From Loktanella sp. 3ANDIMAR09 (lineage in GTDB: Bacteria > Pseudomonadota > Alphaproteobacteria > Rhodobacterales > Rhodobacteraceae): a stretch of 64,000 bases of DNA. The DNA is taken from the NCBI RefSeq assembly GCF_001420005.1, contig NZ_LJAK01000004.1, positions 248,001 through 312,000 on the forward strand, in the 5' to 3' direction. The position numbers and the translations under genes are program-made. Shown piece by piece: positions 1 to 64,000 of the stretch (the stretch's first letter is position 1; every line of letters begins with the position of its first letter). The notes beneath the pieces are model-generated. The model was not told where the DNA came from. It ran no database searches and worked only from the letters and a program-made list of their open reading frames with translations.

Positions 1-399
1 CCACCCATCCTCGATCTGCGCCATATCCGCGGCGATGTGCATGTGGATGGCGCGGGCGGCAAGATCATCCTGACCCCCTTCACGGTGGAACACGGCAATA
101 TTCCGGCCCTGGGATTCAGGATCATGGATGTCGCCTACCTGCCCGATGTGTCGGGCATTCCCGAGACCGTCTGGCCGACCCTCCACGGGTTGCACACCTG
201 GATCGTGGATGCCTTGCGCCGCACGCCTCACCCCAGTCACAGCCACCTCGCACGGACATGCGACTGGATTGCGCGGGCAAAACCGCAGCAGGCGATCCTC
301 ACCAACATGCATGTGGACCTCGATTACGCCACCTTGCAGGACGAACTGCCCGACAACATCATCCCGGCCCACGACGGCCTGCATATCGTCCGGCCCTAG
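1..399 (+). CDS. MBL-fold metallohydrolase, PhnP-like, C-terminal part
   Basis: The reading frame is open from the first base of the window, so the N-terminus with the HxHxDH metal site lies outside. The visible 132 residues include a late-strand phrase, PHPSHSHL, followed by a helix (DWIARAKPQQAILTNMHVDLDY) and a closing PAHDGL. This arrangement is typical of the C-terminal half of PhnP-like phosphodiesterases of the metallo-beta-lactamase fold, which hydrolyse cyclic phosphates. The HSH and NMH segments probably supply part of the metal or substrate site. A GTG at 37 could be mistaken for a start, but coding continues upstream of it. A copy of a dispersed repeat begins one base after the stop codon. 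The fold is fairly certain; the substrate is not. Confidence 0.75.
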   Translation, partial: PPILDLRHIRGDVHVDGAGGKIILTPFTVEHGNIPALGFRIMDVAYLPDVSGIPETVWPTLHGLHTWIVDALRRTPHPSHSHLARTCDWIARAKPQQAILTNMHVDLDYATLQDELPDNIIPAHDGLHIVRP

Positions 400-400
400 T

Positions 401-434
401 ATCATCTTGCCAAAAATACTCGCCCGCCGCAGGC
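401..434 (+). repeat. Dispersed repeat, copy A
   Basis: ATCATCTTGCC, then AAAAATACTC, followed by a GC-rich arm ending in GCCGCAGGC. It begins one base after the stop codon of the MBL-fold gene. Four more copies lie at 9459-9491 (minus orientation), 21614-21634, 51006-51037 and 57328-57359. It resembles a small palindromic or REP-like element family, although no transposase is encoded here. Confidence 0.7.
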
Positions 435-465
435 GTCCGCCGTTCACACCAGAGGGACCTCACCC

Positions 466-1395
466 ATGTCAGCGCTGATAGAGGTCATCCTCCCCGTCTT
501 TCTGGTCATCGGTTTCGGCTATGTCGCCGTCTGGCGCGGCCTGTTCAGCGACGCAAGCGTGGACGGGCTGATGCGCTTTACCCAGACCTTTGCCCTGCCC
601 TGCCTGTTGTTCAAGGCGATGTCCGATCTGGACCTGAGCCAGAATTTCAGCCTGGCCCTGCTGGGCAGTTTCTACACCGGCGCATTGGCCTGTTTCCTCT
701 GCGGCACGCTGGGAGGGCGCTACCTGTTCAAACGCGACTGGGAAGACGCAATTGCCATCGGGTTTTGCGCATTGTTCTCCAACACATTGCTGTTGGGCAT
801 TCCCATCACCGAACGCGCCTACGGCACGGACGCCCTTGCGGGAAATTTCGCGATCATCGCGATGCACGCCCCCTTTGGCTATTTTTTGGGGATCACGGCC
901 ATGGAAATCGTGCGCAACCAGGGTGGCGCGCGCAGGCAGCTTCCGTGGAAGGTGCTGAACGCCATGTTCCACAACAGCCTGATCATCGGGATCGTGCTGG
1001 GGCTGGCCGTGAACCTGTCGGGTGTGGCGCTGCCGGTCACGGTGACGGATGCCATTGACCTGATGGTGCGGGCGGCCCTGCCGGCGGCCCTGTTCGGTCT
1101 GGGCGGTGTGCTCTACCGTTACCGCCCAGAAGGCGACATGCGCGCGATCCTGTTCGTCTGCGCCATCAGTCTTGGTCTGCATCCCCTGTTCGTCTGGACC
1201 ATGGGACGCGCGACGGGCCTCGATATCGCCGATTTTAGATCCGCAATCCTGACCGCAGCCATGGCCCCGGGCGTGAATGCCTATGTCTTTGCCAACATGT
1301 ATGGCCGGGCACGGCGGGTTGTCGCATCCTCGGTGCTGATTGCAACGGTCGGCAGCGTCCTGACCATCTGGGGCTGGCTTTACATTCTGCCCTGA
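466..1395 (+). CDS. AEC-family transporter (auxin efflux carrier type)
   Basis: A 309-residue integral membrane protein with about ten hydrophobic segments arranged as two halves around a central polar region (residues 145-165, rich in Arg). This matches the AEC/BART permease family, which exports or exchanges small organic anions such as malate or malonate. Typical AEC marks are the early ILPVFLVIGFGY helix and the late AAMAPGVNAYVFANMYG helix, which carries a Pro-Gly break near the transport site. It stands alone, with no regulator or enzyme beside it that would indicate a substrate. It converges on the ABC importer operon across a palindromic terminator region. The family is confident; the substrate is unknown. 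Confidence 0.85.
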   Translation: MSALIEVILPVFLVIGFGYVAVWRGLFSDASVDGLMRFTQTFALPCLLFKAMSDLDLSQNFSLALLGSFYTGALACFLCGTLGGRYLFKRDWEDAIAIGFCALFSNTLLLGIPITERAYGTDALAGNFAIIAMHAPFGYFLGITAMEIVRNQGGARRQLPWKVLNAMFHNSLIIGIVLGLAVNLSGVALPVTVTDAIDLMVRAALPAALFGLGGVLYRYRPEGDMRAILFVCAISLGLHPLFVWTMGRATGLDIADFRSAILTAAMAPGVNAYVFANMYGRARRVVASSVLIATVGSVLTIWGWLYILP

Positions 1396-1399
1396 CCCA

Positions 1400-1461
1400 A
1401 TTTTTCGCGAAAAATAGGCCCCCCGTCAGCAACGGGAGGCCGTATTTTCGCGAAAATACGG
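1400..1461. terminator. Palindromic bidirectional terminator region
   Basis: This lies between the convergent AEC and ABC-permease stops. It holds a perfect 16-base palindrome at 1400-1415 (ATTTTTCG and its complement), a GGCC-c-CCCGT hairpin with loop CAGCA at about 1417-1441, and a perfect 22-base palindrome at 1440-1461 (CCGTATTTTCG and its complement). The A- and T-rich flanks would give U-tracts in both directions. The TTTTCGCGAAAA core recurs in related form at 51096-51120. Confidence 0.6.
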
Positions 1462-1465
1462 GGGA

Positions 1466-2692
1466 TCAGCCCGGTGACATGCCCCGCAGGCGTTCCGACC
1501 GGCGGCGCAAGAGTTCCACCACCGTCAAAAGACAGATGGACACGCAGACCAGCACCGTGGCCACCGCGAGGATCGTCGGCGAGATCTGCTCGCGCAGACC
1601 GGTGAACATCTGCCACGGCAGCGTCTTTTGCGCAGCAGCGCCCACGAACAGCACGACGACCACCTCGTCGAACGACGTGATAAAGGCGAACAGGCCGCCT
1701 GAGATCACGCCGGGCAGAATCAGCGGCATCTGGATCTTGAAGAACGTCTTGGCAGGTCCCGCACCCATGTTGGCCGCGGCCCGTGTCAGCGATTGGTCAA
1801 ATCCCACCAGCGTGGCCGTCACCGTGATGATGACAAAGGGAATGCCCAGTGCCGCATGGGCCAGAACCACCTTGATATAGCCAGTCAGATCCTTGGACAG
1901 GCCCAGATATTCCTCCATCCACAGGCCCATCTGGCTGTAGAAAAAGAACATGCCCGTGGCCGAGATGATCAACGGCACGATCATCGGCGAAATCAGGATC
2001 GCCATGATCGCACGCCGCGCGGGCACATGGGACTGCGACAGACCGATCGCGGCAAGCGTGCCCAGCGTCACCGAAATGATGGTCGCCAGCGGCGCGATGA
2101 TCAACGAGTTCTTCAGCGGCTGAAGCCATGCATCATTGGTGAAGAAGTCGCGGTAATGGCGCAGGCTATAGGCCTCGGGGTCCAGCGCCAACATGCCCGG
2201 CGTGAAGGTAAAGAAGTTCTCGGCGTTGAACGACAACGGGATCACCGTGACGATCGGTGCGATCAGGAAAAAGAAGATGGTGCCGCAGATGAACTTGAAC
2301 GCATTGTGCCACAGCGTCTGGCCAGAGGTTGCGTAAACCGGCACGCCACGGCGGTAGTTTCCCGTGGTCAGCCAATAGACAGCCCAGCCCAGCAGCGCGC
2401 CCAGAATCACGCCGCCGATGAAACCGGCCAGCCCCCCCGCCAGCAGTCCCAGCACACCGCAGATCCCCGTGGCCGTCCAGCGGCCCGTCTGTTGTGGCAG
2501 ATAGCGCGGCAGCACGAACGCCAGCACGGCCGCCACGACCATCCCGACCAGCGTGCCGGCAGCAGGCCCCAGACCTGCCGCCTGCCCACCGATGAAACCC
2601 AGGATCGCACCAAAGGCCAGCAGCAGCGGCAAGGCAAATGTCAGAAAGGGACGCAGTGGTTTGCCTGCGGTCGGATTGAATGCAGCAGCCAT
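1466..2692 (-). CDS. ABC transporter permease, PotC/PotI type, with N-terminal membrane extension
   Basis: Second permease of a polyamine-type importer. The C-terminal 270 residues form a standard BPD_transp_1 domain with the EAA loop (RAAANMGAGPAKTFFKIQMP), which docks to the ATPase. The protein is 408 residues long, against about 260-280 for PotC. The extra 120 residues at the N-terminus form three or four very hydrophobic Gly-rich segments (FALPLLLAFGAILGF, GMVVAAVLAFVLP, VLGLLAGGLAGFIGG, ILGALLGWAVYWL). The extension is in frame with the same codon use, so it is part of the gene. The gene starts two bases after the stop of the other permease and is the last in the operon. Polyamine transport is inferred from family only. 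Confidence 0.88.
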   Translation of the reverse strand: MAAAFNPTAGKPLRPFLTFALPLLLAFGAILGFIGGQAAGLGPAAGTLVGMVVAAVLAFVLPRYLPQQTGRWTATGICGVLGLLAGGLAGFIGGVILGALLGWAVYWLTTGNYRRGVPVYATSGQTLWHNAFKFICGTIFFFLIAPIVTVIPLSFNAENFFTFTPGMLALDPEAYSLRHYRDFFTNDAWLQPLKNSLIIAPLATIISVTLGTLAAIGLSQSHVPARRAIMAILISPMIVPLIISATGMFFFYSQMGLWMEEYLGLSKDLTGYIKVVLAHAALGIPFVIITVTATLVGFDQSLTRAAANMGAGPAKTFFKIQMPLILPGVISGGLFAFITSFDEVVVVLFVGAAAQKTLPWQMFTGLREQISPTILAVATVLVCVSICLLTVVELLRRRSERLRGMSPG

Positions 2693-2694
2693 GA

Positions 2695-4386
2695 TCAGCC
2701 CCCCAGTTTCACGTTGTCGATGCCCACGATCCGGTCATAGGCCCAGTACAGCGCCAGAACGATCACCAGAAGGATGGCCCCCAGCGCCGCCGCCAGACCC
2801 CAGTTCAAAGAGCTGGAGATGTGATAGGCGATCCGGTTCGAGATAAAGACACCCTTGGTCCCGCCCACGATTTCCGGCGTGATGTAGTAACCGATGGCGA
2901 GGATGAACACGAGGATCGACCCCGCCCCGATGCCGGGCACGCTTTGCGGGAAATAGACGCGCCAGAACGCGGTCCAGTTGGTGGCACCCAGCGATTTGGC
3001 CGCGCGGGTATAGCTGACAGGGATGGTTTTCATCACGGAATACAGCGGCAGGATCATGAACGGCAGCAGGATATGCGTCATCGCGATGATCGTGCCCGTT
3101 GCATTGTTGATCAGCGCCAGCCGGTTGTCATCGGCGACGATGCCGATCCAGACCAGCAGGTCGTTGATGACACCCTCGCGTTGCAGCATGACCTTCCAAG
3201 CGGATGTGCGCACCAGAAGCGACGTCCAGAACGGCAGCAGCACCAGGATCATCAGCAGGTTCGCCTGCCGTGCGGGCAGGTTCGCCATGAGCCATGCGAC
3301 AGGATAGCCCAGCAGGATGCAGGCCAGCGTGATCGCCGTGGACATGATCATCGTGCGGATGAACAGCGTGATGTAGATTTGCTGGTTCTCGGGACGCCAG
3401 GCGACGCCGTCGGGTGTCTGTTGCAGGTCCACGGCGTTCAGGAAATACCCGGCCGTATAGGGTGCGGAATAGCCCTGAATGATCCGCCAAACCTCGCGGT
3501 CGGCCCAGTCTTCATCGATCTCGACGAACTGCGCGCGCAGATCCTCGGTGTCAAAGGTGGCGACGGCGTCCTGCGCCTGCGTCAGCAGTGCGGCCTGCGG
3601 AAAATCCGCAGGGATCACGGCACCTGCCGACAGATCTTCGTAAAGTGCGAGGTAAACCGCGTTCCAGGGATCTTCTTCTGCCGGATTGTCGTCGTCCTCG
3701 ACCTGCACGACGCGGGCAAAGTCTGCGTACATGCGGGCGGTTTCGGGCAGGACATCCTCTACGCCGGGTGCGAGCCTGAATGTCGGGCGCGGCCCCTCGC
3801 CGTCATAGGCGGCATTCGCCGTCAGCCAGCGTTCACCGGCGAAGATGGCGATGAATGTCGCGGGGTCCTCCCATGCGGGGTCCAGTGCGACGAACTGATC
3901 GGTGTAGACCTCTCCGAAATCATCGACGCCACGGCCGGATTTGCGAAACAGCGACGAAACGCCCGACAGTTCATAGTTCAGACGCGATCCCAGCCGGGTG
4001 TGGTTCTTTTCCTCGACCGCGACCATCAGGTCCTTGGTCAGCGCGGAAAACACCGGCGCATCCGGAACATCGGTCACATCAGCATCCCAATCGGCCAGTT
4101 CCACGACCGTGCGCGGCAGCGTTTCGCCGACAATCTGGTTTTCGACCGACCGGAACAACATTTCGCCGATCGGGTAAATGAATGTGACCAGGATAAAGAA
4201 CAAAAGCGGCGCGATCAGCAGCAGCGCCCGCATCTTTTGCTTGCGCAGGGCGCGATTCAGCGATGATTTCAGCGATGTACCGTCAGCGGCAAGAACCGGG
4301 CCGGATTCATCGGATTGCCCGACCTTCAGCCCGGTATCCGGGGTGACGCCTGTCAGATTGTAAGGTCCTGTTGTGGCGTTGCTCAT
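2695..4386 (-). CDS. ABC transporter permease, PotB/PotH type, with large periplasmic insertion
   Basis: First permease of the importer, 563 residues against about 280-320 for PotB. A cytoplasmic tail of about 50 residues leads into TM1 (ALLLIAPLLFFILVTFIYP). Roughly 260 acidic, soluble residues follow (about 75-340), predicted to be periplasmic. The usual BPD_transp_1 core comes next, with the EAA loop RAAKSLGATNWTAFWRVYFP. The insertion has no motif I recognise. It could interact with the binding protein or act as an additional receptor. The neighbours are the DUF1330 gene upstream (two-base gap) and the second permease downstream (two-base gap), so translation is probably coupled. The permease call is confident; the role of the insertion is unknown. 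Confidence 0.88.
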   Translation of the reverse strand: MSNATTGPYNLTGVTPDTGLKVGQSDESGPVLAADGTSLKSSLNRALRKQKMRALLLIAPLLFFILVTFIYPIGEMLFRSVENQIVGETLPRTVVELADWDADVTDVPDAPVFSALTKDLMVAVEEKNHTRLGSRLNYELSGVSSLFRKSGRGVDDFGEVYTDQFVALDPAWEDPATFIAIFAGERWLTANAAYDGEGPRPTFRLAPGVEDVLPETARMYADFARVVQVEDDDNPAEEDPWNAVYLALYEDLSAGAVIPADFPQAALLTQAQDAVATFDTEDLRAQFVEIDEDWADREVWRIIQGYSAPYTAGYFLNAVDLQQTPDGVAWRPENQQIYITLFIRTMIMSTAITLACILLGYPVAWLMANLPARQANLLMILVLLPFWTSLLVRTSAWKVMLQREGVINDLLVWIGIVADDNRLALINNATGTIIAMTHILLPFMILPLYSVMKTIPVSYTRAAKSLGATNWTAFWRVYFPQSVPGIGAGSILVFILAIGYYITPEIVGGTKGVFISNRIAYHISSSLNWGLAAALGAILLVIVLALYWAYDRIVGIDNVKLGG

Positions 4387-4388
4387 GT

Positions 4389-4676
4389 TCAGGTGCCTTC
4401 CACCAGGATGATCGTGCTCTCGGCGCAGCGGCGCCGGATGTCTGCGACCTCTTGGTAATCTGGGTCATGATAAGCGGCCTTGGCGGCCTCATAGCTGTCG
4501 AATTCGATGACGACATGCCGTCCCATGTCCACACCCTCGGGCGTTTCGGACTGGCCGCCGCGCACGATGAACCGCGCGCCATGCGCTTGCAGGATCGGCG
4601 TGTCGCGCTGGACATATTCAGGATAGCCTTCGGGGTCCGTCACCTTGATATGACCGATGATGTAACCTTTGGGCAT
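4389..4676 (-). CDS. DUF1330 domain protein inside the ABC importer operon
   Basis: A 95-residue soluble protein with the ferredoxin-like alpha/beta pattern of DUF1330 (dimeric alpha-beta barrel): KGYIIGHIKVTDPEGYPEYV, then GRHVVIEFDSYEAAKAAYHDPDYQ. The start at 4676 was chosen because GAGGAAG lies about six bases upstream and the family begins with MxKGY; the frame stays open further upstream without similarity. It sits between the binding-protein gene and the first permease, two bases from the latter. No biochemical role is established for DUF1330. Its position suggests a link with the imported substrate, for example metabolism of a degradation product. Confidence 0.85.
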   Translation of the reverse strand: MPKGYIIGHIKVTDPEGYPEYVQRDTPILQAHGARFIVRGGQSETPEGVDMGRHVVIEFDSYEAAKAAYHDPDYQEVADIRRRCAESTIILVEGT

Positions 4677-4703
4677 GTCTGTCTTCCTCGCAGATTTGGG
4701 GGT

Positions 4704-4769
4704 GTGGCGGCCCGGTACATGCGGGCCGCCACGGATCATGTGTCGCCCCGGACGTATCCGGGGCGCGAC
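4704..4769 (-). terminator. Two strong intercistronic hairpins behind the binding-protein gene
   Basis: Hairpin 1 (4744-4765, first in the transcript) has a 9-bp stem, CGCCCCGGA, and a 4-base loop. Hairpin 2 (4704-4732) has an 11-bp stem, GTGGCGGCCCG, and a 7-base loop. Neither is followed by a U-tract, so they fit 3'-end stabilisers or partial attenuators that raise binding-protein mRNA over permease mRNA, as in mal-type operons. The stems are read directly; the function is inferred. Confidence 0.5.
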
Positions 4770-4777
4770 GTGATGGT

Positions 4778-5902
4778 TTACTGGGCCAGCCAGGCCTGGA
4801 ATTTCGCATCCAGGTCATCGCGGTAGTCGGACCAGAATGCATACTGCGTGACGAACACGTTGGTCGCGTTGGCCGGATCGGTCGGCATGTGCTCTGCCAT
4901 GGGAATACCCAGCTCTGCGTGGTCACCGACCAGCGGTGCAGAGGATGCACGTGCGGGGCCATAGCTGATGTAGGCAGCCTGATCGGCCAGACGCTGCGTG
5001 TCGGTCGCGAAACGGACAAAGTCCATGACGCGTGCCAGACGCTCTTCGGACAGACCATCGGGGATCACCCAGCCGTCATAGTCCAGCATCTGTGCGTCCC
5101 ACAGCATGCCGATCGGCTGATCCTGCTCTGCGATGGCGCTGAACAGACGACCGTTGTAGGTCGAACCCATGACGACTTCGCCATCGGCCAGCAGCTGCGG
5201 CGTGTCGGCACCGGCGGTCCACCAGACGACGTTCTCCTTGATGGTGTCCAGCTTGGCGAATGCCTGCGCCTGACCTTCATCGGTGGCCAGAACGTCATAG
5301 ATGTCGTCCTTGGCGACGCCGTCACACAGCAGCGCCCATTCCATGTTTGCCAGCGGGCGACGGTTCAGCGAACGCATGCCGGGATAGGTTTCCAGGTCAA
5401 AGATCGCGCAGATGTCGCTGGGCGGCGTGTCACCGACCATGTCCGTGCGGTAGCCGACCGTGGTCGAGAACACGATCTGCGGGATAAAGCAGTCGGACAC
5501 GAGGCTGTCACCGAAATCGTCCTCGGCGCTGGTGCCGTCGTCACCTTCGGCCAGCATTTCCTCGACGTCGATTTCCATTACGAGGCCTTCGTCGCACAGG
5601 CGGATGCCGTCAGCGGCTTCTACATCGACCAGATCCCAGGTGATGTTGCCGGCTTCGTTCATGGCGCGCAGCTTGGCCACCGCCTCGGCCGAGGATTCGT
5701 CCCAGACGACCGTCACATCGGGGTTCGCCGCGATGTAGGGTTCGACATAGGCTTTCAGCTGGCTGTTCTGGTAGGCACCGCCCCAGGACACGATCGTCAT
5801 GTCGTTTGCCATCTCTTGCGCGTTTGCAGCGGAAAAGACAGTCGTACCTGCCAGAACCAATGCGGTGGTCGCGCCAAGTTTTGTCTTCAAAGTCATATTC
5901 AA
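4778..5902 (-). CDS. ABC transporter periplasmic substrate-binding protein, PotD/PotF-like
   Basis: A 374-residue extracellular solute-binding protein. The signal peptide has a basic start, a hydrophobic core (ATTALVLAGTTVFSA) and a cleavage site after ANA at about residue 28. The mature protein starts with the family phrase MTIVSWGGAYQNSQ. Acidic and aromatic residues typical of polyamine-binding lobes follow (WDLVDVEAADG, VVWWTAGADTPQLLADGEVVMGSTYNGR). Six cysteines are present, two in the LCDEG and VSDCF segments, so disulfides are possible. It lies second in the operon, 68 bases after the ATPase gene and followed by two strong hairpins. Its ligand might be putrescine, spermidine or a related amine; the sequence does not decide this. 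Confidence 0.88.
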   Translation of the reverse strand: MNMTLKTKLGATTALVLAGTTVFSAANAQEMANDMTIVSWGGAYQNSQLKAYVEPYIAANPDVTVVWDESSAEAVAKLRAMNEAGNITWDLVDVEAADGIRLCDEGLVMEIDVEEMLAEGDDGTSAEDDFGDSLVSDCFIPQIVFSTTVGYRTDMVGDTPPSDICAIFDLETYPGMRSLNRRPLANMEWALLCDGVAKDDIYDVLATDEGQAQAFAKLDTIKENVVWWTAGADTPQLLADGEVVMGSTYNGRLFSAIAEQDQPIGMLWDAQMLDYDGWVIPDGLSEERLARVMDFVRFATDTQRLADQAAYISYGPARASSAPLVGDHAELGIPMAEHMPTDPANATNVFVTQYAFWSDYRDDLDAKFQAWLAQ

Positions 5903-5970
5903 CTCCCGTTATGTTACCCGGTCATTATTCATGGATGCACCCGCCGGGCCCGGCAGCATCCTGTTCGATA

Positions 5971-7113
5971 TCAGGCGTCCAGCGCGCGGCAGTCGCGCGG
6001 CAGCCAGCCGATATTGATGGTCGTCCCCGGCGTCAGCTTGGTCTGATCCGGGGAATTGCGTGTCTTGATGACGAAATTGTCGGTGCCGGCGACGCGCAGG
6101 CGAGTGCGGAAAATATCGCCCATATAGACGAATTCCAGCACCTCGGCCTTGAGCGTATGCGCATCCGGTCCCAGCTTGGCGGTGTCGACCTCAACACGTT
6201 CGGGGCGAATCGAAACCTTGGTCCGTTCGCCCACCTTATTGACGTTCACGGGCACCGCGTCGATGACCTCGCCGCTGTCCAGCTTCACGACACAAGTGTC
6301 ACCCTTGATTTCGGACACGACACCTTCGAGCGTGTTGTTTTCGCCGATGAACTGCGCGACGAAACTGTTCTGCGGTTCCTCATACAGCTCGTCCGGTGGG
6401 GCCAGCTGCTGGATGCGACCGTTTTCGAAAACAGCGACACGGTCGGACATGGTCAGTGCCTCGGTCTGGTCGTGTGTCACGTAAACCACCGTGATCCCCA
6501 GCTCGTGGGCCAGATTCGTGATCTCGAATTGCAGTGTCTCGCGCAGCTGCTTGTCCAGCGCGCCCAGCGGTTCGTCCATCAGCACCAGTTCAGGTTCGAA
6601 CACCAGCGCGCGGGCCAGCGCGATCCGCTGCTGCTGGCCACCCGACAGTTGCGACGGGCGGCGTCCCGCAAAGTCCTGCATCTGCACCATGCCCAGCGCA
6701 CGCATGACTTTTTCTTCCTGCGTGGACTTGTTCATCTTGCGGACCTGCAACGGAAACGCGAGGTTTTCGGCCACCGTCATGTGCGGAAACAGGGCGTAGT
6801 TCTGGAACACCATGCCGATCCCGCGCTTGTGGGGCGGAATGTTGTTGATGGGCGTGCCATCAAGGCGGATGTCGCCGTGGGTTGCGGTCTCGAACCCGGC
6901 CAGCATCATCAGGCAGGTGGTCTTGCCCGACCCCGACGGCCCCAGCATGGTCAGAAATTCGCCTTTCGGCATCGAAAGGTTCAGATCCTTTACGACCAGC
7001 TGTTCGCCGTCATAGCTTTTCTGAACGCGGTCAAATTCCACGAACGCATCTGCGTTGTTGGCCACGGCAATCTCCCTGTCACGTCCGGCGGGTTGTCCCG
7101 CACTGTTGGTCAC
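5971..7113 (-). CDS. ABC transporter ATP-binding protein, PotA/PotG type
   Basis: A 380-residue ATPase of the polyamine/iron/thiamine importer group. Motifs in order: Walker A GPSGSGKT (58-65), Q-loop at Q104, signature LSGGQ (156-160), Walker B LVLMDEP (176-182), D-loop, and H-loop in VYVTHDQ. The C-terminal 130 residues form a TOBE domain (KVSIRPERVEVD). It is first in the minus-strand operon, which continues with the binding protein, a DUF1330 protein and two permeases. tRNA-Leu lies about 150 bases upstream on the same strand. Start at 7113: the first 20 residues before FVEFDRVQKSY are dispensable in the family, so a later start is possible. Confidence 0.9.
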   Translation of the reverse strand: MTNSAGQPAGRDREIAVANNADAFVEFDRVQKSYDGEQLVVKDLNLSMPKGEFLTMLGPSGSGKTTCLMMLAGFETATHGDIRLDGTPINNIPPHKRGIGMVFQNYALFPHMTVAENLAFPLQVRKMNKSTQEEKVMRALGMVQMQDFAGRRPSQLSGGQQQRIALARALVFEPELVLMDEPLGALDKQLRETLQFEITNLAHELGITVVYVTHDQTEALTMSDRVAVFENGRIQQLAPPDELYEEPQNSFVAQFIGENNTLEGVVSEIKGDTCVVKLDSGEVIDAVPVNVNKVGERTKVSIRPERVEVDTAKLGPDAHTLKAEVLEFVYMGDIFRTRLRVAGTDNFVIKTRNSPDQTKLTPGTTINIGWLPRDCRALDA

Positions 7114-7266
7114 AGACTAAAGCGAGGCCGCCTGCGTTATGCAAGCCGATTCCCCGAAACGTTTTGGAAGCATGCGAAAACGGGCGATTCACCCGCAAAT
7201 TGGGCGAAATACGGCAAGATTGCCCATATAATTTGCAAATAGAGTGAAATGTCCTGAAACTTGCCT

Positions 7267-7353
7267 TGGTGCGGTCGGGGGGACTCGAACCCCCACTCTT
7301 GTTACAGAACAGCGACCTCAACGCTGCGCGTCTACCAATTCCGCCACGACCGC
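7267..7353 (-). tRNA. tRNA-Leu (anticodon GAG), CCA encoded
   Basis: On the minus strand the acceptor arm GCGGTCG pairs with CGACCGC, followed by discriminator A and an encoded CCA (7267-7269). The D-arm reads GGCGGAATTGGTAGACGC. The anticodon stem-loop is CAGCG-TTGAGGT-CGCTG, giving anticodon GAG (reads CUC and CUU). A long variable arm typical of class II tRNA follows, then the T-arm with GGTTCGAGTCC. The total is 87 nucleotides with CCA. No integrase or duplicated 3' end was seen nearby. Confidence 0.95.
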
Positions 7354-7409
7354 AAGTCTAGGCATGGCGCTGATTAGCCAAACGGACCCACACCATCAAG
7401 GCCAAATCG

Positions 7410-7907
7410 TCAGGTTGTCACCGAAACGCCGCCGCGCACCTGACGCCACAGCCAGACCAGCGCCACGATGCCCAGACCGATCACCAGCCATCCGGCGCGG
7501 TCGTCACCGCTCAGCACCACATGGTTCATCGTGCGGCCCGGCAGGAAATTGGCCAGCCCCGCCGCCCCCATTGTCCCGAACCAGACATTGCGCATGATCA
7601 GGCGGTGCGCGCGGATGTCTCCGCGCCGCACATGCCGAATGGCAGACCACATACCATGCAGAGCCGCGACCGCCAACAGGTGCAGCGGACCAAAGTGGCC
7701 GACCACCGCCAGACCAAAGCTGGGAATCCAGAACGATGAAACGGACAGCCCGACGATCCCCGTCACCCAAACGTAGCCAAGTCCCCTGTGCCAGCCGCGC
7801 GGCATTCGCGTGAACATCGTGAACGGCCCGACAGCCAGTGCGACCAATGCGCAGGCGATATGGATTTGCAGAACAGGGGATGCAGTCAGGATCGGGGTCA
7901 GGGTCAT
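7410..7907 (-). CDS. DUF2306 membrane protein
   Basis: A 165-residue inner-membrane protein with four or five hydrophobic helices. Conserved histidines are spaced as in DUF2306: one in HIACALVALAVGP, one in WHRGLGYVWV, one in GPLHLLAVAALHG and two near HRLIMRNVWF. The pattern recalls small haem- or metal-binding membrane proteins, but no function is established. A good ribosome site (AGAGGAC) precedes the ATG at 7907. It is divergent from the LytTR gene (96-base gap), a layout compatible with control by that regulator. The family call is confident; the function is unknown. Confidence 0.8.
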   Translation of the reverse strand: MTLTPILTASPVLQIHIACALVALAVGPFTMFTRMPRGWHRGLGYVWVTGIVGLSVSSFWIPSFGLAVVGHFGPLHLLAVAALHGMWSAIRHVRRGDIRAHRLIMRNVWFGTMGAAGLANFLPGRTMNHVVLSGDDRAGWLVIGLGIVALVWLWRQVRGGVSVTT

Positions 7908-8003
7908 GGCAAGTCCTCTTGGCTTAGGTGTTGCGATTGCCTATCCCTGACGCATGACCTGCGACCGTGCTAATCCTGATGCCCGAACGACTGGGCCGGC
8001 TGC

Positions 8004-8777
8004 GTGAACGGCGGCCCACTGCAACTCGCGCTGCGTGAATGGCGGGACCGGCTTTGGCACCCGACCACACTGATCTGTCTGGCAGGCACCAGCGTGATCC
8101 TCGCGATCATCGCCCCGTTCGACGGCGCCGTGCTGCTGCGGCCACTGCCCCGCCTTGCCTATTGGATGATGGTCGTCATGACGACCTATGCGGCTGGATT
8201 GTGGGTGAGTATCTACGTCGTCCATCGCTGGGCGAACCGGTTGTCACGGCATCAGCGGCTGGCCGTCATCGGCCTTGCGACGGCGATCTGCGTGACAATG
8301 CTGGTCTGGGTGCTGAACGGCATGTGGCTGGGGTTCTGGCCTGTCGGGACAGCCCTGGCGGTCTATCTTGCACAAGTCTTTGTCATTGCGCTGATCGTTG
8401 CGGTCCTGATCGAGGCTGTCGTGCAGCGCATCACGACTGCGCCCGCGCCGAGGGTCGGACCATCAATCCTGGACCGACTGCCACTGGACAAACGCGGCGC
8501 GCTTCTGGCCATGTCGGTCGAGGATCACTATGTGGGTGTCATCACCACCAAGGGACAAGAGATGATCCTGATGCGCCTGTCCGATGCGATCCGCGAAACC
8601 GCCACCACGCCCGGGTTGCAGGTACACCGGTCCCATTGGGTCGCGTCAGCCGCCGTCACGCAGGCCGACCGCAAGGGGGATGGCGCGGTCCTGACATTGA
8701 CGGACGGCACGCGGATCCCGGTCAGCCGCCGCTATGTCCCCGCGATCAAGGAGGCCGGGCTGCTGCCCGCGCGCTGA
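8004..8777 (+). CDS. Membrane-anchored LytTR-domain transcriptional regulator
   Basis: 257 residues. The first 145 contain four transmembrane helices (about 22-42, 52-72, 85-105 and 110-140). Residues 160-257 form a LytTR DNA-binding domain with the typical phrases LLAMSVEDHYVGVITTKG, LSDAIRE, HRSHWVA and IPVSRRY. The regulator therefore binds DNA while fixed in the membrane, without a receiver domain. The GTG at 8004 was chosen because a stop at 7977 closes the frame and no ATG lies between. The stop TGA is followed directly by the ATG of lipB, so the two genes are probably co-translated. The likely target is its own region or the divergent DUF2306 gene. Confidence 0.82.
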   Translation: MNGGPLQLALREWRDRLWHPTTLICLAGTSVILAIIAPFDGAVLLRPLPRLAYWMMVVMTTYAAGLWVSIYVVHRWANRLSRHQRLAVIGLATAICVTMLVWVLNGMWLGFWPVGTALAVYLAQVFVIALIVAVLIEAVVQRITTAPAPRVGPSILDRLPLDKRGALLAMSVEDHYVGVITTKGQEMILMRLSDAIRETATTPGLQVHRSHWVASAAVTQADRKGDGAVLTLTDGTRIPVSRRYVPAIKEAGLLPAR

Positions 8778-9473
8778 ATGATCGAGTGGATCACCTCACC
8801 GGGGCTGACGCCCTATCCCGACGCCCTTGCCTGGATGGAGGCGCGCGCCGATGCCATCGCCGCCGGCACCGCGAACGAGGCGATCTGGCTGGTCGAACAT
8901 CCGCCCCTCTATACCGCGGGCACCAGTGCTGATCCCGCCGATCTGGTCGATCCCGACCGTTTCGAGGTCTATGAGGCCCGACGCGGCGGACAATACACCT
9001 ATCATGGGCCGGGTCAGCGGGTGGCCTATGTCATGCTGGACGTGTCGCGCAGGGGCCGCGACGTGCGGTTGTTCGTGGCCGATCTGGAAGCCTGGATCAT
9101 CGCCACGCTGGACAGGTTCAACGTCAAGGGCGAACGCCGCGCGGGACGTGTCGGCGTCTGGGTCCAGCGCCCCGACAAACCCCTGACCGCCACCGGTGCG
9201 ATCGCAGAGGACAAGATCGCAGCCCTGGGCATCCGACTGCGCAAATGGGTGTCGTTCCATGGCCTGTCCATCAATGTCGAACCCGACCTGAGCCATTTCG
9301 ACGGGATCGTGCCGTGCGGCATCAGCGACCACGGGGTCACGTCGCTGGTTGATCTGGGCCTGCCTGTCACCATGGATGACGTCGACGTGGCCCTGCGGGC
9401 AAGCTTTGACCAGGTGTTCGGCATGCCGCAGGACGCCCGCCCGGTTGATGACGCGGATGCCTGCGGCGCTTGA
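8778..9473 (+). CDS. lipB: Lipoyl(octanoyl) transferase
   Basis: Transfers octanoate from acyl carrier protein to lipoyl domains of 2-oxoacid dehydrogenases and the glycine cleavage H protein. LipB marks: [10 protein letters not shown] (41-50), the substrate loop [13 protein letters not shown] (68-80), catalytic Lys146 in [19 protein letters not shown] and catalytic Cys180 in [12 protein letters not shown]. The length of 231 residues is normal. It starts immediately after the LytTR stop with no spacer. The last four codons and the stop (9459-9473) lie inside a copy of the dispersed repeat, so the C-terminal residues A-C-G-A come from that element. Confidence 0.95.
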
Positions 9474-9491
9474 GTATTTTGGCAAGATGAT
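9459..9491 (-). repeat. Dispersed repeat, copy B, overlapping the lipB stop codon
   Basis: Read on the minus strand it gives ATCATCTTGCCAAAATACTC (9491-9472) followed by an arm ending in GCGCCGCAGGC. The lipB TGA (9471-9473) lies inside it. It is in the opposite orientation to the other four copies, and lies between convergent lipB and the PII-like gene. Confidence 0.7.
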
Positions 9492-9503
9492 GCGCAAGTC
9501 GCG

Positions 9504-9812
9504 CTAGAAACGTTCGGCCCGCAGGACCATTGCATCCGTGACGGACACCACGCCGATGTGCCGTTCGACGACGGCAAAGGCCGCCTCGAGCAAGGCATCC
9601 AGCCGGTCCGGCCGGATCAGACAGATGAACATGACCATGCCGGAACGCCCGATCTCGCCTTCGCGGGTCCAGGGGCCCGAACGGCCCGATCCACCACGCA
9701 CGGGCACCACACTGTAGCCCGTCACCCCGGCAGAGCTCAGCGCCTTGGCCAGCCGCCCTTCCATCGGTTTTTCGATCACGATCTCGATGCGTTTCGCCTG
9801 ATGCATGTCCAT
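9504..9812 (-). CDS. PII-like signalling protein paired with bicarbonate transporter (SbtB-like)
   Basis: A 102-residue protein with the ferredoxin-like fold order of PII proteins: RIEIVIEKPMEGRLAKALSSAG, a flexible Gly/Arg-rich T-loop (about 38-53, VRGGSGRSGPWTREGEIGRSG), the strand MVMFICLI and a last helix-strand. It starts one base after the stop of the SbtA-like permease, and this adjacency is the best evidence for its role: SbtB proteins bind adenine nucleotides and gate SbtA. No C-terminal Cys-containing redox loop of the cyanobacterial kind is present. A start at the second Met (MHQAKR) is possible. Confidence 0.75.
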   Translation of the reverse strand: MDMHQAKRIEIVIEKPMEGRLAKALSSAGVTGYSVVPVRGGSGRSGPWTREGEIGRSGMVMFICLIRPDRLDALLEAAFAVVERHIGVVSVTDAMVLRAERF

Positions 9813-9813
9813 G

Positions 9814-10791
9814 TCAGCCCCCAGTCATCATCGTGGCCATCGCCACATACAGTGGAATGCCCAGCGTCAGGTTGAACGGAAACGTCACCCCCAACGACAA
9901 GGTCAGATAGATGGCCGGATTGGCCTCTGGCAGGGCGACCCGCATCGCGGCCGGCACGGCGATATAGGAGGCGGAGGCGGCCAGCACCATCAGCAGGACG
10001 ATCCCGCCTGCCGACAGCCCGATGGCCATCCCCATGCCCAGCCCGATGATCGATCCCACCAGCGGCATCGCGATGCCAAAGGCCACGGCCCCCAGGCCAA
10101 GTACGCCGCGCGACTGGCGCAGCCCCCGCCCCGCGACCAGACCCATGTCCAGCAGGAACAGGCACAGCACGCCCTTGAATGGCGACACGATGAATGGCGC
10201 GATTTCGGCAAGGCCGGCCTCGCCGGTGACCATGCCAATGACGAAACTGCCGACCAGCAGGACGATGGACCCATTGAGCAGGATTTCACGCATCAACCCC
10301 GGCTCCATCCGGCCGGCGGTGCCGGTGCGTGCCACCAGCCAGAGTGCCGACAGGATTGCAGGCGCTTCCATCGCGGCGGCGACGGCCACCATGTAACCCT
10401 CGGAAGAGATGGCACGCCCCTCGAGCACAGAGGTCGCGGCGACAAACGTCACGATGCTGATCGATCCGTAATGCGCAGCGACCGCAGCTGCATCAAGGCC
10501 CGACAGACCCGTCAGCACCCGCAACAGCCCGAATGCGATGAAGGGCAGGCCAAAGGACAGCACGATCCCCGCTCCTACCGCCAGCAGCAAGGTGGCGTCG
10601 ATCCCGTGTGCCGCAACCGAGGCGCCGCCCTTGAACCCGATGGCGAACAAAAGATAGATCGACATGCCCTTGGCCACCGCCTCGGGGATGGACAGATCCG
10701 ACCGCGCCATTGCCGCAGCAAGGCCCAGCGCAAACGACAGGATGATCGGTGAAATCAGATTCGCGCCGGCGAGCGACAGGATTTCGGACAT
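9814..10791 (-). CDS. Sodium-dependent bicarbonate transport family permease (SbtA-like)
   Basis: A 325-residue membrane protein with about ten helices in two inverted repeats, as in the SbtA/DUF897 family. Characteristic segments are NLISPIILSFALGLAAA, YLLFAIGFKGG and ASASYIAVPAAMRVALPEANPAIYLTLSLGVTFPFNL, the last being a conserved Gly/Pro-rich stretch near the substrate site. The start at 10791 (MSEILSLAG) was chosen over upstream Met codons because the 44 residues before it have no membrane or family character. It is followed by the PII-like gene, as in SbtAB pairs. Import of bicarbonate with sodium is inferred from family; heterotrophs may use it for anaplerosis. Confidence 0.8.
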   Translation of the reverse strand: MSEILSLAGANLISPIILSFALGLAAAMARSDLSIPEAVAKGMSIYLLFAIGFKGGASVAAHGIDATLLLAVGAGIVLSFGLPFIAFGLLRVLTGLSGLDAAAVAAHYGSISIVTFVAATSVLEGRAISSEGYMVAVAAAMEAPAILSALWLVARTGTAGRMEPGLMREILLNGSIVLLVGSFVIGMVTGEAGLAEIAPFIVSPFKGVLCLFLLDMGLVAGRGLRQSRGVLGLGAVAFGIAMPLVGSIIGLGMGMAIGLSAGGIVLLMVLAASASYIAVPAAMRVALPEANPAIYLTLSLGVTFPFNLTLGIPLYVAMATMMTGG

Positions 10792-11021
10792 GGCTGGCCT
10801 CTTGCTGCGATCTTGTCCTGCTTTGATACCACAGCGGTCCGGACCTGCAATCCCGACCGCCCATACGGCCCTGGCCGCTGCGCCTGCGCCAATTTTACCC
10901 AGCCGCGCATGTACATCCAACATTGCCCCCAGCGCGCCGGTTCTTTAGAACGCGGCCAAAGGGCGGAGCGTTTTTGTCGACTCGTGCCGTCCGATCTGTA
11001 GCCAACGCGAGGGAGAGCCAC

Positions 11022-12695
11022 ATGGCAGATGCCGCCATCCACGGCCATGACCACGAAGACAACCGGGGGTTCTTTACCCGGTGGTTCATGTCCACCAACC
11101 ACAAAGACATCGGGGTCCTGTACCTGTTTACAGCCGGTCTCGTCGGCTTCATCTCGGTGGCTTTCACCGTATTCATGCGGATCGAGCTCATGGAGCCCGG
11201 TGTCCAGCATATGTGCATGGAAGGGGCGCGCCTGTTTTCGGACGCGGCATCCGAATGTACACCCAACGGCCACCTGTGGAACGTCTTGATCACGTATCAC
11301 GGCATCCTGATGATGTTCTTTGTCGTGATCCCGGCGCTGTTCGGCGGTTTCGGCAACTATTTCATGCCATTACAGATCGGTGCGCCGGACATGGCGTTCC
11401 CGCGCATGAACAACCTGTCCTACTGGATGTTCGTCGCCGGTTCCGCACTGGGCGTCGCATCCATGATCGCACCCGGCGGCAACGGCCAGCTGGGTTCGGG
11501 CGTGGGCTGGGTCATGTATCCGCCGCTGTCGACATCCGAGGGCGGTCTGTCCATGGACCTTGCGATCTTTGCCGTGCACCTGTCGGGTGTGTCCTCGATC
11601 CTGGGCGCCATCAACATTATCACGACTTTCCTGAACATGCGTGCCCCCGGCATGACAATGCACAAGGTGCCACTGTTCGCCTGGTCGATCTTTGTCACCG
11701 CATGGTTGATCCTGCTGGCGCTGCCGGTGCTGGCCGGTGCCATCACGATGCTGCTGATGGACCGCAACTTCGGCACGACGTTCTTTCAGCCGTCGGGCGG
11801 TGGTGACCCGGTTCTGTACCAGCACATCCTGTGGTTCTTCGGTCACCCCGAGGTCTATATCATCATCATCCCCGCGTTCGGCATCATCAGCCACATCATC
11901 GCGACCTTCTCGAAAAAGCCGATCTTTGGCTACCTGCCGATGGTCTATGCGATGGTGGCAATCGGTGTTCTGGGCTTTGTCGTCTGGGCACACCACATGT
12001 ACACCGTGGGCATGTCGCTGACGCAACAGTCCTACTTCATGATGGCAACGATGGTCATCGCCGTGCCAACAGGGGTCAAGATCTTCTCCTGGATCGCGAC
12101 GATGTGGGGCGGCTCGGTCGAGTTCAAGACACCGATGCTCTGGGCCATGGGCTTTTTGTTCCTGTTCACCGTGGGTGGTGTGACCGGTATCGTGCTCAGC
12201 CAGGCCGGCGTGGACCGCGTCTATCACGACACCTACTACGTCGTGGCGCACTTCCACTACGTGATGTCGCTGGGTGCCGTGTTCGGAATCTTTGCGGGGA
12301 TCTACTTCTACTTCCCCAAGATGTCCGGCAAGATGTATCCCGAATGGGCTGGCAAGCTGCACTTCTGGGCGATGTTCATCGGTGCGAACATCACCTTCTT
12401 CCCGCAGCACTTCCTGGGCCGTCAGGGCATGCCCCGTCGCTATATCGACTACCCCGAGGCCTTTGCGACATGGAACTACGTGTCGTCCTGGGGTGCATTC
12501 CTGTCCTTCGCTTCGTTCCTGTTCTTCATCGGCGTGATCTTCTACTCGCTGATCTGGGGCCGCAAATGCACGGAAGCGAACCCGTGGAACGAATATGCCG
12601 ATACGCTGGAATGGACGCTGCCGTCCCCGCCGCCCGAGCATACGTTCGAAACGCTGCCCAAGCAGAGCGAGTGGGACAAATCCCCGGCGCATTAA
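11022..12695 (+). CDS. ctaD: Cytochrome c oxidase subunit I (aa3 type)
   Basis: Catalytic subunit of the terminal oxidase, 557 residues with twelve membrane helices. It carries the CuB and haem a3 site: WFFGHPEVY with the His-Tyr crosslink pair, HHMYTVG with the two CuB histidines, and [13 protein letters not shown] with both haem ligands. The low-spin haem His lies in the early [24 protein letters not shown] region. Start at 11022: ribosome site GGGAGAG, and [22 protein letters not shown] matches the family start. It stands alone, with subunits II and III not in this window, as is usual in Rhodobacterales. A strong terminator follows. Confidence 0.97.
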
Positions 12696-12715
12696 ACGCC
12701 ATCTGAAACAAGCAA

Positions 12716-12742
12716 AAGGCCCCGGTTTTCCGGGGCCTTTTT
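12716..12742. terminator. Rho-independent terminator after ctaD
   Basis: A 10-bp stem AAGGCCCCGG with loop TTTT and partner CCGGGGCCTT, then TTT. The A-run on the other side would also let it end the convergent GNAT gene transcript. Confidence 0.88.
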
Positions 12743-12759
12743 CGTTCATGCCGTCAGGA

Positions 12760-13206
12760 TCACAGGGCCAGATCGTAGGTGGCGAAATCGATCTTGCGGG
12801 CGTGGCGGTCATACACGCGACGGGCCCGTGCGTTGTCATCGGCGGTAATCCAGCGCAGCACGGAATGGCCCTGCGCGCGGGCCAGATCCGCCAGATGCAG
12901 GATCAGGGCATCCGCAACACCCTGCCCGCGCGCGGTAGAATCAACGAACAGGTCATCCAGAAACAACCCCGTACTGGCGGCCAACGGTCGCGCGAACGGA
13001 CGCACATGCGCAAGACCGCAAAGCTGGCCATCGGAACATACGGCCACATGACCAGCGACCTCGTGCGCGTCATCCATCAACCAGTTCCAGACCCTGTCGC
13101 GCATATCAGGCGTTTGATCGACCGCGTAAAACGCAGCATATCCGCGGTACAGGGCCTCCCAGGCCGCGCGGTCGCGCACCGCCACCCGTCTGAGTTCAAT
13201 TTGCAT
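12760..13206 (-). CDS. GNAT-family N-acetyltransferase
   Basis: 148 residues with the GNAT fold: a first strand-helix (IELRRVAVRDRAAWEALYRGYAAFY), the acceptor strand GLFLDDLFVDSTARGQGVADALI, where RGQGVA is the acetyl-CoA pyrophosphate loop, and the C-terminal LRWITADDNARARRVYDRHA. The start at 13206 has AAGGAAGG upstream; longer readings add residues without similarity. It is probably a small-molecule or protein acetyltransferase of the diamine or amino-acid type. The substrate cannot be told from sequence. It is convergent with ctaD and divergent from the DUF2244 gene. Confidence 0.85.
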   Translation of the reverse strand: MQIELRRVAVRDRAAWEALYRGYAAFYAVDQTPDMRDRVWNWLMDDAHEVAGHVAVCSDGQLCGLAHVRPFARPLAASTGLFLDDLFVDSTARGQGVADALILHLADLARAQGHSVLRWITADDNARARRVYDRHARKIDFATYDLAL

Positions 13207-13286
13207 GTCACACCTTCCTTGCAGCATGTTCCAGCGCGACCAAACCGCGCATTGGTCAGGCGCGCAAGCCGTCCTAGAACACAGCC

Positions 13287-13775
13287 ATGCCTTACGAATG
13301 GTCCTCACCCCCGCCACATGATCAGCCCCAATGGTCGCTGTCGCTATGGCCGTACCGGTCGCTCTTGCGGCGTGATTTCGTGTTGTTCATGGGGGGCACG
13401 GCCACGCTGATCGCCCTGCCCTTGCTGGTCGTGCTGGGCTCTGCTGTCTTGTGGGGACTGCTGCCATTCTTCATTCTGGCCTTCAGCGGGTTATGGTTTG
13501 CGCTGAACACCAGTTATCGCCGCGGTGAAGTGCTCGAAGAACTGACCGTCGATGACCAGACAGCCCATCTGACACGCCACAACCCGCGCGGTCCGCGTCA
13601 GGACTGGGAGGCCAACCGTTATTGGGTCAGCGTCCATCTGCACCCCAGGGGTGGTCCGGTCGAAAACTACATCACCCTGCGGGGCGGCGACCGCGAGGTG
13701 GAGATCGGCGCATTTCTTGACGCGGCCGAACGGCTCGCCCTTTACGACGATCTCAAACGCGCGCTGCGCGTCTGA
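13287..13775 (+). CDS. DUF2244 membrane protein
   Basis: 162 residues. A short N-terminal region (WSLSLWPYRSLLRRDF) precedes two transmembrane helices (about 33-52 and 55-75). A cytoplasmic C-terminal domain of about 85 residues follows, with the family phrases YRRGEVLEELTVDDQTAHLTRHNPRG and RYWVSVHL. DUF2244 genes are often close to cytochrome oxidase genes in alphaproteobacteria, and ctaD is just upstream here. A role in oxidase maturation is conceivable but not shown. A possible member of a second repeat family starts on the base after the stop codon. Confidence 0.8.
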   Translation: MPYEWSSPPPHDQPQWSLSLWPYRSLLRRDFVLFMGGTATLIALPLLVVLGSAVLWGLLPFFILAFSGLWFALNTSYRRGEVLEELTVDDQTAHLTRHNPRGPRQDWEANRYWVSVHLHPRGGPVENYITLRGGDREVEIGAFLDAAERLALYDDLKRALRV

Positions 13776-13850
13776 CTTCTTCTGGTTGAAAATATCCGGG
13801 GTCCGGGGCAAAGCCCCGAAAAGGGGTGGGCGGGCGGGGCCCGCCACCCC
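13776..13850. terminator. Repeat-like element and GC hairpins between DUF2244 gene and yqeY
   Basis: It begins directly after the DUF2244 stop with CTTCTTCTGGTTGAAAATATCC-like sequence (13776-13797), which resembles the layout of the ATCATCTTGCC repeat (pyrimidine-rich start, AAATA core, GC arms) but differs in sequence. Two hairpins follow: CGGGG-CAAAG-CCCCG with AAAA after it, and a long GGGGTGG/CCACCCC stem ending just before the yqeY stop. Confidence 0.5.
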
Positions 13851-13851
13851 A

Positions 13852-14316
13852 TCAACCCAGCCTGGATTTGACCATCGGGCCCACGCGGCCGAAATCCATC
13901 TGCCCCATGTATTTGCCCTTGAGGACCGCCATGACGCGGCCCATGTCGCGGATGCTGTCGGCCCCGGCCTCGACAATCGCCGCGTCCACCGCAGCTTCGG
14001 TTTCGGCATCGTCCAGCTGGCGCGGCAGGAAATCCTCGATGACCCTGACTTCGGCCAGTTCCTTTTCCGCCAGTTCCAGCCGCCCGCCTTCCTCATAGGC
14101 GCGCGCACTTTCCTGTCGCTGCTTGACCATGCGACCCAGGATCGCCAGCACCTCGTCGGTGCCGACGGTGGCCCCTTCTTCGGCCCCCGTGCCACGCAGC
14201 GCGATATCGCGGTCCTTGATCGCGGCGTTGATCAGACGCAGCGTCGAGAGACGGTCAGCCTCCTTTGATTTCATCGCGTCCTTCAAGGCCGCCGTCAGCC
14301 GCTGTCGCACATCCAT
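13852..14316 (-). CDS. GatB/YqeY domain protein
   Basis: 154 residues, the full length of stand-alone YqeY proteins: an N-terminal helical domain (RQRLTAALKDAMKSKEADRLSTLRLINAAIKDRDIA) and the tRNA-interacting helical tail (IEDFLPRQLDDAE, then MGRVMAVLKGKYMGQMDFGRVGPMVKSRL). The tail resembles the GatB C-terminus, suggesting a tRNA-linked role, but the cellular function is not settled. The start at 14316 was chosen because upstream Met codons lead to unrelated low-complexity residues reaching into the carA promoter region. It is divergent from carA, 147 bases away. Confidence 0.88.
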   Translation of the reverse strand: MDVRQRLTAALKDAMKSKEADRLSTLRLINAAIKDRDIALRGTGAEEGATVGTDEVLAILGRMVKQRQESARAYEEGGRLELAEKELAEVRVIEDFLPRQLDDAETEAAVDAAIVEAGADSIRDMGRVMAVLKGKYMGQMDFGRVGPMVKSRLG

Positions 14317-14394
14317 GAACTTGTCCTTGTGGTCCTGAAAACTTGGGCGCAATCTACGCGGCCCGCCCGACCGGCACAAGCGGCCCCGCGGCCC

Positions 14395-14423
14395 TTGACC
14401 CGCACCACTGCCCCCATTAGGAC
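14395..14423 (+). promoter_or_regulatory. Probable sigma-70 promoter of carA
   Basis: TTGACC at 14395-14400, then exactly 17 bases, then TAGGAC at 14418-14423, which gives transcription about 35 bases before the carA start. The -35 element is strong and the -10 element weak but typical of GC-rich alphaproteobacteria. Confidence 0.45.
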
Positions 14424-14463
14424 ACGTTGAATTTGTCGCAATGCCTGCACAAGGACGCACCCC

Positions 14464-15618
14464 ATGACCGATAGACCCACCGCCTGCCTCGCCCTCGCTG
14501 ACGGGACCGTGTTTTACGGACGCGGGTTCGGTGCGACAGGCCAGACCACCGCGGAATTGTGCTTCAACACCGCGATGACCGGCTATCAGGAAATCATGAC
14601 GGACCCCTCCTATGCCGGTCAGGTCGTGACATTCACCTTTCCCCATATCGGCAACACGGGCGTGAATGACGAGGACGACGAAACCACGGACCCCGTGGCT
14701 TCTGGCATGGTTGTGAAATGGGACCCGACAGAGCCGTCGAACTGGCGCACCACGGACACGCTGGGGGCCTGGCTAACAAAGCGGGGCCGCATCGGCATGG
14801 GGGGTGTGGACACACGTCGGTTGACCCGCGCAATCCGCCAGCAAGGCGCACCCCATGTCGCCCTTGCTCATGATCCCGACGGCAATTTCGATGTGGCAGC
14901 CCTCGTTGCCGCCGCACGCAATTTCGCTGGCCTTGTGGGACTCGATCTGGCCAAGGATGTCACCTGCGCACAGTCCTATACATGGGACGAGATGCGTTGG
15001 GCCTGGCCCGACGGCTACAGCCGCCAGACCGCCGCACGTCACAAGGTCGTCGCCGTCGATTACGGTGCGAAACGCAACATCCTGCGGTGCCTGGCGTCGG
15101 CTGGCTGCGATGTGACCGTGTTGCCTGCCACCGCCACCGCCGAGGATATTCTGGCCCTCAACCCCGACGGCGTATTCCTGTCCAACGGTCCCGGCGACCC
15201 GGCCGCGACGGGCGCATATGCGGTCCCCGCGATCAAGGGCGTGCTGGAACATGAGGATATTCCCGTGTTCGGCATCTGCCTTGGTCATCAGATGCTGGCG
15301 CTCGCGCTCGGGGCACAGACGATCAAGATGAACCACGGCCATCACGGTGCCAACCACCCGGTCAAGGATACCGAGACCGGAAAGGTGGAAATCACCTCGA
15401 TGAACCACGGTTTCACCGTCGACAGCCAGACCCTGCCCGAGGGCGTCCACGAGACCCATATCAGCCTGTTCGACGGGTCAAACTGCGGCATCCGTCTGGC
15501 CGATCGTCCCGTGTTCAGCGTGCAATACCACCCAGAGGCCAGCCCAGGCCCGATGGACAGCTATTATCTGTTCGAACGCTTTGCGGCGGCGATGGACGAC
15601 CGCAAGGCTGCAAGCTGA
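14464..15618 (+). CDS. carA: Carbamoyl-phosphate synthase small (glutaminase) subunit
   Basis: Releases ammonia from glutamine for carbamoyl phosphate, which feeds arginine and pyrimidine synthesis. The N-terminal CPSase_sm_chain domain (about 5-140: ALADGTVFYGRGFGATGQTTAELCFNTAMTGYQEI) is followed by a class I amidotransferase domain. The catalytic triad is visible: Cys272 in GICLGHQM, and His and Glu in QYHPEASPGP. The length of 384 residues is normal. carB is not adjacent, which is common in this order. The next gene starts 60 bases later behind its own regulatory box. Confidence 0.96.
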   Translation: MTDRPTACLALADGTVFYGRGFGATGQTTAELCFNTAMTGYQEIMTDPSYAGQVVTFTFPHIGNTGVNDEDDETTDPVASGMVVKWDPTEPSNWRTTDTLGAWLTKRGRIGMGGVDTRRLTRAIRQQGAPHVALAHDPDGNFDVAALVAAARNFAGLVGLDLAKDVTCAQSYTWDEMRWAWPDGYSRQTAARHKVVAVDYGAKRNILRCLASAGCDVTVLPATATAEDILALNPDGVFLSNGPGDPAATGAYAVPAIKGVLEHEDIPVFGICLGHQMLALALGAQTIKMNHGHHGANHPVKDTETGKVEITSMNHGFTVDSQTLPEGVHETHISLFDGSNCGIRLADRPVFSVQYHPEASPGPMDSYYLFERFAAAMDDRKAAS

Positions 15619-15624
15619 GATCTG

Positions 15625-15640
15625 TTAAGGCCCTGTTAAC
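15625..15640 (+). promoter_or_regulatory. CtrA-type binding box
   Basis: TTAA, seven bases, TTAAC: an exact match to the TTAA-N7-TTAAC consensus of the alphaproteobacterial response regulator CtrA. It lies between the carA stop (15618) and the glycosyltransferase start (15679), 38 bases before the start codon. Such a match is unlikely by chance in DNA this GC-rich, and I noticed no other in the window. Confidence 0.6.
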
Positions 15641-15655
15641 GACTGTTTACGAAAG

Positions 15656-15679
15656 TGATCCCGCGCGATGGCGGGATCA
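15656..15679 (+). promoter_or_regulatory. Inverted repeat over the glycosyltransferase start
   Basis: A perfect 9-bp inverted repeat, TGATCCCGC and GCGGGATCA, with a 6-base loop. The second arm contains the GGCGGGA ribosome-site candidate and ends on the A of the ATG. As RNA it would hide the start; as DNA it could be an operator. Confidence 0.5.
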
Positions 15680-17574
15680 TGACAACAGTGACGGACAACA
15701 CGACAGAGGGATCGAGGCCGTCATCGGTCCTTGCGCCCTTGTCGGTACAGCTGCTGCACGACGGCGTGGTCTGCCGGGATCAAGTGATTGCCGCAGAATG
15801 CTATGGCCATGACACGGGTCTGCCCCTGCGTGATGTGTATTTTCAACGCTATGCCGTGTCGCAACGGTCGCTGATACACGCCGAACGCGACATCCTGAAC
15901 ACGCGATTGATCGACCCCGCTGTTGACCCACCTGACGACCGGTTGATCCGCGCCTTCGGGCCGACCGATTGCATCACCGCCCGCGTTCTACCTTGGCGAC
16001 AGACAGGAGAGGTGACCGTGGTGCTCGCCCCTGATCTGCTGACCTATCAGCAAGCGGAACGCGATCTGGCCGCACGATTGGGACCGGTGCGGCTGGCACT
16101 TGCGACCCCGGACCAGATCACGACCGCGATCATCGCGGCGTGCAGTCACGACCTTGCGATGCGGGCCGAAACCCGGCTGGACGCCGCCGACAGTAGTCGG
16201 AACTGGCACAGTGGCCGTGCAACCCTGTGGGGCGCGTCAACGCTGTTGGGTCTGGCAGCCCTCGCCTGGCTTGCGCCCGGATGGCTCGTGACCATGCTTT
16301 GCCTGATCTCCATTGGCCTGATGCTGGTGGCGACCGCGTTGAAATCTGCGGCCGCCATTGCGGGCCTCGCCCCGGTATCCCGCCCACCGCATTCTGCGCC
16401 ACAGGCGGCGCTGCCCGTCATCACGCTGCTTATTCCACTGTATGATGAACGCGACATTGCCGATCACCTGATTGCCCGTCTCGAGGCGCTGCGGTATCCG
16501 CGCGCGTTGCTGGATGTCTGCCTCGTGCTCGAGGACAACGATGACACGACACGGCAGGCCCTGGGGCGCATCAGCCTGCTGACCTGGATGCGCGCCATGA
16601 CCGTGCCCCAAGGCACGCTGCGCACCAAGCCGCGGGCGCTGAACTACGCACTGCCCCATGCGCGCGGCAGCATCATCGGTGTCTATGATGCCGAGGACGC
16701 ACCCGACCCCGACCAGTTACTGATCGTTGCGGACGCATTCGCGCGAGCCGATCCACGGGTGGCCTGCCTGCAAGGCGTGCTGGATTACTACAACAGCACC
16801 TCCAACTGGCTGACCCGCTGTTTCACCATCGAATACGCCAGCTGGTTTCGCGTCGTCCTGCCGGGCTATGCGCGGCTTGGCCTGGTGGTGCCACTGGGTG
16901 GGACGACGTTGTTCTTTCGGCGCGACATTCTTGAACGGCTGGGCGGCTGGGACGCCCACAACGTGACCGAGGACGCGGATCTGGGCCTGCGACTGGCACG
17001 GCACGGCTACCGGACCGCCTTTATCCCCACCGTCACCCAAGAAGAGGCCAATGGCCGCGCATGGCCTTGGGTCAAACAGCGATCACGCTGGCTCAAGGGC
17101 TATGCGATCACCTATGCGGTCCACATGCGGCGGCCGTGGCGATTGCTGCGCGATCTGGGGCCGTGGCGATTTTGCGGGGTGCAGGTGCTGTTTCTCGGCA
17201 CCCTGTCGCAGTTCACGCTTGCGCCGTTCCTGTGGTCGTTCTGGCTGATCCTGCTGGGCCTGCCGCATCCGATGACCGCGGCACTGACGACGGGCCAATG
17301 GCAAACATTGGTCGCGCTTTTCGTCGGGGCGGAGGTCATCAACCTGCTGGTTGCCGCCATCGCCCTGCGCCGCGCGGACAAACTGCGCCTGCTGGGCTGG
17401 GCCCTGACCCTGCAATTCTATTTCCCGCTGGGATCGCTTGCCGTCTACAAGGGGTTGCTGGAACTGGCGTGGAAACCGTTCTGGTGGGACAAGACGGCGC
17501 ACGGCATCCTGCTGCCGCAAGACCAGCTCAAGACCCTGCCTCGACCCGTGCCGCGTCCAGCTTCAGACGGGTGA
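15679..17574 (+). CDS. Membrane glycosyltransferase (GT2) with N-terminal MshEN/GspE_N-like domain
   Basis: 631 residues. Residues 15-150 resemble the GspE_N/MshEN domain of secretion ATPases (APLSVQLLHDGVVCRDQVIAA, then GLPLRDVYFQRYAVSQRSL), a module that binds c-di-GMP in MshE. Two membrane helices follow (about 175-215), then a processive GT2 domain with Asp337 in YDAEDAPD, the acceptor ED in VTEDADLGLRL and QRSRW at 467-471, then C-terminal helices. It probably polymerises or exports an exopolysaccharide; the sugar is unknown. A start at GTG 15655 is possible, but ATG 15679 fits the ribosome site better. A CtrA-type box and a hairpin precede it. Its 3' end overlaps the convergent GntR gene by 47 bases. 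Confidence 0.85.
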   Translation: MTTVTDNTTEGSRPSSVLAPLSVQLLHDGVVCRDQVIAAECYGHDTGLPLRDVYFQRYAVSQRSLIHAERDILNTRLIDPAVDPPDDRLIRAFGPTDCITARVLPWRQTGEVTVVLAPDLLTYQQAERDLAARLGPVRLALATPDQITTAIIAACSHDLAMRAETRLDAADSSRNWHSGRATLWGASTLLGLAALAWLAPGWLVTMLCLISIGLMLVATALKSAAAIAGLAPVSRPPHSAPQAALPVITLLIPLYDERDIADHLIARLEALRYPRALLDVCLVLEDNDDTTRQALGRISLLTWMRAMTVPQGTLRTKPRALNYALPHARGSIIGVYDAEDAPDPDQLLIVADAFARADPRVACLQGVLDYYNSTSNWLTRCFTIEYASWFRVVLPGYARLGLVVPLGGTTLFFRRDILERLGGWDAHNVTEDADLGLRLARHGYRTAFIPTVTQEEANGRAWPWVKQRSRWLKGYAITYAVHMRRPWRLLRDLGPWRFCGVQVLFLGTLSQFTLAPFLWSFWLILLGLPHPMTAALTTGQWQTLVALFVGAEVINLLVAAIALRRADKLRLLGWALTLQFYFPLGSLAVYKGLLELAWKPFWWDKTAHGILLPQDQLKTLPRPVPRPASDG

Positions 17575-18181
17575 CATAGGCGCGGCTCAGGTGGTCGCGC
17601 AACGCTGCATTGGCTGCATCGCCATCGCCCGCCGTGATGGCCGCAACAATGCTTTCGTGTTCGTCCAGCGTATCGGGCCCGCGCCCTTCGGCTGCGATAG
17701 AGGTCGTGGCCAACAGCGCCATCGACCGGTAAACTAGGTCCAACTGCTGCACCAGGAACCGGTTGTGCGACGCCAGGTGGATCTGTTTGTGAAACCGGCG
17801 ATTGGCCCGCGCCAGCGCCTCGGGATTGTTGACCAGCGCACGGTCGGCGGCCAGCATTTCCTGCAGGACCTGCACCTCTTCGGGGGTGGCATGACTGGCC
17901 GCAAGCCGCGCCGCCAACCCTTCCAACTCGGCCCGCACGGTATAAAGCTCTGAAATCTGGTTATGATCCAGCGAAGCCACGATCAGGGACCGACCGTCGC
18001 GGGTCAGCAGGCTTTGGGTTTCCAGCCGTTGCAATGCCTCGCGCACGGGGGTCCGGCTGACACCGAAACGGTCGGCCAACTCGCTTTCGACCAATCGGTC
18101 GCCGGGACGGTAAATGTGGCTGTCGATGGCCTCGAGGATCAGTTCGTAGGCGTCTTTGTTCGGCGTGGCGCGGTCTGGCAT
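17528..18181 (-). CDS. GntR-family transcriptional regulator (FCD type)
   Basis: 217 residues. The N-terminal winged helix (AYELILEAIDSHIYRPGDRLVESELADRFGVSRTPVREALQRLE) is a textbook GntR motif. The C-terminal all-helical FCD ligand domain has the metal-site residues in HKQIHLASHN and in DEHESIVAAI. FCD regulators sense small carboxylates and usually repress catabolic genes. No obvious catabolic operon adjoins it, so the target is unknown. The start at 18181 has AAGGAGA upstream. Its last 47 bases overlap the end of the glycosyltransferase on the other strand. Confidence 0.9.
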   Translation of the reverse strand: MPDRATPNKDAYELILEAIDSHIYRPGDRLVESELADRFGVSRTPVREALQRLETQSLLTRDGRSLIVASLDHNQISELYTVRAELEGLAARLAASHATPEEVQVLQEMLAADRALVNNPEALARANRRFHKQIHLASHNRFLVQQLDLVYRSMALLATTSIAAEGRGPDTLDEHESIVAAITAGDGDAANAALRDHLSRAYVTRLKLDAARVEAGS

Positions 18182-18294
18182 CGTGTCTCCTTTGGCGCAG
18201 ACATTAGCCTGCGCCGCACGCCCCGCCAAGCCAGCAAGGATGTCGCAGCAATCCGGGCTTTTCGCGCAGGCCCCGCCGTCCTATGTCATGACCC

Positions 18295-19488
18295 ATGAAC
18301 GACACACAGACAGACATTCTGATATCGGGCGGCGGCGTTGCGGGCCTGACCGCGGCTGCGGCCTTTGGCACCGCCGGTTTTACCGTCACGCTGGTCGATC
18401 CCGCCCCGCCCGTGACCGACGCAGGCGCGGACGGCGCAGACCTGCGCACAACCGCATTCCTGCAACCGGCCCGCGATCTGCTGGACCGTGCCGGGCTTTG
18501 GGCCCGGCTTGCCCCGCATGCGACACCGCTTGCGATCATGCGGATCGTGGATGCGGCAGGCGACACCGCTGTCAGCCGGGATTTCGCTGCATCCGACATT
18601 TCCGACGAACCCTTTGGCTGGAACCTGCCCAACTGGCTGTTGCGCAGGGAAATGGTCGCGCGACTGGCCGACATGGAAAATGTGACGTTCCTGTCCGGCA
18701 CGGGATTTGCGTCGATGGTCGCACGGCTGGACCGCGCGCTGGTGCGTCTGACGGATGGCCGCCAGATCGCAGCGCGCCTTGTCGTCGGCGCGGATGGACG
18801 CAATTCCGCTGTCCGCGAGGCTGCGGGCATCCCCGTCAAGACAACCCGCTACGGTCAAAAGGCCATCACCTTTGCCGTCACACACCCCGCACCGCACAAC
18901 AACATCTCGACCGAGGTGCACCGCAGTGGCGGGCCCTTTACGCTGGTGCCCCTGCCCGATCACGACGGCATGCCCTGTTCGTCGATCGTCTGGATGGCCG
19001 ATGGTCCGCAGATCAAGGCGCTGGCCGCCATGGACGACGCCCGTTTTGCAGCGGCCGTCAACGACCGCTCTGCAGGCGTCAACGGCACCCTCACGCCCGT
19101 CGGGCCGCGCAGCGTATGGCCGATCATCACCCAGACGGCGCAATCCCTGACGGCACGCCGCACGGCCCTGATCGCAGAGGCCGCACACGTTATGCCGCCG
19201 ATCGGCGCACAGGGTCTTAACACATCTCTCAAGGATCTCGCCGCCCTGCTCACCCTCGCCGAAAAACATCGCGACAGCCTCGGTGCGGATGACATGCTGA
19301 CGGCCTACGATAAAACTCGCCAGACGGACCTCCACATCCGGACCACGGGAATCGACGCATTGAACCGCGCCTCGCAGTTCGCCAACCCGCTCTTGCAGGA
19401 TTTGCGCGGGTTGGGCCTGCGCGCCCTGCACGACGTGGCCCCGGTGCGCAGGCGCCTGATGCGCCTTGGCTCCGGGATCAGCGACTAG
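18295..19488 (+). CDS. UbiH/UbiF-family FAD-dependent hydroxylase
   Basis: 397 residues of the class A flavin monooxygenase fold used in ubiquinone ring hydroxylation. The FAD Rossmann motif is ISGGGVAGLTAAAAFG (10-25), the second motif VVGADGRNSAVREAAGI, and the FAD-ribityl segment IAEAAHVMPPIGAQGLNTSLKDLA, close to the UbiH consensus. Which ring position it modifies cannot be told; Rhodobacterales often have two or three such paralogues. It is divergent from the GntR gene. Its stop TAG shares CTAG with the stop of the convergent aminotransferase gene. Confidence 0.88.
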   Translation: MNDTQTDILISGGGVAGLTAAAAFGTAGFTVTLVDPAPPVTDAGADGADLRTTAFLQPARDLLDRAGLWARLAPHATPLAIMRIVDAAGDTAVSRDFAASDISDEPFGWNLPNWLLRREMVARLADMENVTFLSGTGFASMVARLDRALVRLTDGRQIAARLVVGADGRNSAVREAAGIPVKTTRYGQKAITFAVTHPAPHNNISTEVHRSGGPFTLVPLPDHDGMPCSSIVWMADGPQIKALAAMDDARFAAAVNDRSAGVNGTLTPVGPRSVWPIITQTAQSLTARRTALIAEAAHVMPPIGAQGLNTSLKDLAALLTLAEKHRDSLGADDMLTAYDKTRQTDLHIRTTGIDALNRASQFANPLLQDLRGLGLRALHDVAPVRRRLMRLGSGISD

Positions 19489-20621
19489 CCCAGCACCCGG
19501 TCCAGCACCGGCGTCAGCCGCGCCAGCGTCGCATCCACGTCATAGAGCTTGTCCAGACCGAACAGCCCCAACCGAAAGGTCATGAAATCGTCCGGCTCAC
19601 CCACTTGCAGCGGCACGCCTGCCGCGATCTGCATGTCCTGGGCGGCAAATGCCGCACCGGATTTGACCGCAGGATCATCCGTGTAGCTGACGACAACGCC
19701 GGGGGCTTGAAATCCGGGTACCGCAACCGAAGGGACACCCAAGCCCGCCAGATGCGCGCGCACACGATTGCCAAGGTCCCATTGCGCCGCCTTGACAGCC
19801 TCCAGACCGAAATCCCGCGTCTCGATCATGGCCGCATGGAAATCCACCAGACCATCTGTCGGCATCGTCGCGTGATAGGCGTGACCGCCATTCTCATAGG
19901 CCTTCATGATGTCGCGCCACTTGCGCAGATCATTGGCAAAACTGTTCGACGTGGTGCTGTCCAGCCGGTCCAGCGCGCGCTGCGACATCATCACGAGTCC
20001 GGCACAAGGCGTGGACGACCAGCCCTTTTGCGGGGCCGAAATCACCACATCCACGCCCGTCGTCGCCATGTCGACCCAGATACATCCACTGGCGATGCAA
20101 TCCAGCACAAAGATTGCCCCCACATCATGGGCGGCCTCGGCCACCGCCATCAGATAGTCGTCAGGCAGGATCATCCCCGCGCTGGTTTCCACGTGCGGGG
20201 CAAAGACCACATCGGGTTTCGCGTCCCGGATCGCCTGTGTGACCTCGGCGATGGGCACGGGCGCGAATGGCGCGCGACTGTCGTTGCCCGTCTGGCTTGC
20301 CATCTTAACCGTGGTTTCAGCAGCAAAACCACCGGCGTCGAAAATCTGGCTCCAGCGGTAGGAAAACCAGCCGTTGCGCAGGATAAAGCAATGCGCGTCA
20401 CGACCGAACTGCCGCGCGACCGCCTCCATGCCGTAGGACCCGCCACCGGGTACGATCGCCACACCCTCCGCGGCGTAGGTATCGCACAGCATGGATGACA
20501 GGTCGCGCATGACGCCCTGAAACCGCTTGCTCATCGAATTGAGGGACCGGTCGGTGAACACGACCGAAAATTCCATCATGCCGTCCGGATCGACCGGGGT
20601 GCGTGTCATATTGCCGTCCAT
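19485..20621 (-). CDS. Class V aminotransferase (PLP-dependent, alanine-glyoxylate type)
   Basis: 378 residues. The fold-type I order is clear: PLP phosphate contacts in PGGGSYGMEAVAR, the Asp that binds the pyridine nitrogen in FVLDCIASGCIWVD, and the Schiff-base Lys in ISAPQKGWSSTPCAG. It is closest in style to serine/alanine-glyoxylate aminotransferases. The start at 20621 (MDGNMTRTPVD) is preceded by AGGAGG; the longer frame to 20651 lacks a site. It follows two overlapping Lrp genes on the same strand (49-base gap) and is probably co-transcribed with them, which fits amino-acid control. The exact amino donor is unknown. Confidence 0.85.
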   Translation of the reverse strand: MDGNMTRTPVDPDGMMEFSVVFTDRSLNSMSKRFQGVMRDLSSMLCDTYAAEGVAIVPGGGSYGMEAVARQFGRDAHCFILRNGWFSYRWSQIFDAGGFAAETTVKMASQTGNDSRAPFAPVPIAEVTQAIRDAKPDVVFAPHVETSAGMILPDDYLMAVAEAAHDVGAIFVLDCIASGCIWVDMATTGVDVVISAPQKGWSSTPCAGLVMMSQRALDRLDSTTSNSFANDLRKWRDIMKAYENGGHAYHATMPTDGLVDFHAAMIETRDFGLEAVKAAQWDLGNRVRAHLAGLGVPSVAVPGFQAPGVVVSYTDDPAVKSGAAFAAQDMQIAAGVPLQVGEPDDFMTFRLGLFGLDKLYDVDATLARLTPVLDRVLG

Positions 20622-20670
20622 GGGATCCTCCTGTGCCATTTGCGGTAGCATAGCGCAGCTTGCGCAGGCT

Positions 20671-21123
20671 TCATAGCGGTCCCGGACGGCGTTCCTCGCT
20701 CAGCAGGACATTCGCCTCGACATCCCCCACACCCGGCAGCGTCATGATCCGCCGCCGCAGCACCCGTTCGAAATCCGCCAGATCACGCGCCACGACCCGC
20801 AACCGATAATCATACAGGCCCAGCACATGGGTCACGGTCTGCACCTCGGGAATGGCAGTGATCGCGCGTTCGAAATCCTCAAGGCTGACACGGCCCTTGG
20901 TCGCCAGCTTGATCCCCAGGAACACCGTCACGCCGAAACCCAGCGCCTGTGCGTCCAGATCCAGATGCCGCCCCGTCAGCACGCCCGCCGCTCGCAGACG
21001 CTTGATCCGGCGCCATGTCGCAGGCTGGCTCAGGCCCAACGCCCGCCCCAGGGCCGCAGCGGGCAGCGTCGCGTCGTCCACCATCAGCCGCAACAGCGCG
21101 CGGTCCAGATCATCGAGCGTCAC
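20671..21123 (-). CDS. Lrp/AsnC-family regulator, second of a tandem pair
   Basis: 150 residues with an AsnC-type helix-turn-helix (LDDLDRALLRLMVDDATLPAAALGRALGLSQPATWRRIKRLRAAGV) and a C-terminal RAM ligand domain (VQTVTHVLGLYDYRLRVVARDLADFERVLRR). It overlaps the upstream Lrp gene by four bases (ATGA type). Such pairs may form mixed oligomers. The likely effector is an amino acid and the likely local target is the aminotransferase gene downstream. Confidence 0.9.
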   Translation of the reverse strand: MTLDDLDRALLRLMVDDATLPAAALGRALGLSQPATWRRIKRLRAAGVLTGRHLDLDAQALGFGVTVFLGIKLATKGRVSLEDFERAITAIPEVQTVTHVLGLYDYRLRVVARDLADFERVLRRRIMTLPGVGDVEANVLLSEERRPGPL

Positions 21124-21575
21124 AGCGGCAGGCCCGTCTCGGACTTGACGGAAGCAACATCCATCAGAGCCTCGATATCGGCGATATGCGGCAGCGCCAG
21201 AATCCGGTCGCGGTAAACCGCCTGGTAATGCGCCAGATCCCGCGCCACCAGGCTCAGCCGCACGTCAACCCGCCCCAGAAAGGTCTGGATTTCCAGAACC
21301 TCGGCGACGTCGCGTGCCGCGACCACAAACGCGTCAAAGGCCCCCGGCACCGTCTTGTCGAGGGTCACGCGCAGCGAGACGCGCAAGGGGTACCCCAGGG
21401 CGGCCCAGTCAATCACGGCCGATTGTCCGCGGATCATCCCGTCACGCTGCATGCGGTCCAGACGCCGCGCGACCTGTGCCGCCGACAGACCCGTCAGTTC
21501 CGCCAACTCGCCGGCTGTCAGCGCCGGATCGGCCTGCATCCGGCGCAGGATCGCCCTGTCCTGGCTATCAAGCAT
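21120..21575 (-). CDS. Lrp/AsnC-family regulator, first of a tandem pair
   Basis: 151 residues: helix-turn-helix at 1-50 (LDSQDRAILRRMQADPALTAGELAELTGLSAAQVARRLDRMQRDG) and RAM domain at 65-145 (VLEIQTFLGRVDVRLSLVARDLAHYQAVYRDRI). It differs clearly from its neighbour at 20671, so the pair is not a recent duplication. It is divergent from ilvC across 132 bases, which makes ilvC a possible second target. Siroheme decarboxylase subunits also have an Lrp-like fold, but both proteins keep ordinary DNA-binding helices and no haem genes are near. Confidence 0.9.
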   Translation of the reverse strand: MLDSQDRAILRRMQADPALTAGELAELTGLSAAQVARRLDRMQRDGMIRGQSAVIDWAALGYPLRVSLRVTLDKTVPGAFDAFVVAARDVAEVLEIQTFLGRVDVRLSLVARDLAHYQAVYRDRILALPHIADIEALMDVASVKSETGLPL

Positions 21576-21608
21576 GATTTTACCCCAAATTCCGCTTATG
21601 GCGCATGA

Positions 21609-22730
<1,122 letters not shown>

Positions 22731-22756
22731 TCCCGTCAGTTCAGCATCAAACACGA

Positions 22757-22786
22757 AAGGTGAGCCATTTGGCTCACCTTTTTTTG
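22757..22786 (+). terminator. Rho-independent terminator after ilvC
   Basis: A 12-base arm AAAGGTGAGCCA with its exact complement around a TT centre, followed by a T-run reaching 22786. It is followed on the minus strand by a small hypothetical gene. Confidence 0.9.
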
Positions 22787-22814
22787 TGCGTGGTCGGTGG
22801 TGCGCTGCCCTGCC

Positions 22815-23009
22815 TCAACCGTGGTGGGCCTGCGTGCCATGTCGCGGCCTCCGCGCGAACAGATCCGGTCCCGGTCCGTCCTTGGCCAGCGATGATTTCG
22901 CACCCGGTACATGTGTCATCTGCCGACGCGTCAGCAAGATGCTGAGCAAGGCACCCGCAGGCAGTGCGCATAGAAAACCGAAGGTCGCCAAAAAGTAGAT
23001 GAGTGTCAT
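22815..23009 (-). CDS. Small hypothetical membrane protein
   Basis: A 64-residue reading frame starting at ATG 23009. It has one or two hydrophobic helices (TLIYFLATFGFLCALPAGALLSILL) and then a basic, Gly/Pro-rich tail (SLAKDGPGPDLFARRPRH). I do not recognise a family. In its favour: the membrane helix begins at the Met, it fills a gap between ilvC and the DMT gene, and its codon use is normal. Against it: there is no good ribosome site, and the tail has the look of non-coding GC-rich DNA. Confidence 0.4.
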   Translation of the reverse strand: MTLIYFLATFGFLCALPAGALLSILLTRRQMTHVPGAKSSLAKDGPGPDLFARRPRHGTQAHHG

Positions 23010-23057
23010 ATCCAGAATTTCCCGTGTAGGAGGTTTGCAAACAGAACAGGTAATCAA

Positions 23058-23987
23058 ATGCACAGCCCGATCCATAGTTCCGCGCCACCGGCCCCGACCC
23101 TGACCAACTGGGCCAGCATCGGATTTCTGGGGCTGATCTGGGGCGGCACTTTCATGGTGGTTTCGGTCGCGTTGCAGGGCTACGGGCCACTGACAGTGGC
23201 CGCTGCGCGGGTGGCATTGGGTGCGGTCGCACTCTTTGCGCTGCAATGGATCCTGCGCAGGCCCTGGCCTGCGTTCAATCGCCGCATGAACAAATACCTG
23301 GTCCTGATCGGCATTCTGAATACCGCGCTGCCCTTCACGCTGCTCAGCTGGGGTCAGCAATATGTCCCATCGGCCTTTGCCGGCATTTCAATGGCGGCCT
23401 TGCCGCTGTTCGTCCTGCCGCTGGCGCATGTGTTTTCGGACGAACCTCTGTCGCTGCGTCGCCTGATCGGCGTGGTCACGGGCTTTTTCGGCGCGCTGGT
23501 GCTGATCGGTCCCGGCGTGCTGCGCATCGGTGACGGGCTGGAACCCTTGGGCCAACTCGCCTGTATCGCTGCGGCCCTATCCTATGCGACGGCCAGCATC
23601 ATGACACGCCGCGCACCACCGATCGATTCGATCACCTTTTCCGCGCTGACGCTGGGGGTGGGCACAGTCGTGCTGCTGCCCGCCATGCTGTTGATTGAGG
23701 GCGTGCCGCGCTACGGCAGCAACCTGACCGTCGCCGCGATCCTGTTTCTGGGGCTCGTGCCGACGGCGCTTGCCGCACTTTTGCGCGTCATCGTGATCCG
23801 CAGCGCGGGGTCGGTGTTCATGACGCTGGTCAACTACCAGGTGCCGCTGTGGTCGGTCCTGTTCGGCGCCCTGATCCTGAACGAAGTCCTGCCGCTCCGC
23901 TTTTTTGCGGCTCTCGCGCTGATCCTGTGCGGTCTGGCCATCAGCCAGTGGGGCAGCCTGCAAAAACTGCTGCGCCACAAGGGTTAG
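23058..23987 (+). CDS. DMT-family (EamA) transporter
   Basis: 309 residues with ten predicted helices formed by two EamA repeats. The first repeat has the mark [21 protein letters not shown] and the second ends in [13 protein letters not shown]. EamA proteins are mostly exporters of amino acids or other small metabolites; the substrate is unknown. The gene is alone on the plus strand. Its TAG stop overlaps the TAA stop of glmM on the other strand in TTAG (23984-23987). Confidence 0.9.
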
Positions 23988-25330
23988 GACGCGCTTGCGA
24001 CCTCGGCCACGATGCCGTCCACCACGGCGACCAACAGGTCGGGGTCTTCGGATTCGGCCATGACCCGCACCAGCGGTTCCGTGCCCGATTTGCGGATCAG
24101 CAAACGACCATTGCCCGCCAGCTTTGCCTCGGCGTCGGCAATGGCAGCCTTGACCGCATCCGTATCCAGCGGGGCGGTTCCTGCGCCATAGCGGACGTTT
24201 TTCAGCAGTTGCGGCACGGTGTCGAAACTGTGGGTCAAACCACTGGCCGGCTGGCCCGTCTCGATCATGGCGGCCAGAAATTGCAGGCCCGCCAGCAGGC
24301 CGTCGCCCGTGGTGGCATAATCGGTCATCACGATATGGCCGGATTGTTCGCCGCCCAGGTTATGGCCGCCCTTGCGCATGGCCTCGACCACGTAGCGATC
24401 GCCAACGCCCGTGCGTTCCAGCCGCAGGCCTTTTGCATCCAGAAACCGTTCCAGTCCCAGATTGCTCATGACCGTGGCGACCAATGTGTTGTTGGCCAAC
24501 CGGTCCGCAGCCGCCCAACGCGCCGCGAACAGCGCCATGATCTGATCGCCGTCCGCGACGTTTCCATTTTCATCCAGGATCATGACCCGGTCGGCGTCGC
24601 CGTCCAGACAGATCCCCACATCCGCGCCAAAGCTGACAATCGTCTCGGCCGCGCGTTTGGGGTTGGTCGAGCCGCACCCGTCGTTGATGTTGTAACCGTT
24701 GGGCGCGGTGCCGACCTCGATCACGGTGGCACCCAGTTCCCACAGCACCTCTGGGGCGACGCGGTGTGCGGCCCCATTGGCACAGTCGATCACGACCTTC
24801 ATGCCGTTCAGGCGCAGACCCGAGGGAAAGGTGGATTTCAACCGTTCGGCATAACGGAACCTGCCGTCGTCGATCCGCTTGGCCCGACCGATGTTCACCG
24901 CTTGCGCAGGTTCGATATCGCTCATCACAAGGGCGGTGATCTCGGCCTCGGCCGCATCCGACAGCTTGAACCCGTCGGGGCCAAAGAACTTGATCCCGTT
25001 GTCATGGTGCGGATTGTGCGACGCGCTGATCATGATCCCCAGATCCGCCCGCATCGAGGTGGTCAGCAACCCGACCGCCGGTGTCGGCACAGGCCCCAGC
25101 AGCAGCACATTCATGCCGGTGCTGGTCAGCCCGGCGGTCAGCGCGCTTTCGAACATATAGCCTGACAGACGTGTATCCTTGCCGATCACGACGCGGTGGC
25201 CGTTGGACCCGTCATTGCGGAAGTACCGCCCCGCGGCGGCCCCGATCTTGAGCGCCATATCCGCTGTCATCGGCCATTTGTTCGCGGTGCCGCGCACACC
25301 ATCGGTGCCGAAAATGGATTTATCGCTCAT
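23984..25330 (-). CDS. glmM: Phosphoglucosamine mutase
   Basis: Converts glucosamine-6-phosphate to glucosamine-1-phosphate for peptidoglycan and lipopolysaccharide precursors. At 448 residues it is full length. It begins with [11 protein letters not shown]. The phosphoserine loop is ISASHNP (Ser104), the metal loop [10 protein letters not shown], the sugar loop GGEQSGHIV and the phosphate loop [12 protein letters not shown]. Its start codon overlaps the folP stop by 11 bases, indicating translational coupling. It is the last gene of the folB-folP-glmM operon. Confidence 0.97.
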
Positions 25331-26327
25331 GGGAAACTCCGTTCAAGGCGAGGGCCATGTCGATTGCCTCGCGCGTCTGTCGTGCATCATGCACCCGCAA
25401 CACCTGAACGCCAAGAGCCACGCCATGCAGCGCGACCGCCAGTGACCCCGGCAGGCGCTGATCCGCCTGATCGACACCGGTGATGGTGCCGATGAACCGC
25501 TTGCGCGATGCGCCCAGCAGGATCGGCAGGCCCAGATCATGAAACACTGCCAAATCCCGCAGCAGCGTCAGATTATGGTCCAGTGTCTTGCCAAACCCGA
25601 TGCCCGGATCGGTGATGATCATGTGGCGCGCGATACCCGCGTCCACGGCCCGCGCGATGCTGTCCGCCAGATGGTCGAACACCTCGGCGGTGACATCTGC
25701 GTAAGAGGGTCCGTTCTGCATGGTTTCGGGGTCGCCCTTGGAATGCATCAGGAACACGGGACATTGTGCCTGCGCCACCACATGCGCCATGTCGGGATCG
25801 AACCGCAGCGCGGTCACGTCGTTGACCATATCCGCCCCCGCGTCCAGCGCCGCAGCAGCAACCGCCGCCTTGCGCGTGTCGATCGAGATCGGTGTCGTGA
25901 TGCCCGCTGCGCGGATCGCCCGGATCACGGGAACGGTGCGGGCAATTTCGTCCTCTGGTGTGACATAGGCGGCACCGGGCCGCGTGCTTTCGCCACCGAT
26001 GTCCAGAATGTCGGCATCACGTGCCATGTCAGCGGCCCGCGCCACGGCAGCGGCCACATCGTCCAGGGTCCCACCGTCCGAAAAACTGTCAGGCGTCACG
26101 TTCAGGATGCCCATGACCCGAGGGCGATCCAGTGTCAGACCGCAGATCGTGGCACGCGGGGCAGACAGCCGGTGCAACTGCGCAGGGTCAAGTGCGGTCA
26201 GCGGATGCGACACGTCCTGCGCATCCGATACCCGCCGGAACCGCAACGTGGCACTGCCCGCAAGCGGCACCGCATCATCGGGATGCCGGGCGGGCGGCAG
26301 CGGCAGTGGTCGCAGCAGGCCATTCAC
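25320..26327 (-). CDS. folP: Dihydropteroate synthase
   Basis: Joins p-aminobenzoate to the pterin pyrophosphate; target of sulfonamides. All TIM-barrel signatures are present: [51 protein letters not shown] and GASRKRFIG. The GTG at 26327 was chosen as start because it overlaps the folB stop as GTGA, a normal coupling arrangement, leaving 335 residues. About 70 residues precede the barrel, more than in E. coli FolP and without a recognised motif. The upstream frame remains open but reads through folB in another frame. Confidence 0.93.
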
Positions 26328-27226
26328 GATGAAACGGTCCTGACCGGCACGCTGGCCTGTGGCGCATCCGCGCCCACAACGACCAGTTCTCCTGCGTTCA
26401 TCTGCCCGGCAAACCAGCCCGCCAATGCAACAGCGTCCGCAGGCTCTGCCGACGGGCCATCGGGGCTGTCCAACACGATTTTGGACGGTGCCCAGATACA
26501 GATCTGGCCATTCCGCATCGCCCAGTCCAGTTCGGTCCGACTGCCCACCACCTTGCACCGGGGATCACAGGCCGCCAGCGCCCAGCAATTCTGTTCGATG
26601 GCCAGCAGGTCGATGCGACGCTGCGCCAGCGGATGACCTGCGCGCGGTGCGGGCGTGTCCGGTGCCCCGACGCAGACGATGACGGGGGTGCCATCTGCAC
26701 CGGCCTCATCGATTTTCGCAGCGATCGCGGGTCCCGCGATCACGCTGTTGGACAAGAACAGGATGCGCGGATGCGGCACATTGCTGTGGGACTGCGCCTC
26801 GGTCCTGTCGCCGCCCGTCGCACGGACGATCTCGACCCCCAGCGAATAGGGGCCACGGTCCAGCTTCTCGATCCGGACAAAGACCCGTTCGGCCTGCGGT
26901 TCGATCAGGATGCGGTCCGCAACACGCGCCGCCAGCGTTTCCAGCAGATTGATGCGTTCCGCGCCCAGTTCCGCCTGAATGGCCTCGGTCACGCGATCAT
27001 AGGACAAGATGCGGTCGACATCGTCGTCAATCGGTCCGGTCAGAGGCAAAACCTCGACCACCACGTTGAAGCGCACCCGTTGCAGATGCCCGCGTTCCTG
27101 CTGGAACGCCCCGATTTCGACCTCCACGATATAGTCGCGCAGTGAAATCCGGTCATAGGGAATGTCGGTGCTGGCAGCGGCCCGTTCCGATGGATGGGCG
27201 AAGGCCAGTGTGATGTCATTTGTCAT
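26324..27226 (-). CDS. folB: Dihydroneopterin aldolase with extra C-terminal domain
   Basis: Residues 20-140 form the FolB domain: DRISLRDYIVEVEIGAFQQERG, the conserved INLLETLAARVADRIL, and the catalytic Lys in VRIEKLDRGP. The protein is 300 residues, against about 120 for FolB alone. The second half (145-300) contains ILFLSNSVIAGPAIAAKID, RRIDLLAIEQNCWALAA and ADAVALAGWFAGQMNAGELVVVGAD, which loosely recalls the end of amino-acid-kinase-fold proteins; this is an impression only. The start at 27226 was chosen for the MTNDITLAF onset. The gene heads the folB-folP-glmM operon. FolK, the next pathway enzyme, is not in the window. Confidence 0.88.
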   Translation of the reverse strand: MTNDITLAFAHPSERAAASTDIPYDRISLRDYIVEVEIGAFQQERGHLQRVRFNVVVEVLPLTGPIDDDVDRILSYDRVTEAIQAELGAERINLLETLAARVADRILIEPQAERVFVRIEKLDRGPYSLGVEIVRATGGDRTEAQSHSNVPHPRILFLSNSVIAGPAIAAKIDEAGADGTPVIVCVGAPDTPAPRAGHPLAQRRIDLLAIEQNCWALAACDPRCKVVGSRTELDWAMRNGQICIWAPSKIVLDSPDGPSAEPADAVALAGWFAGQMNAGELVVVGADAPQASVPVRTVSS

Positions 27227-27290
27227 GCGCGCCCCCCGCGGTTGCCCCTGCGGCATAACCGCCAGCGCCCGCGATGCCAAGCATGGCCGA

Positions 27291-27962
27291 TCAGTTCGAT
27301 GCGCTGCGGGTCGGCTGACGATAGAAATGGTGCGCGCCAAATGTGGCCACACGCGGAAAACGCTGCGCCCAGGACGGGTTCACGGCCTTGGTATGATAGT
27401 GCGTGGCACCCTGCGTCAGACGGCGCGGCAGCCCGTCGATCAGCAGTTTAGCGACCTTGCCTACGCGGTTGTAGGCGGCGGCATTGCTGATGGCGTCCGA
27501 TTTTCCGTCACAGGTCCAGGTGAACTGGCAGGCGTATTTGCGCCCCGTGCCCTGATGGACGACGCCGCAGACAGTGTTGGGATATGCGCCGGAATCGACC
27601 CGGTTCATGATGACCTCGGCCACGGCGAACACGCCCTGAATGCTCTCGCCGCGTGCTTCGTGATAGAGGGCATCGGCCAGACAGCTCCATTCCGACCCAC
27701 CCGAGGGGGCGGACATGGTCGAGATATACGCCTCGGTCACCACGGCATCGCCGTCCGGGATCGGCGTGGCGTTGCGTCGGGCGCTTTCAGGCAGGGCGGT
27801 GAGGGCAGAGAGGCGCGTATCGGGAACAATCGACAGAGCCTGGCGTTCCTGCCCCAGAAGCGCACCCAAGCGGGCGGCCATCACGTCATCGGCCAAGGCG
27901 GCAGATGTCAGGGTCAGTGCCGCCACGGCAGCGGTCAATGTCGTCCGAATGATACGCGTCAT
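27291..27962 (-). CDS. Cell wall hydrolase, SleB type
   Basis: 223 residues with a signal peptide (cleavage near ALADD, about residue 25) and a Hydrolase_2/SleB domain from residue 90. The catalytic Glu102 is in LADALYHEARGES, followed by GVFAVAEVIMNRV, then YACQFTWTCDGK and TQGATHYHTKAVNPSWAQRF. The two cysteines in the QFTWTC area and CGVV may form a disulfide in the periplasm. SleB domains are lytic transglycosylases acting on peptidoglycan. In non-sporulating Rhodobacterales it is presumably for wall turnover. It precedes folB by 64 bases on the same strand. Confidence 0.9.
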   Translation of the reverse strand: MTRIIRTTLTAAVAALTLTSAALADDVMAARLGALLGQERQALSIVPDTRLSALTALPESARRNATPIPDGDAVVTEAYISTMSAPSGGSEWSCLADALYHEARGESIQGVFAVAEVIMNRVDSGAYPNTVCGVVHQGTGRKYACQFTWTCDGKSDAISNAAAYNRVGKVAKLLIDGLPRRLTQGATHYHTKAVNPSWAQRFPRVATFGAHHFYRQPTRSASN

Positions 27963-28110
27963 GTCATACCTCGCAAGGAAACGCGGTCAGCCCCACGCCA
28001 GCGGCGACCACCTAGCCGACACTTCCCCAAAGGTAAAGTCTGGCATCTTCCGGCGAAATTGCTCGGCAGATTCACGCTCTACTTTGACTTTTCGACGAAA
28101 GCCCAGTCGG

Positions 28111-30681
28111 TTACGTTCGGCCAGAACCCGCCGATGACGCCATACGGGCATCCAGCAGCGTCAATTGTGCGGCAGACAGCCGCGCCGCAGGCACCCGAAA
28201 CGGCGAGCAGGACACGTAATCGAATCCCTGCGCACGGCAGAATGCGATCGCGGGTCGCGTGCCGCCATGTTCCCCGCAGATCGACAAAACCACGTCGGAC
28301 CGCGTCTGGCGGCCGCGCATCGCACCGATGGCCAGCAGCTCTCCCACGCCATCCAGATCAAGGCTGTGGAACGGGTCCTCGGGATAGACGCCCTGTTTGA
28401 CATAAGCCGACATGAACCGTCCAGCGTCATCGCGGGACAGACCATAGGTCATCTGCGTCAGGTCGTTGGTGCCGAACGACAGAAAATCGGTGAACTGCGC
28501 AATGTCGCCCGCCCGCAACGCCGCGCGCGGTGTTTCCACCATGACGCCCAGCTTGAACTTGAAATCCACGCCCGTGGCACCGCGCACTTCGGCAGCAATC
28601 TTGTCCAGGCGCAGCTTGATCAGCTCGACCTCGCGCACGGCGCTGATCAGCGGGATCATGATCTCAGGTTGCACCGGCATGCCCCTGCCCCAGGCACGCG
28701 CCGTCGCCTCGAAGATCGCACGGGCCTGCATTTCATAGATTTCGGGGATCGCGATTCCCTGACGCACGCCACGCATACCCAGCATGGGGTTGTATTCACT
28801 CAGCCCCTGCATCCGTTCCACGACCGTGGACAAGGGCAGATCCAGCTGTTCGGCCAGGTCACGCTGGCCGGATTTGTCGTAGGGCAGGAATTCATGCAGT
28901 GGCATGTCGAACAGGCGGATACAGACCGGCCGGCCTTCCATGATGCTGAACAACGCCTCGAAATCGTCGCGCTGCATGGGCAGCAGGCGATCCAGCACCG
29001 CGCGCCGGTCATCGGCGGTCCCGGCAAAGATCATCTCGCGCATGACCCCGATGCGGTCCCCGTCAAAGAACATGTGCTCGGTCCGGCACAGACCGATCCC
29101 CTCGGCCATAAAGTTCTTGGCCGTTTGCGCATCCTTTGGCGTGTCGGCATTGGCCCGCACGCCGATGTCGCGCACGGCATCCGCCCAGGACAGCAAGGTC
29201 TGGAACGCATCGTCCAATGCGGCTTCCAGCATGTCGGGCGCACCGGCCAGCACGGCACCCGTGGTGCCATCGACTGTTATCGTGTCACCGACATTGAACC
29301 TGCGCCCGCCGGGGGCCTCGATCCAACCGCCCTTGCGGTCGATGATCAAGTCAGACGCACCGACAACGCATGGAACGCCCAAGCCGCGCCCGATCACCGC
29401 CGCATGACTGGTCATGCCACCCCGGATCGTCAGAACCGCCTGTGCCGCATGCATGCCGCGAATATCCTCGGGCGTGGTTTCGCGCCGCACCAGCACGCAG
29501 GATTCGCCCCTCGCCGCACTGGCCTGCGCCTCGTTCGCGCTCAGCACGATGCGGCCCGTCGCAGCACCGGGACTGGCCGCGATACCGCGCACGATCACGT
29601 CGCGCGCCGCAGTTGGATCAACCTGACGGTGCAGCAGTTCGGACAGGGACGAGGGCGGCACGCGCATCACGGCCTCTTCGCGCGGGATCACACCGTCCTG
29701 CGCCAGCGCCACGGCAACCTGCACCAGCGCCCGGCTGGACCGCTGCACACGCACCGCATCCAGAATGTGCAGGATGTTGTTTTCGATCGTGAATTCGATC
29801 TGCATTTCCTCGCGCAGCCGGGTCCGCGCGATATCCCCGAACCGGATCAGCTGGGAAAAGATATCGGGCGCGATATCCTCGAGGGCTGGCCCACGCGGGT
29901 CCTTGGTCAGATACAGCGCACCTTCGCTTGCGCGTGCGTCGCGCTGCTGGCTTTGACTGCGATAGCGTCCGCGCACCTGTGGGACGCCCGTGTCCTCGTT
30001 GATGAAGTGAATGAGGCCGGTGCCGCTTTCGCCCTTGCCGACGCTCAGCGCCAGTTCCTGCACGACCAGCCCCAGACCCGCGTCGCCGGGCGCGCCCTTG
30101 GCCTCGCGCAGCAGGCGCGCGGTGGTGCCATCCCAGGCCCGCGCCATCGACCGCAAGACCTCGGTCAACTGGGTGCTCACATCCTGTGGAAATGGCTCGT
30201 CCGCCTCGGCCTCGTAGGACTCGCGGGCTGCACGCAGCGCATCGGCCGGGCCCAGATGCGGAAAATCAAACGCCTCGGGGTCCAGACGGGCGACGGACAC
30301 CGCGTAGGTCTGCACGAACCGCAGGTACAGCGTTTCCGCCTCGGTCTGGCCGATCCTGTCCGCCAACAGCGGCAGGCAGGCATCGTTCATCCCGATATTC
30401 AGGATCGCACCCGGCCCGCCCCAATCAGGGTCCTGACTGGACGGACGCACCGACAACAGCGGCTGCGGGCCAAAGGGGGCCAGAATGGCCTTCATGTCCG
30501 GCAACTGGCCCTTTGCACAGCGCAGGACCGCATCGAACGACAGCGCCACTGTCGTCGGCACCGGCATATCCAGCCGGATCAGACGTTGCAGACACTTGGC
30601 ACGGCCACCGTGAACGTCCGGCGACATCCGCGCTGTCGGTGTAATCAATGTCACATCGTCAAAGGGGGCATATTGCTGCAC
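28111..30681 (-). CDS. Pyruvate, phosphate dikinase-like enzyme with divergent ATP-grasp domain
   Basis: 856 residues. The central swivelling domain with the phosphohistidine is intact (His426 in RGGMTSHAAVIGRG). The C-terminal PEP barrel carries GLCRTEHMF, GTNDLTQMTYGLSRDD, CGEHGG and the catalytic Cys in YVSCSPFRVPAARLSAAQ, all canonical. The N-terminal nucleotide domain is less typical: SVRPSSQDPDWGGPGAILNIGMND replaces the usual SVRSGA...MPGMMDTVLNLG. It may still be a PPDK, linking pyruvate and PEP, or a paralogue with changed phosphate-donor handling. It lies in the same run as glyS upstream and sleB downstream. Confidence 0.82.
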   Translation of the reverse strand: MQQYAPFDDVTLITPTARMSPDVHGGRAKCLQRLIRLDMPVPTTVALSFDAVLRCAKGQLPDMKAILAPFGPQPLLSVRPSSQDPDWGGPGAILNIGMNDACLPLLADRIGQTEAETLYLRFVQTYAVSVARLDPEAFDFPHLGPADALRAARESYEAEADEPFPQDVSTQLTEVLRSMARAWDGTTARLLREAKGAPGDAGLGLVVQELALSVGKGESGTGLIHFINEDTGVPQVRGRYRSQSQQRDARASEGALYLTKDPRGPALEDIAPDIFSQLIRFGDIARTRLREEMQIEFTIENNILHILDAVRVQRSSRALVQVAVALAQDGVIPREEAVMRVPPSSLSELLHRQVDPTAARDVIVRGIAASPGAATGRIVLSANEAQASAARGESCVLVRRETTPEDIRGMHAAQAVLTIRGGMTSHAAVIGRGLGVPCVVGASDLIIDRKGGWIEAPGGRRFNVGDTITVDGTTGAVLAGAPDMLEAALDDAFQTLLSWADAVRDIGVRANADTPKDAQTAKNFMAEGIGLCRTEHMFFDGDRIGVMREMIFAGTADDRRAVLDRLLPMQRDDFEALFSIMEGRPVCIRLFDMPLHEFLPYDKSGQRDLAEQLDLPLSTVVERMQGLSEYNPMLGMRGVRQGIAIPEIYEMQARAIFEATARAWGRGMPVQPEIMIPLISAVREVELIKLRLDKIAAEVRGATGVDFKFKLGVMVETPRAALRAGDIAQFTDFLSFGTNDLTQMTYGLSRDDAGRFMSAYVKQGVYPEDPFHSLDLDGVGELLAIGAMRGRQTRSDVVLSICGEHGGTRPAIAFCRAQGFDYVSCSPFRVPAARLSAAQLTLLDARMASSAGSGRT

Positions 30682-30769
30682 TGCGGCATCCTTTCGTCAG
30701 TTCAGCATATGGGGCAGCGCGCCAACCTGTAAAGTCCGCGTCCGCCCCAACTGTCAACTTGACGCTACA

Positions 30770-32818
30770 TCAGCCCTCAATTCGCGTCAGATCGGCGACG
30801 GACAGGCAAATTTGCCGAATACGGGACAGCAGATTCAGACGGTTGCGCCGCACGACGGTCGATTCGGCGTTCACCTGCACATCGGTGAAAAACATATCGA
30901 TCGGGCCGCGCAGGGCCGCCATGGCAGTCATTGCGGTGCCGAAATCCTCGGCCGCCATCGCCGGCGCGATCTTTGCATCCGCAGCATCGAGGGCGTCGAA
31001 CAGCGCCGTTTCCGCGTCCGCTTCGGCGAACTTGCGGTCGGCACCGTAGGAATATTCGACCCCGTCCTTGGCCTCGGCCTGGGTCAGGATATTGTTTGCC
31101 CGCTTGAACCCCTGGATCAGGTTTTCCCCATCGTCAGTGGCCAATGTCGCCTGCAAGGCCCGCGCCCGTTTCACCAACAAGCTCAGATCGTCGTTCCCCG
31201 GCATGGCGATGCACGCGTCTATGACATCGTGGCGAATGCCCTGGTCCTTGAGGTAGACCTTCAGGCGGTCGTGGAAGAAGGAGAGCAGGTGCGCCGACCA
31301 TTCCGCATCGCCGAACGTGTCCGTCAACGGCATCCGCAGATCATTTTCCAGCACCAACCGAATGACCCCCAGCGCGGCACGGCGCAGCGCGAACGGGTCC
31401 TTGGATCCGGTCGGTTTTTCGTCAATCGCCCAGAACCCGGTCAGCGTGTCCAGCTTGTCGGCCAGCGCCACGGTCACGGACACGGGCGCTGTCGGCACAT
31501 CATCCGACGGGCCCAGCGGCTGATAATGTTCTTGAGCAGCGGCGGCCACGGCGTCCGACTTGCCCGCAAGACCCGCGTAATAGCGGCCCATCAAACCCTG
31601 CAATTCGGGGAATTCGAACACCATCTCCGACGACAGGTCAGCCTTGGCCATCTTTGCCGCCTCTTCGGCCTCGTCTGCGTCAGCCCCCGTCACCGGTGCC
31701 AATGCCCGCGCCAGTGCGGCGATCCGGTCGATCCGGTCGCGCTGGCTGCCCAGCTTGTTGTGAAAGGTCACGTCCGACAGGCTATCCAGCCACGGCTGCA
31801 TGCCACCCTTTGCCACGCGCAAATCATTATCCCAAAAGAATTTCGCATCCGCCAGCCGCGCGGACAGCACCTTTTGGTTACCGGCCAAGATCGTGGCCCC
31901 GTCATCCGCCGCCTCGATATTGGCGACCGTCACGAACCGTTCGATCCGGCCCGTTTTCGGGTTGCGCACGGAAAAGAACTTTTGGTGTTCCTTCATCGAG
32001 GTCTGCAAGACCTCTGGCGGCAGGTCCAGAAACTGATCGTCGATCTTGCCCAGCAGGACGACGGGCCATTCGACCAGCCCGGCCACCTCTGCCAGCAAGC
32101 CGCGATCCTCGACCAGATCGAGGCCCAGCGCAAAGGCCTGCGACGACGCATCGTTCCAGATTGCATCGGCGCGTTCGTCGGCCCGCAGCATCACGCGCGC
32201 ACGTTTCAGCTTGGCCTCGTAGTCGTCGAACGACGTGACGGAAAACGCATCCGGCCCCATGAAACGATGACCGCGGGTGGTGTTGCCCGCCGCGATGCCG
32301 TCAACCTCCAGCGGGACGACCCGCGCGCCTTCTTCGTCCGTCAGGATACACAGGATCGTATGCAGCGGACGCACCCAGCGCAGGTTGCCCGATCCCCAGC
32401 GCATGGATTTGGGCCAGGGAAAGTTGCGGATCGTGGCGTCCAGCACCTCTGCGATGATTTCAGGGGCGCTGCGGCCCGGCTTTTCGATGACGGCGACGTA
32501 GAACTGGCCTTTCTTGTCATCGCGCACCTCGAGCTGGTCCAGTGTCAGGCCGGTGGACCGCAGAAACCCTGCAACGGCCTGTTCGGGTGCACCGACCTTG
32601 GGGCCCTTGCGTTCCTCGCGCACGGCGCGGCTTTCGGTGGTCAGGTCTTCGACCGACAGCGTCAGGCGGCGCGGCGTGGAAAACGCAGCCGCCGAGGCAT
32701 AGGTCAGCCCCGCCTCGACCAGCCCGTCGGTCACACGCTTTTTCAGATCGGCGGCGGCCTGCGTCTGCATCCGCGCGGGGATTTCCTCGGAAAAGAGCTC
32801 GATCAATAGGTCAGACAT
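30770..32818 (-). CDS. glyS: Glycyl-tRNA synthetase beta subunit
   Basis: Large subunit of the bacterial alpha2-beta2 GlyRS, 682 residues. It opens with [15 protein letters not shown]. Family landmarks are RVKPLHTI-like [12 protein letters not shown], the tRNA-binding HD-like region with [36 protein letters not shown], and the C-terminal anticodon-binding DALR region ([19 protein letters not shown]). Its start abuts the stop of the small membrane gene that separates it from glyQ (one shared base). Both subunits are needed for activity, so the three genes are likely one transcript. Confidence 0.97.
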
Positions 32819-33345
32819 CAGCGGGTGCTTTCAGGGGGCGGTGGGCAATTTTCGGGTGCGGGGTTGCCGTCGAACACGACCTCGCCGCAGTCGTTGATCT
32901 GGTGCCAGGCATAGGCGCGACCGTCATCATAGACCGCAACGATCCGGTCGATGCCATAGGTCACGTCCTTTTGCCCCAAGAAACCGATGGCAATTCCGGA
33001 TTCCAGATCGGCACCGATCTGGCGGGCGTCGAAACAGTCGAACCAATCGGGGGCGACACGCGGTGCGGCCTCATCTGCAATCTGGTAGGTTTCGGTCATC
33101 ATGGCCAGCGAGGTCGGCATCTCGTAGCAGGCACGATAGCGCAGCGGACTGGAGAGGCTGTCGATCCCCTTGTAGTTTTCGAACGTCAGCGGCTCTGCCT
33201 CGCCGGAAATCAGCGAGACAAATTGCACATTTGCGTCCTCGACCGCCACTTCTTCGTAATAGGCGTAGACTTGCAGGTAATAGAGGGCCACGCCCGCGAT
33301 CAAAGCTATCAGCACCGTTGCTCCTATGAATAAGCGGGCGATCAT
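32818..33345 (-). CDS. Small conserved membrane-anchored protein between glyQ and glyS
   Basis: 175 residues with an N-terminal signal anchor ([25 protein letters not shown]). A soluble, presumably periplasmic domain follows, with four cysteines ([30 protein letters not shown]) that could form two disulfides, and a Trp/Tyr-rich core. I believe this belongs to an uncharacterised Rhodobacterales family (DUF6446), but cannot verify it here. It overlaps the glyQ stop by four bases and touches the glyS start, so it is translated with both synthetase subunits. Nothing suggests a role in aminoacylation, and its topology argues against one. Confidence 0.8.
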
Positions 33346-34262
33346 GCCGCGGCACCACCGGCGGCCGTCTGCACGAATGCATCAGCGCAGGCCTTGGTCA
33401 GGGCGCGCACACGTCCGATATAGGCCTGCCGCTCGGTCACGGAAATCACGCCGCGCGCATCCAGCAGGTTGAACAGATGGCTGGCCTTGATCGCCTGATC
33501 ATAGGCCGGATGCGCCATGATGATCTGCTTGCCCGTCTTGGGGTCCGTGGCCGGTTCGGCCAGGATGCGCGCGCATTCCGCCTCTGCATCCTTGAAATGT
33601 TGCAGCAGCGTATCTGTATCGGCCACATCAAAATTCCAACGCGCGTATTCCTGTTCGGTCTGCAAGAACACATCGCCATAGGTCAGTGCGATGGGCGACT
33701 GCGGGTCGTTGTAGGGCATTTCCATCACATGATCGACGCCCAGCACATACATCGCCAGACGTTCCAGACCGTAGGTCAGCTCGCCCGAGACAGGTTTGCA
33801 GTCGTGCCCGCCGACCTGCTGAAAATACGTGAACTGGCTGACTTCCATGCCGTCGCACCAGACCTCCCAGCCCAGCCCCCAGGCCCCCAGTGTCGGGCTC
33901 TCCCAGTCGTCCTCGACGAACCGGATGTCATGCATCTGCGCGTCGATCCCGATGGCCGCAAGCGACCCCAGATACAGCTCTTGCAGATCGGGCGGGCTGG
34001 GTTTGATCAGCACCTGATACTGGTAATAATGCTGCAACCGGTTCGGGTTTTCGCCATAGCGCCCGTCGGTCGGACGGCGCGAGGGCTGCACATAGGCCGC
34101 AGCCCAGGGTTTCGACCCCAGCGACCGCAGGGTGGTGGCCGGGTGGAACGTGCCGGCGCCGACCTCCATGTCGTAGGGCTGCATCACGGCGCAGCCGCGG
34201 CCGGCCCAATAGGTCTGAAGCCGCAGGATGATTTCCTGAAAACTGCGTGGTGTGTCGGCCAT
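33342..34262 (-). CDS. glyQ: Glycyl-tRNA synthetase alpha subunit
   Basis: Catalytic subunit, 306 residues. It opens with [35 protein letters not shown], and carries class II motif 2 in [32 protein letters not shown] and the C-terminal [23 protein letters not shown]. It heads a minus-strand run of glyQ, a small membrane gene, glyS, PPDK, sleB, folB, folP and glmM. No glycine riboswitch or T-box is visible in the 160 bases upstream. It is divergent from the trypsin-like gene. Confidence 0.97.
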
Positions 34263-34425
34263 GTCACCCTCATCAATTGTTGCGACGGTGAATAGGCGGC
34301 TGGGCCGACAGGGTCAATCAGGTCACATTCACCGCCAAGTCATTGTCACACGCCGAATTGTGCTGCGCCGGTGATGCCGTCTGATAAAACCCGGTCGAAT
34401 GACCGACAGCGCACAAGGGCCCGGA

Positions 34426-36177
34426 ATGTTGAAGTTGAATGCGTGTCTTTTGATCGGAGCAGGTTTGTTGACGCTGGCGGGGCCCGCGCTGGCCCAAGAC
34501 GGTACGTTCATCCAGCTCGAGGCGCAGCCAACGACGGCCGCGGCCATCACCCGCGCACAGGTCTATGACGCGACGCAGGACAACGTGCTGGGCTATAATC
34601 TGGGCGGACGCTGGAATGCCGTGGTCATCGGACCGTTCGCGACCCGGGATCAGGCGACCGCGGCCCTGCGTGTTTTGCGGCAGGCGGGCATTGCACCGGA
34701 CGACGCGTTCTTGACGGACGGCGAACGGTTCACGGACCAATTCTATCCCGCAGCAGGTGCGACCCAGACAGAGGTGACGCCACCTGCGGCACCGGACGCA
34801 CCGGCGACTGACGTCGTGGACCAGGTGGTCGAACTGCCCGCGCCAGCTGCGGATGAAACCGTGCAAGAGGCGCGCGTGTCCGAACAGACCCTGACGCGCA
34901 GCGAAAAGCAGGATCTGCAAATCGCCCTGCAATGGGCGGGCTATTACGATTCGGCCATCGACGGGGCCTTTGGCCGCGGCACCCGCAGCGCGATGGAAGC
35001 CTGGCAACTTGCAAACGGTTATGACCCGACCGGGGTTTTGACGACCTTGCAGCGAGACGTGCTGACCACCGCCTACAACGCGGTGCTGGACGGCATGAAC
35101 CTGCAATTGATCCGCGATGATGCCGCCGGGATCGCCGTGCAGATTCCCACCGGAGTGGTCAGTTTCACCGAATATGAACCGCCCTTTGCCCGCTTTGGTC
35201 CGAAATCCGATGCGCTGGACGCGCAGGTGCTGCTGATTTCCCAAGAGGGCGACCAGAACCGCCTGTTCGGTCTTTATGAAATCCTGCAAACCCTCGCCAT
35301 CGTGCCGACCGACGGCGACCGGCAGCGCGGTGATGACCGTTTCGAGATCAACGCCGTTGGGCCGCGGGTGGAAACCTACGTCACGGCCCAGCTGTCAGAC
35401 GGGCAGATCAAGGGGTTCGCCCTCGTCTGGCCTGCCGGGGACACTGCCCGGTTCAGCCGCATCCGCGACGAGATGATCGCCAGCTTTGCCACGACCGAAG
35501 GCGTGCTGGACCCGGCATTGGCCCGCCCGGACGAGGATCAGGCCATCGATCTGGTGGCCGGTCTGGAGGTGCGCAAACCGCGCCTATCACAGGCGGGTTT
35601 CTACATCTCGGACACCGGCACCGTGCTGACTGCGGCAACCAAACTGGACAGCTGCACCGAAATTACCCTGAACGGAAGCGATGCCGCCACAGTGACGGCC
35701 AGCGATGCAGCCCTTGGGCTGGCGGTGCTGGAACCCGCGCAACCACTGGCACCGCAGGCGGTCGCTGCATTCCAAACGCAGGTGCCGCGCCTGCAATCCG
35801 AAATCGCCGTTGCGGGCTATCCGTTCGGGGGCGTGCTGCCTGCGCCCACGCTGACCTTTGGCCGGCTGTCCGACATCCGCGGCCTGAACGGTGAAAAAGA
35901 TATCAAGCGGCTCGCACTTGCGGCGGAACCTGGCGATGCGGGTGGCCCGGTGTTCGACAATGGTGGCGCTGTGCTGGGGATGTTGCTGCCCCGCGCGACA
36001 GGGGCCGGGCAGGTTCTGCCGGCGGACGTCAGTTTTCTGGTCGATTCCGAAACCATCATCGGGTTTCTGGATCAGGCCGGGATCGCGGCACAGATCACCG
36101 ACAGTCTGGCGTTCATGCCGCCCGAAACACTGACGCTGCTGGCGGCGGACAACACCGTGCTGGTGGATTGCTGGTAA
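34426..36177 (+). CDS. Secreted SPOR-like/peptidoglycan-binding protein with inactive trypsin-like domain
   Basis: 583 residues. A signal peptide (LLIGAGLLTLAGPALAQ) comes first. A SPOR-like region follows (about 25-105, VVIGPFATRDQATAALRVLRQAG), then an acidic Pro/Ala linker and a PG_binding_1 domain (about 150-205, YYDSAIDGAFGRGTRSAMEAWQ). The C-terminus has a chymotrypsin-like pattern. The His position reads VLTAATKLD (Thr405) and the Ser position GDAGGP (Ala505), so two of three catalytic residues are missing, while the surrounding motifs remain. It is probably a periplasmic peptidoglycan-associated binding protein, not a protease. The ATG at 34426 with AAGGG upstream fits the signal peptide. 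It abuts the trkH stop. Confidence 0.8.
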   Translation: MLKLNACLLIGAGLLTLAGPALAQDGTFIQLEAQPTTAAAITRAQVYDATQDNVLGYNLGGRWNAVVIGPFATRDQATAALRVLRQAGIAPDDAFLTDGERFTDQFYPAAGATQTEVTPPAAPDAPATDVVDQVVELPAPAADETVQEARVSEQTLTRSEKQDLQIALQWAGYYDSAIDGAFGRGTRSAMEAWQLANGYDPTGVLTTLQRDVLTTAYNAVLDGMNLQLIRDDAAGIAVQIPTGVVSFTEYEPPFARFGPKSDALDAQVLLISQEGDQNRLFGLYEILQTLAIVPTDGDRQRGDDRFEINAVGPRVETYVTAQLSDGQIKGFALVWPAGDTARFSRIRDEMIASFATTEGVLDPALARPDEDQAIDLVAGLEVRKPRLSQAGFYISDTGTVLTAATKLDSCTEITLNGSDAATVTASDAALGLAVLEPAQPLAPQAVAAFQTQVPRLQSEIAVAGYPFGGVLPAPTLTFGRLSDIRGLNGEKDIKRLALAAEPGDAGGPVFDNGGAVLGMLLPRATGAGQVLPADVSFLVDSETIIGFLDQAGIAAQITDSLAFMPPETLTLLAADNTVLVDCW

Positions 36178-37626
36178 TCAGGTCCGCCAGAACCGCGGGC
36201 TGATCAGCACCAGCACCACCATGATTTCCAGCCGCCCGATGAACATGGCCGCGGCCAGCAGCCACTTGGCCGTCGGGTTCAGCCCGGCAAAGCTGCCCGC
36301 CGGCCCGATTTCAGCCCCCAGACCGGGGCCGACATTGGCCAGCGCCGTAGCGGCACCCGATACGGCCGTCACGAAATCCAGCCCCGTCAGCCCCAGTAGC
36401 ACCGAAAACAGGCCCAGCAGCAGCAGAAACGCGACGAAAAACGCCATGACCGAATTCATGACATCCGCATTCACCGGCTTGCCCTCGTAGCGCGGCACGA
36501 ACACCGCATGGGGGCTGTGGATCTGGCGGATCTGCGTCTTGATCGACGCGAAGAGCAACTGATAGCGGAACACCTTGACCGAACAGGCGGTGGACCCCGC
36601 GCAGCCCCCGATCAGACCGATGAAAAAGAACATGACGATGGGAAAGGTGCCCCATTGCATGTAGTCCGCGCTGGCATATCCCGTGCCGGTCACGATCGAC
36701 GTGACGTTGAACAACGCCTCGCGAAAGGCCAGTTCCGTCACCGCATTTTCGCGGGCCCAGACCCAGAATGAAATCATCACGACGCAGACGATGATGATAC
36801 AGATGAACGTGCGGATCTGGCTGTCCGTCAGGATCGGCCGCCCTGCCCCGCCCATCATCTGCACATACCGCACAAACGGCAGCGCCGCGAGGAACATGAA
36901 CGCCGTCGCGACATAATGGACGCCTGCGCCGTATGCCCCGAATGAGGCGTCACTATTGGCCATTCCGCCCGTGGACACCGTCGTCATCGCATGGGTCAGC
37001 GCATCCAGTCCCGGCATGCCCAGCGCATAATAAATGATCCCGCAGGACACGGTCAGCGTGACATAGATGACCGAGATGCTGGCCGCGATCTGACCCGCAC
37101 GCGGCAGGATCTTTCCCATCGTGTCAAAGGCTTCGGACCGGAAAATCTGCATCCCCCCGACCTTGAGTTCGGGCAGAAAGACCATCGCGACCACGATGAT
37201 ACCTATGCCGCCCAGCCATTGCAGGATGCCGCGCCACAGCTTGATCCCGTCGGGCAAGGTCTCGATCCCGCCCAGCACGGTGGCCCCCGTTGTGGTCAGG
37301 CCGGACATGGCCTCGAATACGGCGTCCGTCAGATTGGACTGGGTGGCCCCCAGCATGAACGGCAAGGCCCCAAAGGCCGGGAGCGTAACCCAGACCGCCG
37401 AGGTCAGCAGGAACGTCTGTCGCAGCGTCAGGCCTTGCGACACGCCGTTCGAACAGGCCAGCGCCATCAACCCGCCAGTCAGGATGCACAGGATCGCGCT
37501 TTCGGCAAAGACAGGCCAGTGACCGTTGTCGGCCAGCAGATCCGCCAGCATCGGAAACAGCATGAACATGCCCAAAGCCGTCACCAGCAGGCCGATTACA
37601 TATCCAACGGGGCGCAGATCAATCAT
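36178..37626 (-). CDS. trkH: TrkH-family potassium uptake protein
   Basis: 482-residue channel-like subunit with four M1-P-M2 repeats. The selectivity-filter segments are visible as SGLTTTGATVLGG, TTVSTGGMANSD, SIVTGTGYASADY and AATALANVGPGLG; the first three carry the TGA/TGG/TGY glycine and the last the VGP form. Uptake needs TrkA, which is not in this window. An alternative is the sodium-driven KtrB. The length and the last loop fit TrkH/TrkG better. The gene is convergent with and directly abuts the trypsin-like gene. Confidence 0.9.
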   Translation of the reverse strand: MIDLRPVGYVIGLLVTALGMFMLFPMLADLLADNGHWPVFAESAILCILTGGLMALACSNGVSQGLTLRQTFLLTSAVWVTLPAFGALPFMLGATQSNLTDAVFEAMSGLTTTGATVLGGIETLPDGIKLWRGILQWLGGIGIIVVAMVFLPELKVGGMQIFRSEAFDTMGKILPRAGQIAASISVIYVTLTVSCGIIYYALGMPGLDALTHAMTTVSTGGMANSDASFGAYGAGVHYVATAFMFLAALPFVRYVQMMGGAGRPILTDSQIRTFICIIIVCVVMISFWVWARENAVTELAFREALFNVTSIVTGTGYASADYMQWGTFPIVMFFFIGLIGGCAGSTACSVKVFRYQLLFASIKTQIRQIHSPHAVFVPRYEGKPVNADVMNSVMAFFVAFLLLLGLFSVLLGLTGLDFVTAVSGAATALANVGPGLGAEIGPAGSFAGLNPTAKWLLAAAMFIGRLEIMVVLVLISPRFWRT

Positions 37627-37832
37627 CGGCTATCGGTCGCCCGTCCGCCCTGCCCTGTCAAGCGTGGACGCAGTGCCCGCGCCCTGTCGGGCATCGTCGG
37701 TGGCGGTCTGGTGACGTTGCCCGTCAGGTCACCCCCATGAACCGACCGGAAAGGACTCTGCAGCAAAGGCCCGGTTTGAGCCCAAGAGTGACCAGTGCTG
37801 CTAGCTGTACAAATGTCAGCAATCATTTGGTT

Positions 37833-38249
37833 TCAATCGTCGCGTCCGGGTTCGTCTGATCTGTCGCAGAACAACGCAACCTTGTTTCCGTGAGGATCGC
37901 GAAGATAGCCAACGTAGAAATGAGAGCCGTATGAAGCACGAAAGCCCGGCTGCCCCTCGTCGGCCCCACCAGCAGCCAGGGCTGCCGCGTGAAGTTCGCG
38001 AACTTGGACCTGGCTGCTTGCTTCAAATGCCACCATGCAACCGTTGCCAGGCGATGCAGGACGACCATCGAAAGGGGATTTTACATAGAAATCGGGAGAG
38101 GTCGGTTTCTGACCGGGTGGTCCCGGGGGGATGTAACTCAAGTCTCCGTGGTATTCTTCGAGGGCATAGCCAAGGGGGAGCAAAAAAGCAGAGTAGAACC
38201 GCTCTGCCCGTGCGATGTCATCTGCGCCGACCGTGACATAGGCAATCAT
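37833..38249 (-). CDS. VOC-family protein (glyoxalase/bleomycin-resistance fold)
   Basis: 138 residues with the paired beta-alpha-beta-beta-beta modules of VOC proteins: MIAYVTVGADDIARAERFYSAFLLPLGY at the start and GYLRDPHGNKVALFCD at the end, giving metal-type His and Glu/Asp positions only in part. The function of such small VOC proteins ranges from isomerase to binding protein; nothing near it points to a substrate. The gene and its flanks look AT-richer than the neighbours, and a 357-base gene-free stretch follows upstream. Together these suggest a later insertion between trkH and folE2. Confidence 0.8.
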   Translation of the reverse strand: MIAYVTVGADDIARAERFYSAFLLPLGYALEEYHGDLSYIPPGPPGQKPTSPDFYVKSPFDGRPASPGNGCMVAFEASSQVQVRELHAAALAAGGADEGQPGFRASYGSHFYVGYLRDPHGNKVALFCDRSDEPGRDD

Positions 38250-38606
38250 CCGAACTACTCCTCAATAAGCGCTTTGAAACCCGGGTTCGGGAATAGGTCC
38301 CTACAAAATCATTGTCATCTGCTTTCAAAGCTGACCTTGGCGCAGACGCGGCAGAGGTCGGCTTCGTCCGCAATTTGATCCATGCCGTGTCCCGTGCTGA
38401 TCGACTGGTCTGGGGCCAAGCTTGCGGAATTTCGGCCAGTTTTGCGGGACCGGGGGACAAACAGGGTCAGTCAATCGGGCAGATTGCAACGGCCAATACC
38501 CGTGCGCCATCAACATCAACCTGAATGTCAGTGAGCCTTGTCGGCCAAATGCAAAGGGGCCGCGTGGACTGACGTCCGCACGGCCCCCAAAGTAGATGCA
38601 CCTATA
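38250..38606. other. Gene-free stretch with open but unconvincing reading frames
   Basis: 357 bases between the VOC gene and folE2. Two overlapping frames stay open (38312-38524 plus, 38218-38460 minus) with complementary translations containing FVRNLIHAVSRADRLVWGQ and KLAEIPQAWPQTSRSARDTA. Neither has a ribosome site or a recognisable family. My impression is that similar text occurs as short hypothetical ORFs in other Roseobacters, which would mean a dispersed non-coding element, but this is memory and unchecked. The folE2 terminator lies at its left end. Confidence 0.4.
38556..38587 (-). terminator. Probable terminator of folE2
   Basis: A long stem read on the minus strand: GGGGCCG pairs with CGGCCCC and GGAC with GTCC around the loop, with one internal mismatch, then TTTGCATTT. 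The U-tract is short. Confidence 0.5.
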
Positions 38607-39707
38607 TTAACCGACGTGGAACAGTGACGCGAACAGACGCGGGTCCAGCGACGTGGATTCGAACGTCGGGCCGCGTGTCAGCACCGACACGGCGTCGTGG
38701 CTGTGCAGGCTTTCCTGATGGCTGGCGACCACCCGGAAATCACCGATACGCTGATCGGCCTCCAGCGCCTGCGTGAACAGACGCGCCGCGTCTTCGACGA
38801 AAATCGGATTGGCGGCGTTCAGTTCCGCAAAGGCCTGTTCGTCCTCGCGTTTCACCATGACCTGCGTTTCGGTCGGCACCGCGGACCGCGCCAGTTCCAC
38901 CAGATCCTCGAACCACAGGATCGGGGTGTCGGGTGCGATCACGGCGGACAGACGCGCGACCGACCGCTGCGAATGCGGCGTGGCCAGCTGCCCGCGGAAC
39001 TGGCGGGCGTGTTCCGACAATTCCAGCGAACAGGGGCAGGTGCTGGAATAAACGTAGTCCAAGTGCACGATCTTTTGGCGCACGCCATCGCGTTCGACCA
39101 CCTCCAGCGCGATGTCGTAATACTGATAGCCCGACAACCCCGACCGCAGGCTCTCGATCTTCATCGGGAACGAGAACCGCATCTGGATGCGCGCGTCAAA
39201 GCTTTCGAGGTCGGTGATATAGGCATCCAGCGCCTTGATCATCACGTCAAAGCTGAATGTCTCTTCGGCATAGCCATAGAATGTCCGCATGATGCGGGAC
39301 ATGTTGATGCCCTTTTTCTCGGCCTCCAGCGACACGGTCCCGGTCACGCTGGTTTCCAGCGTCAGGTCGCCATTGTCGCGCGTGTGAAACCGGATCGGCA
39401 GTCGGAAATTGCTGATGCCGACGTGCTGGATCTGCGCCTTGGCCCCCCGGATCAGGCTGGACGGACCATTCTGCAAATCCGGCATTGACGCGCGATAGCT
39501 GTCGTCGACCGCGAAATCCTCGGGATACGCTCTTGCGAGTGCAGGATAATTCGACTGGACCGCACCGGGGATCAGACGCGACAGCAGCGGATCGAGGTCC
39601 GCCACTTCTTCTGGTGCGGCATCACCCGCCCAGCTGCGCAACAGGCGCAAGGCATCCTCGGCCTGTTCGCGGGTTGGGGTCATGGGTTCACGCATGTGCT
39701 TGTTCAT
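38607..39707 (-). CDS. folE2: GTP cyclohydrolase FolE2 (type IB)
   Basis: First enzyme of folate synthesis in the form that does not strictly need zinc; makes dihydroneopterin triphosphate from GTP. At 366 residues, family landmarks are GISNFRLPIRF, GTVSLEAEKKGINMSRIMR, the conserved Cys pair in STCPCSLELSEHARQ (metal and catalysis) and SHQESLHSHDAVSV. The start at 39707 has AGGAGG upstream. It follows metZ on the same strand by 78 bases and is separate from the folB-folP operon. No clear Zur box was found upstream, although FolE2 is zinc-regulated in some bacteria. Confidence 0.95.
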   Translation of the reverse strand: MNKHMREPMTPTREQAEDALRLLRSWAGDAAPEEVADLDPLLSRLIPGAVQSNYPALARAYPEDFAVDDSYRASMPDLQNGPSSLIRGAKAQIQHVGISNFRLPIRFHTRDNGDLTLETSVTGTVSLEAEKKGINMSRIMRTFYGYAEETFSFDVMIKALDAYITDLESFDARIQMRFSFPMKIESLRSGLSGYQYYDIALEVVERDGVRQKIVHLDYVYSSTCPCSLELSEHARQFRGQLATPHSQRSVARLSAVIAPDTPILWFEDLVELARSAVPTETQVMVKREDEQAFAELNAANPIFVEDAARLFTQALEADQRIGDFRVVASHQESLHSHDAVSVLTRGPTFESTSLDPRLFASLFHVG

Positions 39708-39785
39708 ATCGGGCCCTCCTTGGGACGACATCGGAGGCCACTATATGGGGCGTCCTTTGATTATGAAAACAAAGCTAATGCATTT

Positions 39786-40967
39786 TTATGACCCGGCTAT
39801 GTCGAGTGCCTGCGTCAGATCGTCCAGCAGATCGCCCGCATCCTCGAGGCCGACAGACAACCGGATCAGACCCGGTGTGATGCCCAGATGTGCCTTTTGG
39901 TCGGCGGGCAGGCGCTGGTGCGTTGTAGATGCAGGCGGCGTCGCAATGGATTTCGCATCGCCCAGATTGTTCGAGATCAGCCAGATTTTCAGGGCATTCA
40001 ACAGTTTGAAGCTGGCCTCTTTTGACCCGGTGTCGATGGCCAGCAAGGTGCCGCCACAGCCCATCTGCGCCATGCACAGGTCATGCTGCGGATGGCTGGC
40101 AAGGCCCGGATAGATCACGCGTGTCAGGCCGGGATGCCCTTCCAGACCGCGGGCAATCTGTTCGGCGCTGGCTGTCTGTGCGCGCACGCGCAGTTCCATG
40201 TGCTCCAGGCTCTTGACCAGCGTCCAGGCGGTAAAGGGCGACATCGAGCCGCCGGTATGTTTCATGTAGGTCTCGATCGGACCCCGGATGAAATCGCGCT
40301 GGCCCAGGATCACGCCGCCCAGAGACCGGCCCTGCCCGTCGATGTGTTTCGTGGCCGAGTAGATCACGACATCCGCGCCCAGCTCAAAGGCCCGCGTATA
40401 GACCGGCGTGGCAAAGACGTTGTCGACCGTCACCATCGCCCCCTTGTCATGGGCGATCTGCGACACGGCGGCGATATCAACGGCCTCCAGCGCGGGGTTT
40501 GACAGGCTCTCGAAAAACACGACCGTGGTGTCGTCGCGCACGGCAGCACGCCACTGATCAAGATCGGCACCGTCCACGAATGTCACCTCGACCCCGAAAC
40601 GCGGCAACACGACCTCCAGCACATAGAGGCAGGACCCGAACAACGCGCGCGACGACACAACGTGATCGCCCGCCTTGAGCGTGGCCATCAGCGCGCCCGA
40701 CACGGCCGCCATGCCGGATGCACAGGCAAATGCGTCCTCGGCCCCTTCGATTGCGGCGATCCGATCCTCGAACATCGCGGTGGTGGGGTTGCCGTAGCGG
40801 GCATAGATGAATTCGTCGTCGCCAGCGGCCTCGAACCGGGCCTGCGCATCCTCGGCCGTGGGATAGACAAACCCCTGCGTGAGAAAAATCGCCTCGGACA
40901 CTTCGCCGTATTGGCTTCGGCGTGTGCCTGCATGGACCGCCTTGGTCCGCTTGTTCCAGTTCGACAT
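39786..40967 (-). CDS. metZ: O-succinylhomoserine sulfhydrylase
   Basis: Makes homocysteine directly from O-succinylhomoserine and sulfide in methionine synthesis. 393 residues of the Cys/Met-metabolism PLP family: ARYGNPTTAMFEDRIAALEG-like start, FACASGMAA for phosphate binding, TVDNVFATP for the cofactor Asp, and the Schiff-base Lys in YSATKHIDGQGR. The SIATPPASTTHQRLP ending fits MetZ. Cystathionine gamma-synthase is an alternative, but the leader supports MetZ: a SAM-II riboswitch and a terminator lie directly upstream (41029-41081 and 40990-41017). The ribosome site GAAAGGG lies just before ATG 40967. Confidence 0.94.
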   Translation of the reverse strand: MSNWNKRTKAVHAGTRRSQYGEVSEAIFLTQGFVYPTAEDAQARFEAAGDDEFIYARYGNPTTAMFEDRIAAIEGAEDAFACASGMAAVSGALMATLKAGDHVVSSRALFGSCLYVLEVVLPRFGVEVTFVDGADLDQWRAAVRDDTTVVFFESLSNPALEAVDIAAVSQIAHDKGAMVTVDNVFATPVYTRAFELGADVVIYSATKHIDGQGRSLGGVILGQRDFIRGPIETYMKHTGGSMSPFTAWTLVKSLEHMELRVRAQTASAEQIARGLEGHPGLTRVIYPGLASHPQHDLCMAQMGCGGTLLAIDTGSKEASFKLLNALKIWLISNNLGDAKSIATPPASTTHQRLPADQKAHLGITPGLIRLSVGLEDAGDLLDDLTQALDIAGS

Positions 40968-40989
40968 ATCAGGCCCTTTCAAGGCAAAG

Positions 40990-41017
40990 AAAAACCCCGA
41001 CACCACAGGTATCGGGG
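40990..41017 (-). terminator. Rho-independent terminator in the metZ leader
   Basis: Minus strand: CCCCGATACC, loop TGT, GGTGTCGGGG (10 pairs including one G-U), then TTTTT. It sits between the SAM-II aptamer and the metZ start, so transcription must pass it to reach metZ, as expected for an expression platform. Confidence 0.85.
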
Positions 41018-41028
41018 CAAACCCCTCA

Positions 41029-41081
41029 CCCTTTTAGCGGAATGTTTAACGTGGTCCGCAATCCGGCATCAAATCACCACG
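41029..41081 (-). ncRNA. SAM-II riboswitch (metA/SAM-alpha motif)
   Basis: On the minus strand the leader shows in order CGTGGTGATTTG, a GC-rich loop CCGGATTGCGG, CCACGTTAAAC and CCGCTAAAAGGG. The invariant GTGATTTG, CACGTTAAA and GCTAAA blocks of the SAM-II pseudoknot are all present. P1 pairs CGTGG with CCACG. The riboswitch binds S-adenosylmethionine and lowers methionine-gene expression. It is placed right behind a promoter and ahead of a terminator and metZ. Confidence 0.93.
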
Positions 41082-41086
41082 CGCAT

Positions 41087-41115
41087 CGCATACGCCCGAC
41101 CGCCCCGTGGGTCAA
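41087..41115 (-). promoter_or_regulatory. Promoter of the metZ leader
   Basis: TTGACC (41115-41110), a spacer of exactly 17 bases, and TATGCG (41092-41087) on the minus strand. Transcription would begin at about 41080, on or just before the first bases of the SAM-II aptamer. Confidence 0.6.
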
Positions 41116-41201
41116 GCAGGCGGCAGCGTTGCCTCGCCGTGGATTGTCGTGAATAGTCATATGCGCGGCAGTCGCGCCGCCGATTGCACACAGGCTGGAC
41201 C

Positions 41202-41852
41202 ATGCCGGACCCCATCGACCTATATTTCTGGCCGACGCCCAACGGATGGAAGGCGTCGATCATGCTCGAGGAATGTGGCCTGCCCTACGTGACGCATCTG
41301 ATCGACATCGGCGCAGGCGACCAGCATGCCCCCGCGTTTCTGGCAATCAGCCCCAACAACCGCATCCCCGCCATCGTGGACCCTGACGGGCCGGACGGCG
41401 CGCCGATCTCGATTTTCGAGTCGGGCGCGATCCTGCGCTACCTGGCAGACAAGGTCGGACGCCTCGCGGGTGAGACACCTCGCGACCGGGTTGCGGTGGA
41501 CCAATGGCTGATGTGGCAGATGGGCGGCCTTGGCCCGATGGCGGGTCAGGCGCACCATTTCCTGAAATTCGCCCCGCGTGCAGGCCACGACATCCCCTAT
41601 GCCCAGGACCGCTACCGGGGGGAAACCGCGCGCCTGTATGGCGTCATGGACCGGCAGCTGTCGCGCACGGAATTTTTGGCCGGGGACCAGTACAGCATTG
41701 CGGATATCGCCTGCTGGGGCTGGGCGTCCCTGTGGCAAGGTCAGCAACAGACGCTGGATGACAAACCCCACCTTGCACGCTGGCTGGAAACGGTCAGCGC
41801 GCGTCCCGCCGTGCAGCGCGGCAGGGCCCTGCACGCAGAACTGCGCGGCTAA
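41202..41852 (+). CDS. Glutathione S-transferase, YfcG/YghU-like (nu class)
   Basis: 216 residues. A thioredoxin-fold N-terminal domain (DLYFWPTPNGWKASIMLEECGLPY; NRIPAIVDPDGPDGAPISIFESGAILRYLADK with the cis-Pro and ESGA glutathione contacts) precedes a helical C-domain (VDQWLMWQMGGLGPMAGQAHHF, SIADIACWGWAS). The TPNG start replaces the Ser/Tyr of classical GSTs and matches nu-class enzymes, which act as disulfide reductases on glutathione. It is divergent from the metZ leader. The start at 41202 was chosen over a TTG at 41184. Confidence 0.9.
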   Translation: MPDPIDLYFWPTPNGWKASIMLEECGLPYVTHLIDIGAGDQHAPAFLAISPNNRIPAIVDPDGPDGAPISIFESGAILRYLADKVGRLAGETPRDRVAVDQWLMWQMGGLGPMAGQAHHFLKFAPRAGHDIPYAQDRYRGETARLYGVMDRQLSRTEFLAGDQYSIADIACWGWASLWQGQQQTLDDKPHLARWLETVSARPAVQRGRALHAELRG

Positions 41853-41906
41853 CGCCGCCTTCATCATTTCGACCTAGCGTATCCCTGCAACCAAAGAGGG
41901 ACCGCC

Positions 41907-42236
41907 ATGACCCAGATTTACCGTCACCACCGTTATCCGACAGATTTCCCGACCATCGCAGGTACGGCCCACGGCCGGTCCAGTGCGCAAATCACAGACA
42001 TCAATCAGGCAGGCGCACGCCTGCGCGGTCTGATCAACGTCCAGCGTGGTGACCAGATCATGCTGGAGGTGCTGCATCAGCGGATCAGCGCCCAGATCAG
42101 GTGGGTCCGGGGCGACACCTGCGGCATACGGTTCACGCAGACCATGGCGACGACTATTGTCGATACCGTCAGGCAATCACCCTCGCGCATCACGGGATGG
42201 CGGCATGTGTCATCACATATGCACGAAATGCGCTAG
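41907..42236 (+). CDS. PilZ-like domain protein
   Basis: 109 residues. The N-terminal RHHRYPTDFPT corresponds to the RxxxR part of the c-di-GMP site. The second motif reads DINQAG, where the usual form is D/N-x-S-x-x-G, so Ser is replaced by Asn. A beta-barrel follows (QIMLEVLHQRISAQIRWVRGDTCGIRF). The fold call is fair; ligand binding may be weakened. Its stop shares CTAG with the yciB stop on the other strand. A ribosome site, AGAGGGA, precedes the ATG. Confidence 0.68.
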   Translation: MTQIYRHHRYPTDFPTIAGTAHGRSSAQITDINQAGARLRGLINVQRGDQIMLEVLHQRISAQIRWVRGDTCGIRFTQTMATTIVDTVRQSPSRITGWRHVSSHMHEMR

Positions 42237-42853
42237 GCGTCGGTTTCCTCGGCATCCTTGTCTTGCTGGATCATGTAGGGTTCCAGCCCCATGATCTGCC
42301 AGACCATGAACACCATCATCAGGGCCGGAAAACCAAAGGTTTCGACCTTGACCCAGACATCGGTCGACTGCGTGCGCCACAGGATTTCGTTGAACACCGC
42401 GAGAAAGACGAAAAACGCCGTGATCCGCCGGGTCAGCAGCATCCAGCCGGCGGTGCGCATCGGGATCAGTTCACCCATGACCCATTCCAGATAGGACCGC
42501 CCGCGCCACAGCCCGAACCCCAGGATCGCCGCGAGGAACGTATAGACGATCGTGGTCTTCATCTTGAAAAAGCGTTCGTCGTTGAAATAGCCCGTCAGCC
42601 CGCCGAAAAAGATCACCATGACAGCGGTGAACACCTGCATCCGGCTCAACTTGCCGGTCAGCGCCCACAGGATCGCCATTGCGACCAGCATGATCGGCAC
42701 GAACAGCAGGGTCGCCACGATGAACCCCGAATAGGCGGTGCCGCCTATGTCAAATGTGCGTTCATCCAACCGCTGGTAGATGATGAAAAACGCCAGCGTC
42801 GGCCCCAGTTCCAGCACCTGCTTCAGCACCGGGTTGATCTTGCGTTCACTCAT
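42233..42853 (-). CDS. yciB: Inner-membrane-spanning protein YciB (septation protein A)
   Basis: 206 residues with five or six helices. Family text is clear: ELGPTLAFFIIYQRLDERTFDIG, GKLSRMQVFTAVMVIFFGGLTGYFNDERFFKMKTTIVY, TRRITAFFVFLAVFNEILWRTQSTDVWVKVETFGFP. YciB acts in envelope synthesis and division by an unclear mechanism. The start at 42853 has AAGGAAGG upstream. It lies 25 bases after ftsY on the same strand, and the pair is probably one transcript. Confidence 0.94.
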   Translation of the reverse strand: MSERKINPVLKQVLELGPTLAFFIIYQRLDERTFDIGGTAYSGFIVATLLFVPIMLVAMAILWALTGKLSRMQVFTAVMVIFFGGLTGYFNDERFFKMKTTIVYTFLAAILGFGLWRGRSYLEWVMGELIPMRTAGWMLLTRRITAFFVFLAVFNEILWRTQSTDVWVKVETFGFPALMMVFMVWQIMGLEPYMIQQDKDAEETDA

Positions 42854-42878
42854 TAACTTACCTTCCTTGCGGCCTGCA

Positions 42879-43976
42879 TCACGGTCGGTCCAACCCGACC
42901 AATGCTGCGGCAAAATCCTCGGGATCGAACGGTGCCAGGTCGTCGATCTGTTCGCCCACGCCGATGGCGTGGATCGGCAGGCCGAACTTGTCGGCCAGCG
43001 CCACCAGCACGCCGCCCTTGGCTGTGCCGTCCAGTTTCGTCATCACGAGGCCCGACACATCTGCCAGTTCCTGAAACACCTTGACCTGTTGCAGCGCATT
43101 CTGACCGGTGGTCGCATCCAGCACCAGCAGGGTGTTATGCGGCGCATCGGGGTCTTTCTTACGGATCACGCGCACGATCTTGGACAGTTCTTCCATCAGG
43201 TCGGCCCGGTTCTGCAACCGCCCCGCCGTGTCGATCATCAACAGATCAGCGCCGTCCGCCTGCGCCTTGGTCATGGCGTCAAAGGCCAGAGACGCAGGGT
43301 CCGATCCCTCTGGTGCCGTCAGTACCGGCACGCCGGCCCGGTCGCCCCACACCTGAAGCTGTTCGACCGCCGCGGCACGGAACGTGTCGCCCGCAGCAAT
43401 CACGACCGATTTGCCCGCCGCCTTGAACTGGCTCGCCAACTTGCCGATCGTCGTGGTCTTGCCCGACCCGTTCACGCCCACCACCAGCACCACCTGCGGG
43501 CGATGCGCATACAGCGGCATCGGTCGCGCGACCGGGTCCATGATCCGCGTCACCTCATCAGCCAGCAGCTGTTTGATTTCAGACACGGACAATTTCCGGC
43601 CCAGACGTCCTTCGGCCATGTTGGCGGTGACGCGCAGCGCGGTATCAACCCCCATATCGGCGGCGATCAGCAGCTCTTCGAGTTGCTCGACCATGTCGTC
43701 ATCCAGCGTGCGCCGCACCACCGGGGCCGCATCCCTGCCCTTGAACAGCCCGCCAAGAATGCCGGGCTGGCTGGCCGAGGCCGGGGGCTGGGGTGATGGG
43801 TCATCCATGACCGGCGCGGGCGGCGTCTGCGGGTCCGGACGCACATGCGGTTCAGGCGCAGGCACCGGGGCATCTGCCTCGGCGGCACCCCCCTCTGACA
43901 CGATGGCATCCAGCCCCTCGTCCAGTTTCGACGACGACCGGAACATCTTGTCCTTGAGTTTTTTGAAAAATGCCAT
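42879..43976 (-). CDS. ftsY: Signal recognition particle receptor FtsY
   Basis: 365 residues. A short basic start (FFKKLKDKMFRSSSKLD) and an acidic Pro-rich A region (to about 90) bind membrane. The N and G domains follow: GTP loop VGVNGSGKTTTIGKLA, DTAGRLQNRADLMEEL, TKLDGTAKGG and the last helix GEQIDDLAPFDPEDFAAAL. It targets nascent membrane proteins together with Ffh and 4.5S RNA. The start at 43976 was chosen because MAFFKKLKDK is the conserved onset and AAGG precedes it. Confidence 0.96.
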   Translation of the reverse strand: MAFFKKLKDKMFRSSSKLDEGLDAIVSEGGAAEADAPVPAPEPHVRPDPQTPPAPVMDDPSPQPPASASQPGILGGLFKGRDAAPVVRRTLDDDMVEQLEELLIAADMGVDTALRVTANMAEGRLGRKLSVSEIKQLLADEVTRIMDPVARPMPLYAHRPQVVLVVGVNGSGKTTTIGKLASQFKAAGKSVVIAAGDTFRAAAVEQLQVWGDRAGVPVLTAPEGSDPASLAFDAMTKAQADGADLLMIDTAGRLQNRADLMEELSKIVRVIRKKDPDAPHNTLLVLDATTGQNALQQVKVFQELADVSGLVMTKLDGTAKGGVLVALADKFGLPIHAIGVGEQIDDLAPFDPEDFAAALVGLDRP

Positions 43977-44078
43977 CGGGTCCGCCTTGATCAGTTGCAC
44001 CCTAGCTAGTCCCTCGCGCTCTCAAAGAAAAGAGAGCGACGCTTGACCGGGACACCTGCACTGGCTCTAACCTGTGAC

Positions 44079-44960
44079 ATGTTGCGCATTGTCCTGTTTC
44101 TGATCGCCCTCGCAGGGCCCGGGGCCGCCCAGTCAGAACCGGGCACGCTGTGCAGCAGCGGCAAATGGGGGAACGTCCAATGCATCCGACCGGCGCATTT
44201 TGCCCATGACACCTGTCAGGCCATCGCGCATTTCGCTGATGTAAATGCGCTGCCACCGGGGTTCTTCGCGCGCCTGATCTGGCAAGAAAGTCGCTTTGAC
44301 CCCAACGCGCTTTCGCCGGCCAACGCCCGTGGCATCGCACAGTTTATCGACAGCACGGCACAGCTACGCGGTCTGCGCGACAGCCTGAACCCGGCGCTGG
44401 CACTGGAACATGCCGGACGCTATCTGGGCGAGATGACCCGGACCTACGGCAATGTCGGTCTGGCCGCCGTGGGATATAACGGTGGCGAACGCCGCGCCGA
44501 GGGGTGGATCACGCAGGCCGCCGGATTGATGCCCGAAACCGTGGACTATGTGCAGATCATCACAGGCCATTCCGCTGAAACCTGGCGTGACGCAGCGCCA
44601 GCCGACCCTGATTTCAGGCTACAGGGCGACATGCCGTTCCAGCAGGCCTGCGTGGCACTGGCCCGCGACCGCATCATGACACGCTACCCGCCACCGGAAC
44701 CCCGATTTGCGCCATGTGGCGCGCAACTGGCTTTTGGCCGGACCAAGCAAGAGGCAACACGCGCCTACACCCGCCGCGCGGGCGATTGCGGGTTCGACAG
44801 GGGCGGCCGCGCCTTGGACCTCGTGTTTGTGCGCAATCGCGTCTCGGGGCGTCAAGGCTACTACATGGCACGGGTCGCCGCACAATCGTCAGCCGACGCA
44901 AACAGGGTGTGCCAGACCGCGCGGGCCAATGGTTGCAGCTGCGCCGTCTACCGCAACTAG
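44079..44960 (+). CDS. Lytic transglycosylase domain protein
   Basis: 293 residues with a signal peptide (IVLFLIALAGPGAAQ). An SLT-type domain follows: catalytic Glu70 in LIWQESRFDP, ALSPANARGIAQFIDSTA, NVGLAAVGYNGGE. The C-terminal 90 residues form a Cys-containing basic domain (CVALARDRIM, CGAQLAFGRTKQEATRAYTRRAGDC, CQTARANGCSCAVYR) that recalls SPOR-like or amidase-linked repeats. It cleaves peptidoglycan. Its stop codon shares CTAG with the stop of the convergent NuoE-NuoF gene. It is divergent from ftsY. Confidence 0.88.
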   Translation: MLRIVLFLIALAGPGAAQSEPGTLCSSGKWGNVQCIRPAHFAHDTCQAIAHFADVNALPPGFFARLIWQESRFDPNALSPANARGIAQFIDSTAQLRGLRDSLNPALALEHAGRYLGEMTRTYGNVGLAAVGYNGGERRAEGWITQAAGLMPETVDYVQIITGHSAETWRDAAPADPDFRLQGDMPFQQACVALARDRIMTRYPPPEPRFAPCGAQLAFGRTKQEATRAYTRRAGDCGFDRGGRALDLVFVRNRVSGRQGYYMARVAAQSSADANRVCQTARANGCSCAVYRN

Positions 44961-46642
44961 ACCTCGTCCGGAAAGAACTTGATCGTGGACCGGATCGCAT
45001 TCGGGGCCGCCTGCCCCAGCCCGCAGATCGAGGCATCGACCATGACCTGGCTCAGGTCCTCCAGCAAATCCTGATCCCAGCGATCGGCCTGCATCAGTTT
45101 CACCGCCTTTTCGCATCCGACCCGGCAGGGCGTGCATTGCCCGCAGGATTCGTCGGCGAAGAATTCAAGCATGTTCAGCGCCGCCGCGCGCGCGCTGTCC
45201 TGATCGGACAGGACCACGACCGCAGCGGAGCCGATAAAGGTGCCGTAAGGTGCCAGAGTGTCGAAATCCAGCGGCACATCATCGATCCGTGCGGGCAGCA
45301 GTCCTGATGACGGACCGCCCGGTTGATACGCCATGAACCTGTGACCCGCGCAAATGCCTCCTGCCGCCGCGATGACATCAGTGATCGTCGATCCCGCAGG
45401 CAGCAGGTAGACACCCGGCTCCTTGACGCGGCCCGACACCGAATAGTTCCGCAACCCGCGGCGACCGTTCTTTTCCACCGCCGACAAGACCTGCGGCCCT
45501 TCGCGGCAGATGCGCGCGACCCAGATCAGCGTTTCGACATTATGCACCAGGGTCGGGCGATCGAATATGCCACGCTGCGCCACATAAGGCGGCCTGTGAC
45601 GCGGAATGCCGCGCTTGCCTTCGATGCTCTCGATCATGGCGGATTCCTCGCCACAGATGTAACTGCCCGCCCCGCGTCGCAGATCAACATAGCCCGGCGA
45701 TATGATTCCCGCCTGTTCCAGACGCGCCAGTTCATCCCGCAAGATCGCGATGGCGGCGGGGTATTCGTCACGCATGTACAAATAGATGCGATCCGCCGCG
45801 ACGGCCCAGGCTGCGATCAACATCCCTTCAAGGAAGAGATGCGGCGTGCGTTCCAGATACCAGCGGTCCTTGAACGTGCCTGGTTCGCCCTCGTCCCCGT
45901 TGACGGCCATGTAGCGCGGTCCGGCCTCGGCCCGCACGAAACCCCATTTCTTGCCGGACGGAAAACCGGCACCGCCAAGGCCCCGCAAGCCAGATTCCGC
46001 GACCTGCGCCTGAACCGCCTCCCAATCGCCATCAGCCCGCAAGTCCCGCAACGTGTCATAGCCGCCTGCGGCCTGATATGCCTCCGGCCCCTCATATGCG
46101 GGTATTTCGGCGTGGGTATGACCTGCATCAATCGCCGCGCGCACCTTGGCCACGGTCGCGTTGTCGATCGCATGATGCCCCAGATGCAGCGCGGGTGCAG
46201 TGTCGCACCGCCCCATGCAGGGCGCACGCACCACGCGCACACGGTCCGCCGGCAGATCGTCGATCAGCGCCTGTTTCAGCGCCTGCGCCCCCGCCAGTTC
46301 GCACGACAGCGATTCGCAGATGCGGATCGTCAGCGCGGGCGGTGGTGTTTCACCCTCCTTCACCACATCAAAATGCGCGTAGAAGGTTGCGACTTCGTAA
46401 ACTTCGGTCTGGGACAGTCGCATTTCCTCGGCCAACGCGCGCAGATGGGCGGCAGACAGACAGCCGTAGGCGTCCTGTATCAGGTGCAGATATTCGATCA
46501 ACATGTCGCGCTGGCGGGGCCGGTCGCCCAGCAGATCGCGGATCTGATCCCAGGCCAGATCGTCCAGTTGGCGACCCTTGGGCGTGCGCCGCCCCTTGCC
46601 CTTGCCGGATTTCCAGACACCCTTGTCCTGATCAAGTGCCAT
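44957..46642 (-). CDS. NuoE-NuoF fusion, diaphorase subunit of an NAD-dependent formate dehydrogenase type enzyme
   Basis: 561 residues. Residues 30-155 are NuoE-like with the [2Fe-2S] cysteines 109, 114, 142 and 146 (CESLSC, CMGRC). NuoF follows with the FMN/NAD region GLGGAGFPSGKKWG (221-234), NGDEGEPGTFKDR, GAGSYICGEESAMIESIEGKRG and the [4Fe-4S] CGQCTPCRVGC plus a last Cys. The fusion is typical of beta subunits of tungsten/molybdenum formate dehydrogenases, not complex I. No alpha subunit lies next to it: both flanking genes are on the other strand. The start at 46642 has GGGGAGA upstream. Stop shared as CTAG. Confidence 0.87.
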   Translation of the reverse strand: MALDQDKGVWKSGKGKGRRTPKGRQLDDLAWDQIRDLLGDRPRQRDMLIEYLHLIQDAYGCLSAAHLRALAEEMRLSQTEVYEVATFYAHFDVVKEGETPPPALTIRICESLSCELAGAQALKQALIDDLPADRVRVVRAPCMGRCDTAPALHLGHHAIDNATVAKVRAAIDAGHTHAEIPAYEGPEAYQAAGGYDTLRDLRADGDWEAVQAQVAESGLRGLGGAGFPSGKKWGFVRAEAGPRYMAVNGDEGEPGTFKDRWYLERTPHLFLEGMLIAAWAVAADRIYLYMRDEYPAAIAILRDELARLEQAGIISPGYVDLRRGAGSYICGEESAMIESIEGKRGIPRHRPPYVAQRGIFDRPTLVHNVETLIWVARICREGPQVLSAVEKNGRRGLRNYSVSGRVKEPGVYLLPAGSTITDVIAAAGGICAGHRFMAYQPGGPSSGLLPARIDDVPLDFDTLAPYGTFIGSAAVVVLSDQDSARAAALNMLEFFADESCGQCTPCRVGCEKAVKLMQADRWDQDLLEDLSQVMVDASICGLGQAAPNAIRSTIKFFPDEV

Positions 46643-46820
46643 GCCGTTTCTCCCCTGCACGTTCCACCGGGAACCTAACCCGCACCCGTCCCGTTTCACC
46701 ATGCAAAAGCGACGGATCATCAACATCCCGCGCAGCGACGTCGTGTCATGCGGCAATCTGGGCCGCGACAGCGCCCCGCGCCCCGTGATACGCCTTGAGG
46801 CAGTAAACCCGGAAATAGCC

Positions 46821-47837
46821 ATGCCTGCACTTGCGCTCTTCTCATTTGCGACACTTGTTCCGCTGCCACTGTTGCTGGCGGGCGCGTTCTGGGGTGGGAT
46901 CTGGGTTTGGCTGGCCCTGTTTTACATCAGCGGGTTCACATACCTGATGGACCAGCTGGTCCGCATCGTACCCGCATCAGCACAAGACCGCGAATTTCCG
47001 GCCGCCGACCCGCTCAGCATCGTGCTGGCCCTTGCGCATTTCGTCCTGTTGGGCCTGGCCGTCTGGTCCGTCGGCACCGGTCAGATCGGGCTATGGCAGT
47101 CCATCGGCCTGATCATCGCAACCGGACTCTATCTTGGGCAGGTCAGCAATTCCAATGCGCATGAATTGATCCACAAGGGGGCCCGTCCCCTGAACATGCT
47201 GGGCCGCTGGATCTATATCTCGCAGCTCTACGGCCACCATACATCCGCCCATGTGCTGATCCACCACCGGCTGGTCGCGACCCCGGATGACCCCGCCACC
47301 GCACGTCTTGGCGAAGGCTATTGGTCCTATGTGCCGCGCGCCTGGATGGATGCCTTTCGCAAGGGGTATCGCGCGGAAAAGGCGCGACTGGACCGCGTGG
47401 GCCGCGGCCTGTGGCACAACCCCTATGTGACCTATGTCGCGGGCGGACTGGGGTTCTGTATCGCCGCAGCCCTGCTGGGCGGACCGCTGGGCCTGCTGAC
47501 GTACCTCGTCATCGTTGTGTATGCACAGGGGCAGCTGATGCTGTCGGACTACGTCCAGCACTACGGCCTGACCCGGCGCATCATCAACGGCAAGCCAGAG
47601 CCGGTCGGCCCACAGCACAGCTGGGACGCACCGCAGTGGTTTTCCAGCGCGCTGATGCTGAACGCACCACGCCACGCTGACCACCACGCCCATCCTGCCC
47701 GCCCGTTCCCGGAACTTCAGCTTCATGCGGATGCCCCCAGATTGCCCCGCAGCCTGCCCGCCATGGCAAGTCTTGCGCTGTTCCCCCCGCTGTGGCGCCG
47801 CGTGATGGACCGCCGCGTCGCCCGGCTGACCGCATGA
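46821..47837 (+). CDS. AlkB-like membrane di-iron oxygenase (alkane 1-monooxygenase family)
   Basis: 338 residues with about six hydrophobic helices and the His boxes of the integral-membrane di-iron family: HELIH (114-118), GHHTSAHVLIHH (138-149), DYVQHYGL (243-250) and RHADHH (284-289). The last two match the AlkB signatures NYxEHYGL and QRHSDHHA closely. It is shorter than GPo1 AlkB (about 400). The substrate could be alkane, fatty acid or another chain. ATG 46821 fits the first helix; an in-frame Met at 46701 would add 40 polar residues. Its stop overlaps the next start as ATGA. Confidence 0.83.
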   Translation: MPALALFSFATLVPLPLLLAGAFWGGIWVWLALFYISGFTYLMDQLVRIVPASAQDREFPAADPLSIVLALAHFVLLGLAVWSVGTGQIGLWQSIGLIIATGLYLGQVSNSNAHELIHKGARPLNMLGRWIYISQLYGHHTSAHVLIHHRLVATPDDPATARLGEGYWSYVPRAWMDAFRKGYRAEKARLDRVGRGLWHNPYVTYVAGGLGFCIAAALLGGPLGLLTYLVIVVYAQGQLMLSDYVQHYGLTRRIINGKPEPVGPQHSWDAPQWFSSALMLNAPRHADHHAHPARPFPELQLHADAPRLPRSLPAMASLALFPPLWRRVMDRRVARLTA

Positions 47838-48214
47838 GAACCGCGGCAGCCCTCTTGTGCGTGCTGACAGCACCCGCGCTGGCCGATCCCATGACAGGCC
47901 CCGAATTCGACGCATATGCCACCGGCCGAACCCTGTCCTTTGCAGCCCCCGACGGCACGGTATTCGGCATAGAGGAATATCTGCCGGACCAGCGCGTGCG
48001 CTGGTCAGCGTCCCCCAACACCTGCGTTGACGGCAGATGGTTCGCATCTGGCGGTGCCATCTGTTTCGTCTACGACGGTGACCCAATCCCGAAATGCTGG
48101 GATGTCACGCTGACTGAAACAGGCCTGCGCGCGGTCTCTGCGCAATTCGGCACCGTGCTGGTCGAGGCGCAGGAAACCACGCTGTCCTGTCCCGGCCCGG
48201 ATCTGCTGTCCTAG
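47834..48214 (+). CDS. Small secreted protein coupled to the AlkB-like gene
   Basis: 126 residues with a signal peptide (TAAALLCVLTAPALADP). A compact domain follows with Trp/Tyr residues and four cysteines (NTCVDGRW, GAICFVYDGD, PKCWDV, LSCPGP), suggesting two disulfides. I do not recognise a named family. It starts by ATGA overlap with the oxygenase gene, so the two are co-translated. Its stop shares CTAG with xseA. The function could be linked to the oxygenase or merely co-transcribed. Confidence 0.8.
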   Translation: MRTAAALLCVLTAPALADPMTGPEFDAYATGRTLSFAAPDGTVFGIEEYLPDQRVRWSASPNTCVDGRWFASGGAICFVYDGDPIPKCWDVTLTETGLRAVSAQFGTVLVEAQETTLSCPGPDLLS

Positions 48215-49635
48215 ACAAGCCTGCCTTGCGGATCGTCACCGACCACCACGCGTCCATCCGCGAATTCGATCTCGACCTCACGGGCCCTGGCGGCCAATTG
48301 CGTGCTTGTCACCACCGCACCGTCCCCGCGGACCACGGCATAGCCCCGGCGCAGGGTTTCCTTGTAACCCACCGACTCGCGCACGCGGTCCAGCGCATCC
48401 ACACGGGCGCGTCGCCGTTCCAGATCGCGTCCGGCCCGGTCCGACAAACGCCCCAGGACATGCAACAGACGATCCTGCGCCCGTCCCATGTCCGGTGCGA
48501 CCAGTCGCGCAGCCAGCGCATCAAGCCTGCGCCGCTGTTCCGCCACGCCGCGCGCCAACAAGGCAGGCCGCAGGGCCGCATCGGCCAGTTGCACCCGCTT
48601 CTTGTTCGCCGCCGCCCGCAGCGCACCAGGCAATCGCTCGCCCAGATAATCCAGGCGCTGTCGCGGCCCCTGCAACAGCGCTTCGGGTTGTGGCAATCCC
48701 CGCCCCAGATCGCGCAGACGCTGATCGCGCTGCACCAATCCGGCGCTGACGGCCCGGCTGATCCGCGCGCCCATCTGGTCCAGACCGGCCTTCAGCTCCA
48801 TACGCACCGGCACCGCGATTTCCGCTGCGGCCGTCGGCGTGGGCGCACGTCTGTCCGATACATAGTCGATCAGCGTGGTATCGGTCTCGTGCCCCACGGC
48901 GCTGATCAGCGGAATGGCACTGTCGGCCGTAGCGCGCGCGACGATTTCCTCGTTGAACCCCCACAGATCCTCGATCGACCCGCCACCGCGCGCCACGATG
49001 ATCAGATCGGGCCGGGGCAAGGCACCGCCCGGCGTCAGCGCATTGAATCCCCGGATCGCCTGCGCGACCTCGGGGGCGCATTTCGCGCCTTGCACCGCGA
49101 CGGGCCAGACCAGCACCTTGCGCGGGAACCGATCCCGCAGGCGGTGCAGGATGTCGCGGATCACCGCACCACTGGGCGAGGTCACGACACCGATGATCTC
49201 TGGCAGAAACGGCAGGGCCTGCTTGCGTGCCGGGTCAAACAACCCCTCGGCCTGCAGGGCCGCCTTGCGTTTTTCCAGCATCGCCATCAATGCGCCGGCC
49301 CCCGCAGGCGTCATGTCCTCGATGATGATCTGGTATTTCGACTGGCCGGGAAACGTCGTCAGCTTGCCCGTGGCGATGACCTCCATCCCCTCTTCCGGTT
49401 GCTGAACCAGCCCATCGGCCCGGCCTTTCCAGATGATCCCCGACAGCACCGACCGATCATCCTTGAGGTCCAGATAGACATGGCCCGACCGCGGCCGGGA
49501 CACCCGCCCGATCTCACCGCGCACGCGCACGTGGCCGAATTCGCCCTCGATGGTCTTTTTGACCGCGCCGGAAATATCGGACACCGTGAATTCGGGCGTA
49601 TTGCCACCGGGGCCGTCGTCTTCGAACAGATCCAT
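48211..49635 (-). CDS. xseA: Exodeoxyribonuclease VII large subunit
   Basis: 474 residues. An N-terminal OB-fold (EFTVSDISGAVKKTIEGEFGHVRVRGEIG) is followed by the catalytic core (GVVTSPSGAVIRDILHRLRDRFP, RGGGSIEDLWGFNEE, ISAVGHETDTTLIDYVSDRRAPTPTAAAE) and a long helical Arg-rich C-terminus ending in a strand-rich GYAVVRGDGAVV segment. With XseB it degrades single-stranded DNA from both ends; xseB is not here. The start at 49635 (MDLFEDD) fits the family. It is divergent from purD. Confidence 0.96.
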   Translation of the reverse strand: MDLFEDDGPGGNTPEFTVSDISGAVKKTIEGEFGHVRVRGEIGRVSRPRSGHVYLDLKDDRSVLSGIIWKGRADGLVQQPEEGMEVIATGKLTTFPGQSKYQIIIEDMTPAGAGALMAMLEKRKAALQAEGLFDPARKQALPFLPEIIGVVTSPSGAVIRDILHRLRDRFPRKVLVWPVAVQGAKCAPEVAQAIRGFNALTPGGALPRPDLIIVARGGGSIEDLWGFNEEIVARATADSAIPLISAVGHETDTTLIDYVSDRRAPTPTAAAEIAVPVRMELKAGLDQMGARISRAVSAGLVQRDQRLRDLGRGLPQPEALLQGPRQRLDYLGERLPGALRAAANKKRVQLADAALRPALLARGVAEQRRRLDALAARLVAPDMGRAQDRLLHVLGRLSDRAGRDLERRRARVDALDRVRESVGYKETLRRGYAVVRGDGAVVTSTQLAARAREVEIEFADGRVVVGDDPQGRLV

Positions 49636-49706
49636 CGTTGCTGCCTTGTGATCATGTGACCCACACCCTAAAACGCGCAGCATCAAAGGCCAAGCGGGGG
49701 CGCGCA

Positions 49707-50969
49707 ATGAACATTCTGATCCTGGGCAGTGGTGGACGTGAACACAGCCTCGCATGGGCCATCAAACAAAATCCCAAATGCGACCGCCTGATCGTGGCCC
49801 CCGGCAACGCAGGCGTAGCGCAGCTTGCAGAATGCGCGGCGCTCGACATTCTCGATGGGTCCGCCGTGGCAACATTTGCAGCCGAACAGGCCATCGACTT
49901 CATCGTGATCGGGCCAGAGGCCCCGCTGGCAGCCGGTGTGGCGGACGATCTGCGCGCTGCCGGATTTTCAGTTTTCGGACCTTCCGCCGCCGCGGCCCAG
50001 CTGGAATCGTCCAAATCCTTTACAAAAGCGATCTGCGACGCCTGCAACGCACCCACCGCAGCCTATGCGCATTTCACCCACGCCGACGACGCCAAGGACT
50101 ACGTCCGCACCCGCCCGGCACCAATTGTCATCAAGGCCGACGGCCTCGCCGCAGGCAAGGGCGTTGTCGTCGCCGAGACAACCCAACAGGCACTTGCCGC
50201 CATCGACGACATGATGGGCGGCCAGTTCGGTGACGCCGGCGCCGAGGTGGTGGTCGAGGATTTCCTGACCGGCGAAGAGGCCTCGTTCTTTGTTCTCGTG
50301 GACGGGACGACAGTGCTGCCGATCGGCACCGCACAGGACCACAAACGCGCCTTTGACGGTGACACCGGGCCCAATACCGGCGGCATGGGGGCCTATTCTC
50401 CTGCCCCCGTGATGACCGACGCCGTCACGCAAAAGGCACTCGACGAAATCGTGCGCCCGACCATGCGCGAAATGGCGCAGCGCGGCACGCCATTCAACGG
50501 GGTGCTCTTTGTCGGCCTGATGATCGACGCAGGCCAACCCAGCCTCGTCGAATTCAACGTCCGCTTCGGCGATCCGGAATGTCAGGGGCTGATGATGCGC
50601 CTGGGCGGCCAGGTCCTCGACCTGCTGCAGGCCTGCGCCGATGGCCGCCTGGACACACAGCAGGTCCATTGGGCCGACGATCACGCCCTCAGCGTCGTGA
50701 TGGCCGCAAACGGCTATCCCGGAGATTATGAAAAGGGCAGCGTGATCGCAGCCCTCGACACCCTGCCCGAGGACAGCTTTCACATGGCCTTTCATGCAGG
50801 GACGGCCGCACGTGACGGACAGATCATTGCAACCGGTGGCCGCGTTCTGGCCCTGACGGCACGCGGCGATACGTTGCAACAGGCCCGCGACCGCGCCTAC
50901 GCCATGGTCGATGCAGTCAACTGGCCGCAAGGTTTCTGCCGCCGCGACATCGGCTGGCGCGCGCTCTGA
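49707..50969 (+). CDS. purD: Phosphoribosylamine-glycine ligase
   Basis: Second step of purine synthesis, an ATP-grasp enzyme of 420 residues. Landmarks: NILILGSGGREHSLAWA (first nucleotide fold), FGPSAAAAQLESSKSFTK, ADGLAAGKGVVVA, GPNTGGMGAYSPAP, and the metal and product site EFNVRFGDPECQGLM. It is the sole gene between divergent xseA and convergent carD. A copy of the dispersed repeat lies 36 bases after the stop. Confidence 0.97.
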   Translation: MNILILGSGGREHSLAWAIKQNPKCDRLIVAPGNAGVAQLAECAALDILDGSAVATFAAEQAIDFIVIGPEAPLAAGVADDLRAAGFSVFGPSAAAAQLESSKSFTKAICDACNAPTAAYAHFTHADDAKDYVRTRPAPIVIKADGLAAGKGVVVAETTQQALAAIDDMMGGQFGDAGAEVVVEDFLTGEEASFFVLVDGTTVLPIGTAQDHKRAFDGDTGPNTGGMGAYSPAPVMTDAVTQKALDEIVRPTMREMAQRGTPFNGVLFVGLMIDAGQPSLVEFNVRFGDPECQGLMMRLGGQVLDLLQACADGRLDTQQVHWADDHALSVVMAANGYPGDYEKGSVIAALDTLPEDSFHMAFHAGTAARDGQIIATGGRVLALTARGDTLQQARDRAYAMVDAVNWPQGFCRRDIGWRAL

Positions 50970-51005
50970 CCCACAGCCTTTGATCCGGGCTACCTGCCCG
51001 CAGGT

Positions 51006-51037
51006 ATCATCTTGCCGGAAATACTCCCGCCGGAGGC
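51006..51037 (+). repeat. Dispersed repeat, copy D
   Basis: ATCATCTTGCC, GGAAATACTC, then the arm CCGCCGGAGGC. It lies 36 bases after the purD stop. Confidence 0.7.
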
Positions 51038-51095
51038 ACCAGCCCCCGCAACCGGCGCAACGCCCGATCACACGGGGAATGCCTGCGCAGGCACC

Positions 51096-51120
51096 GCGCG
51101 ATTTTCGCAGAAAATCGCGC
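51096..51120. repeat. Palindromic TTTTCGC/GAAAA element
   Basis: An 11-bp arm GCGCGATTTTC, loop GCA, exact complement arm. It is related to the palindromes at 1400-1415 and 1440-1461 by the TTTTCGC-GAAAA core. A 12-base palindrome GCCTGCGCAGGC lies just before it (51081-51092). All are in the purD-carD gap. Confidence 0.55.
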
Positions 51121-51129
51121 CTGACATGG

Positions 51130-51159
51130 AAAAGGCCGCGTCCTCCCAAACGCGGCCTT
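51130..51159 (-). terminator. Terminator of carD
   Basis: Minus strand: AAGGCCGCGT, 8-base loop, ACGCGGCCTT, and a short T-run (four T in all). It begins 25 bases after the carD stop. Confidence 0.75.
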
Positions 51160-51184
51160 CCCCCTCCCCCGGTGTGACGGGCTG

Positions 51185-51691
51185 TTAAGCCGCGCGTCCC
51201 ACCAGAACCGATCCGATCTCTTCTGCGGCAGCCTTTTCGTCGTTGCCGGCAACAACCGCGATCTCGCGCGTCAGTCGCTCCAGTGCAGCCTCATAGAGTT
51301 GCCGTTCGGAATAGCTTTGCTCGCGCTGGTCATCCGCACGATGCAGATCACGCACCACTTCGGCAATAGCGATCAGGTCGCCCGAGTTGATTTTTTGCTC
51401 GTACTCCTGCGCGCGACGGGACCACATCGCCTTCTTGACCTTGGCCTTGCCGCGCAGCGTCTTCATCGCGTTGCTGACAACCTCCGGCGTGGACAGCGGG
51501 CGCATGCCCACCTCTGTCGCCTTGTGGGTGGGGACCCGCAGCGTCATCTTGTCCTTTTCAAAGGCGATGACGAACAGTTCCAACTCGAATCCCGCAACTT
51601 CCTGCGTCTCGACGTTCACGATCTTGCCGACGCCATGCGCCGGGTAGACGACGAAATCGTTGGGCTGGAAATCTTTCTTCTTCTTGCTCAT
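51185..51691 (-). CDS. carD: CarD-family transcriptional regulator
   Basis: 168 residues. The N-terminal CarD/TRCF RNA-polymerase-interacting Tudor-like domain (NDFVVYPAHGVGKIVNVETQEVAGFELELFVIAF) leads to a helical basic DNA-binding C-domain (RRAQEYEQKINSGDLIAIAEVVRDLHRAD, SERQLYEAALERLTREIAVV). CarD binds the polymerase beta subunit and stabilises open complexes at many promoters, including rRNA. The start at 51691 (MSKKKKDFQ) has AAAGGA upstream. Its own terminator follows. Confidence 0.95.
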   Translation of the reverse strand: MSKKKKDFQPNDFVVYPAHGVGKIVNVETQEVAGFELELFVIAFEKDKMTLRVPTHKATEVGMRPLSTPEVVSNAMKTLRGKAKVKKAMWSRRAQEYEQKINSGDLIAIAEVVRDLHRADDQREQSYSERQLYEAALERLTREIAVVAGNDEKAAAEEIGSVLVGRAA

Positions 51692-51798
51692 GGCAGTCCT
51701 TTCCATGACCCGACGCAAACATCCCCGTCGGAAATTCCGGCGGGGCCATGCAGATAAAATGTCGGATCAAAACAGTAGCATTGCGGTGACCATACCAT

Positions 51799-51832
51799 AA
51801 AAAAGGCCCCAGCGAAAGCGGGGCCTTTTTGA
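51799..51832 (-). terminator. Terminator of fdxA
   Basis: AAAAAGGCCCC and GGGGCCTTTTT (51800-51810 and 51820-51830) around a GC-GAAA-GC cap. The stem ends in A- and T-runs, so it can work in both directions; it follows fdxA by about 50 bases. Confidence 0.85.
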
Positions 51833-51880
51833 CGGATATTCCCATGAAAACATGGGGTCGCAGTGCGAATCAGTCGCGAA

Positions 51881-52216
51881 TCACCCGCCTTCGCCGGCAG
51901 CCTCGGAAAACAGCTCCATCTTGCCGTCCTTGCCGTCCATCTCCTCGGCACCCGGCAGCGGGTCCTTCTTGGTGATGATGACCGGCCACAGCTCGGAATA
52001 CTTGCGGTTGAACTCGACCCACTTTTCCATGTCCGGCTCGGTATCGGGGCGGATGGCGTCGGCGGGGCATTCGGGTTCGCAGACGCCGCAGTCGATGCAT
52101 TCATCCGGATGGATCACCAGCATGTTCTCGCCCTCGTAGAAACAATCGACAGGGCACACCTCGACGCAGTCGGTGTATTTGCAGGCAATGCAGTTGTCAT
52201 TGACGATATAGGTCAT
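51881..52216 (-). CDS. fdxA: Ferredoxin FdxA (7Fe, 3Fe-4S plus 4Fe-4S)
   Basis: 111 residues. The N-terminal half carries the cluster cysteines: [17 protein letters not shown] (residues 9-25) and [12 protein letters not shown]. The pattern is that of the Azotobacter FdI type. The long C-terminal tail ([25 protein letters not shown]) is typical of alphaproteobacterial FdxA. It is preceded on the same strand by the S4-domain gene and the Suv3-type helicase gene. Electron partners are not evident here. Confidence 0.95.
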
Positions 52217-52266
52217 GCGGTATCACTCAGAATTTGGTTGAAAACTCACTAGGACAGTCGGTTTGG

Positions 52267-52641
52267 TCATTCAAGCGGGAATGGCCCCTTGGTCGTCATG
52301 TCGCGGCGGTCCTTGCCGGTCGGGCGCCCCTTGCCTTCGTATTTCGGGGCCGGCGGGCGCGCGACGCGTTCGGGCGACATGTCGTCATAGAGCGCCTGCG
52401 CCTCTGGTGCCGGACCACGCCTGACACCGCAGCCCAGAATTTTCACGACCCGGACCGCATCACCCTGCACGAAGGTCAGCACGTTTCCCGGTCCTACGCT
52501 GCGGGCTGGTTTCGACACGGGCGTGCCGTCGACCCGCACCTTGCCCCCCGACACGACCCCGGCGGCCAGGCTGCGCGATTTGAAAAACCGCGCATGCCAT
52601 AGCCATTTGTCCAGCCGGATCGTGTCGCCAGCCGTGCTCAC
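52267..52641 (-). CDS. S4-domain RNA-binding protein (HslR-like)
   Basis: 124 residues. The S4 domain occupies 8-70: IRLDKWLWHARFFKSRSLAAGVVSGGKVRVDGTPVSKPARSVGPGNVL, the classical alpha-L RNA-binding layout. It is followed by a variable basic tail (EGKGRPTGKDRRD). HslR (Hsp15) rescues stalled 50S subunits carrying nascent chains; the same role is plausible. Its start overlaps the stop of the Suv3-type helicase gene by four bases, so the two RNA-linked genes are co-translated. Confidence 0.9.
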   Translation of the reverse strand: MSTAGDTIRLDKWLWHARFFKSRSLAAGVVSGGKVRVDGTPVSKPARSVGPGNVLTFVQGDAVRVVKILGCGVRRGPAPEAQALYDDMSPERVARPPAPKYEGKGRPTGKDRRDMTTKGPFPLE

Positions 52642-55409
52642 TCAGGCTTGAACCCCGAAAGCGCTGCAGCAAAGGGATTGTCCGGGTCGATCTTCTTTTC
52701 CGGACGCTTGGGCTTTGCAGCAAAACTCTGCGGCTTTTCGCTTGGCGGCTTGCCCTTGCCTTTTGGCTTGCCCCGACCTTTGCCGGCCGGTTTGTCGCCG
52801 CGCGGCCTGCCGCCCGCCGGTTTGCCCTGCTGTCGTGCCGCGCGCCCACCCCAGGTAAAGGTATAGAATGTTTCCATGTCCGGCGCTGCGGGTTCTGCGG
52901 GTTCTGCCGTCTCGACGATGCCGGTCGCGGCGTCACCGATCGCATCGCCCTGTGGCGCGGCATCAGTCGCGGCAGTCTCGCCTTCTGTCGCATCGGGGGT
53001 CGCATCCTTTGCAGGCTCTTCCGCCTTTGGTGCCTTGACCTTGGCGCGTTCGCCCGGTTCCGCCTTGTAACCAAGACCCGTCATCAGGTTGGCGAATTGC
53101 ACCAGCGTCATGCCGGTGATCGACAGCATATCCGCAGTGGCCTCGAACCCGCCACGCGAATCGCGGTCGCGCAGCATGTCGGCCAGCCGTTCCAGCATGT
53201 CGATGCGGATCGCGCGTTCGCCCGCAGCGCGGTAACCCGCCATCGTGTAATAGCCCTGCGGCACGCCCGCAGCAGCAGGCACGGTCACCAGACCGGGTGG
53301 CGGGCTTTCGGGGAATTCCGACAGATCGTTGTGCAGCGCCCACAAGACCAGACGCAGACGCGTCGGCGCAGGTTTCAGCAGCAGCGGCATGAAAATAGTG
53401 AATTGCCCGAACCGGATGCCGTGCTTGCGCAACGCGCCGCGCGCGTCCTGATCCAGCGCCTTGACCTCGTCGGCCACCTCACCACGGGTGATGATGCCGA
53501 AATGTTCGACCAGACGGTAGGCAAATCCCTTGGCAGACCCGGTCAGCGCCGCGTCGTTCGCCAGCGTCAGCAGCGGTTCCATCGTCGCGGCCACCTTGCG
53601 GTCGATGAAATGCTGCAACCGGCGTTGCACCTTGGCGGCCACGTCCGCCCCGGCCTCGTCATCGACGAACACGGTGACTGACGGTTTCAGCGGATCCGAC
53701 CCTTTGGACAGTTTGCCCACGGCCTGATCGCCCCACATCAACCCACCCTGTTCGGTAAAATCGATCTCGGTGTCGGGTGCGTTGTAAAACCGGTCGGCAC
53801 GCAGATGAAACTGCGGTGCAAGGGCGGCCACACTGGCCTGCCGCAGGGTTTTCGCCTCGTCGGGCGACCCTGCCTTGTCCATGCGAAACCGAAAGCCTTC
53901 CAGCTTGCCGATGAATTCGCCTTCTACCGTTACTTCGCCCTGGTCGTTCACGTCAGCCACAAGGCTCTCCTTTTGTTTGAGCCGGCGCAGCAAGACACTG
54001 GTGCGCCGGTCCACAAATCTTTGCGTCAGCGCGCCATGCAGCGCATCCGACAGTCGGTCTTCTACAGCGCGGGTTGCATCGCGCCAATGGTTTTCATCCC
54101 GCAGCCAGCCCTTGCGTTGCGCCACATAGGTCCAAGTGCGGATATAGGCCAGCCGTTTGGACAGCGTGTCGATATCCCCGTCATCCCGGTCGATCCGCGC
54201 CACCTGAAGCGCGAACCAGTTCTCGTCCACATGCCCGCTTTGATGCAGATCGGTGAAAATCCGCGTCAGCAGGCTGGCATGTTCCCCGCGACTGATACCG
54301 CGAAAATCGGGAATCCGGCACACGTCCCACAACAGCCGCACGGACGGGCCGTCGTGCGCGCGCGCCGTGATCAGGCCGTCCTGGCTCAAGGCACGCAGGG
54401 CCGCCAGATCATCGCTTTCGCGCACACGGGTCAGCCAGTCGTCCTGCGTATGGTGCTCCAGCGTTTGTAACAGGCGTTTGACCGATCCGAATTGCAGGTC
54501 ACTGTTGCGCCACATCAGCTTTTTCACCGGCTGGAACCTGTGGGTCGTGATCTGCTCAATCGTCCCGTCATCCAGTTCCGACGCCTCGCCGGTGACGCCG
54601 AACGTCCCGCTGGCGGTATGTCGCCCTGCCCGCCCCGCAATCTGCGCCAACTCCTCGGGTCGCAGTTCGCGCATCCGCGTGCCGTCGAATTTCGATGTCG
54701 CGGAAAAGGCCACGTGTTTGACGTCCAGGTTCAGCCCCATCCCGATGGCATCGGTCGCCACCAGGTAATCGACATCACCGTTTTGATACATCTCGACCTG
54801 CGCATTGCGGGTGCGGGGCGAAAGCGCCCCCATGACGACGGCAGCGCCACCCTTTTGGCGACGCAGCAGTTCGGCAATCGCATAGACATTTTCAACCGAA
54901 AACCCGACGATGGCCGACCGTGCAGGCATCCGGCTTAGCTTTTTCGAACCTGTGTGGGTCAGCGTGCTGAACCGCTCGCGGTGGATGAATTCGACGCCCG
55001 GCACCAGCGCGTTGATCGCCCCCCGGATCGTCTCCGCCCCCATGAACAGGGTTTCCTTCAGCCCGCGCGCATGCAGCAGACGGTCGGTAAAGATATGGCC
55101 CCGTTCGGGATCGGCACAGAGCTGGATTTCATCGACGGCCAGAAAATCGCAGCCCATGCCGGTGGGCATCGCCTCGACCGTGCAGACCCAATAGGCCGCC
55201 CGCGGCGGCACGATGCGCTCCTCGCCCGTGACCAGTGCCACCACCCCCGGCCCGCGCGCGCGCACCAGCCTGTCATAGACCTCGCGCGCCAGCAGGCGCA
55301 GCGGCAGCCCGATCACACCCGTCCGGTGCCCCAGCATCCGGTCAATCGCAAGATGCGTCTTGCCGGTGTTCGTCGGCCCCAAAACGGCCGTGATACGTGA
55401 GGGTTGCAT
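52638..55409 (-). CDS. Suv3-like RNA helicase
   Basis: 923 residues resembling the mitochondrial RNA helicase Suv3. Motif I is GPTNTGKTHLA (11-21), Ib/II LAVDEIQLCADPERGHIFTDRLL, then VGFSVENVYAIAELLRRQKGGAAVVMGALSPRTRNAQV, DYLVATDAIGMGLNLDVKHVAF and motif VI QIAGRAGRHTASGTFG. A helical Suv3 C-domain follows, then a low-complexity Lys/Gly/Pro tail (about 830-910). In mitochondria Suv3 works with PNPase in RNA decay; a degradosome-like role is plausible here. It overlaps the S4 gene. Confidence 0.9.
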   Translation of the reverse strand: MQPSRITAVLGPTNTGKTHLAIDRMLGHRTGVIGLPLRLLAREVYDRLVRARGPGVVALVTGEERIVPPRAAYWVCTVEAMPTGMGCDFLAVDEIQLCADPERGHIFTDRLLHARGLKETLFMGAETIRGAINALVPGVEFIHRERFSTLTHTGSKKLSRMPARSAIVGFSVENVYAIAELLRRQKGGAAVVMGALSPRTRNAQVEMYQNGDVDYLVATDAIGMGLNLDVKHVAFSATSKFDGTRMRELRPEELAQIAGRAGRHTASGTFGVTGEASELDDGTIEQITTHRFQPVKKLMWRNSDLQFGSVKRLLQTLEHHTQDDWLTRVRESDDLAALRALSQDGLITARAHDGPSVRLLWDVCRIPDFRGISRGEHASLLTRIFTDLHQSGHVDENWFALQVARIDRDDGDIDTLSKRLAYIRTWTYVAQRKGWLRDENHWRDATRAVEDRLSDALHGALTQRFVDRRTSVLLRRLKQKESLVADVNDQGEVTVEGEFIGKLEGFRFRMDKAGSPDEAKTLRQASVAALAPQFHLRADRFYNAPDTEIDFTEQGGLMWGDQAVGKLSKGSDPLKPSVTVFVDDEAGADVAAKVQRRLQHFIDRKVAATMEPLLTLANDAALTGSAKGFAYRLVEHFGIITRGEVADEVKALDQDARGALRKHGIRFGQFTIFMPLLLKPAPTRLRLVLWALHNDLSEFPESPPPGLVTVPAAAGVPQGYYTMAGYRAAGERAIRIDMLERLADMLRDRDSRGGFEATADMLSITGMTLVQFANLMTGLGYKAEPGERAKVKAPKAEEPAKDATPDATEGETAATDAAPQGDAIGDAATGIVETAEPAEPAAPDMETFYTFTWGGRAARQQGKPAGGRPRGDKPAGKGRGKPKGKGKPPSEKPQSFAAKPKRPEKKIDPDNPFAAALSGFKPE

Positions 55410-55433
55410 GATCGTCCCCGCAGGGGCGGCGCG

Positions 55434-55982
55434 TCACAGCGACGTGCCATCCAGTTCGACTGACAGACGGTCAATGGCCATGTCGACCCCGTCGATATGC
55501 GGGGCAATGTCACGGATTCGCTGATAGACCTCAAGCGCCTCTTGCGGACGGTCCAATTGTTGCAAGATCACCGCCAGCCCGCGCATTGCGTTGAAATGCC
55601 GCGGGTTCAGTTCCAGCGCGGTCCTCAGATCATCCAGCGCCAGCCCGATCTGGTCCTGCGCATAGAACGCCGAGGCCCGCAGGCTGTAACCTTGGGCAAA
55701 ATCGGGGGCATGGTCGATCAGCGCACTCAGGTGATCTACGGCCAGCGCAGGGTTGCCATCCGCCAGCGCATCCTCGCCCCGGCGTAGCAACAGGTCCATC
55801 GCAGGCGATCCGCTGCGCGACCATTGGGTCTCGATCTGTCCGCGGATGCCCTCCGCCTCGGACGGATCGGCCTGTGCCAGCCGGTCGAACAGTGAATCAA
55901 GCTCGGCCGTCTGGGCCGCGGCAATCCCGCACCACAAGAGTGTCGCAACGACAGAGTTGAAGAAGAGATGATGTATCGACAT
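55434..55982 (-). CDS. Secreted tetratricopeptide repeat protein
   Basis: 182 residues with a signal peptide (FFNSVVATLLWCGIAAAQ). Three or four TPR units follow from residue 60 (LLLRRGEDALADGNPALAVDHLSALIDHAPDFAQGYSLRASAFYAQDQIGLALDDLRTALELNPRHFNAMRGLAVILQQL read as repeats). It is presumably a periplasmic scaffold. The start at 55982 was chosen for the signal peptide; the frame is open further upstream without similarity. It follows the minus-strand helicase region and is divergent from the SCP2 gene. Confidence 0.85.
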   Translation of the reverse strand: MSIHHLFFNSVVATLLWCGIAAAQTAELDSLFDRLAQADPSEAEGIRGQIETQWSRSGSPAMDLLLRRGEDALADGNPALAVDHLSALIDHAPDFAQGYSLRASAFYAQDQIGLALDDLRTALELNPRHFNAMRGLAVILQQLDRPQEALEVYQRIRDIAPHIDGVDMAIDRLSVELDGTSL

Positions 55983-56058
55983 ACCGTCACTGTAGTTTAA
56001 AACCAGCCCGATACCAGTGGGCGCAGGCATCCAGCCCCCAAACCGAGGACACATTCCC

Positions 56059-56355
56059 ATGAGCGATATCGTCTCTGCCGCCGTCACCCAGTTGAACGCC
56101 AAGATGGATGGCGAATCCTTTGACGGCACCGCCAAGTTCGTGATCGAGGGCGAAGGCGCCCTGATGATCGCAGGCACCGACGTCACCGCCTGCGCCGACG
56201 ACGCAGAGGCCGACGTGACCCTGACCGCCAGCCGCGACACCTTCGAGGGCATCATGACCGGCGACGAAAACCCCACGGCGGCCTTCATGACCGGCAAGCT
56301 GACCATCGACGGCGACATGGGCAAAGCCATGGCGCTGGCCGGGGTGATTTCCTGA
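56059..56355 (+). CDS. SCP2 sterol-binding domain protein
   Basis: 98 residues, the whole domain: SDIVSAAVTQLNAKMDGESFDGTAKFVIEGEGALMIAG, then DVTLTASRDTFEGIMTGDENPTAAFMTGKLTIDGDMGKAM, the lipid-tunnel and helix motif of SCP-2. It probably binds or shuttles a hydrophobic ligand. The start at 56059 is the conserved onset. It is followed after four bases by the lysophospholipase gene, an association that fits lipid metabolism. Confidence 0.92.
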   Translation: MSDIVSAAVTQLNAKMDGESFDGTAKFVIEGEGALMIAGTDVTACADDAEADVTLTASRDTFEGIMTGDENPTAAFMTGKLTIDGDMGKAMALAGVIS

Positions 56356-56359
56356 TCCG

Positions 56360-57295
56360 ATGAGATACGCGCCGCTCCATTCCGATCTTGCCGACGGCCC
56401 GGACGCCGGGGCGGCGCATTGGCTGAAAACCACAGACAACAAACAGATTCGCGTCGGCCACTGGGTGACCGGCGCAGATCGCGGCACCGTGCTGCTGTTT
56501 CCGGGCCGCACGGAATACATCGAAAAATACGGACGCGCCGCGCGCGACCTGCGTAACCGCGGCTATGCAACCATGGTGGTAGACTGGCGTGGTCAGGGGT
56601 TGGCCGACCGACTGACACCCCATCGCGCAACAGGTCACGTGGACCTGTTTTCCGACTATCAAAAGGACGTGGCGGCCATGCTGACGCATGCGCGCGACCT
56701 CGGCCTGCCCAAACCGTTTTATCTGATTGCCCATTCCATGGGCGGTGCCATCGGCCTGCGCGCCCTGATCGAGGGCCTGCCGGTGCGGGCCGCGATGTTC
56801 AGCGCGCCGATGTGGGGGATTCAGATGAAACCCACGCTGCGTCCGTTCGCCTGGGGGCTGTCGTCGCTGTCGCGCAAGATGAACTTCGACACCGCCATGG
56901 CACCGGGCCAAAAGGTCGAAAACTACATCGAGCGCATGGCCTTCGAGGCGAACGAGCTGACGTCCGACCGCGAGATGTTCGACTACATGCTGAACCAGAT
57001 CAGCGCTGAACCCGACCTGTCGCTGGGCGGACCTTCCTTGCGCTGGCTGAACGAGGCGCTGACCGAATGCCGCAACCTTGCGCGGCTGACCTCGCCACGC
57101 ACACCTTGCGTGACCTTCCTCGGCACGGCTGAAACCATCGTCGATGCGCACCGTATCCGCGCGCGCATGGCCAAATGGCCCGGCGGCACGCTGGACATCG
57201 TCGAGGGCGGCAAACACGAGGTCATGATGGAGGACGCGCAGACCCGTGCGCGCGTGTTCGACACCGCCTGCGCGCTGTTCGACGCCAACACCTGA
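56360..57295 (+). CDS. Alpha/beta hydrolase, lysophospholipase (PldB) type
   Basis: 311 residues. GTVLLFPGRTEYIEKYGRAARDLRNRGYATMVVDWRGQGLADR is the classical onset. The nucleophile Ser is in LIAHSMGGAIGLRAL, the acid in the late CVTFLGTAETIVDAH segment and the His in VEGGKHEVMME. It hydrolyses monoacyl lipids. It probably shares a transcript with the SCP2 gene. A copy of the dispersed repeat lies 32 bases after its stop. Confidence 0.92.
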   Translation: MRYAPLHSDLADGPDAGAAHWLKTTDNKQIRVGHWVTGADRGTVLLFPGRTEYIEKYGRAARDLRNRGYATMVVDWRGQGLADRLTPHRATGHVDLFSDYQKDVAAMLTHARDLGLPKPFYLIAHSMGGAIGLRALIEGLPVRAAMFSAPMWGIQMKPTLRPFAWGLSSLSRKMNFDTAMAPGQKVENYIERMAFEANELTSDREMFDYMLNQISAEPDLSLGGPSLRWLNEALTECRNLARLTSPRTPCVTFLGTAETIVDAHRIRARMAKWPGGTLDIVEGGKHEVMMEDAQTRARVFDTACALFDANT

Positions 57296-57327
57296 CGCAG
57301 GCGCTGCGGCAATGCCGCCCGCGTCGC

Positions 57328-57359
57328 ATCATCTTGCCCCAAATACTCCCGCCGGAGGC
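57328..57359 (+). repeat. Dispersed repeat, copy E
   Basis: ATCATCTTGCC, CCAAATACTC, then the arm CCGCCGGAGGC, the same arm as copy D. It lies 32 bases after the lysophospholipase stop and 88 bases before the exonuclease gene. Confidence 0.7.
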
Positions 57360-57447
57360 GCCCGCCCTCACAGCCCGCCTATCCGCCTGTCAGGATAAAA
57401 TCCGACTGCCATCTCGTCACCCGGCCCTACGGCCCTAACTGATCGCC

Positions 57448-58470
57448 ATGGCTGACGTTCTGACCTTTACCGACCGGGGCATCTACTGCCCGGCGGGTGA
57501 TTTCTACATCGACCCGTGGCGGCCCGTGGACCGGGCACTGATCACGCATGGCCACGCTGATCATTCACGCTGGGGGATGCGGTCCTATCTCGCGACCGAG
57601 GCGGCGGCCCCCGTCATCCGCCACCGTCTTGGCGACATCAAACTCGAGACCATCCGCTACGGCGAAACACGCCAGCTCGGCAGTGCGACCGTGTCATTCC
57701 ACCCCGCAGGCCATGTGCCCGGCTCCGCACAAATCAGGGTGGCGGTCGGCGGTCAGGTCTGGGTCGCCTCGGGGGATTATAAAACTGTGGCGGACGGGCT
57801 GTCCGAACCCTTCGAACCCGTCCCCTGCCACGCGTTCATCACGGAATGCACCTTTGGCCTGCCCGTGTTCAAATGGACGGCCGAGGCCGCGCTGGCCCGC
57901 CAGATGAACGACTGGTGGGCCACCAACGCCGCCGCCGGACGCACCTCGATCCTTGGGGCCTATGCCCTGGGCAAGGCACAGCGCCTGCTGACCTCCGTCG
58001 ACGCGCAAATTGGACCGATCCTGACCCACGGTGCGGTCGAAAACACCAACGCCGTGCTGCGCGCCCAAGGGATCAGCCTGCCCGACACGATCCGCGTGAC
58101 ACCCGATCTGAAAATCACCGACCACCCCGGTGCCCTGGTCATCGCCACGCCCAGCGCCATGGGCGGCACATGGGGACGCCGCTTCGGCCCATCCTCCAGC
58201 GCCTTTGCATCGGGCTGGATGGCCCTGCGCGGGGTGCGCCGCAGACGCGCCGGCGACCGCGGCTTCATCGTGTCCGACCATGCTGACTGGGCTGGCCTGA
58301 ATGCCGCGATCAAGGAAACGGGTGCCACACGCATCTTTACCACCCATGGCTACACCTCTGCGTTCCAGAAATACCTGTCCGAACAGGGCTATGACGCCCA
58401 TGTCGTCAGCACCGAATATGAGGGCGAAAGCCTCGATGGCGGCGACGAACCGGTGGTCGAGGACGCATGA
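57448..58470 (+). CDS. Ligase-associated DNA exonuclease (MBL/beta-CASP fold)
   Basis: 340 residues of the metallo-beta-lactamase nuclease family. Metal site HGHADHS (34-40), HPAGHVPGSAQIRV, SGDYKTVADGLSEPFEPV, ITECTFGLPVFKW and a late SDHADWAGL. It is the DNA-processing partner of a bacterial ATP-dependent ligase; the stop overlaps the ligase start by four bases. In many genomes Lhr-type helicase and PdeM phosphodiesterase complete this set, but they are not in this window. Confidence 0.9.
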   Translation: MADVLTFTDRGIYCPAGDFYIDPWRPVDRALITHGHADHSRWGMRSYLATEAAAPVIRHRLGDIKLETIRYGETRQLGSATVSFHPAGHVPGSAQIRVAVGGQVWVASGDYKTVADGLSEPFEPVPCHAFITECTFGLPVFKWTAEAALARQMNDWWATNAAAGRTSILGAYALGKAQRLLTSVDAQIGPILTHGAVENTNAVLRAQGISLPDTIRVTPDLKITDHPGALVIATPSAMGGTWGRRFGPSSSAFASGWMALRGVRRRRAGDRGFIVSDHADWAGLNAAIKETGATRIFTTHGYTSAFQKYLSEQGYDAHVVSTEYEGESLDGGDEPVVEDA

Positions 58471-60056
58471 AGGATTTTGCAGCCCTCTTTACCCGCGTGG
58501 ACGAGTCGACCAAGACCACGGTCAAGGTCGCAGCCTTGGCCGATTATTTCCGCACCGCCCCGGATGATGACAAGCTCTGGACCATCGCACTGTTTTCGGG
58601 CCGCCGTCCCAAGCGCCTGATCACCGCCGCCCGCCTGCGCGAATGGGCCGCCGAACGCGCGAACCTGCCCCTGTGGCTGTTCGAGGAATCCTATTCCATC
58701 GTCGGCGATCTGGCCGAAACCATCGCGCTGATCCTGCCCGACCCGTCCAGTACCGCCGACCACAGCCTGACCCATTGGATCAACGAACTCGCCCGCCTGT
58801 CCGGCCTGGACGATGACGCGCGCAAGGCGGGCATCCTTGCAGCCTGGGACAGCCTGCCCACCACCCAGCGGTTCTTGTTCACCAAATTGCTGACGGGTGG
58901 TTTCCGCATCGGGGTCAGCCAGAAACTGATGACCCGCGCACTGGCACAGGCCACCGGCCAGGACGAGGCGGAACTGACCCACAAGCTGATGGGCAACTGG
59001 ACGCCGCAAACCACCACATGGCACAACCTGATCGAGGCGCACGACCCCACCGCCGACCTGTCGCGCCCCTATCCGTTCTACCTCGCCTACGGGCTCGAGG
59101 ATCTGGATGACCTCGGTCCCGCATCCGACTGGAACGCCGAATGGAAATGGGACGGCATCCGCGGCCAGTTCATCATCCGCGCGGGCGACCATCACCTGTG
59201 GTCGCGCGGCGAGGATCTGATGACGGACCGATTTCCCGAACTGGCCCAGCTCAAGGATTATCTGCCCGACGGCACCGTGATTGATGGCGAGGTGCTGGCC
59301 TTTCGCAACGAGGCCCCCCTGTCGTTCAACGCCCTGCAGTCGCGCATCGGGCGCAAGACCGTCCCGAAAAAGCTGCTGACCGAGGCCCCCGTGATCCTGA
59401 TGGCCTATGATCTGCTCGAGGACGCAGGCAACGACATCCGGGCACAGCCCTTTGCCGATCGCCGCGCGCGGCTGGCCCAGATCGTGGACGACGTGCCGGA
59501 CAGCGCGCCGCTGCGCCTGTCGCCAGCCGTCGATTTCGCCGACTGGAATACGCTGACCGCCCTGCGCGAAACCTCCCGCGACCGCAACGCCGAAGGCTTC
59601 ATGCTCAAACGTCTCGACAGCCCCTATCTGTCAGGCCGCAAAAAGGGCGACTGGTGGAAATGGAAGGTCGATCCCCTGACCATCGACGCGGTGATGATCT
59701 ACGCGCAGGCCGGATCGGGGCGCCGTGCCAACCTGTTCACGGATTACACTTTTGCGGTTTGGCAAGGGAATGATCTGGTGCCGTTCACCAAGGCGTATTC
59801 CGGCCTAACTGACGCAGAGTTTCGGCAAATCACCGCTTGGGTGCGCAAAAACACGCTTCAAAAATTCGGGCCGGTCCGGCAGGTAAAACCCGAGCACGTG
59901 TTCGAACTGGCGTTCGAGGGCATTCAAGCCAGCCCGCGTCACAAATCCGGCGTGGCGCTGCGATTTCCGCGGATGCTGCGCTGGCGGCACGACAAACCCA
60001 CGTCCGAGGCGAACACCCTCGACGATTTGAAAGAGATGCTGGACACCTACGGATGA
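58467..60056 (+). CDS. ATP-dependent DNA ligase, cluster-associated type
   Basis: 529 residues. An N-terminal DNA-binding helical domain (1-200) precedes the adenylation domain with the nucleotidyl Lys227 in EWKWDGIRGQ, then VIDGEVLAF, LLMAYDLL-like VILMAYDLLED, EGFMLKRLDSPY and KGDWWKWKVDPLTIDAVM. An OB-fold ends the protein. It seals nicks with ATP and is additional to the NAD-dependent LigA used for replication. Start at 58467 by ATGA overlap with the exonuclease gene. Confidence 0.94.
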   Translation: MKDFAALFTRVDESTKTTVKVAALADYFRTAPDDDKLWTIALFSGRRPKRLITAARLREWAAERANLPLWLFEESYSIVGDLAETIALILPDPSSTADHSLTHWINELARLSGLDDDARKAGILAAWDSLPTTQRFLFTKLLTGGFRIGVSQKLMTRALAQATGQDEAELTHKLMGNWTPQTTTWHNLIEAHDPTADLSRPYPFYLAYGLEDLDDLGPASDWNAEWKWDGIRGQFIIRAGDHHLWSRGEDLMTDRFPELAQLKDYLPDGTVIDGEVLAFRNEAPLSFNALQSRIGRKTVPKKLLTEAPVILMAYDLLEDAGNDIRAQPFADRRARLAQIVDDVPDSAPLRLSPAVDFADWNTLTALRETSRDRNAEGFMLKRLDSPYLSGRKKGDWWKWKVDPLTIDAVMIYAQAGSGRRANLFTDYTFAVWQGNDLVPFTKAYSGLTDAEFRQITAWVRKNTLQKFGPVRQVKPEHVFELAFEGIQASPRHKSGVALRFPRMLRWRHDKPTSEANTLDDLKEMLDTYG

Positions 60057-60059
60057 TGC

Positions 60060-61139
60060 ATGCGTAAATTTCTGATCCGCGTGGTGGGAACCGTCCTGTT
60101 CGCGCTGTGCGCAGCCACGTTTCTGCCGTTGCTGACATTCGATACATGGTGGATCCGCTTTCTGGATTTCCCGCGCCTGCAATTCCTCGCCGGCCTGTTG
60201 GTCAGCCTGGCCCTGTTCGTGACACTGCGCCGCGCGCAACCATCCTGGGGCACGATCCTGACGCTCGCCGGAATCGCAGCCATCGGCCTGCAGGTTGCAA
60301 AGCTTTGGCCCTATCAGCCCCTGGCCACGAAGATGGTGGCCAGCGTCCTGCGTTGCGACGCCGACGACCGCCTGCGCGTGCTGGTGACCAACGTGCAGGT
60401 GGCCAACCGCAACGACGACAGCGTGCTGGATATGGTGCGCAGTCAGGACCCCGATGTTCTGGTGGTGCTGGAAACCTCGCCCTGGTGGGACAACGCGCTG
60501 GCACCGCTGGATGACCAGTTCGACCACATCGTGCGCGAACAACCCGAGTCCGCCTACTACGGGATGCATGTCTACAGCCGTCATCCGTTCACGCAGTCCG
60601 ACATGACCTACCCGATGGGCGTCGATACCCCCATGTTCGACGGACAGATTGCGCATCCGACCATGCCGATCCATCTGCTGGGCGTGCATCCGCGCCCACC
60701 GCATCAGACCAACGGCGGACAGCCCTCTACCATGCGCGATGCAACCATCCTGCATGCCGCTACGCGTGCGCGCGAAACCAGCGCCGTCAGCGTGATCGCC
60801 GGCGATTTCAACCTCGCCCCGTGGGAAGATACCGCGCAGCGCGCGTTGCGGATCGGTGCCCTGCTGGACCCGCGTGCAGGACGCGGCCCGATGAACAGCT
60901 ACATGGCTGACAGCGACCTGATGCGCTGGCCACTGGATCAGGTGCTGTGGCAATCCGGTCCCGGCCTGCTGGACATGACCGTGCTGCCATCCGTCGGATC
61001 GGACCATCACCCGGTGCGCGTCGATCTGTGCCTGTCACCGCTGGTGGACGCGCGCACCATCCCCCTTCAGGACGGCGATCTGGCCGCAGCACAGGACACA
61101 TTCGACGCCGCCCGCGCCATCGCTGGCCCCGCCGAATAG
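60060..61139 (+). CDS. Membrane-anchored endonuclease/exonuclease/phosphatase-family protein
   Basis: 359 residues. Three N-terminal membrane helices (about 3-25, 35-60, 65-85) are followed by an EEP domain: LRVLVTNVQVANRNDDSVLDMV, DVLVVLETSPWWD, GMHVYSRHPF, GDFNLAPWED and the final SDHHPVRVDL. Metal ligands Asn, Glu, Asp-Asn and Asp-His are present. The substrate could be a phospholipid or DNA; the membrane anchor makes a periplasmic phosphodiesterase likely. It starts three bases after the ligase stop, in the same transcript. Confidence 0.88.
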   Translation: MRKFLIRVVGTVLFALCAATFLPLLTFDTWWIRFLDFPRLQFLAGLLVSLALFVTLRRAQPSWGTILTLAGIAAIGLQVAKLWPYQPLATKMVASVLRCDADDRLRVLVTNVQVANRNDDSVLDMVRSQDPDVLVVLETSPWWDNALAPLDDQFDHIVREQPESAYYGMHVYSRHPFTQSDMTYPMGVDTPMFDGQIAHPTMPIHLLGVHPRPPHQTNGGQPSTMRDATILHAATRARETSAVSVIAGDFNLAPWEDTAQRALRIGALLDPRAGRGPMNSYMADSDLMRWPLDQVLWQSGPGLLDMTVLPSVGSDHHPVRVDLCLSPLVDARTIPLQDGDLAAAQDTFDAARAIAGPAE

Positions 61140-61206
61140 GCCCCGGTGGGTTGAGTGCACCCGCCCGCAGTCCTATGTCTGTTGCAACAGCAAACAGGAT
61201 AGCCCC

Positions 61207-63027
61207 ATGACCGAGAACCGCACCTTTGACGCCGTGAATGAAACCGGCGGCAGCCCGATGGGCGACCTGCCCGAATGGGACCTGACGCACCTCTATCCGG
61301 CTACCGACAGTGCGGAAATCAAACGTGACCTCGACTGGCTCGAGGAGGCCTGCACCCGCTTTGCCGCTGATTTCGAAGGCAAACTGGCCGACCTCGACGC
61401 CGCTGGCCTGCTCGAGGCGGTGCAGCGCGATGAGAAAATCAACGAAATCGCGGGCCGCATCATGTCCTACGCGGGCCTGCGGTATTACCAGATCACGACC
61501 GACAACGACCGCGCCAAATTCATGGCTGACATGCAGGACCGCATCACGACATATACCACGCCGCTGGTGTTCTATGGTCTGGAATTCAACCGCCTGCCCG
61601 ACGACCACCTCGACACGCTGCTGGCCCAGAACGAAGAACTGCGCCGCTACAAGCCCGTGTTCGACCGGATGCGCGCCATGCGCCCGCACCAATTGTCGGA
61701 CGAGCTGGAAAAATTCCTGCACGACCAATCCACTGTCGGTGCTGCCGCATGGAACCGTCTGTTTGACGAAACCATGGCCGCGCTGACCTTTGTCGTGGAC
61801 GCGGAAGAGCTGAGCCTTGAATCCACGCTGAACCTGCTGACTGACAGCGACCGGTCCAAGCGTGAAGCCGCGGCCATGGCGCTGTCGGAAGTTTTCGCGC
61901 AGAACGTCAAACTCTTTGCCCGCATTCACAATACGCTGGCAAAGGAAAAGGAAATCGAGGACCGCTGGCGCAAGATGCCGACCCCGCAAACGGGCCGCCA
62001 CCTGTCCAACCATGTCGAACCAGAGGTCGTCGAGGCGTTGCGCAACGCCGTGGTCGCCGCCTACCCACGCCTGTCGCACCGGTATTACGCGCTGAAAGCG
62101 CGTTGGCTGGGGCTCGAACGCATGGAAACCTGGGACCGCAACGCGCCGCTCCCGCGGGACGAAGACCGTCTCGTCAGCTGGGACGAGGCACAGCAAACCG
62201 TGCTGGACGCCTACGCCGGGTTTTCGCCTGACATGGCCGACCTTGCCAGACCGTTCTTTACCGAAGGCTGGATCGACGCCGCCGTCAAACCCGGCAAGGC
62301 CCCCGGCGCATTCGCCCACCCCACCGTCACCACGGTGCACCCCTATGTGATGCTCAACTATCTGGGCAAACCGCGCGACGTGATGACGCTGGCCCACGAG
62401 TTGGGTCACGGCGTCCACCAGCGTCTGGCCGCAGGGCAAGGGGAACTGCTGTCATCCACCCCGCTGACACTGGCCGAAACCGCGTCCGTCTTTGGCGAAA
62501 TGCTGACGTTCCGCAAACTGCTGGACGGTGCCAAAACCAAGGCAGAGCGCAAGGTGCTGCTGGCGGGCAAGGTCGAGGACATGATCAACACGGTCGTGCG
62601 CCAGATCGCGTTCTACGATTTCGAATGCAAACTGCACGCCGCGCGTGCTGGCGGCGAACTGACCCCTGACGACATCAACGCGCTGTGGATGTCCGTTCAG
62701 GCCGAATCCCTTGGCCCGGTGTTCGATTTCCACGAAGGCTATGAAACCTTCTGGTCCTACATCCCGCATTTCGTCCATTCGCCGTTCTACGTCTATGCCT
62801 ATGCCTTTGGCGACGGGCTCGTGAACGCACTCTACGCTGTGTATGAGGAAGGCGATCCCGACTTTCAGGCGAAATACTTCGACATGCTCAAGGCGGGCGG
62901 GTCCAAACACCACAAGGAATTGCTGGAACCCTTCGGCCTCGACGCCTCTGACCCCGCATTCTGGGACAAGGGCCTGTCGATGATCGAATCCATGATCGAC
63001 GAGCTTGAGGCGATGGAGGACGCGTGA
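61207..63027 (+). CDS. pepF: Oligoendopeptidase F, M3 family
   Basis: 606-residue cytoplasmic zinc peptidase. The zinc site is HELGH (397-401) with the downstream Glu in ETASVFGEML. Other family text: PHLYPATD-like LTHLYPATDSAEI, HPTVTTVHPYVMLNYLGKPRDVMTLAHELGH, YAYAFGDGLVNALY. It degrades short peptides. ATG 61207 has AGGATAG upstream. Its TGA overlaps the GTG start of the next gene. Confidence 0.95.
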   Translation: MTENRTFDAVNETGGSPMGDLPEWDLTHLYPATDSAEIKRDLDWLEEACTRFAADFEGKLADLDAAGLLEAVQRDEKINEIAGRIMSYAGLRYYQITTDNDRAKFMADMQDRITTYTTPLVFYGLEFNRLPDDHLDTLLAQNEELRRYKPVFDRMRAMRPHQLSDELEKFLHDQSTVGAAAWNRLFDETMAALTFVVDAEELSLESTLNLLTDSDRSKREAAAMALSEVFAQNVKLFARIHNTLAKEKEIEDRWRKMPTPQTGRHLSNHVEPEVVEALRNAVVAAYPRLSHRYYALKARWLGLERMETWDRNAPLPRDEDRLVSWDEAQQTVLDAYAGFSPDMADLARPFFTEGWIDAAVKPGKAPGAFAHPTVTTVHPYVMLNYLGKPRDVMTLAHELGHGVHQRLAAGQGELLSSTPLTLAETASVFGEMLTFRKLLDGAKTKAERKVLLAGKVEDMINTVVRQIAFYDFECKLHAARAGGELTPDDINALWMSVQAESLGPVFDFHEGYETFWSYIPHFVHSPFYVYAYAFGDGLVNALYAVYEEGDPDFQAKYFDMLKAGGSKHHKELLEPFGLDASDPAFWDKGLSMIESMIDELEAMEDA

Positions 63028-63494
63028 CCAGCGTTACCCTCACCCCCTTCACCGACGACCAGCGCGCCGCCGTCAGCGCGCTGGCCGTTGCCCCCGATCA
63101 GGTGCAATTCTCGGGCCAGCCCGCGCAGATGATCCAGCCACAGGACCGCATCGACGTGCATTTGATCCATGCGGATGCGACCCTCGTCGGCATGTTCCGC
63201 ATCGACCATGATTTCGCCCGCGAACACCCGCAGGTGCCATCAGGTGCCTATGGGTTGCGCAGCATGATCGTAGATCAGCACCATCAGGGTCGCGGCATCG
63301 GCACCGCCATGATCCGCGCCCTGCCCGCCTATATGGCGCAGCACTATCCGGCGGCTGCGCAGATTTACCTGACCGTCAACCTGCGGAACCCCGGCGCGCG
63401 GCGCAGCTATCTCAACGGTGGTTTTACCGATACCGGCGAACATTACCTGGGCGGTGATGTCGGTCCGCAGCACATCCTGCGCATGGACCTTTAG
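63024..63494 (+). CDS. GNAT-family N-acetyltransferase
   Basis: 156 residues. The GNAT core is GLRSMIVDQHHQGRGIGTAMIRALPAYM, with HQGRGIGT as the acetyl-CoA loop, then IYLTVNLRNPGARRSYLNGGFTDTGEHYLGG. The GTG start overlaps the pepF stop as GTGA, so translation is coupled. The substrate is unknown. Its stop TAG overlaps the stop of the convergent gene in TTAG. Confidence 0.88.
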   Translation: MTSVTLTPFTDDQRAAVSALAVAPDQVQFSGQPAQMIQPQDRIDVHLIHADATLVGMFRIDHDFAREHPQVPSGAYGLRSMIVDQHHQGRGIGTAMIRALPAYMAQHYPAAAQIYLTVNLRNPGARRSYLNGGFTDTGEHYLGGDVGPQHILRMDL

Positions 63495-64000
63495 CCCGTC
63501 ATATCACGGATCACGGCAGCGACTGATGTGGCCTCTGCATCCTCTTGCCGGGCCAAGGCCGGGGTCTGCCGCGACCAACTGCCCGTTTCCGCCAGATGCA
63601 GCATGAAATGCGCCACATCCGCCATGCGCGTGCGCACCAGATGTTCCGGGATCACATCCGGCGTCACCACGTAATCCGCCGTCAGATCGCCCTGCATCAA
63701 CCAGCCGGGACGCACGGCCGTCCAATCCACGCGCGATGCACGCAATTGCGCCTCCATCTCCTTCATCTGGTCGAGTACGTTGTGCAGCGCCGCCATCACC
63801 GGCACCTTGAAATAGATCGGCCCGCGGTTCTTGGATTCGACGAAACTGGCCGAAATCACGGCCAGACGGTCGACCCCGGCGGCCTGCATACCCGCCAGGA
63901 TATTGCTGGTGCCACGCGTATAGAGTGGCGGCGGGTCCAGCAGGACCTTTGGCGCATTGCCCACCCCCAGACAGGAAAGAACCGCGTCACATCCCGCAAA
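63491..64000 (-). CDS. NAD(P)H-binding (atypical SDR) protein, C-terminal part
   Basis: The frame stays open to the end of the window; the N-terminal dinucleotide-binding motif is outside. The visible 169 residues read like the NAD(P)-binding NmrA/YwnB type: CDAVLSCLGVGNAP, GTSNILAGMQAAGVDRLAVISA, YFKVPVMAALHNVLDQMKEMEAQLRASRVDWTAVRPGWL, MADVAHFMLHLAE. A GTG at 63964 could be mistaken for a start. The function is probably reductase- or isomerase-like; the substrate is unknown. Confidence 0.85.
   Translation of the reverse strand, partial: FAGCDAVLSCLGVGNAPKVLLDPPPLYTRGTSNILAGMQAAGVDRLAVISASFVESKNRGPIYFKVPVMAALHNVLDQMKEMEAQLRASRVDWTAVRPGWLMQGDLTADYVVTPDVIPEHLVRTRMADVAHFMLHLAETGSWSRQTPALARQEDAEATSVAAVIRDMTG

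Follow-up and report, generated by a model that had tools for sequence, protein, structure and literature searches.

The DNA analysed here, a stretch of 64 kb referred to below as the window, carries metZ on its minus strand behind a short leader, and the question raised by this locus is whether that leader is a SAM-sensing RNA and, if so, at which level it would control the gene. An initial annotation had described a SAM-II riboswitch leader in which promoter, aptamer and terminator are all present and had proposed control at transcription termination. We favour the same reading, a SAM-II riboswitch that would switch metZ off at the level of transcription, with a probability of about 0.8.

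A covariance search of the whole window with the Rfam SAM-II model (RF00521) gave a match at 41013–41090 on the minus strand with a score of 57.9 bits (gathering score 36; E = 2.2e-10) and a full-length alignment covering model positions 1–79 of 79. The match is not due to chance, and the annotated SAM-II class therefore holds; by this likeness, the copy in the window would be expected to bind SAM. The sequence blocks GTGATTTG, CACGTTAAA and GCTAAA follow each other in this order on the minus strand, 3' of the start of P1, and all of the parts that had been named, from promoter to start codon, are found between 41115 and 40967. At gathering score, Rfam gives just one further match in the window, a tRNA gene (7270–7353, minus strand). 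The aptamer consists of the following elements:

41013–41090, minus strand: SAM-II aptamer, delimited by the RF00521 match with flanking model positions included
41050–41081, minus strand: P1 hairpin CGTGGT...ACCACG, from the RF00521 structure line and pair counts in same-genus leaders
41065–41067, minus strand: GCC, 5' strand of the P2 pseudoknot (our own assignment)
41028–41031, minus strand: GGGU, putative 3' strand of P2, whose proposed alternative partner is the ACC of the terminator 5' arm (the toggle)

Relatives provide the material for judging these elements. RF00521 matches were found in nine of nine same-genus genomes, with one match per genome. The search of 295 family genomes, run with stricter filters, yielded a match at E ≤ 0.001 in 236, with 232 above the cut-off, and no SAM-II match in 59. 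In total, 141 SAM-II loci were collected (134 from the family), of which 136 were parsed by pattern. Loci L005, L032, L033, L130 and L132 were not parsed, although L032 and L033 did enter the same-genus alignment, and six parsed loci from other families were excluded. The remaining 130 family loci include the window (L001) and L031, which has an identical leader, and are mostly the better-scoring matches; they do not represent a random sample and are related by descent. P1 is paired in 97.9% of cells among eight distinct same-genus leaders. The P2 pairing GCC:GGU is possible in the window leader with one G-U pair included, and all three pairs (G-U allowed; 5' strand against GG plus the next base) can form in 114 of the 130 parsed family loci, a count that leans towards pairing because the best-fitting GG was chosen and P2 is short.

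The metZ leader is the only SAM-II match in its own 3.67 Mb genome. A tandem SAM-II/SAM-V arrangement was considered and dropped, as the genome gave no SAM_V match; this absence is weakly shown since the SAM_V model was silent in the control genomes as well. A SAM-SAH riboswitch (RF01727, 47.9 bits) is present at L062 (contig C13, 53593–53641, minus strand) upstream of a frame that we assign to MetK by reading its sequence rather than by a model. The genome thus has SAM-sensing RNAs of two kinds, which matches what is described for Rhodobacterales.

The gene downstream of the aptamer and its ribosome-binding site are as follows:

39786–40967, minus strand: metZ, O-succinylhomoserine sulfhydrylase, 393 amino acids (TIGR01325, 516.4 bits; cut-off 510.05)
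40974–40980, minus strand: GAAAGGG, ribosome-binding site of metZ, downstream of the terminator

The model score confirms metZ as the target, and the gene has a ribosome site of its own, as had been annotated. A metZ-like frame lies directly downstream of the aptamer in 129 of the 130 parsed family loci, the exception being L026, in which the best metZ-matching piece begins at residue 152. On the other side, the metZ leader shares a short intergenic region with a divergent glutathione-S-transferase-like gene (41184–41852, plus strand), the best NCBIfam match of which, to a GSH-dependent disulfide bond oxidoreductase, is below the cut-off.

The position of the ribosome site bears on an alternative in which the aptamer controls translation, with the ribosome site hidden in P2, and the terminator is a constitutive attenuator. 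The first element is modelled on the proposal made for the Sargasso Sea metX RNA and the second on a suggestion for S. meliloti metA. The P2 3' strand, AAAAGGGU, does resemble a Shine–Dalgarno sequence, but metZ has its own GAAAGGG, located past the terminator and 6 nt before the ATG (40967), which itself lies 61 nt after GGGU. A comparable spacing is seen in the family, where the extrapolated MetZ start is 63–139 nt after GCTAAA in 129 of the 130 parsed loci. Direct occlusion of this distant ribosome site by P2 was therefore rejected. According to the available text on S. meliloti metA (PMC9373788), a distant Shine–Dalgarno sequence is required for translation there and the terminator that follows SAM-II is not predicted to respond to SAM, both of which lend the translational alternative some credit. 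Taken together with the conservation of terminators and competing pairing described below, we regard it as unlikely.

For the transcriptional reading, the first part to be considered is the promoter, the two elements of which were read directly from the sequence:

41110–41115, minus strand: TTGACC, −35 element; TTGAC is found upstream of P1 in relatives
41087–41092, minus strand: TATGCG, −10 element, 17 nt after the −35 element; the spacer is kept in relatives

TATGCG ends 5 nt before P1, which begins at 41081. As a stand-alone match this promoter is weak: a strict sigma-70 scan, in which the −10 box must end in T, does not list it, and TTGAC-N18-TAY occurs twice in the 64 kb window against 0.79 expected, with 20 of 100 shuffles reaching two. 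Only its retention at this position in relatives makes it convincing. Of the 130 parsed family loci, 122 have TTGAC no more than 60 nt upstream of P1, where mononucleotide shuffles predict 4.5, and a hexamer starting with TA follows after a 17 nt spacer in 118 loci and after 18 nt in two. Among these 120 loci, the −10 box ends 5–8 nt before P1 in 108. The layout annotated as TTGACC-N17-TATGCG thus recurs with similar placement in most of the family loci examined, and the initial proposal that the transcript begins with the first base of the aptamer fits this distance; transcription would likely start at the first base of P1 or within one or two bases of it, as judged from the spacing of the promoter.

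The second part is the terminator, which comprises the following segments:

40995–41017, minus strand: terminator hairpin of 10 bp (11 with a flanking G-T) and a 3 nt loop, found by the scan, with its pairs kept in the genus
41017–41008, minus strand: terminator 5' arm, CCCCGATACC
between CCCCGATACC and GGTGTCGGGG, minus strand: terminator loop, TGT
41004–40995, minus strand: terminator 3' arm, GGTGTCGGGG
40990–40994, minus strand: U tract TTTTT, continuing as CTTT

A simple scan of positions 40900–41250 finds this hairpin as its one terminator-like site. The scan is weak on its own, since shuffled sequences give 0.5 sites on average, and the real test is the family comparison. A terminator with a free energy below −8 kcal/mol is predicted in 113 of the 130 family leaders (median of these −17.5 kcal/mol), whereas five mononucleotide shuffles gave 2, 4, 5, 7 and 7 such leaders of 130. 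All of the terminator pairs are kept in the eight distinct same-genus leaders, with one pair being A-U in five of them and G-C in three; this single double change in the same-genus alignment is within the shuffle control (mean 0.8, with 414 of 500 shuffles reaching it). The 10 bp stem followed by TTTTT, which lies at 41017–40990, had been identified correctly.

The 17 parsed family leaders in which the free-energy criterion gives no clear terminator include L003, L019, L030, L036, L065, L087, L110 and L129, as well as L061 and L108, which by eye have hairpins with interrupted or offset T runs. Some lineages among these 17 may rely on translational control instead or may no longer be controlled.

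Regulated termination would call for a structure that competes with the terminator, and a candidate is formed by the P2 3' strand and the following segment:

41022–41025, minus strand: GGGG, candidate antiterminator partner of CCCC in the terminator 5' arm, from a fold cut before the outer 3' arm of the terminator

At low SAM, GGGU-GA-GGGG (41031–41022) would pair with CCCC-GAU-ACC (41017–41008) to form the antiterminator, which consists of GGU:ACC with flanking G-U pairs and GGGG:CCCC. This would hold the 5' arm of the terminator, so that RNA polymerase would read into metZ. With SAM present, P2 would close by pairing of GCC (41067–41065) with GGU (41030–41028), the antiterminator would lose its GGU:ACC half and the 10 bp terminator would then form, releasing a short RNA of about 90 nt.

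The predicted antiterminator is the best fold of the window leader before the outer 3' arm of the terminator has been made (−12.8 kcal/mol). In length-by-length folding of the window leader, the antiterminator is favoured up to 84–85 nt with P2 free, whereas the terminator is favoured from about 82–83 nt with the aptamer strand held; at 83 nt, the terminator probability is 0.01 and 0.80, respectively. The two sets of folds are clearly apart only at about 82–85 nt, the terminator wins in both from 86 nt onwards and the GGGG:CCCC half of the antiterminator is still possible with P2 held. The decision would therefore fall during transcription, within a short stretch.

Taken alone, the window leader has no significant antiterminator pairing (4.02 expected pairs against 3.48 for shuffles, p = 0.48), which favours the translational alternative, and the same-genus leader L011 falls below its shuffles (2.91 against 3.39). 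In the same-genus alignment, one of the four GGGG:CCCC pairs is missing in one of eight distinct rows and there are no compensatory changes in the antiterminator. It is the family that argues for the pairing and against a purely translational switch. In 113 family leaders, 5.13 pairs are expected between the 3' strand of P2 and the 5' portion of the terminator, compared with 3.36 in dinucleotide shuffles; the value is above the shuffle mean in 108 of the 113, with p ≤ 0.05 for single leaders in only 31. Minimum-energy folds pair the first GG of the P2 strand into the 5' part of the terminator in 96 of 113 cases and catch at least three of the six outer bases of the terminator arm upstream in only 74. 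In a permutation test on 28 strand variants, each counted once and represented by one species, the cognate strand–arm pairing averages −6.69 kcal/mol compared with −5.89 kcal/mol for permuted partners, and 14 of 20 000 permutations are as good. The cognate strand outperforms other strands in 23 of the 28 variants and other arms in 20, with the rest failing. Kinship can inflate both the shuffle test and the permutation test.

An antiterminator in which the GGU of P2 pairs with the terminator 5' arm is thus plausible on the basis of the family. The proposal that control is exerted at transcription termination is backed by the terminators in the family, by the alternative pairing and by the fact that the ribosome site of metZ lies beyond the terminator. 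For the family as a whole, we rate as somewhat better than even the chances of an expression platform built on one shared strand, in which the GGU of P2 would pair in turn with ACC/GCC of the aptamer loop and with ACC-like partners in the 5' arm or loop of the terminator, with strand and arm changing together. If true, this would provide a general sequence-level model of SAM-II transcriptional control.

The closest experimental parallel is the metZ SAM-II leader of S. meliloti. In the available text of Scheuer 2022 (PMC9373788), this leader gives an RNA of about 100 nt that increases with SAM while metZ mRNA decreases, and the authors attribute the short RNA to termination. According to the same source, the promoter is less active and the RNAs are more stable at high SAM, so that an increase in the short RNA alone does not prove regulated termination. 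A further alternative would accordingly have the aptamer bind SAM and the hairpin terminate, with RNA stabilization as the main action and termination largely unregulated. The greater stability of both the metZ and metA RNAs of S. meliloti at high SAM, along with the change in promoter activity, speaks for it (PMC9373788), but the opposite courses of metZ mRNA and short RNA in the same account, and the antiterminator complementarity across the family, make it very improbable. The transcriptional OFF switch is thus retained as the preferred reading.

Much of this anatomy is already in print. The accessible part of Corbino 2005 (PMC1273637) notes promoters close to the consensus immediately ahead of P1, finds terminators in many SAM-II leaders and proposes an OFF switch; promoter position, terminators and OFF logic all date from 2005–2007. 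A 2007 survey called transcriptional control by SAM-II not yet experimentally established (PMC2258182), and a 2024 review, in the text available, treats SAM-II as mainly a translational switch (PMC10907184). Our addition is confined to the family-wide test of the competing strand, for which no precedent was found in the literature searched, the supplement of the 2022 paper being outside that search.

Compared with known systems, the metZ leader is an ordinary case of the SAM-II class, with the usual gene order and parts, and class, gene and anatomy had all been correctly recognized. It shares with SAM-II/SAM_alpha (RF00521; the metA motif of PMC1273637, as far as the available text describes it) the aptamer core with P1 and P2, the methionine gene downstream, the promoter a few nucleotides before P1 and the intrinsic terminator, and it contains nothing outside the class. 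Its P2 is apparently only 3 bp (GCC:GGU), whereas loci from other families such as L002 can, by eye, form a longer P2. Leyn 2014 (PMC4239095, available text) reports that SAM_alpha, present in Rhizobiales and Rhodobacterales, lies upstream of metY in most cases (26 of 30 genomes of two lineages) and that SAM-SAH lies upstream of metK, and the present genome resembles this Rhodobacterales regulon in having SAM-II at metZ and SAM-SAH at the MetK-like frame. The target named there is metY, whereas the model match here is to O-succinylhomoserine sulfhydrylase (metZ); our guess is that these are one gene under two names. The S. meliloti riboswitch that yields the sRNA RZ (PMC9373788, available text) agrees in gene, aptamer class, predicted terminator switch and a product of about 100 nt, and presumably differs in lineage from the window genome. 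The window leader is thus a well-formed further example of SAM-II, compact in that promoter and start codon fit within about 150 nt, and offers a construct for the little-studied transcriptional branch of the class with a specific three-base toggle.
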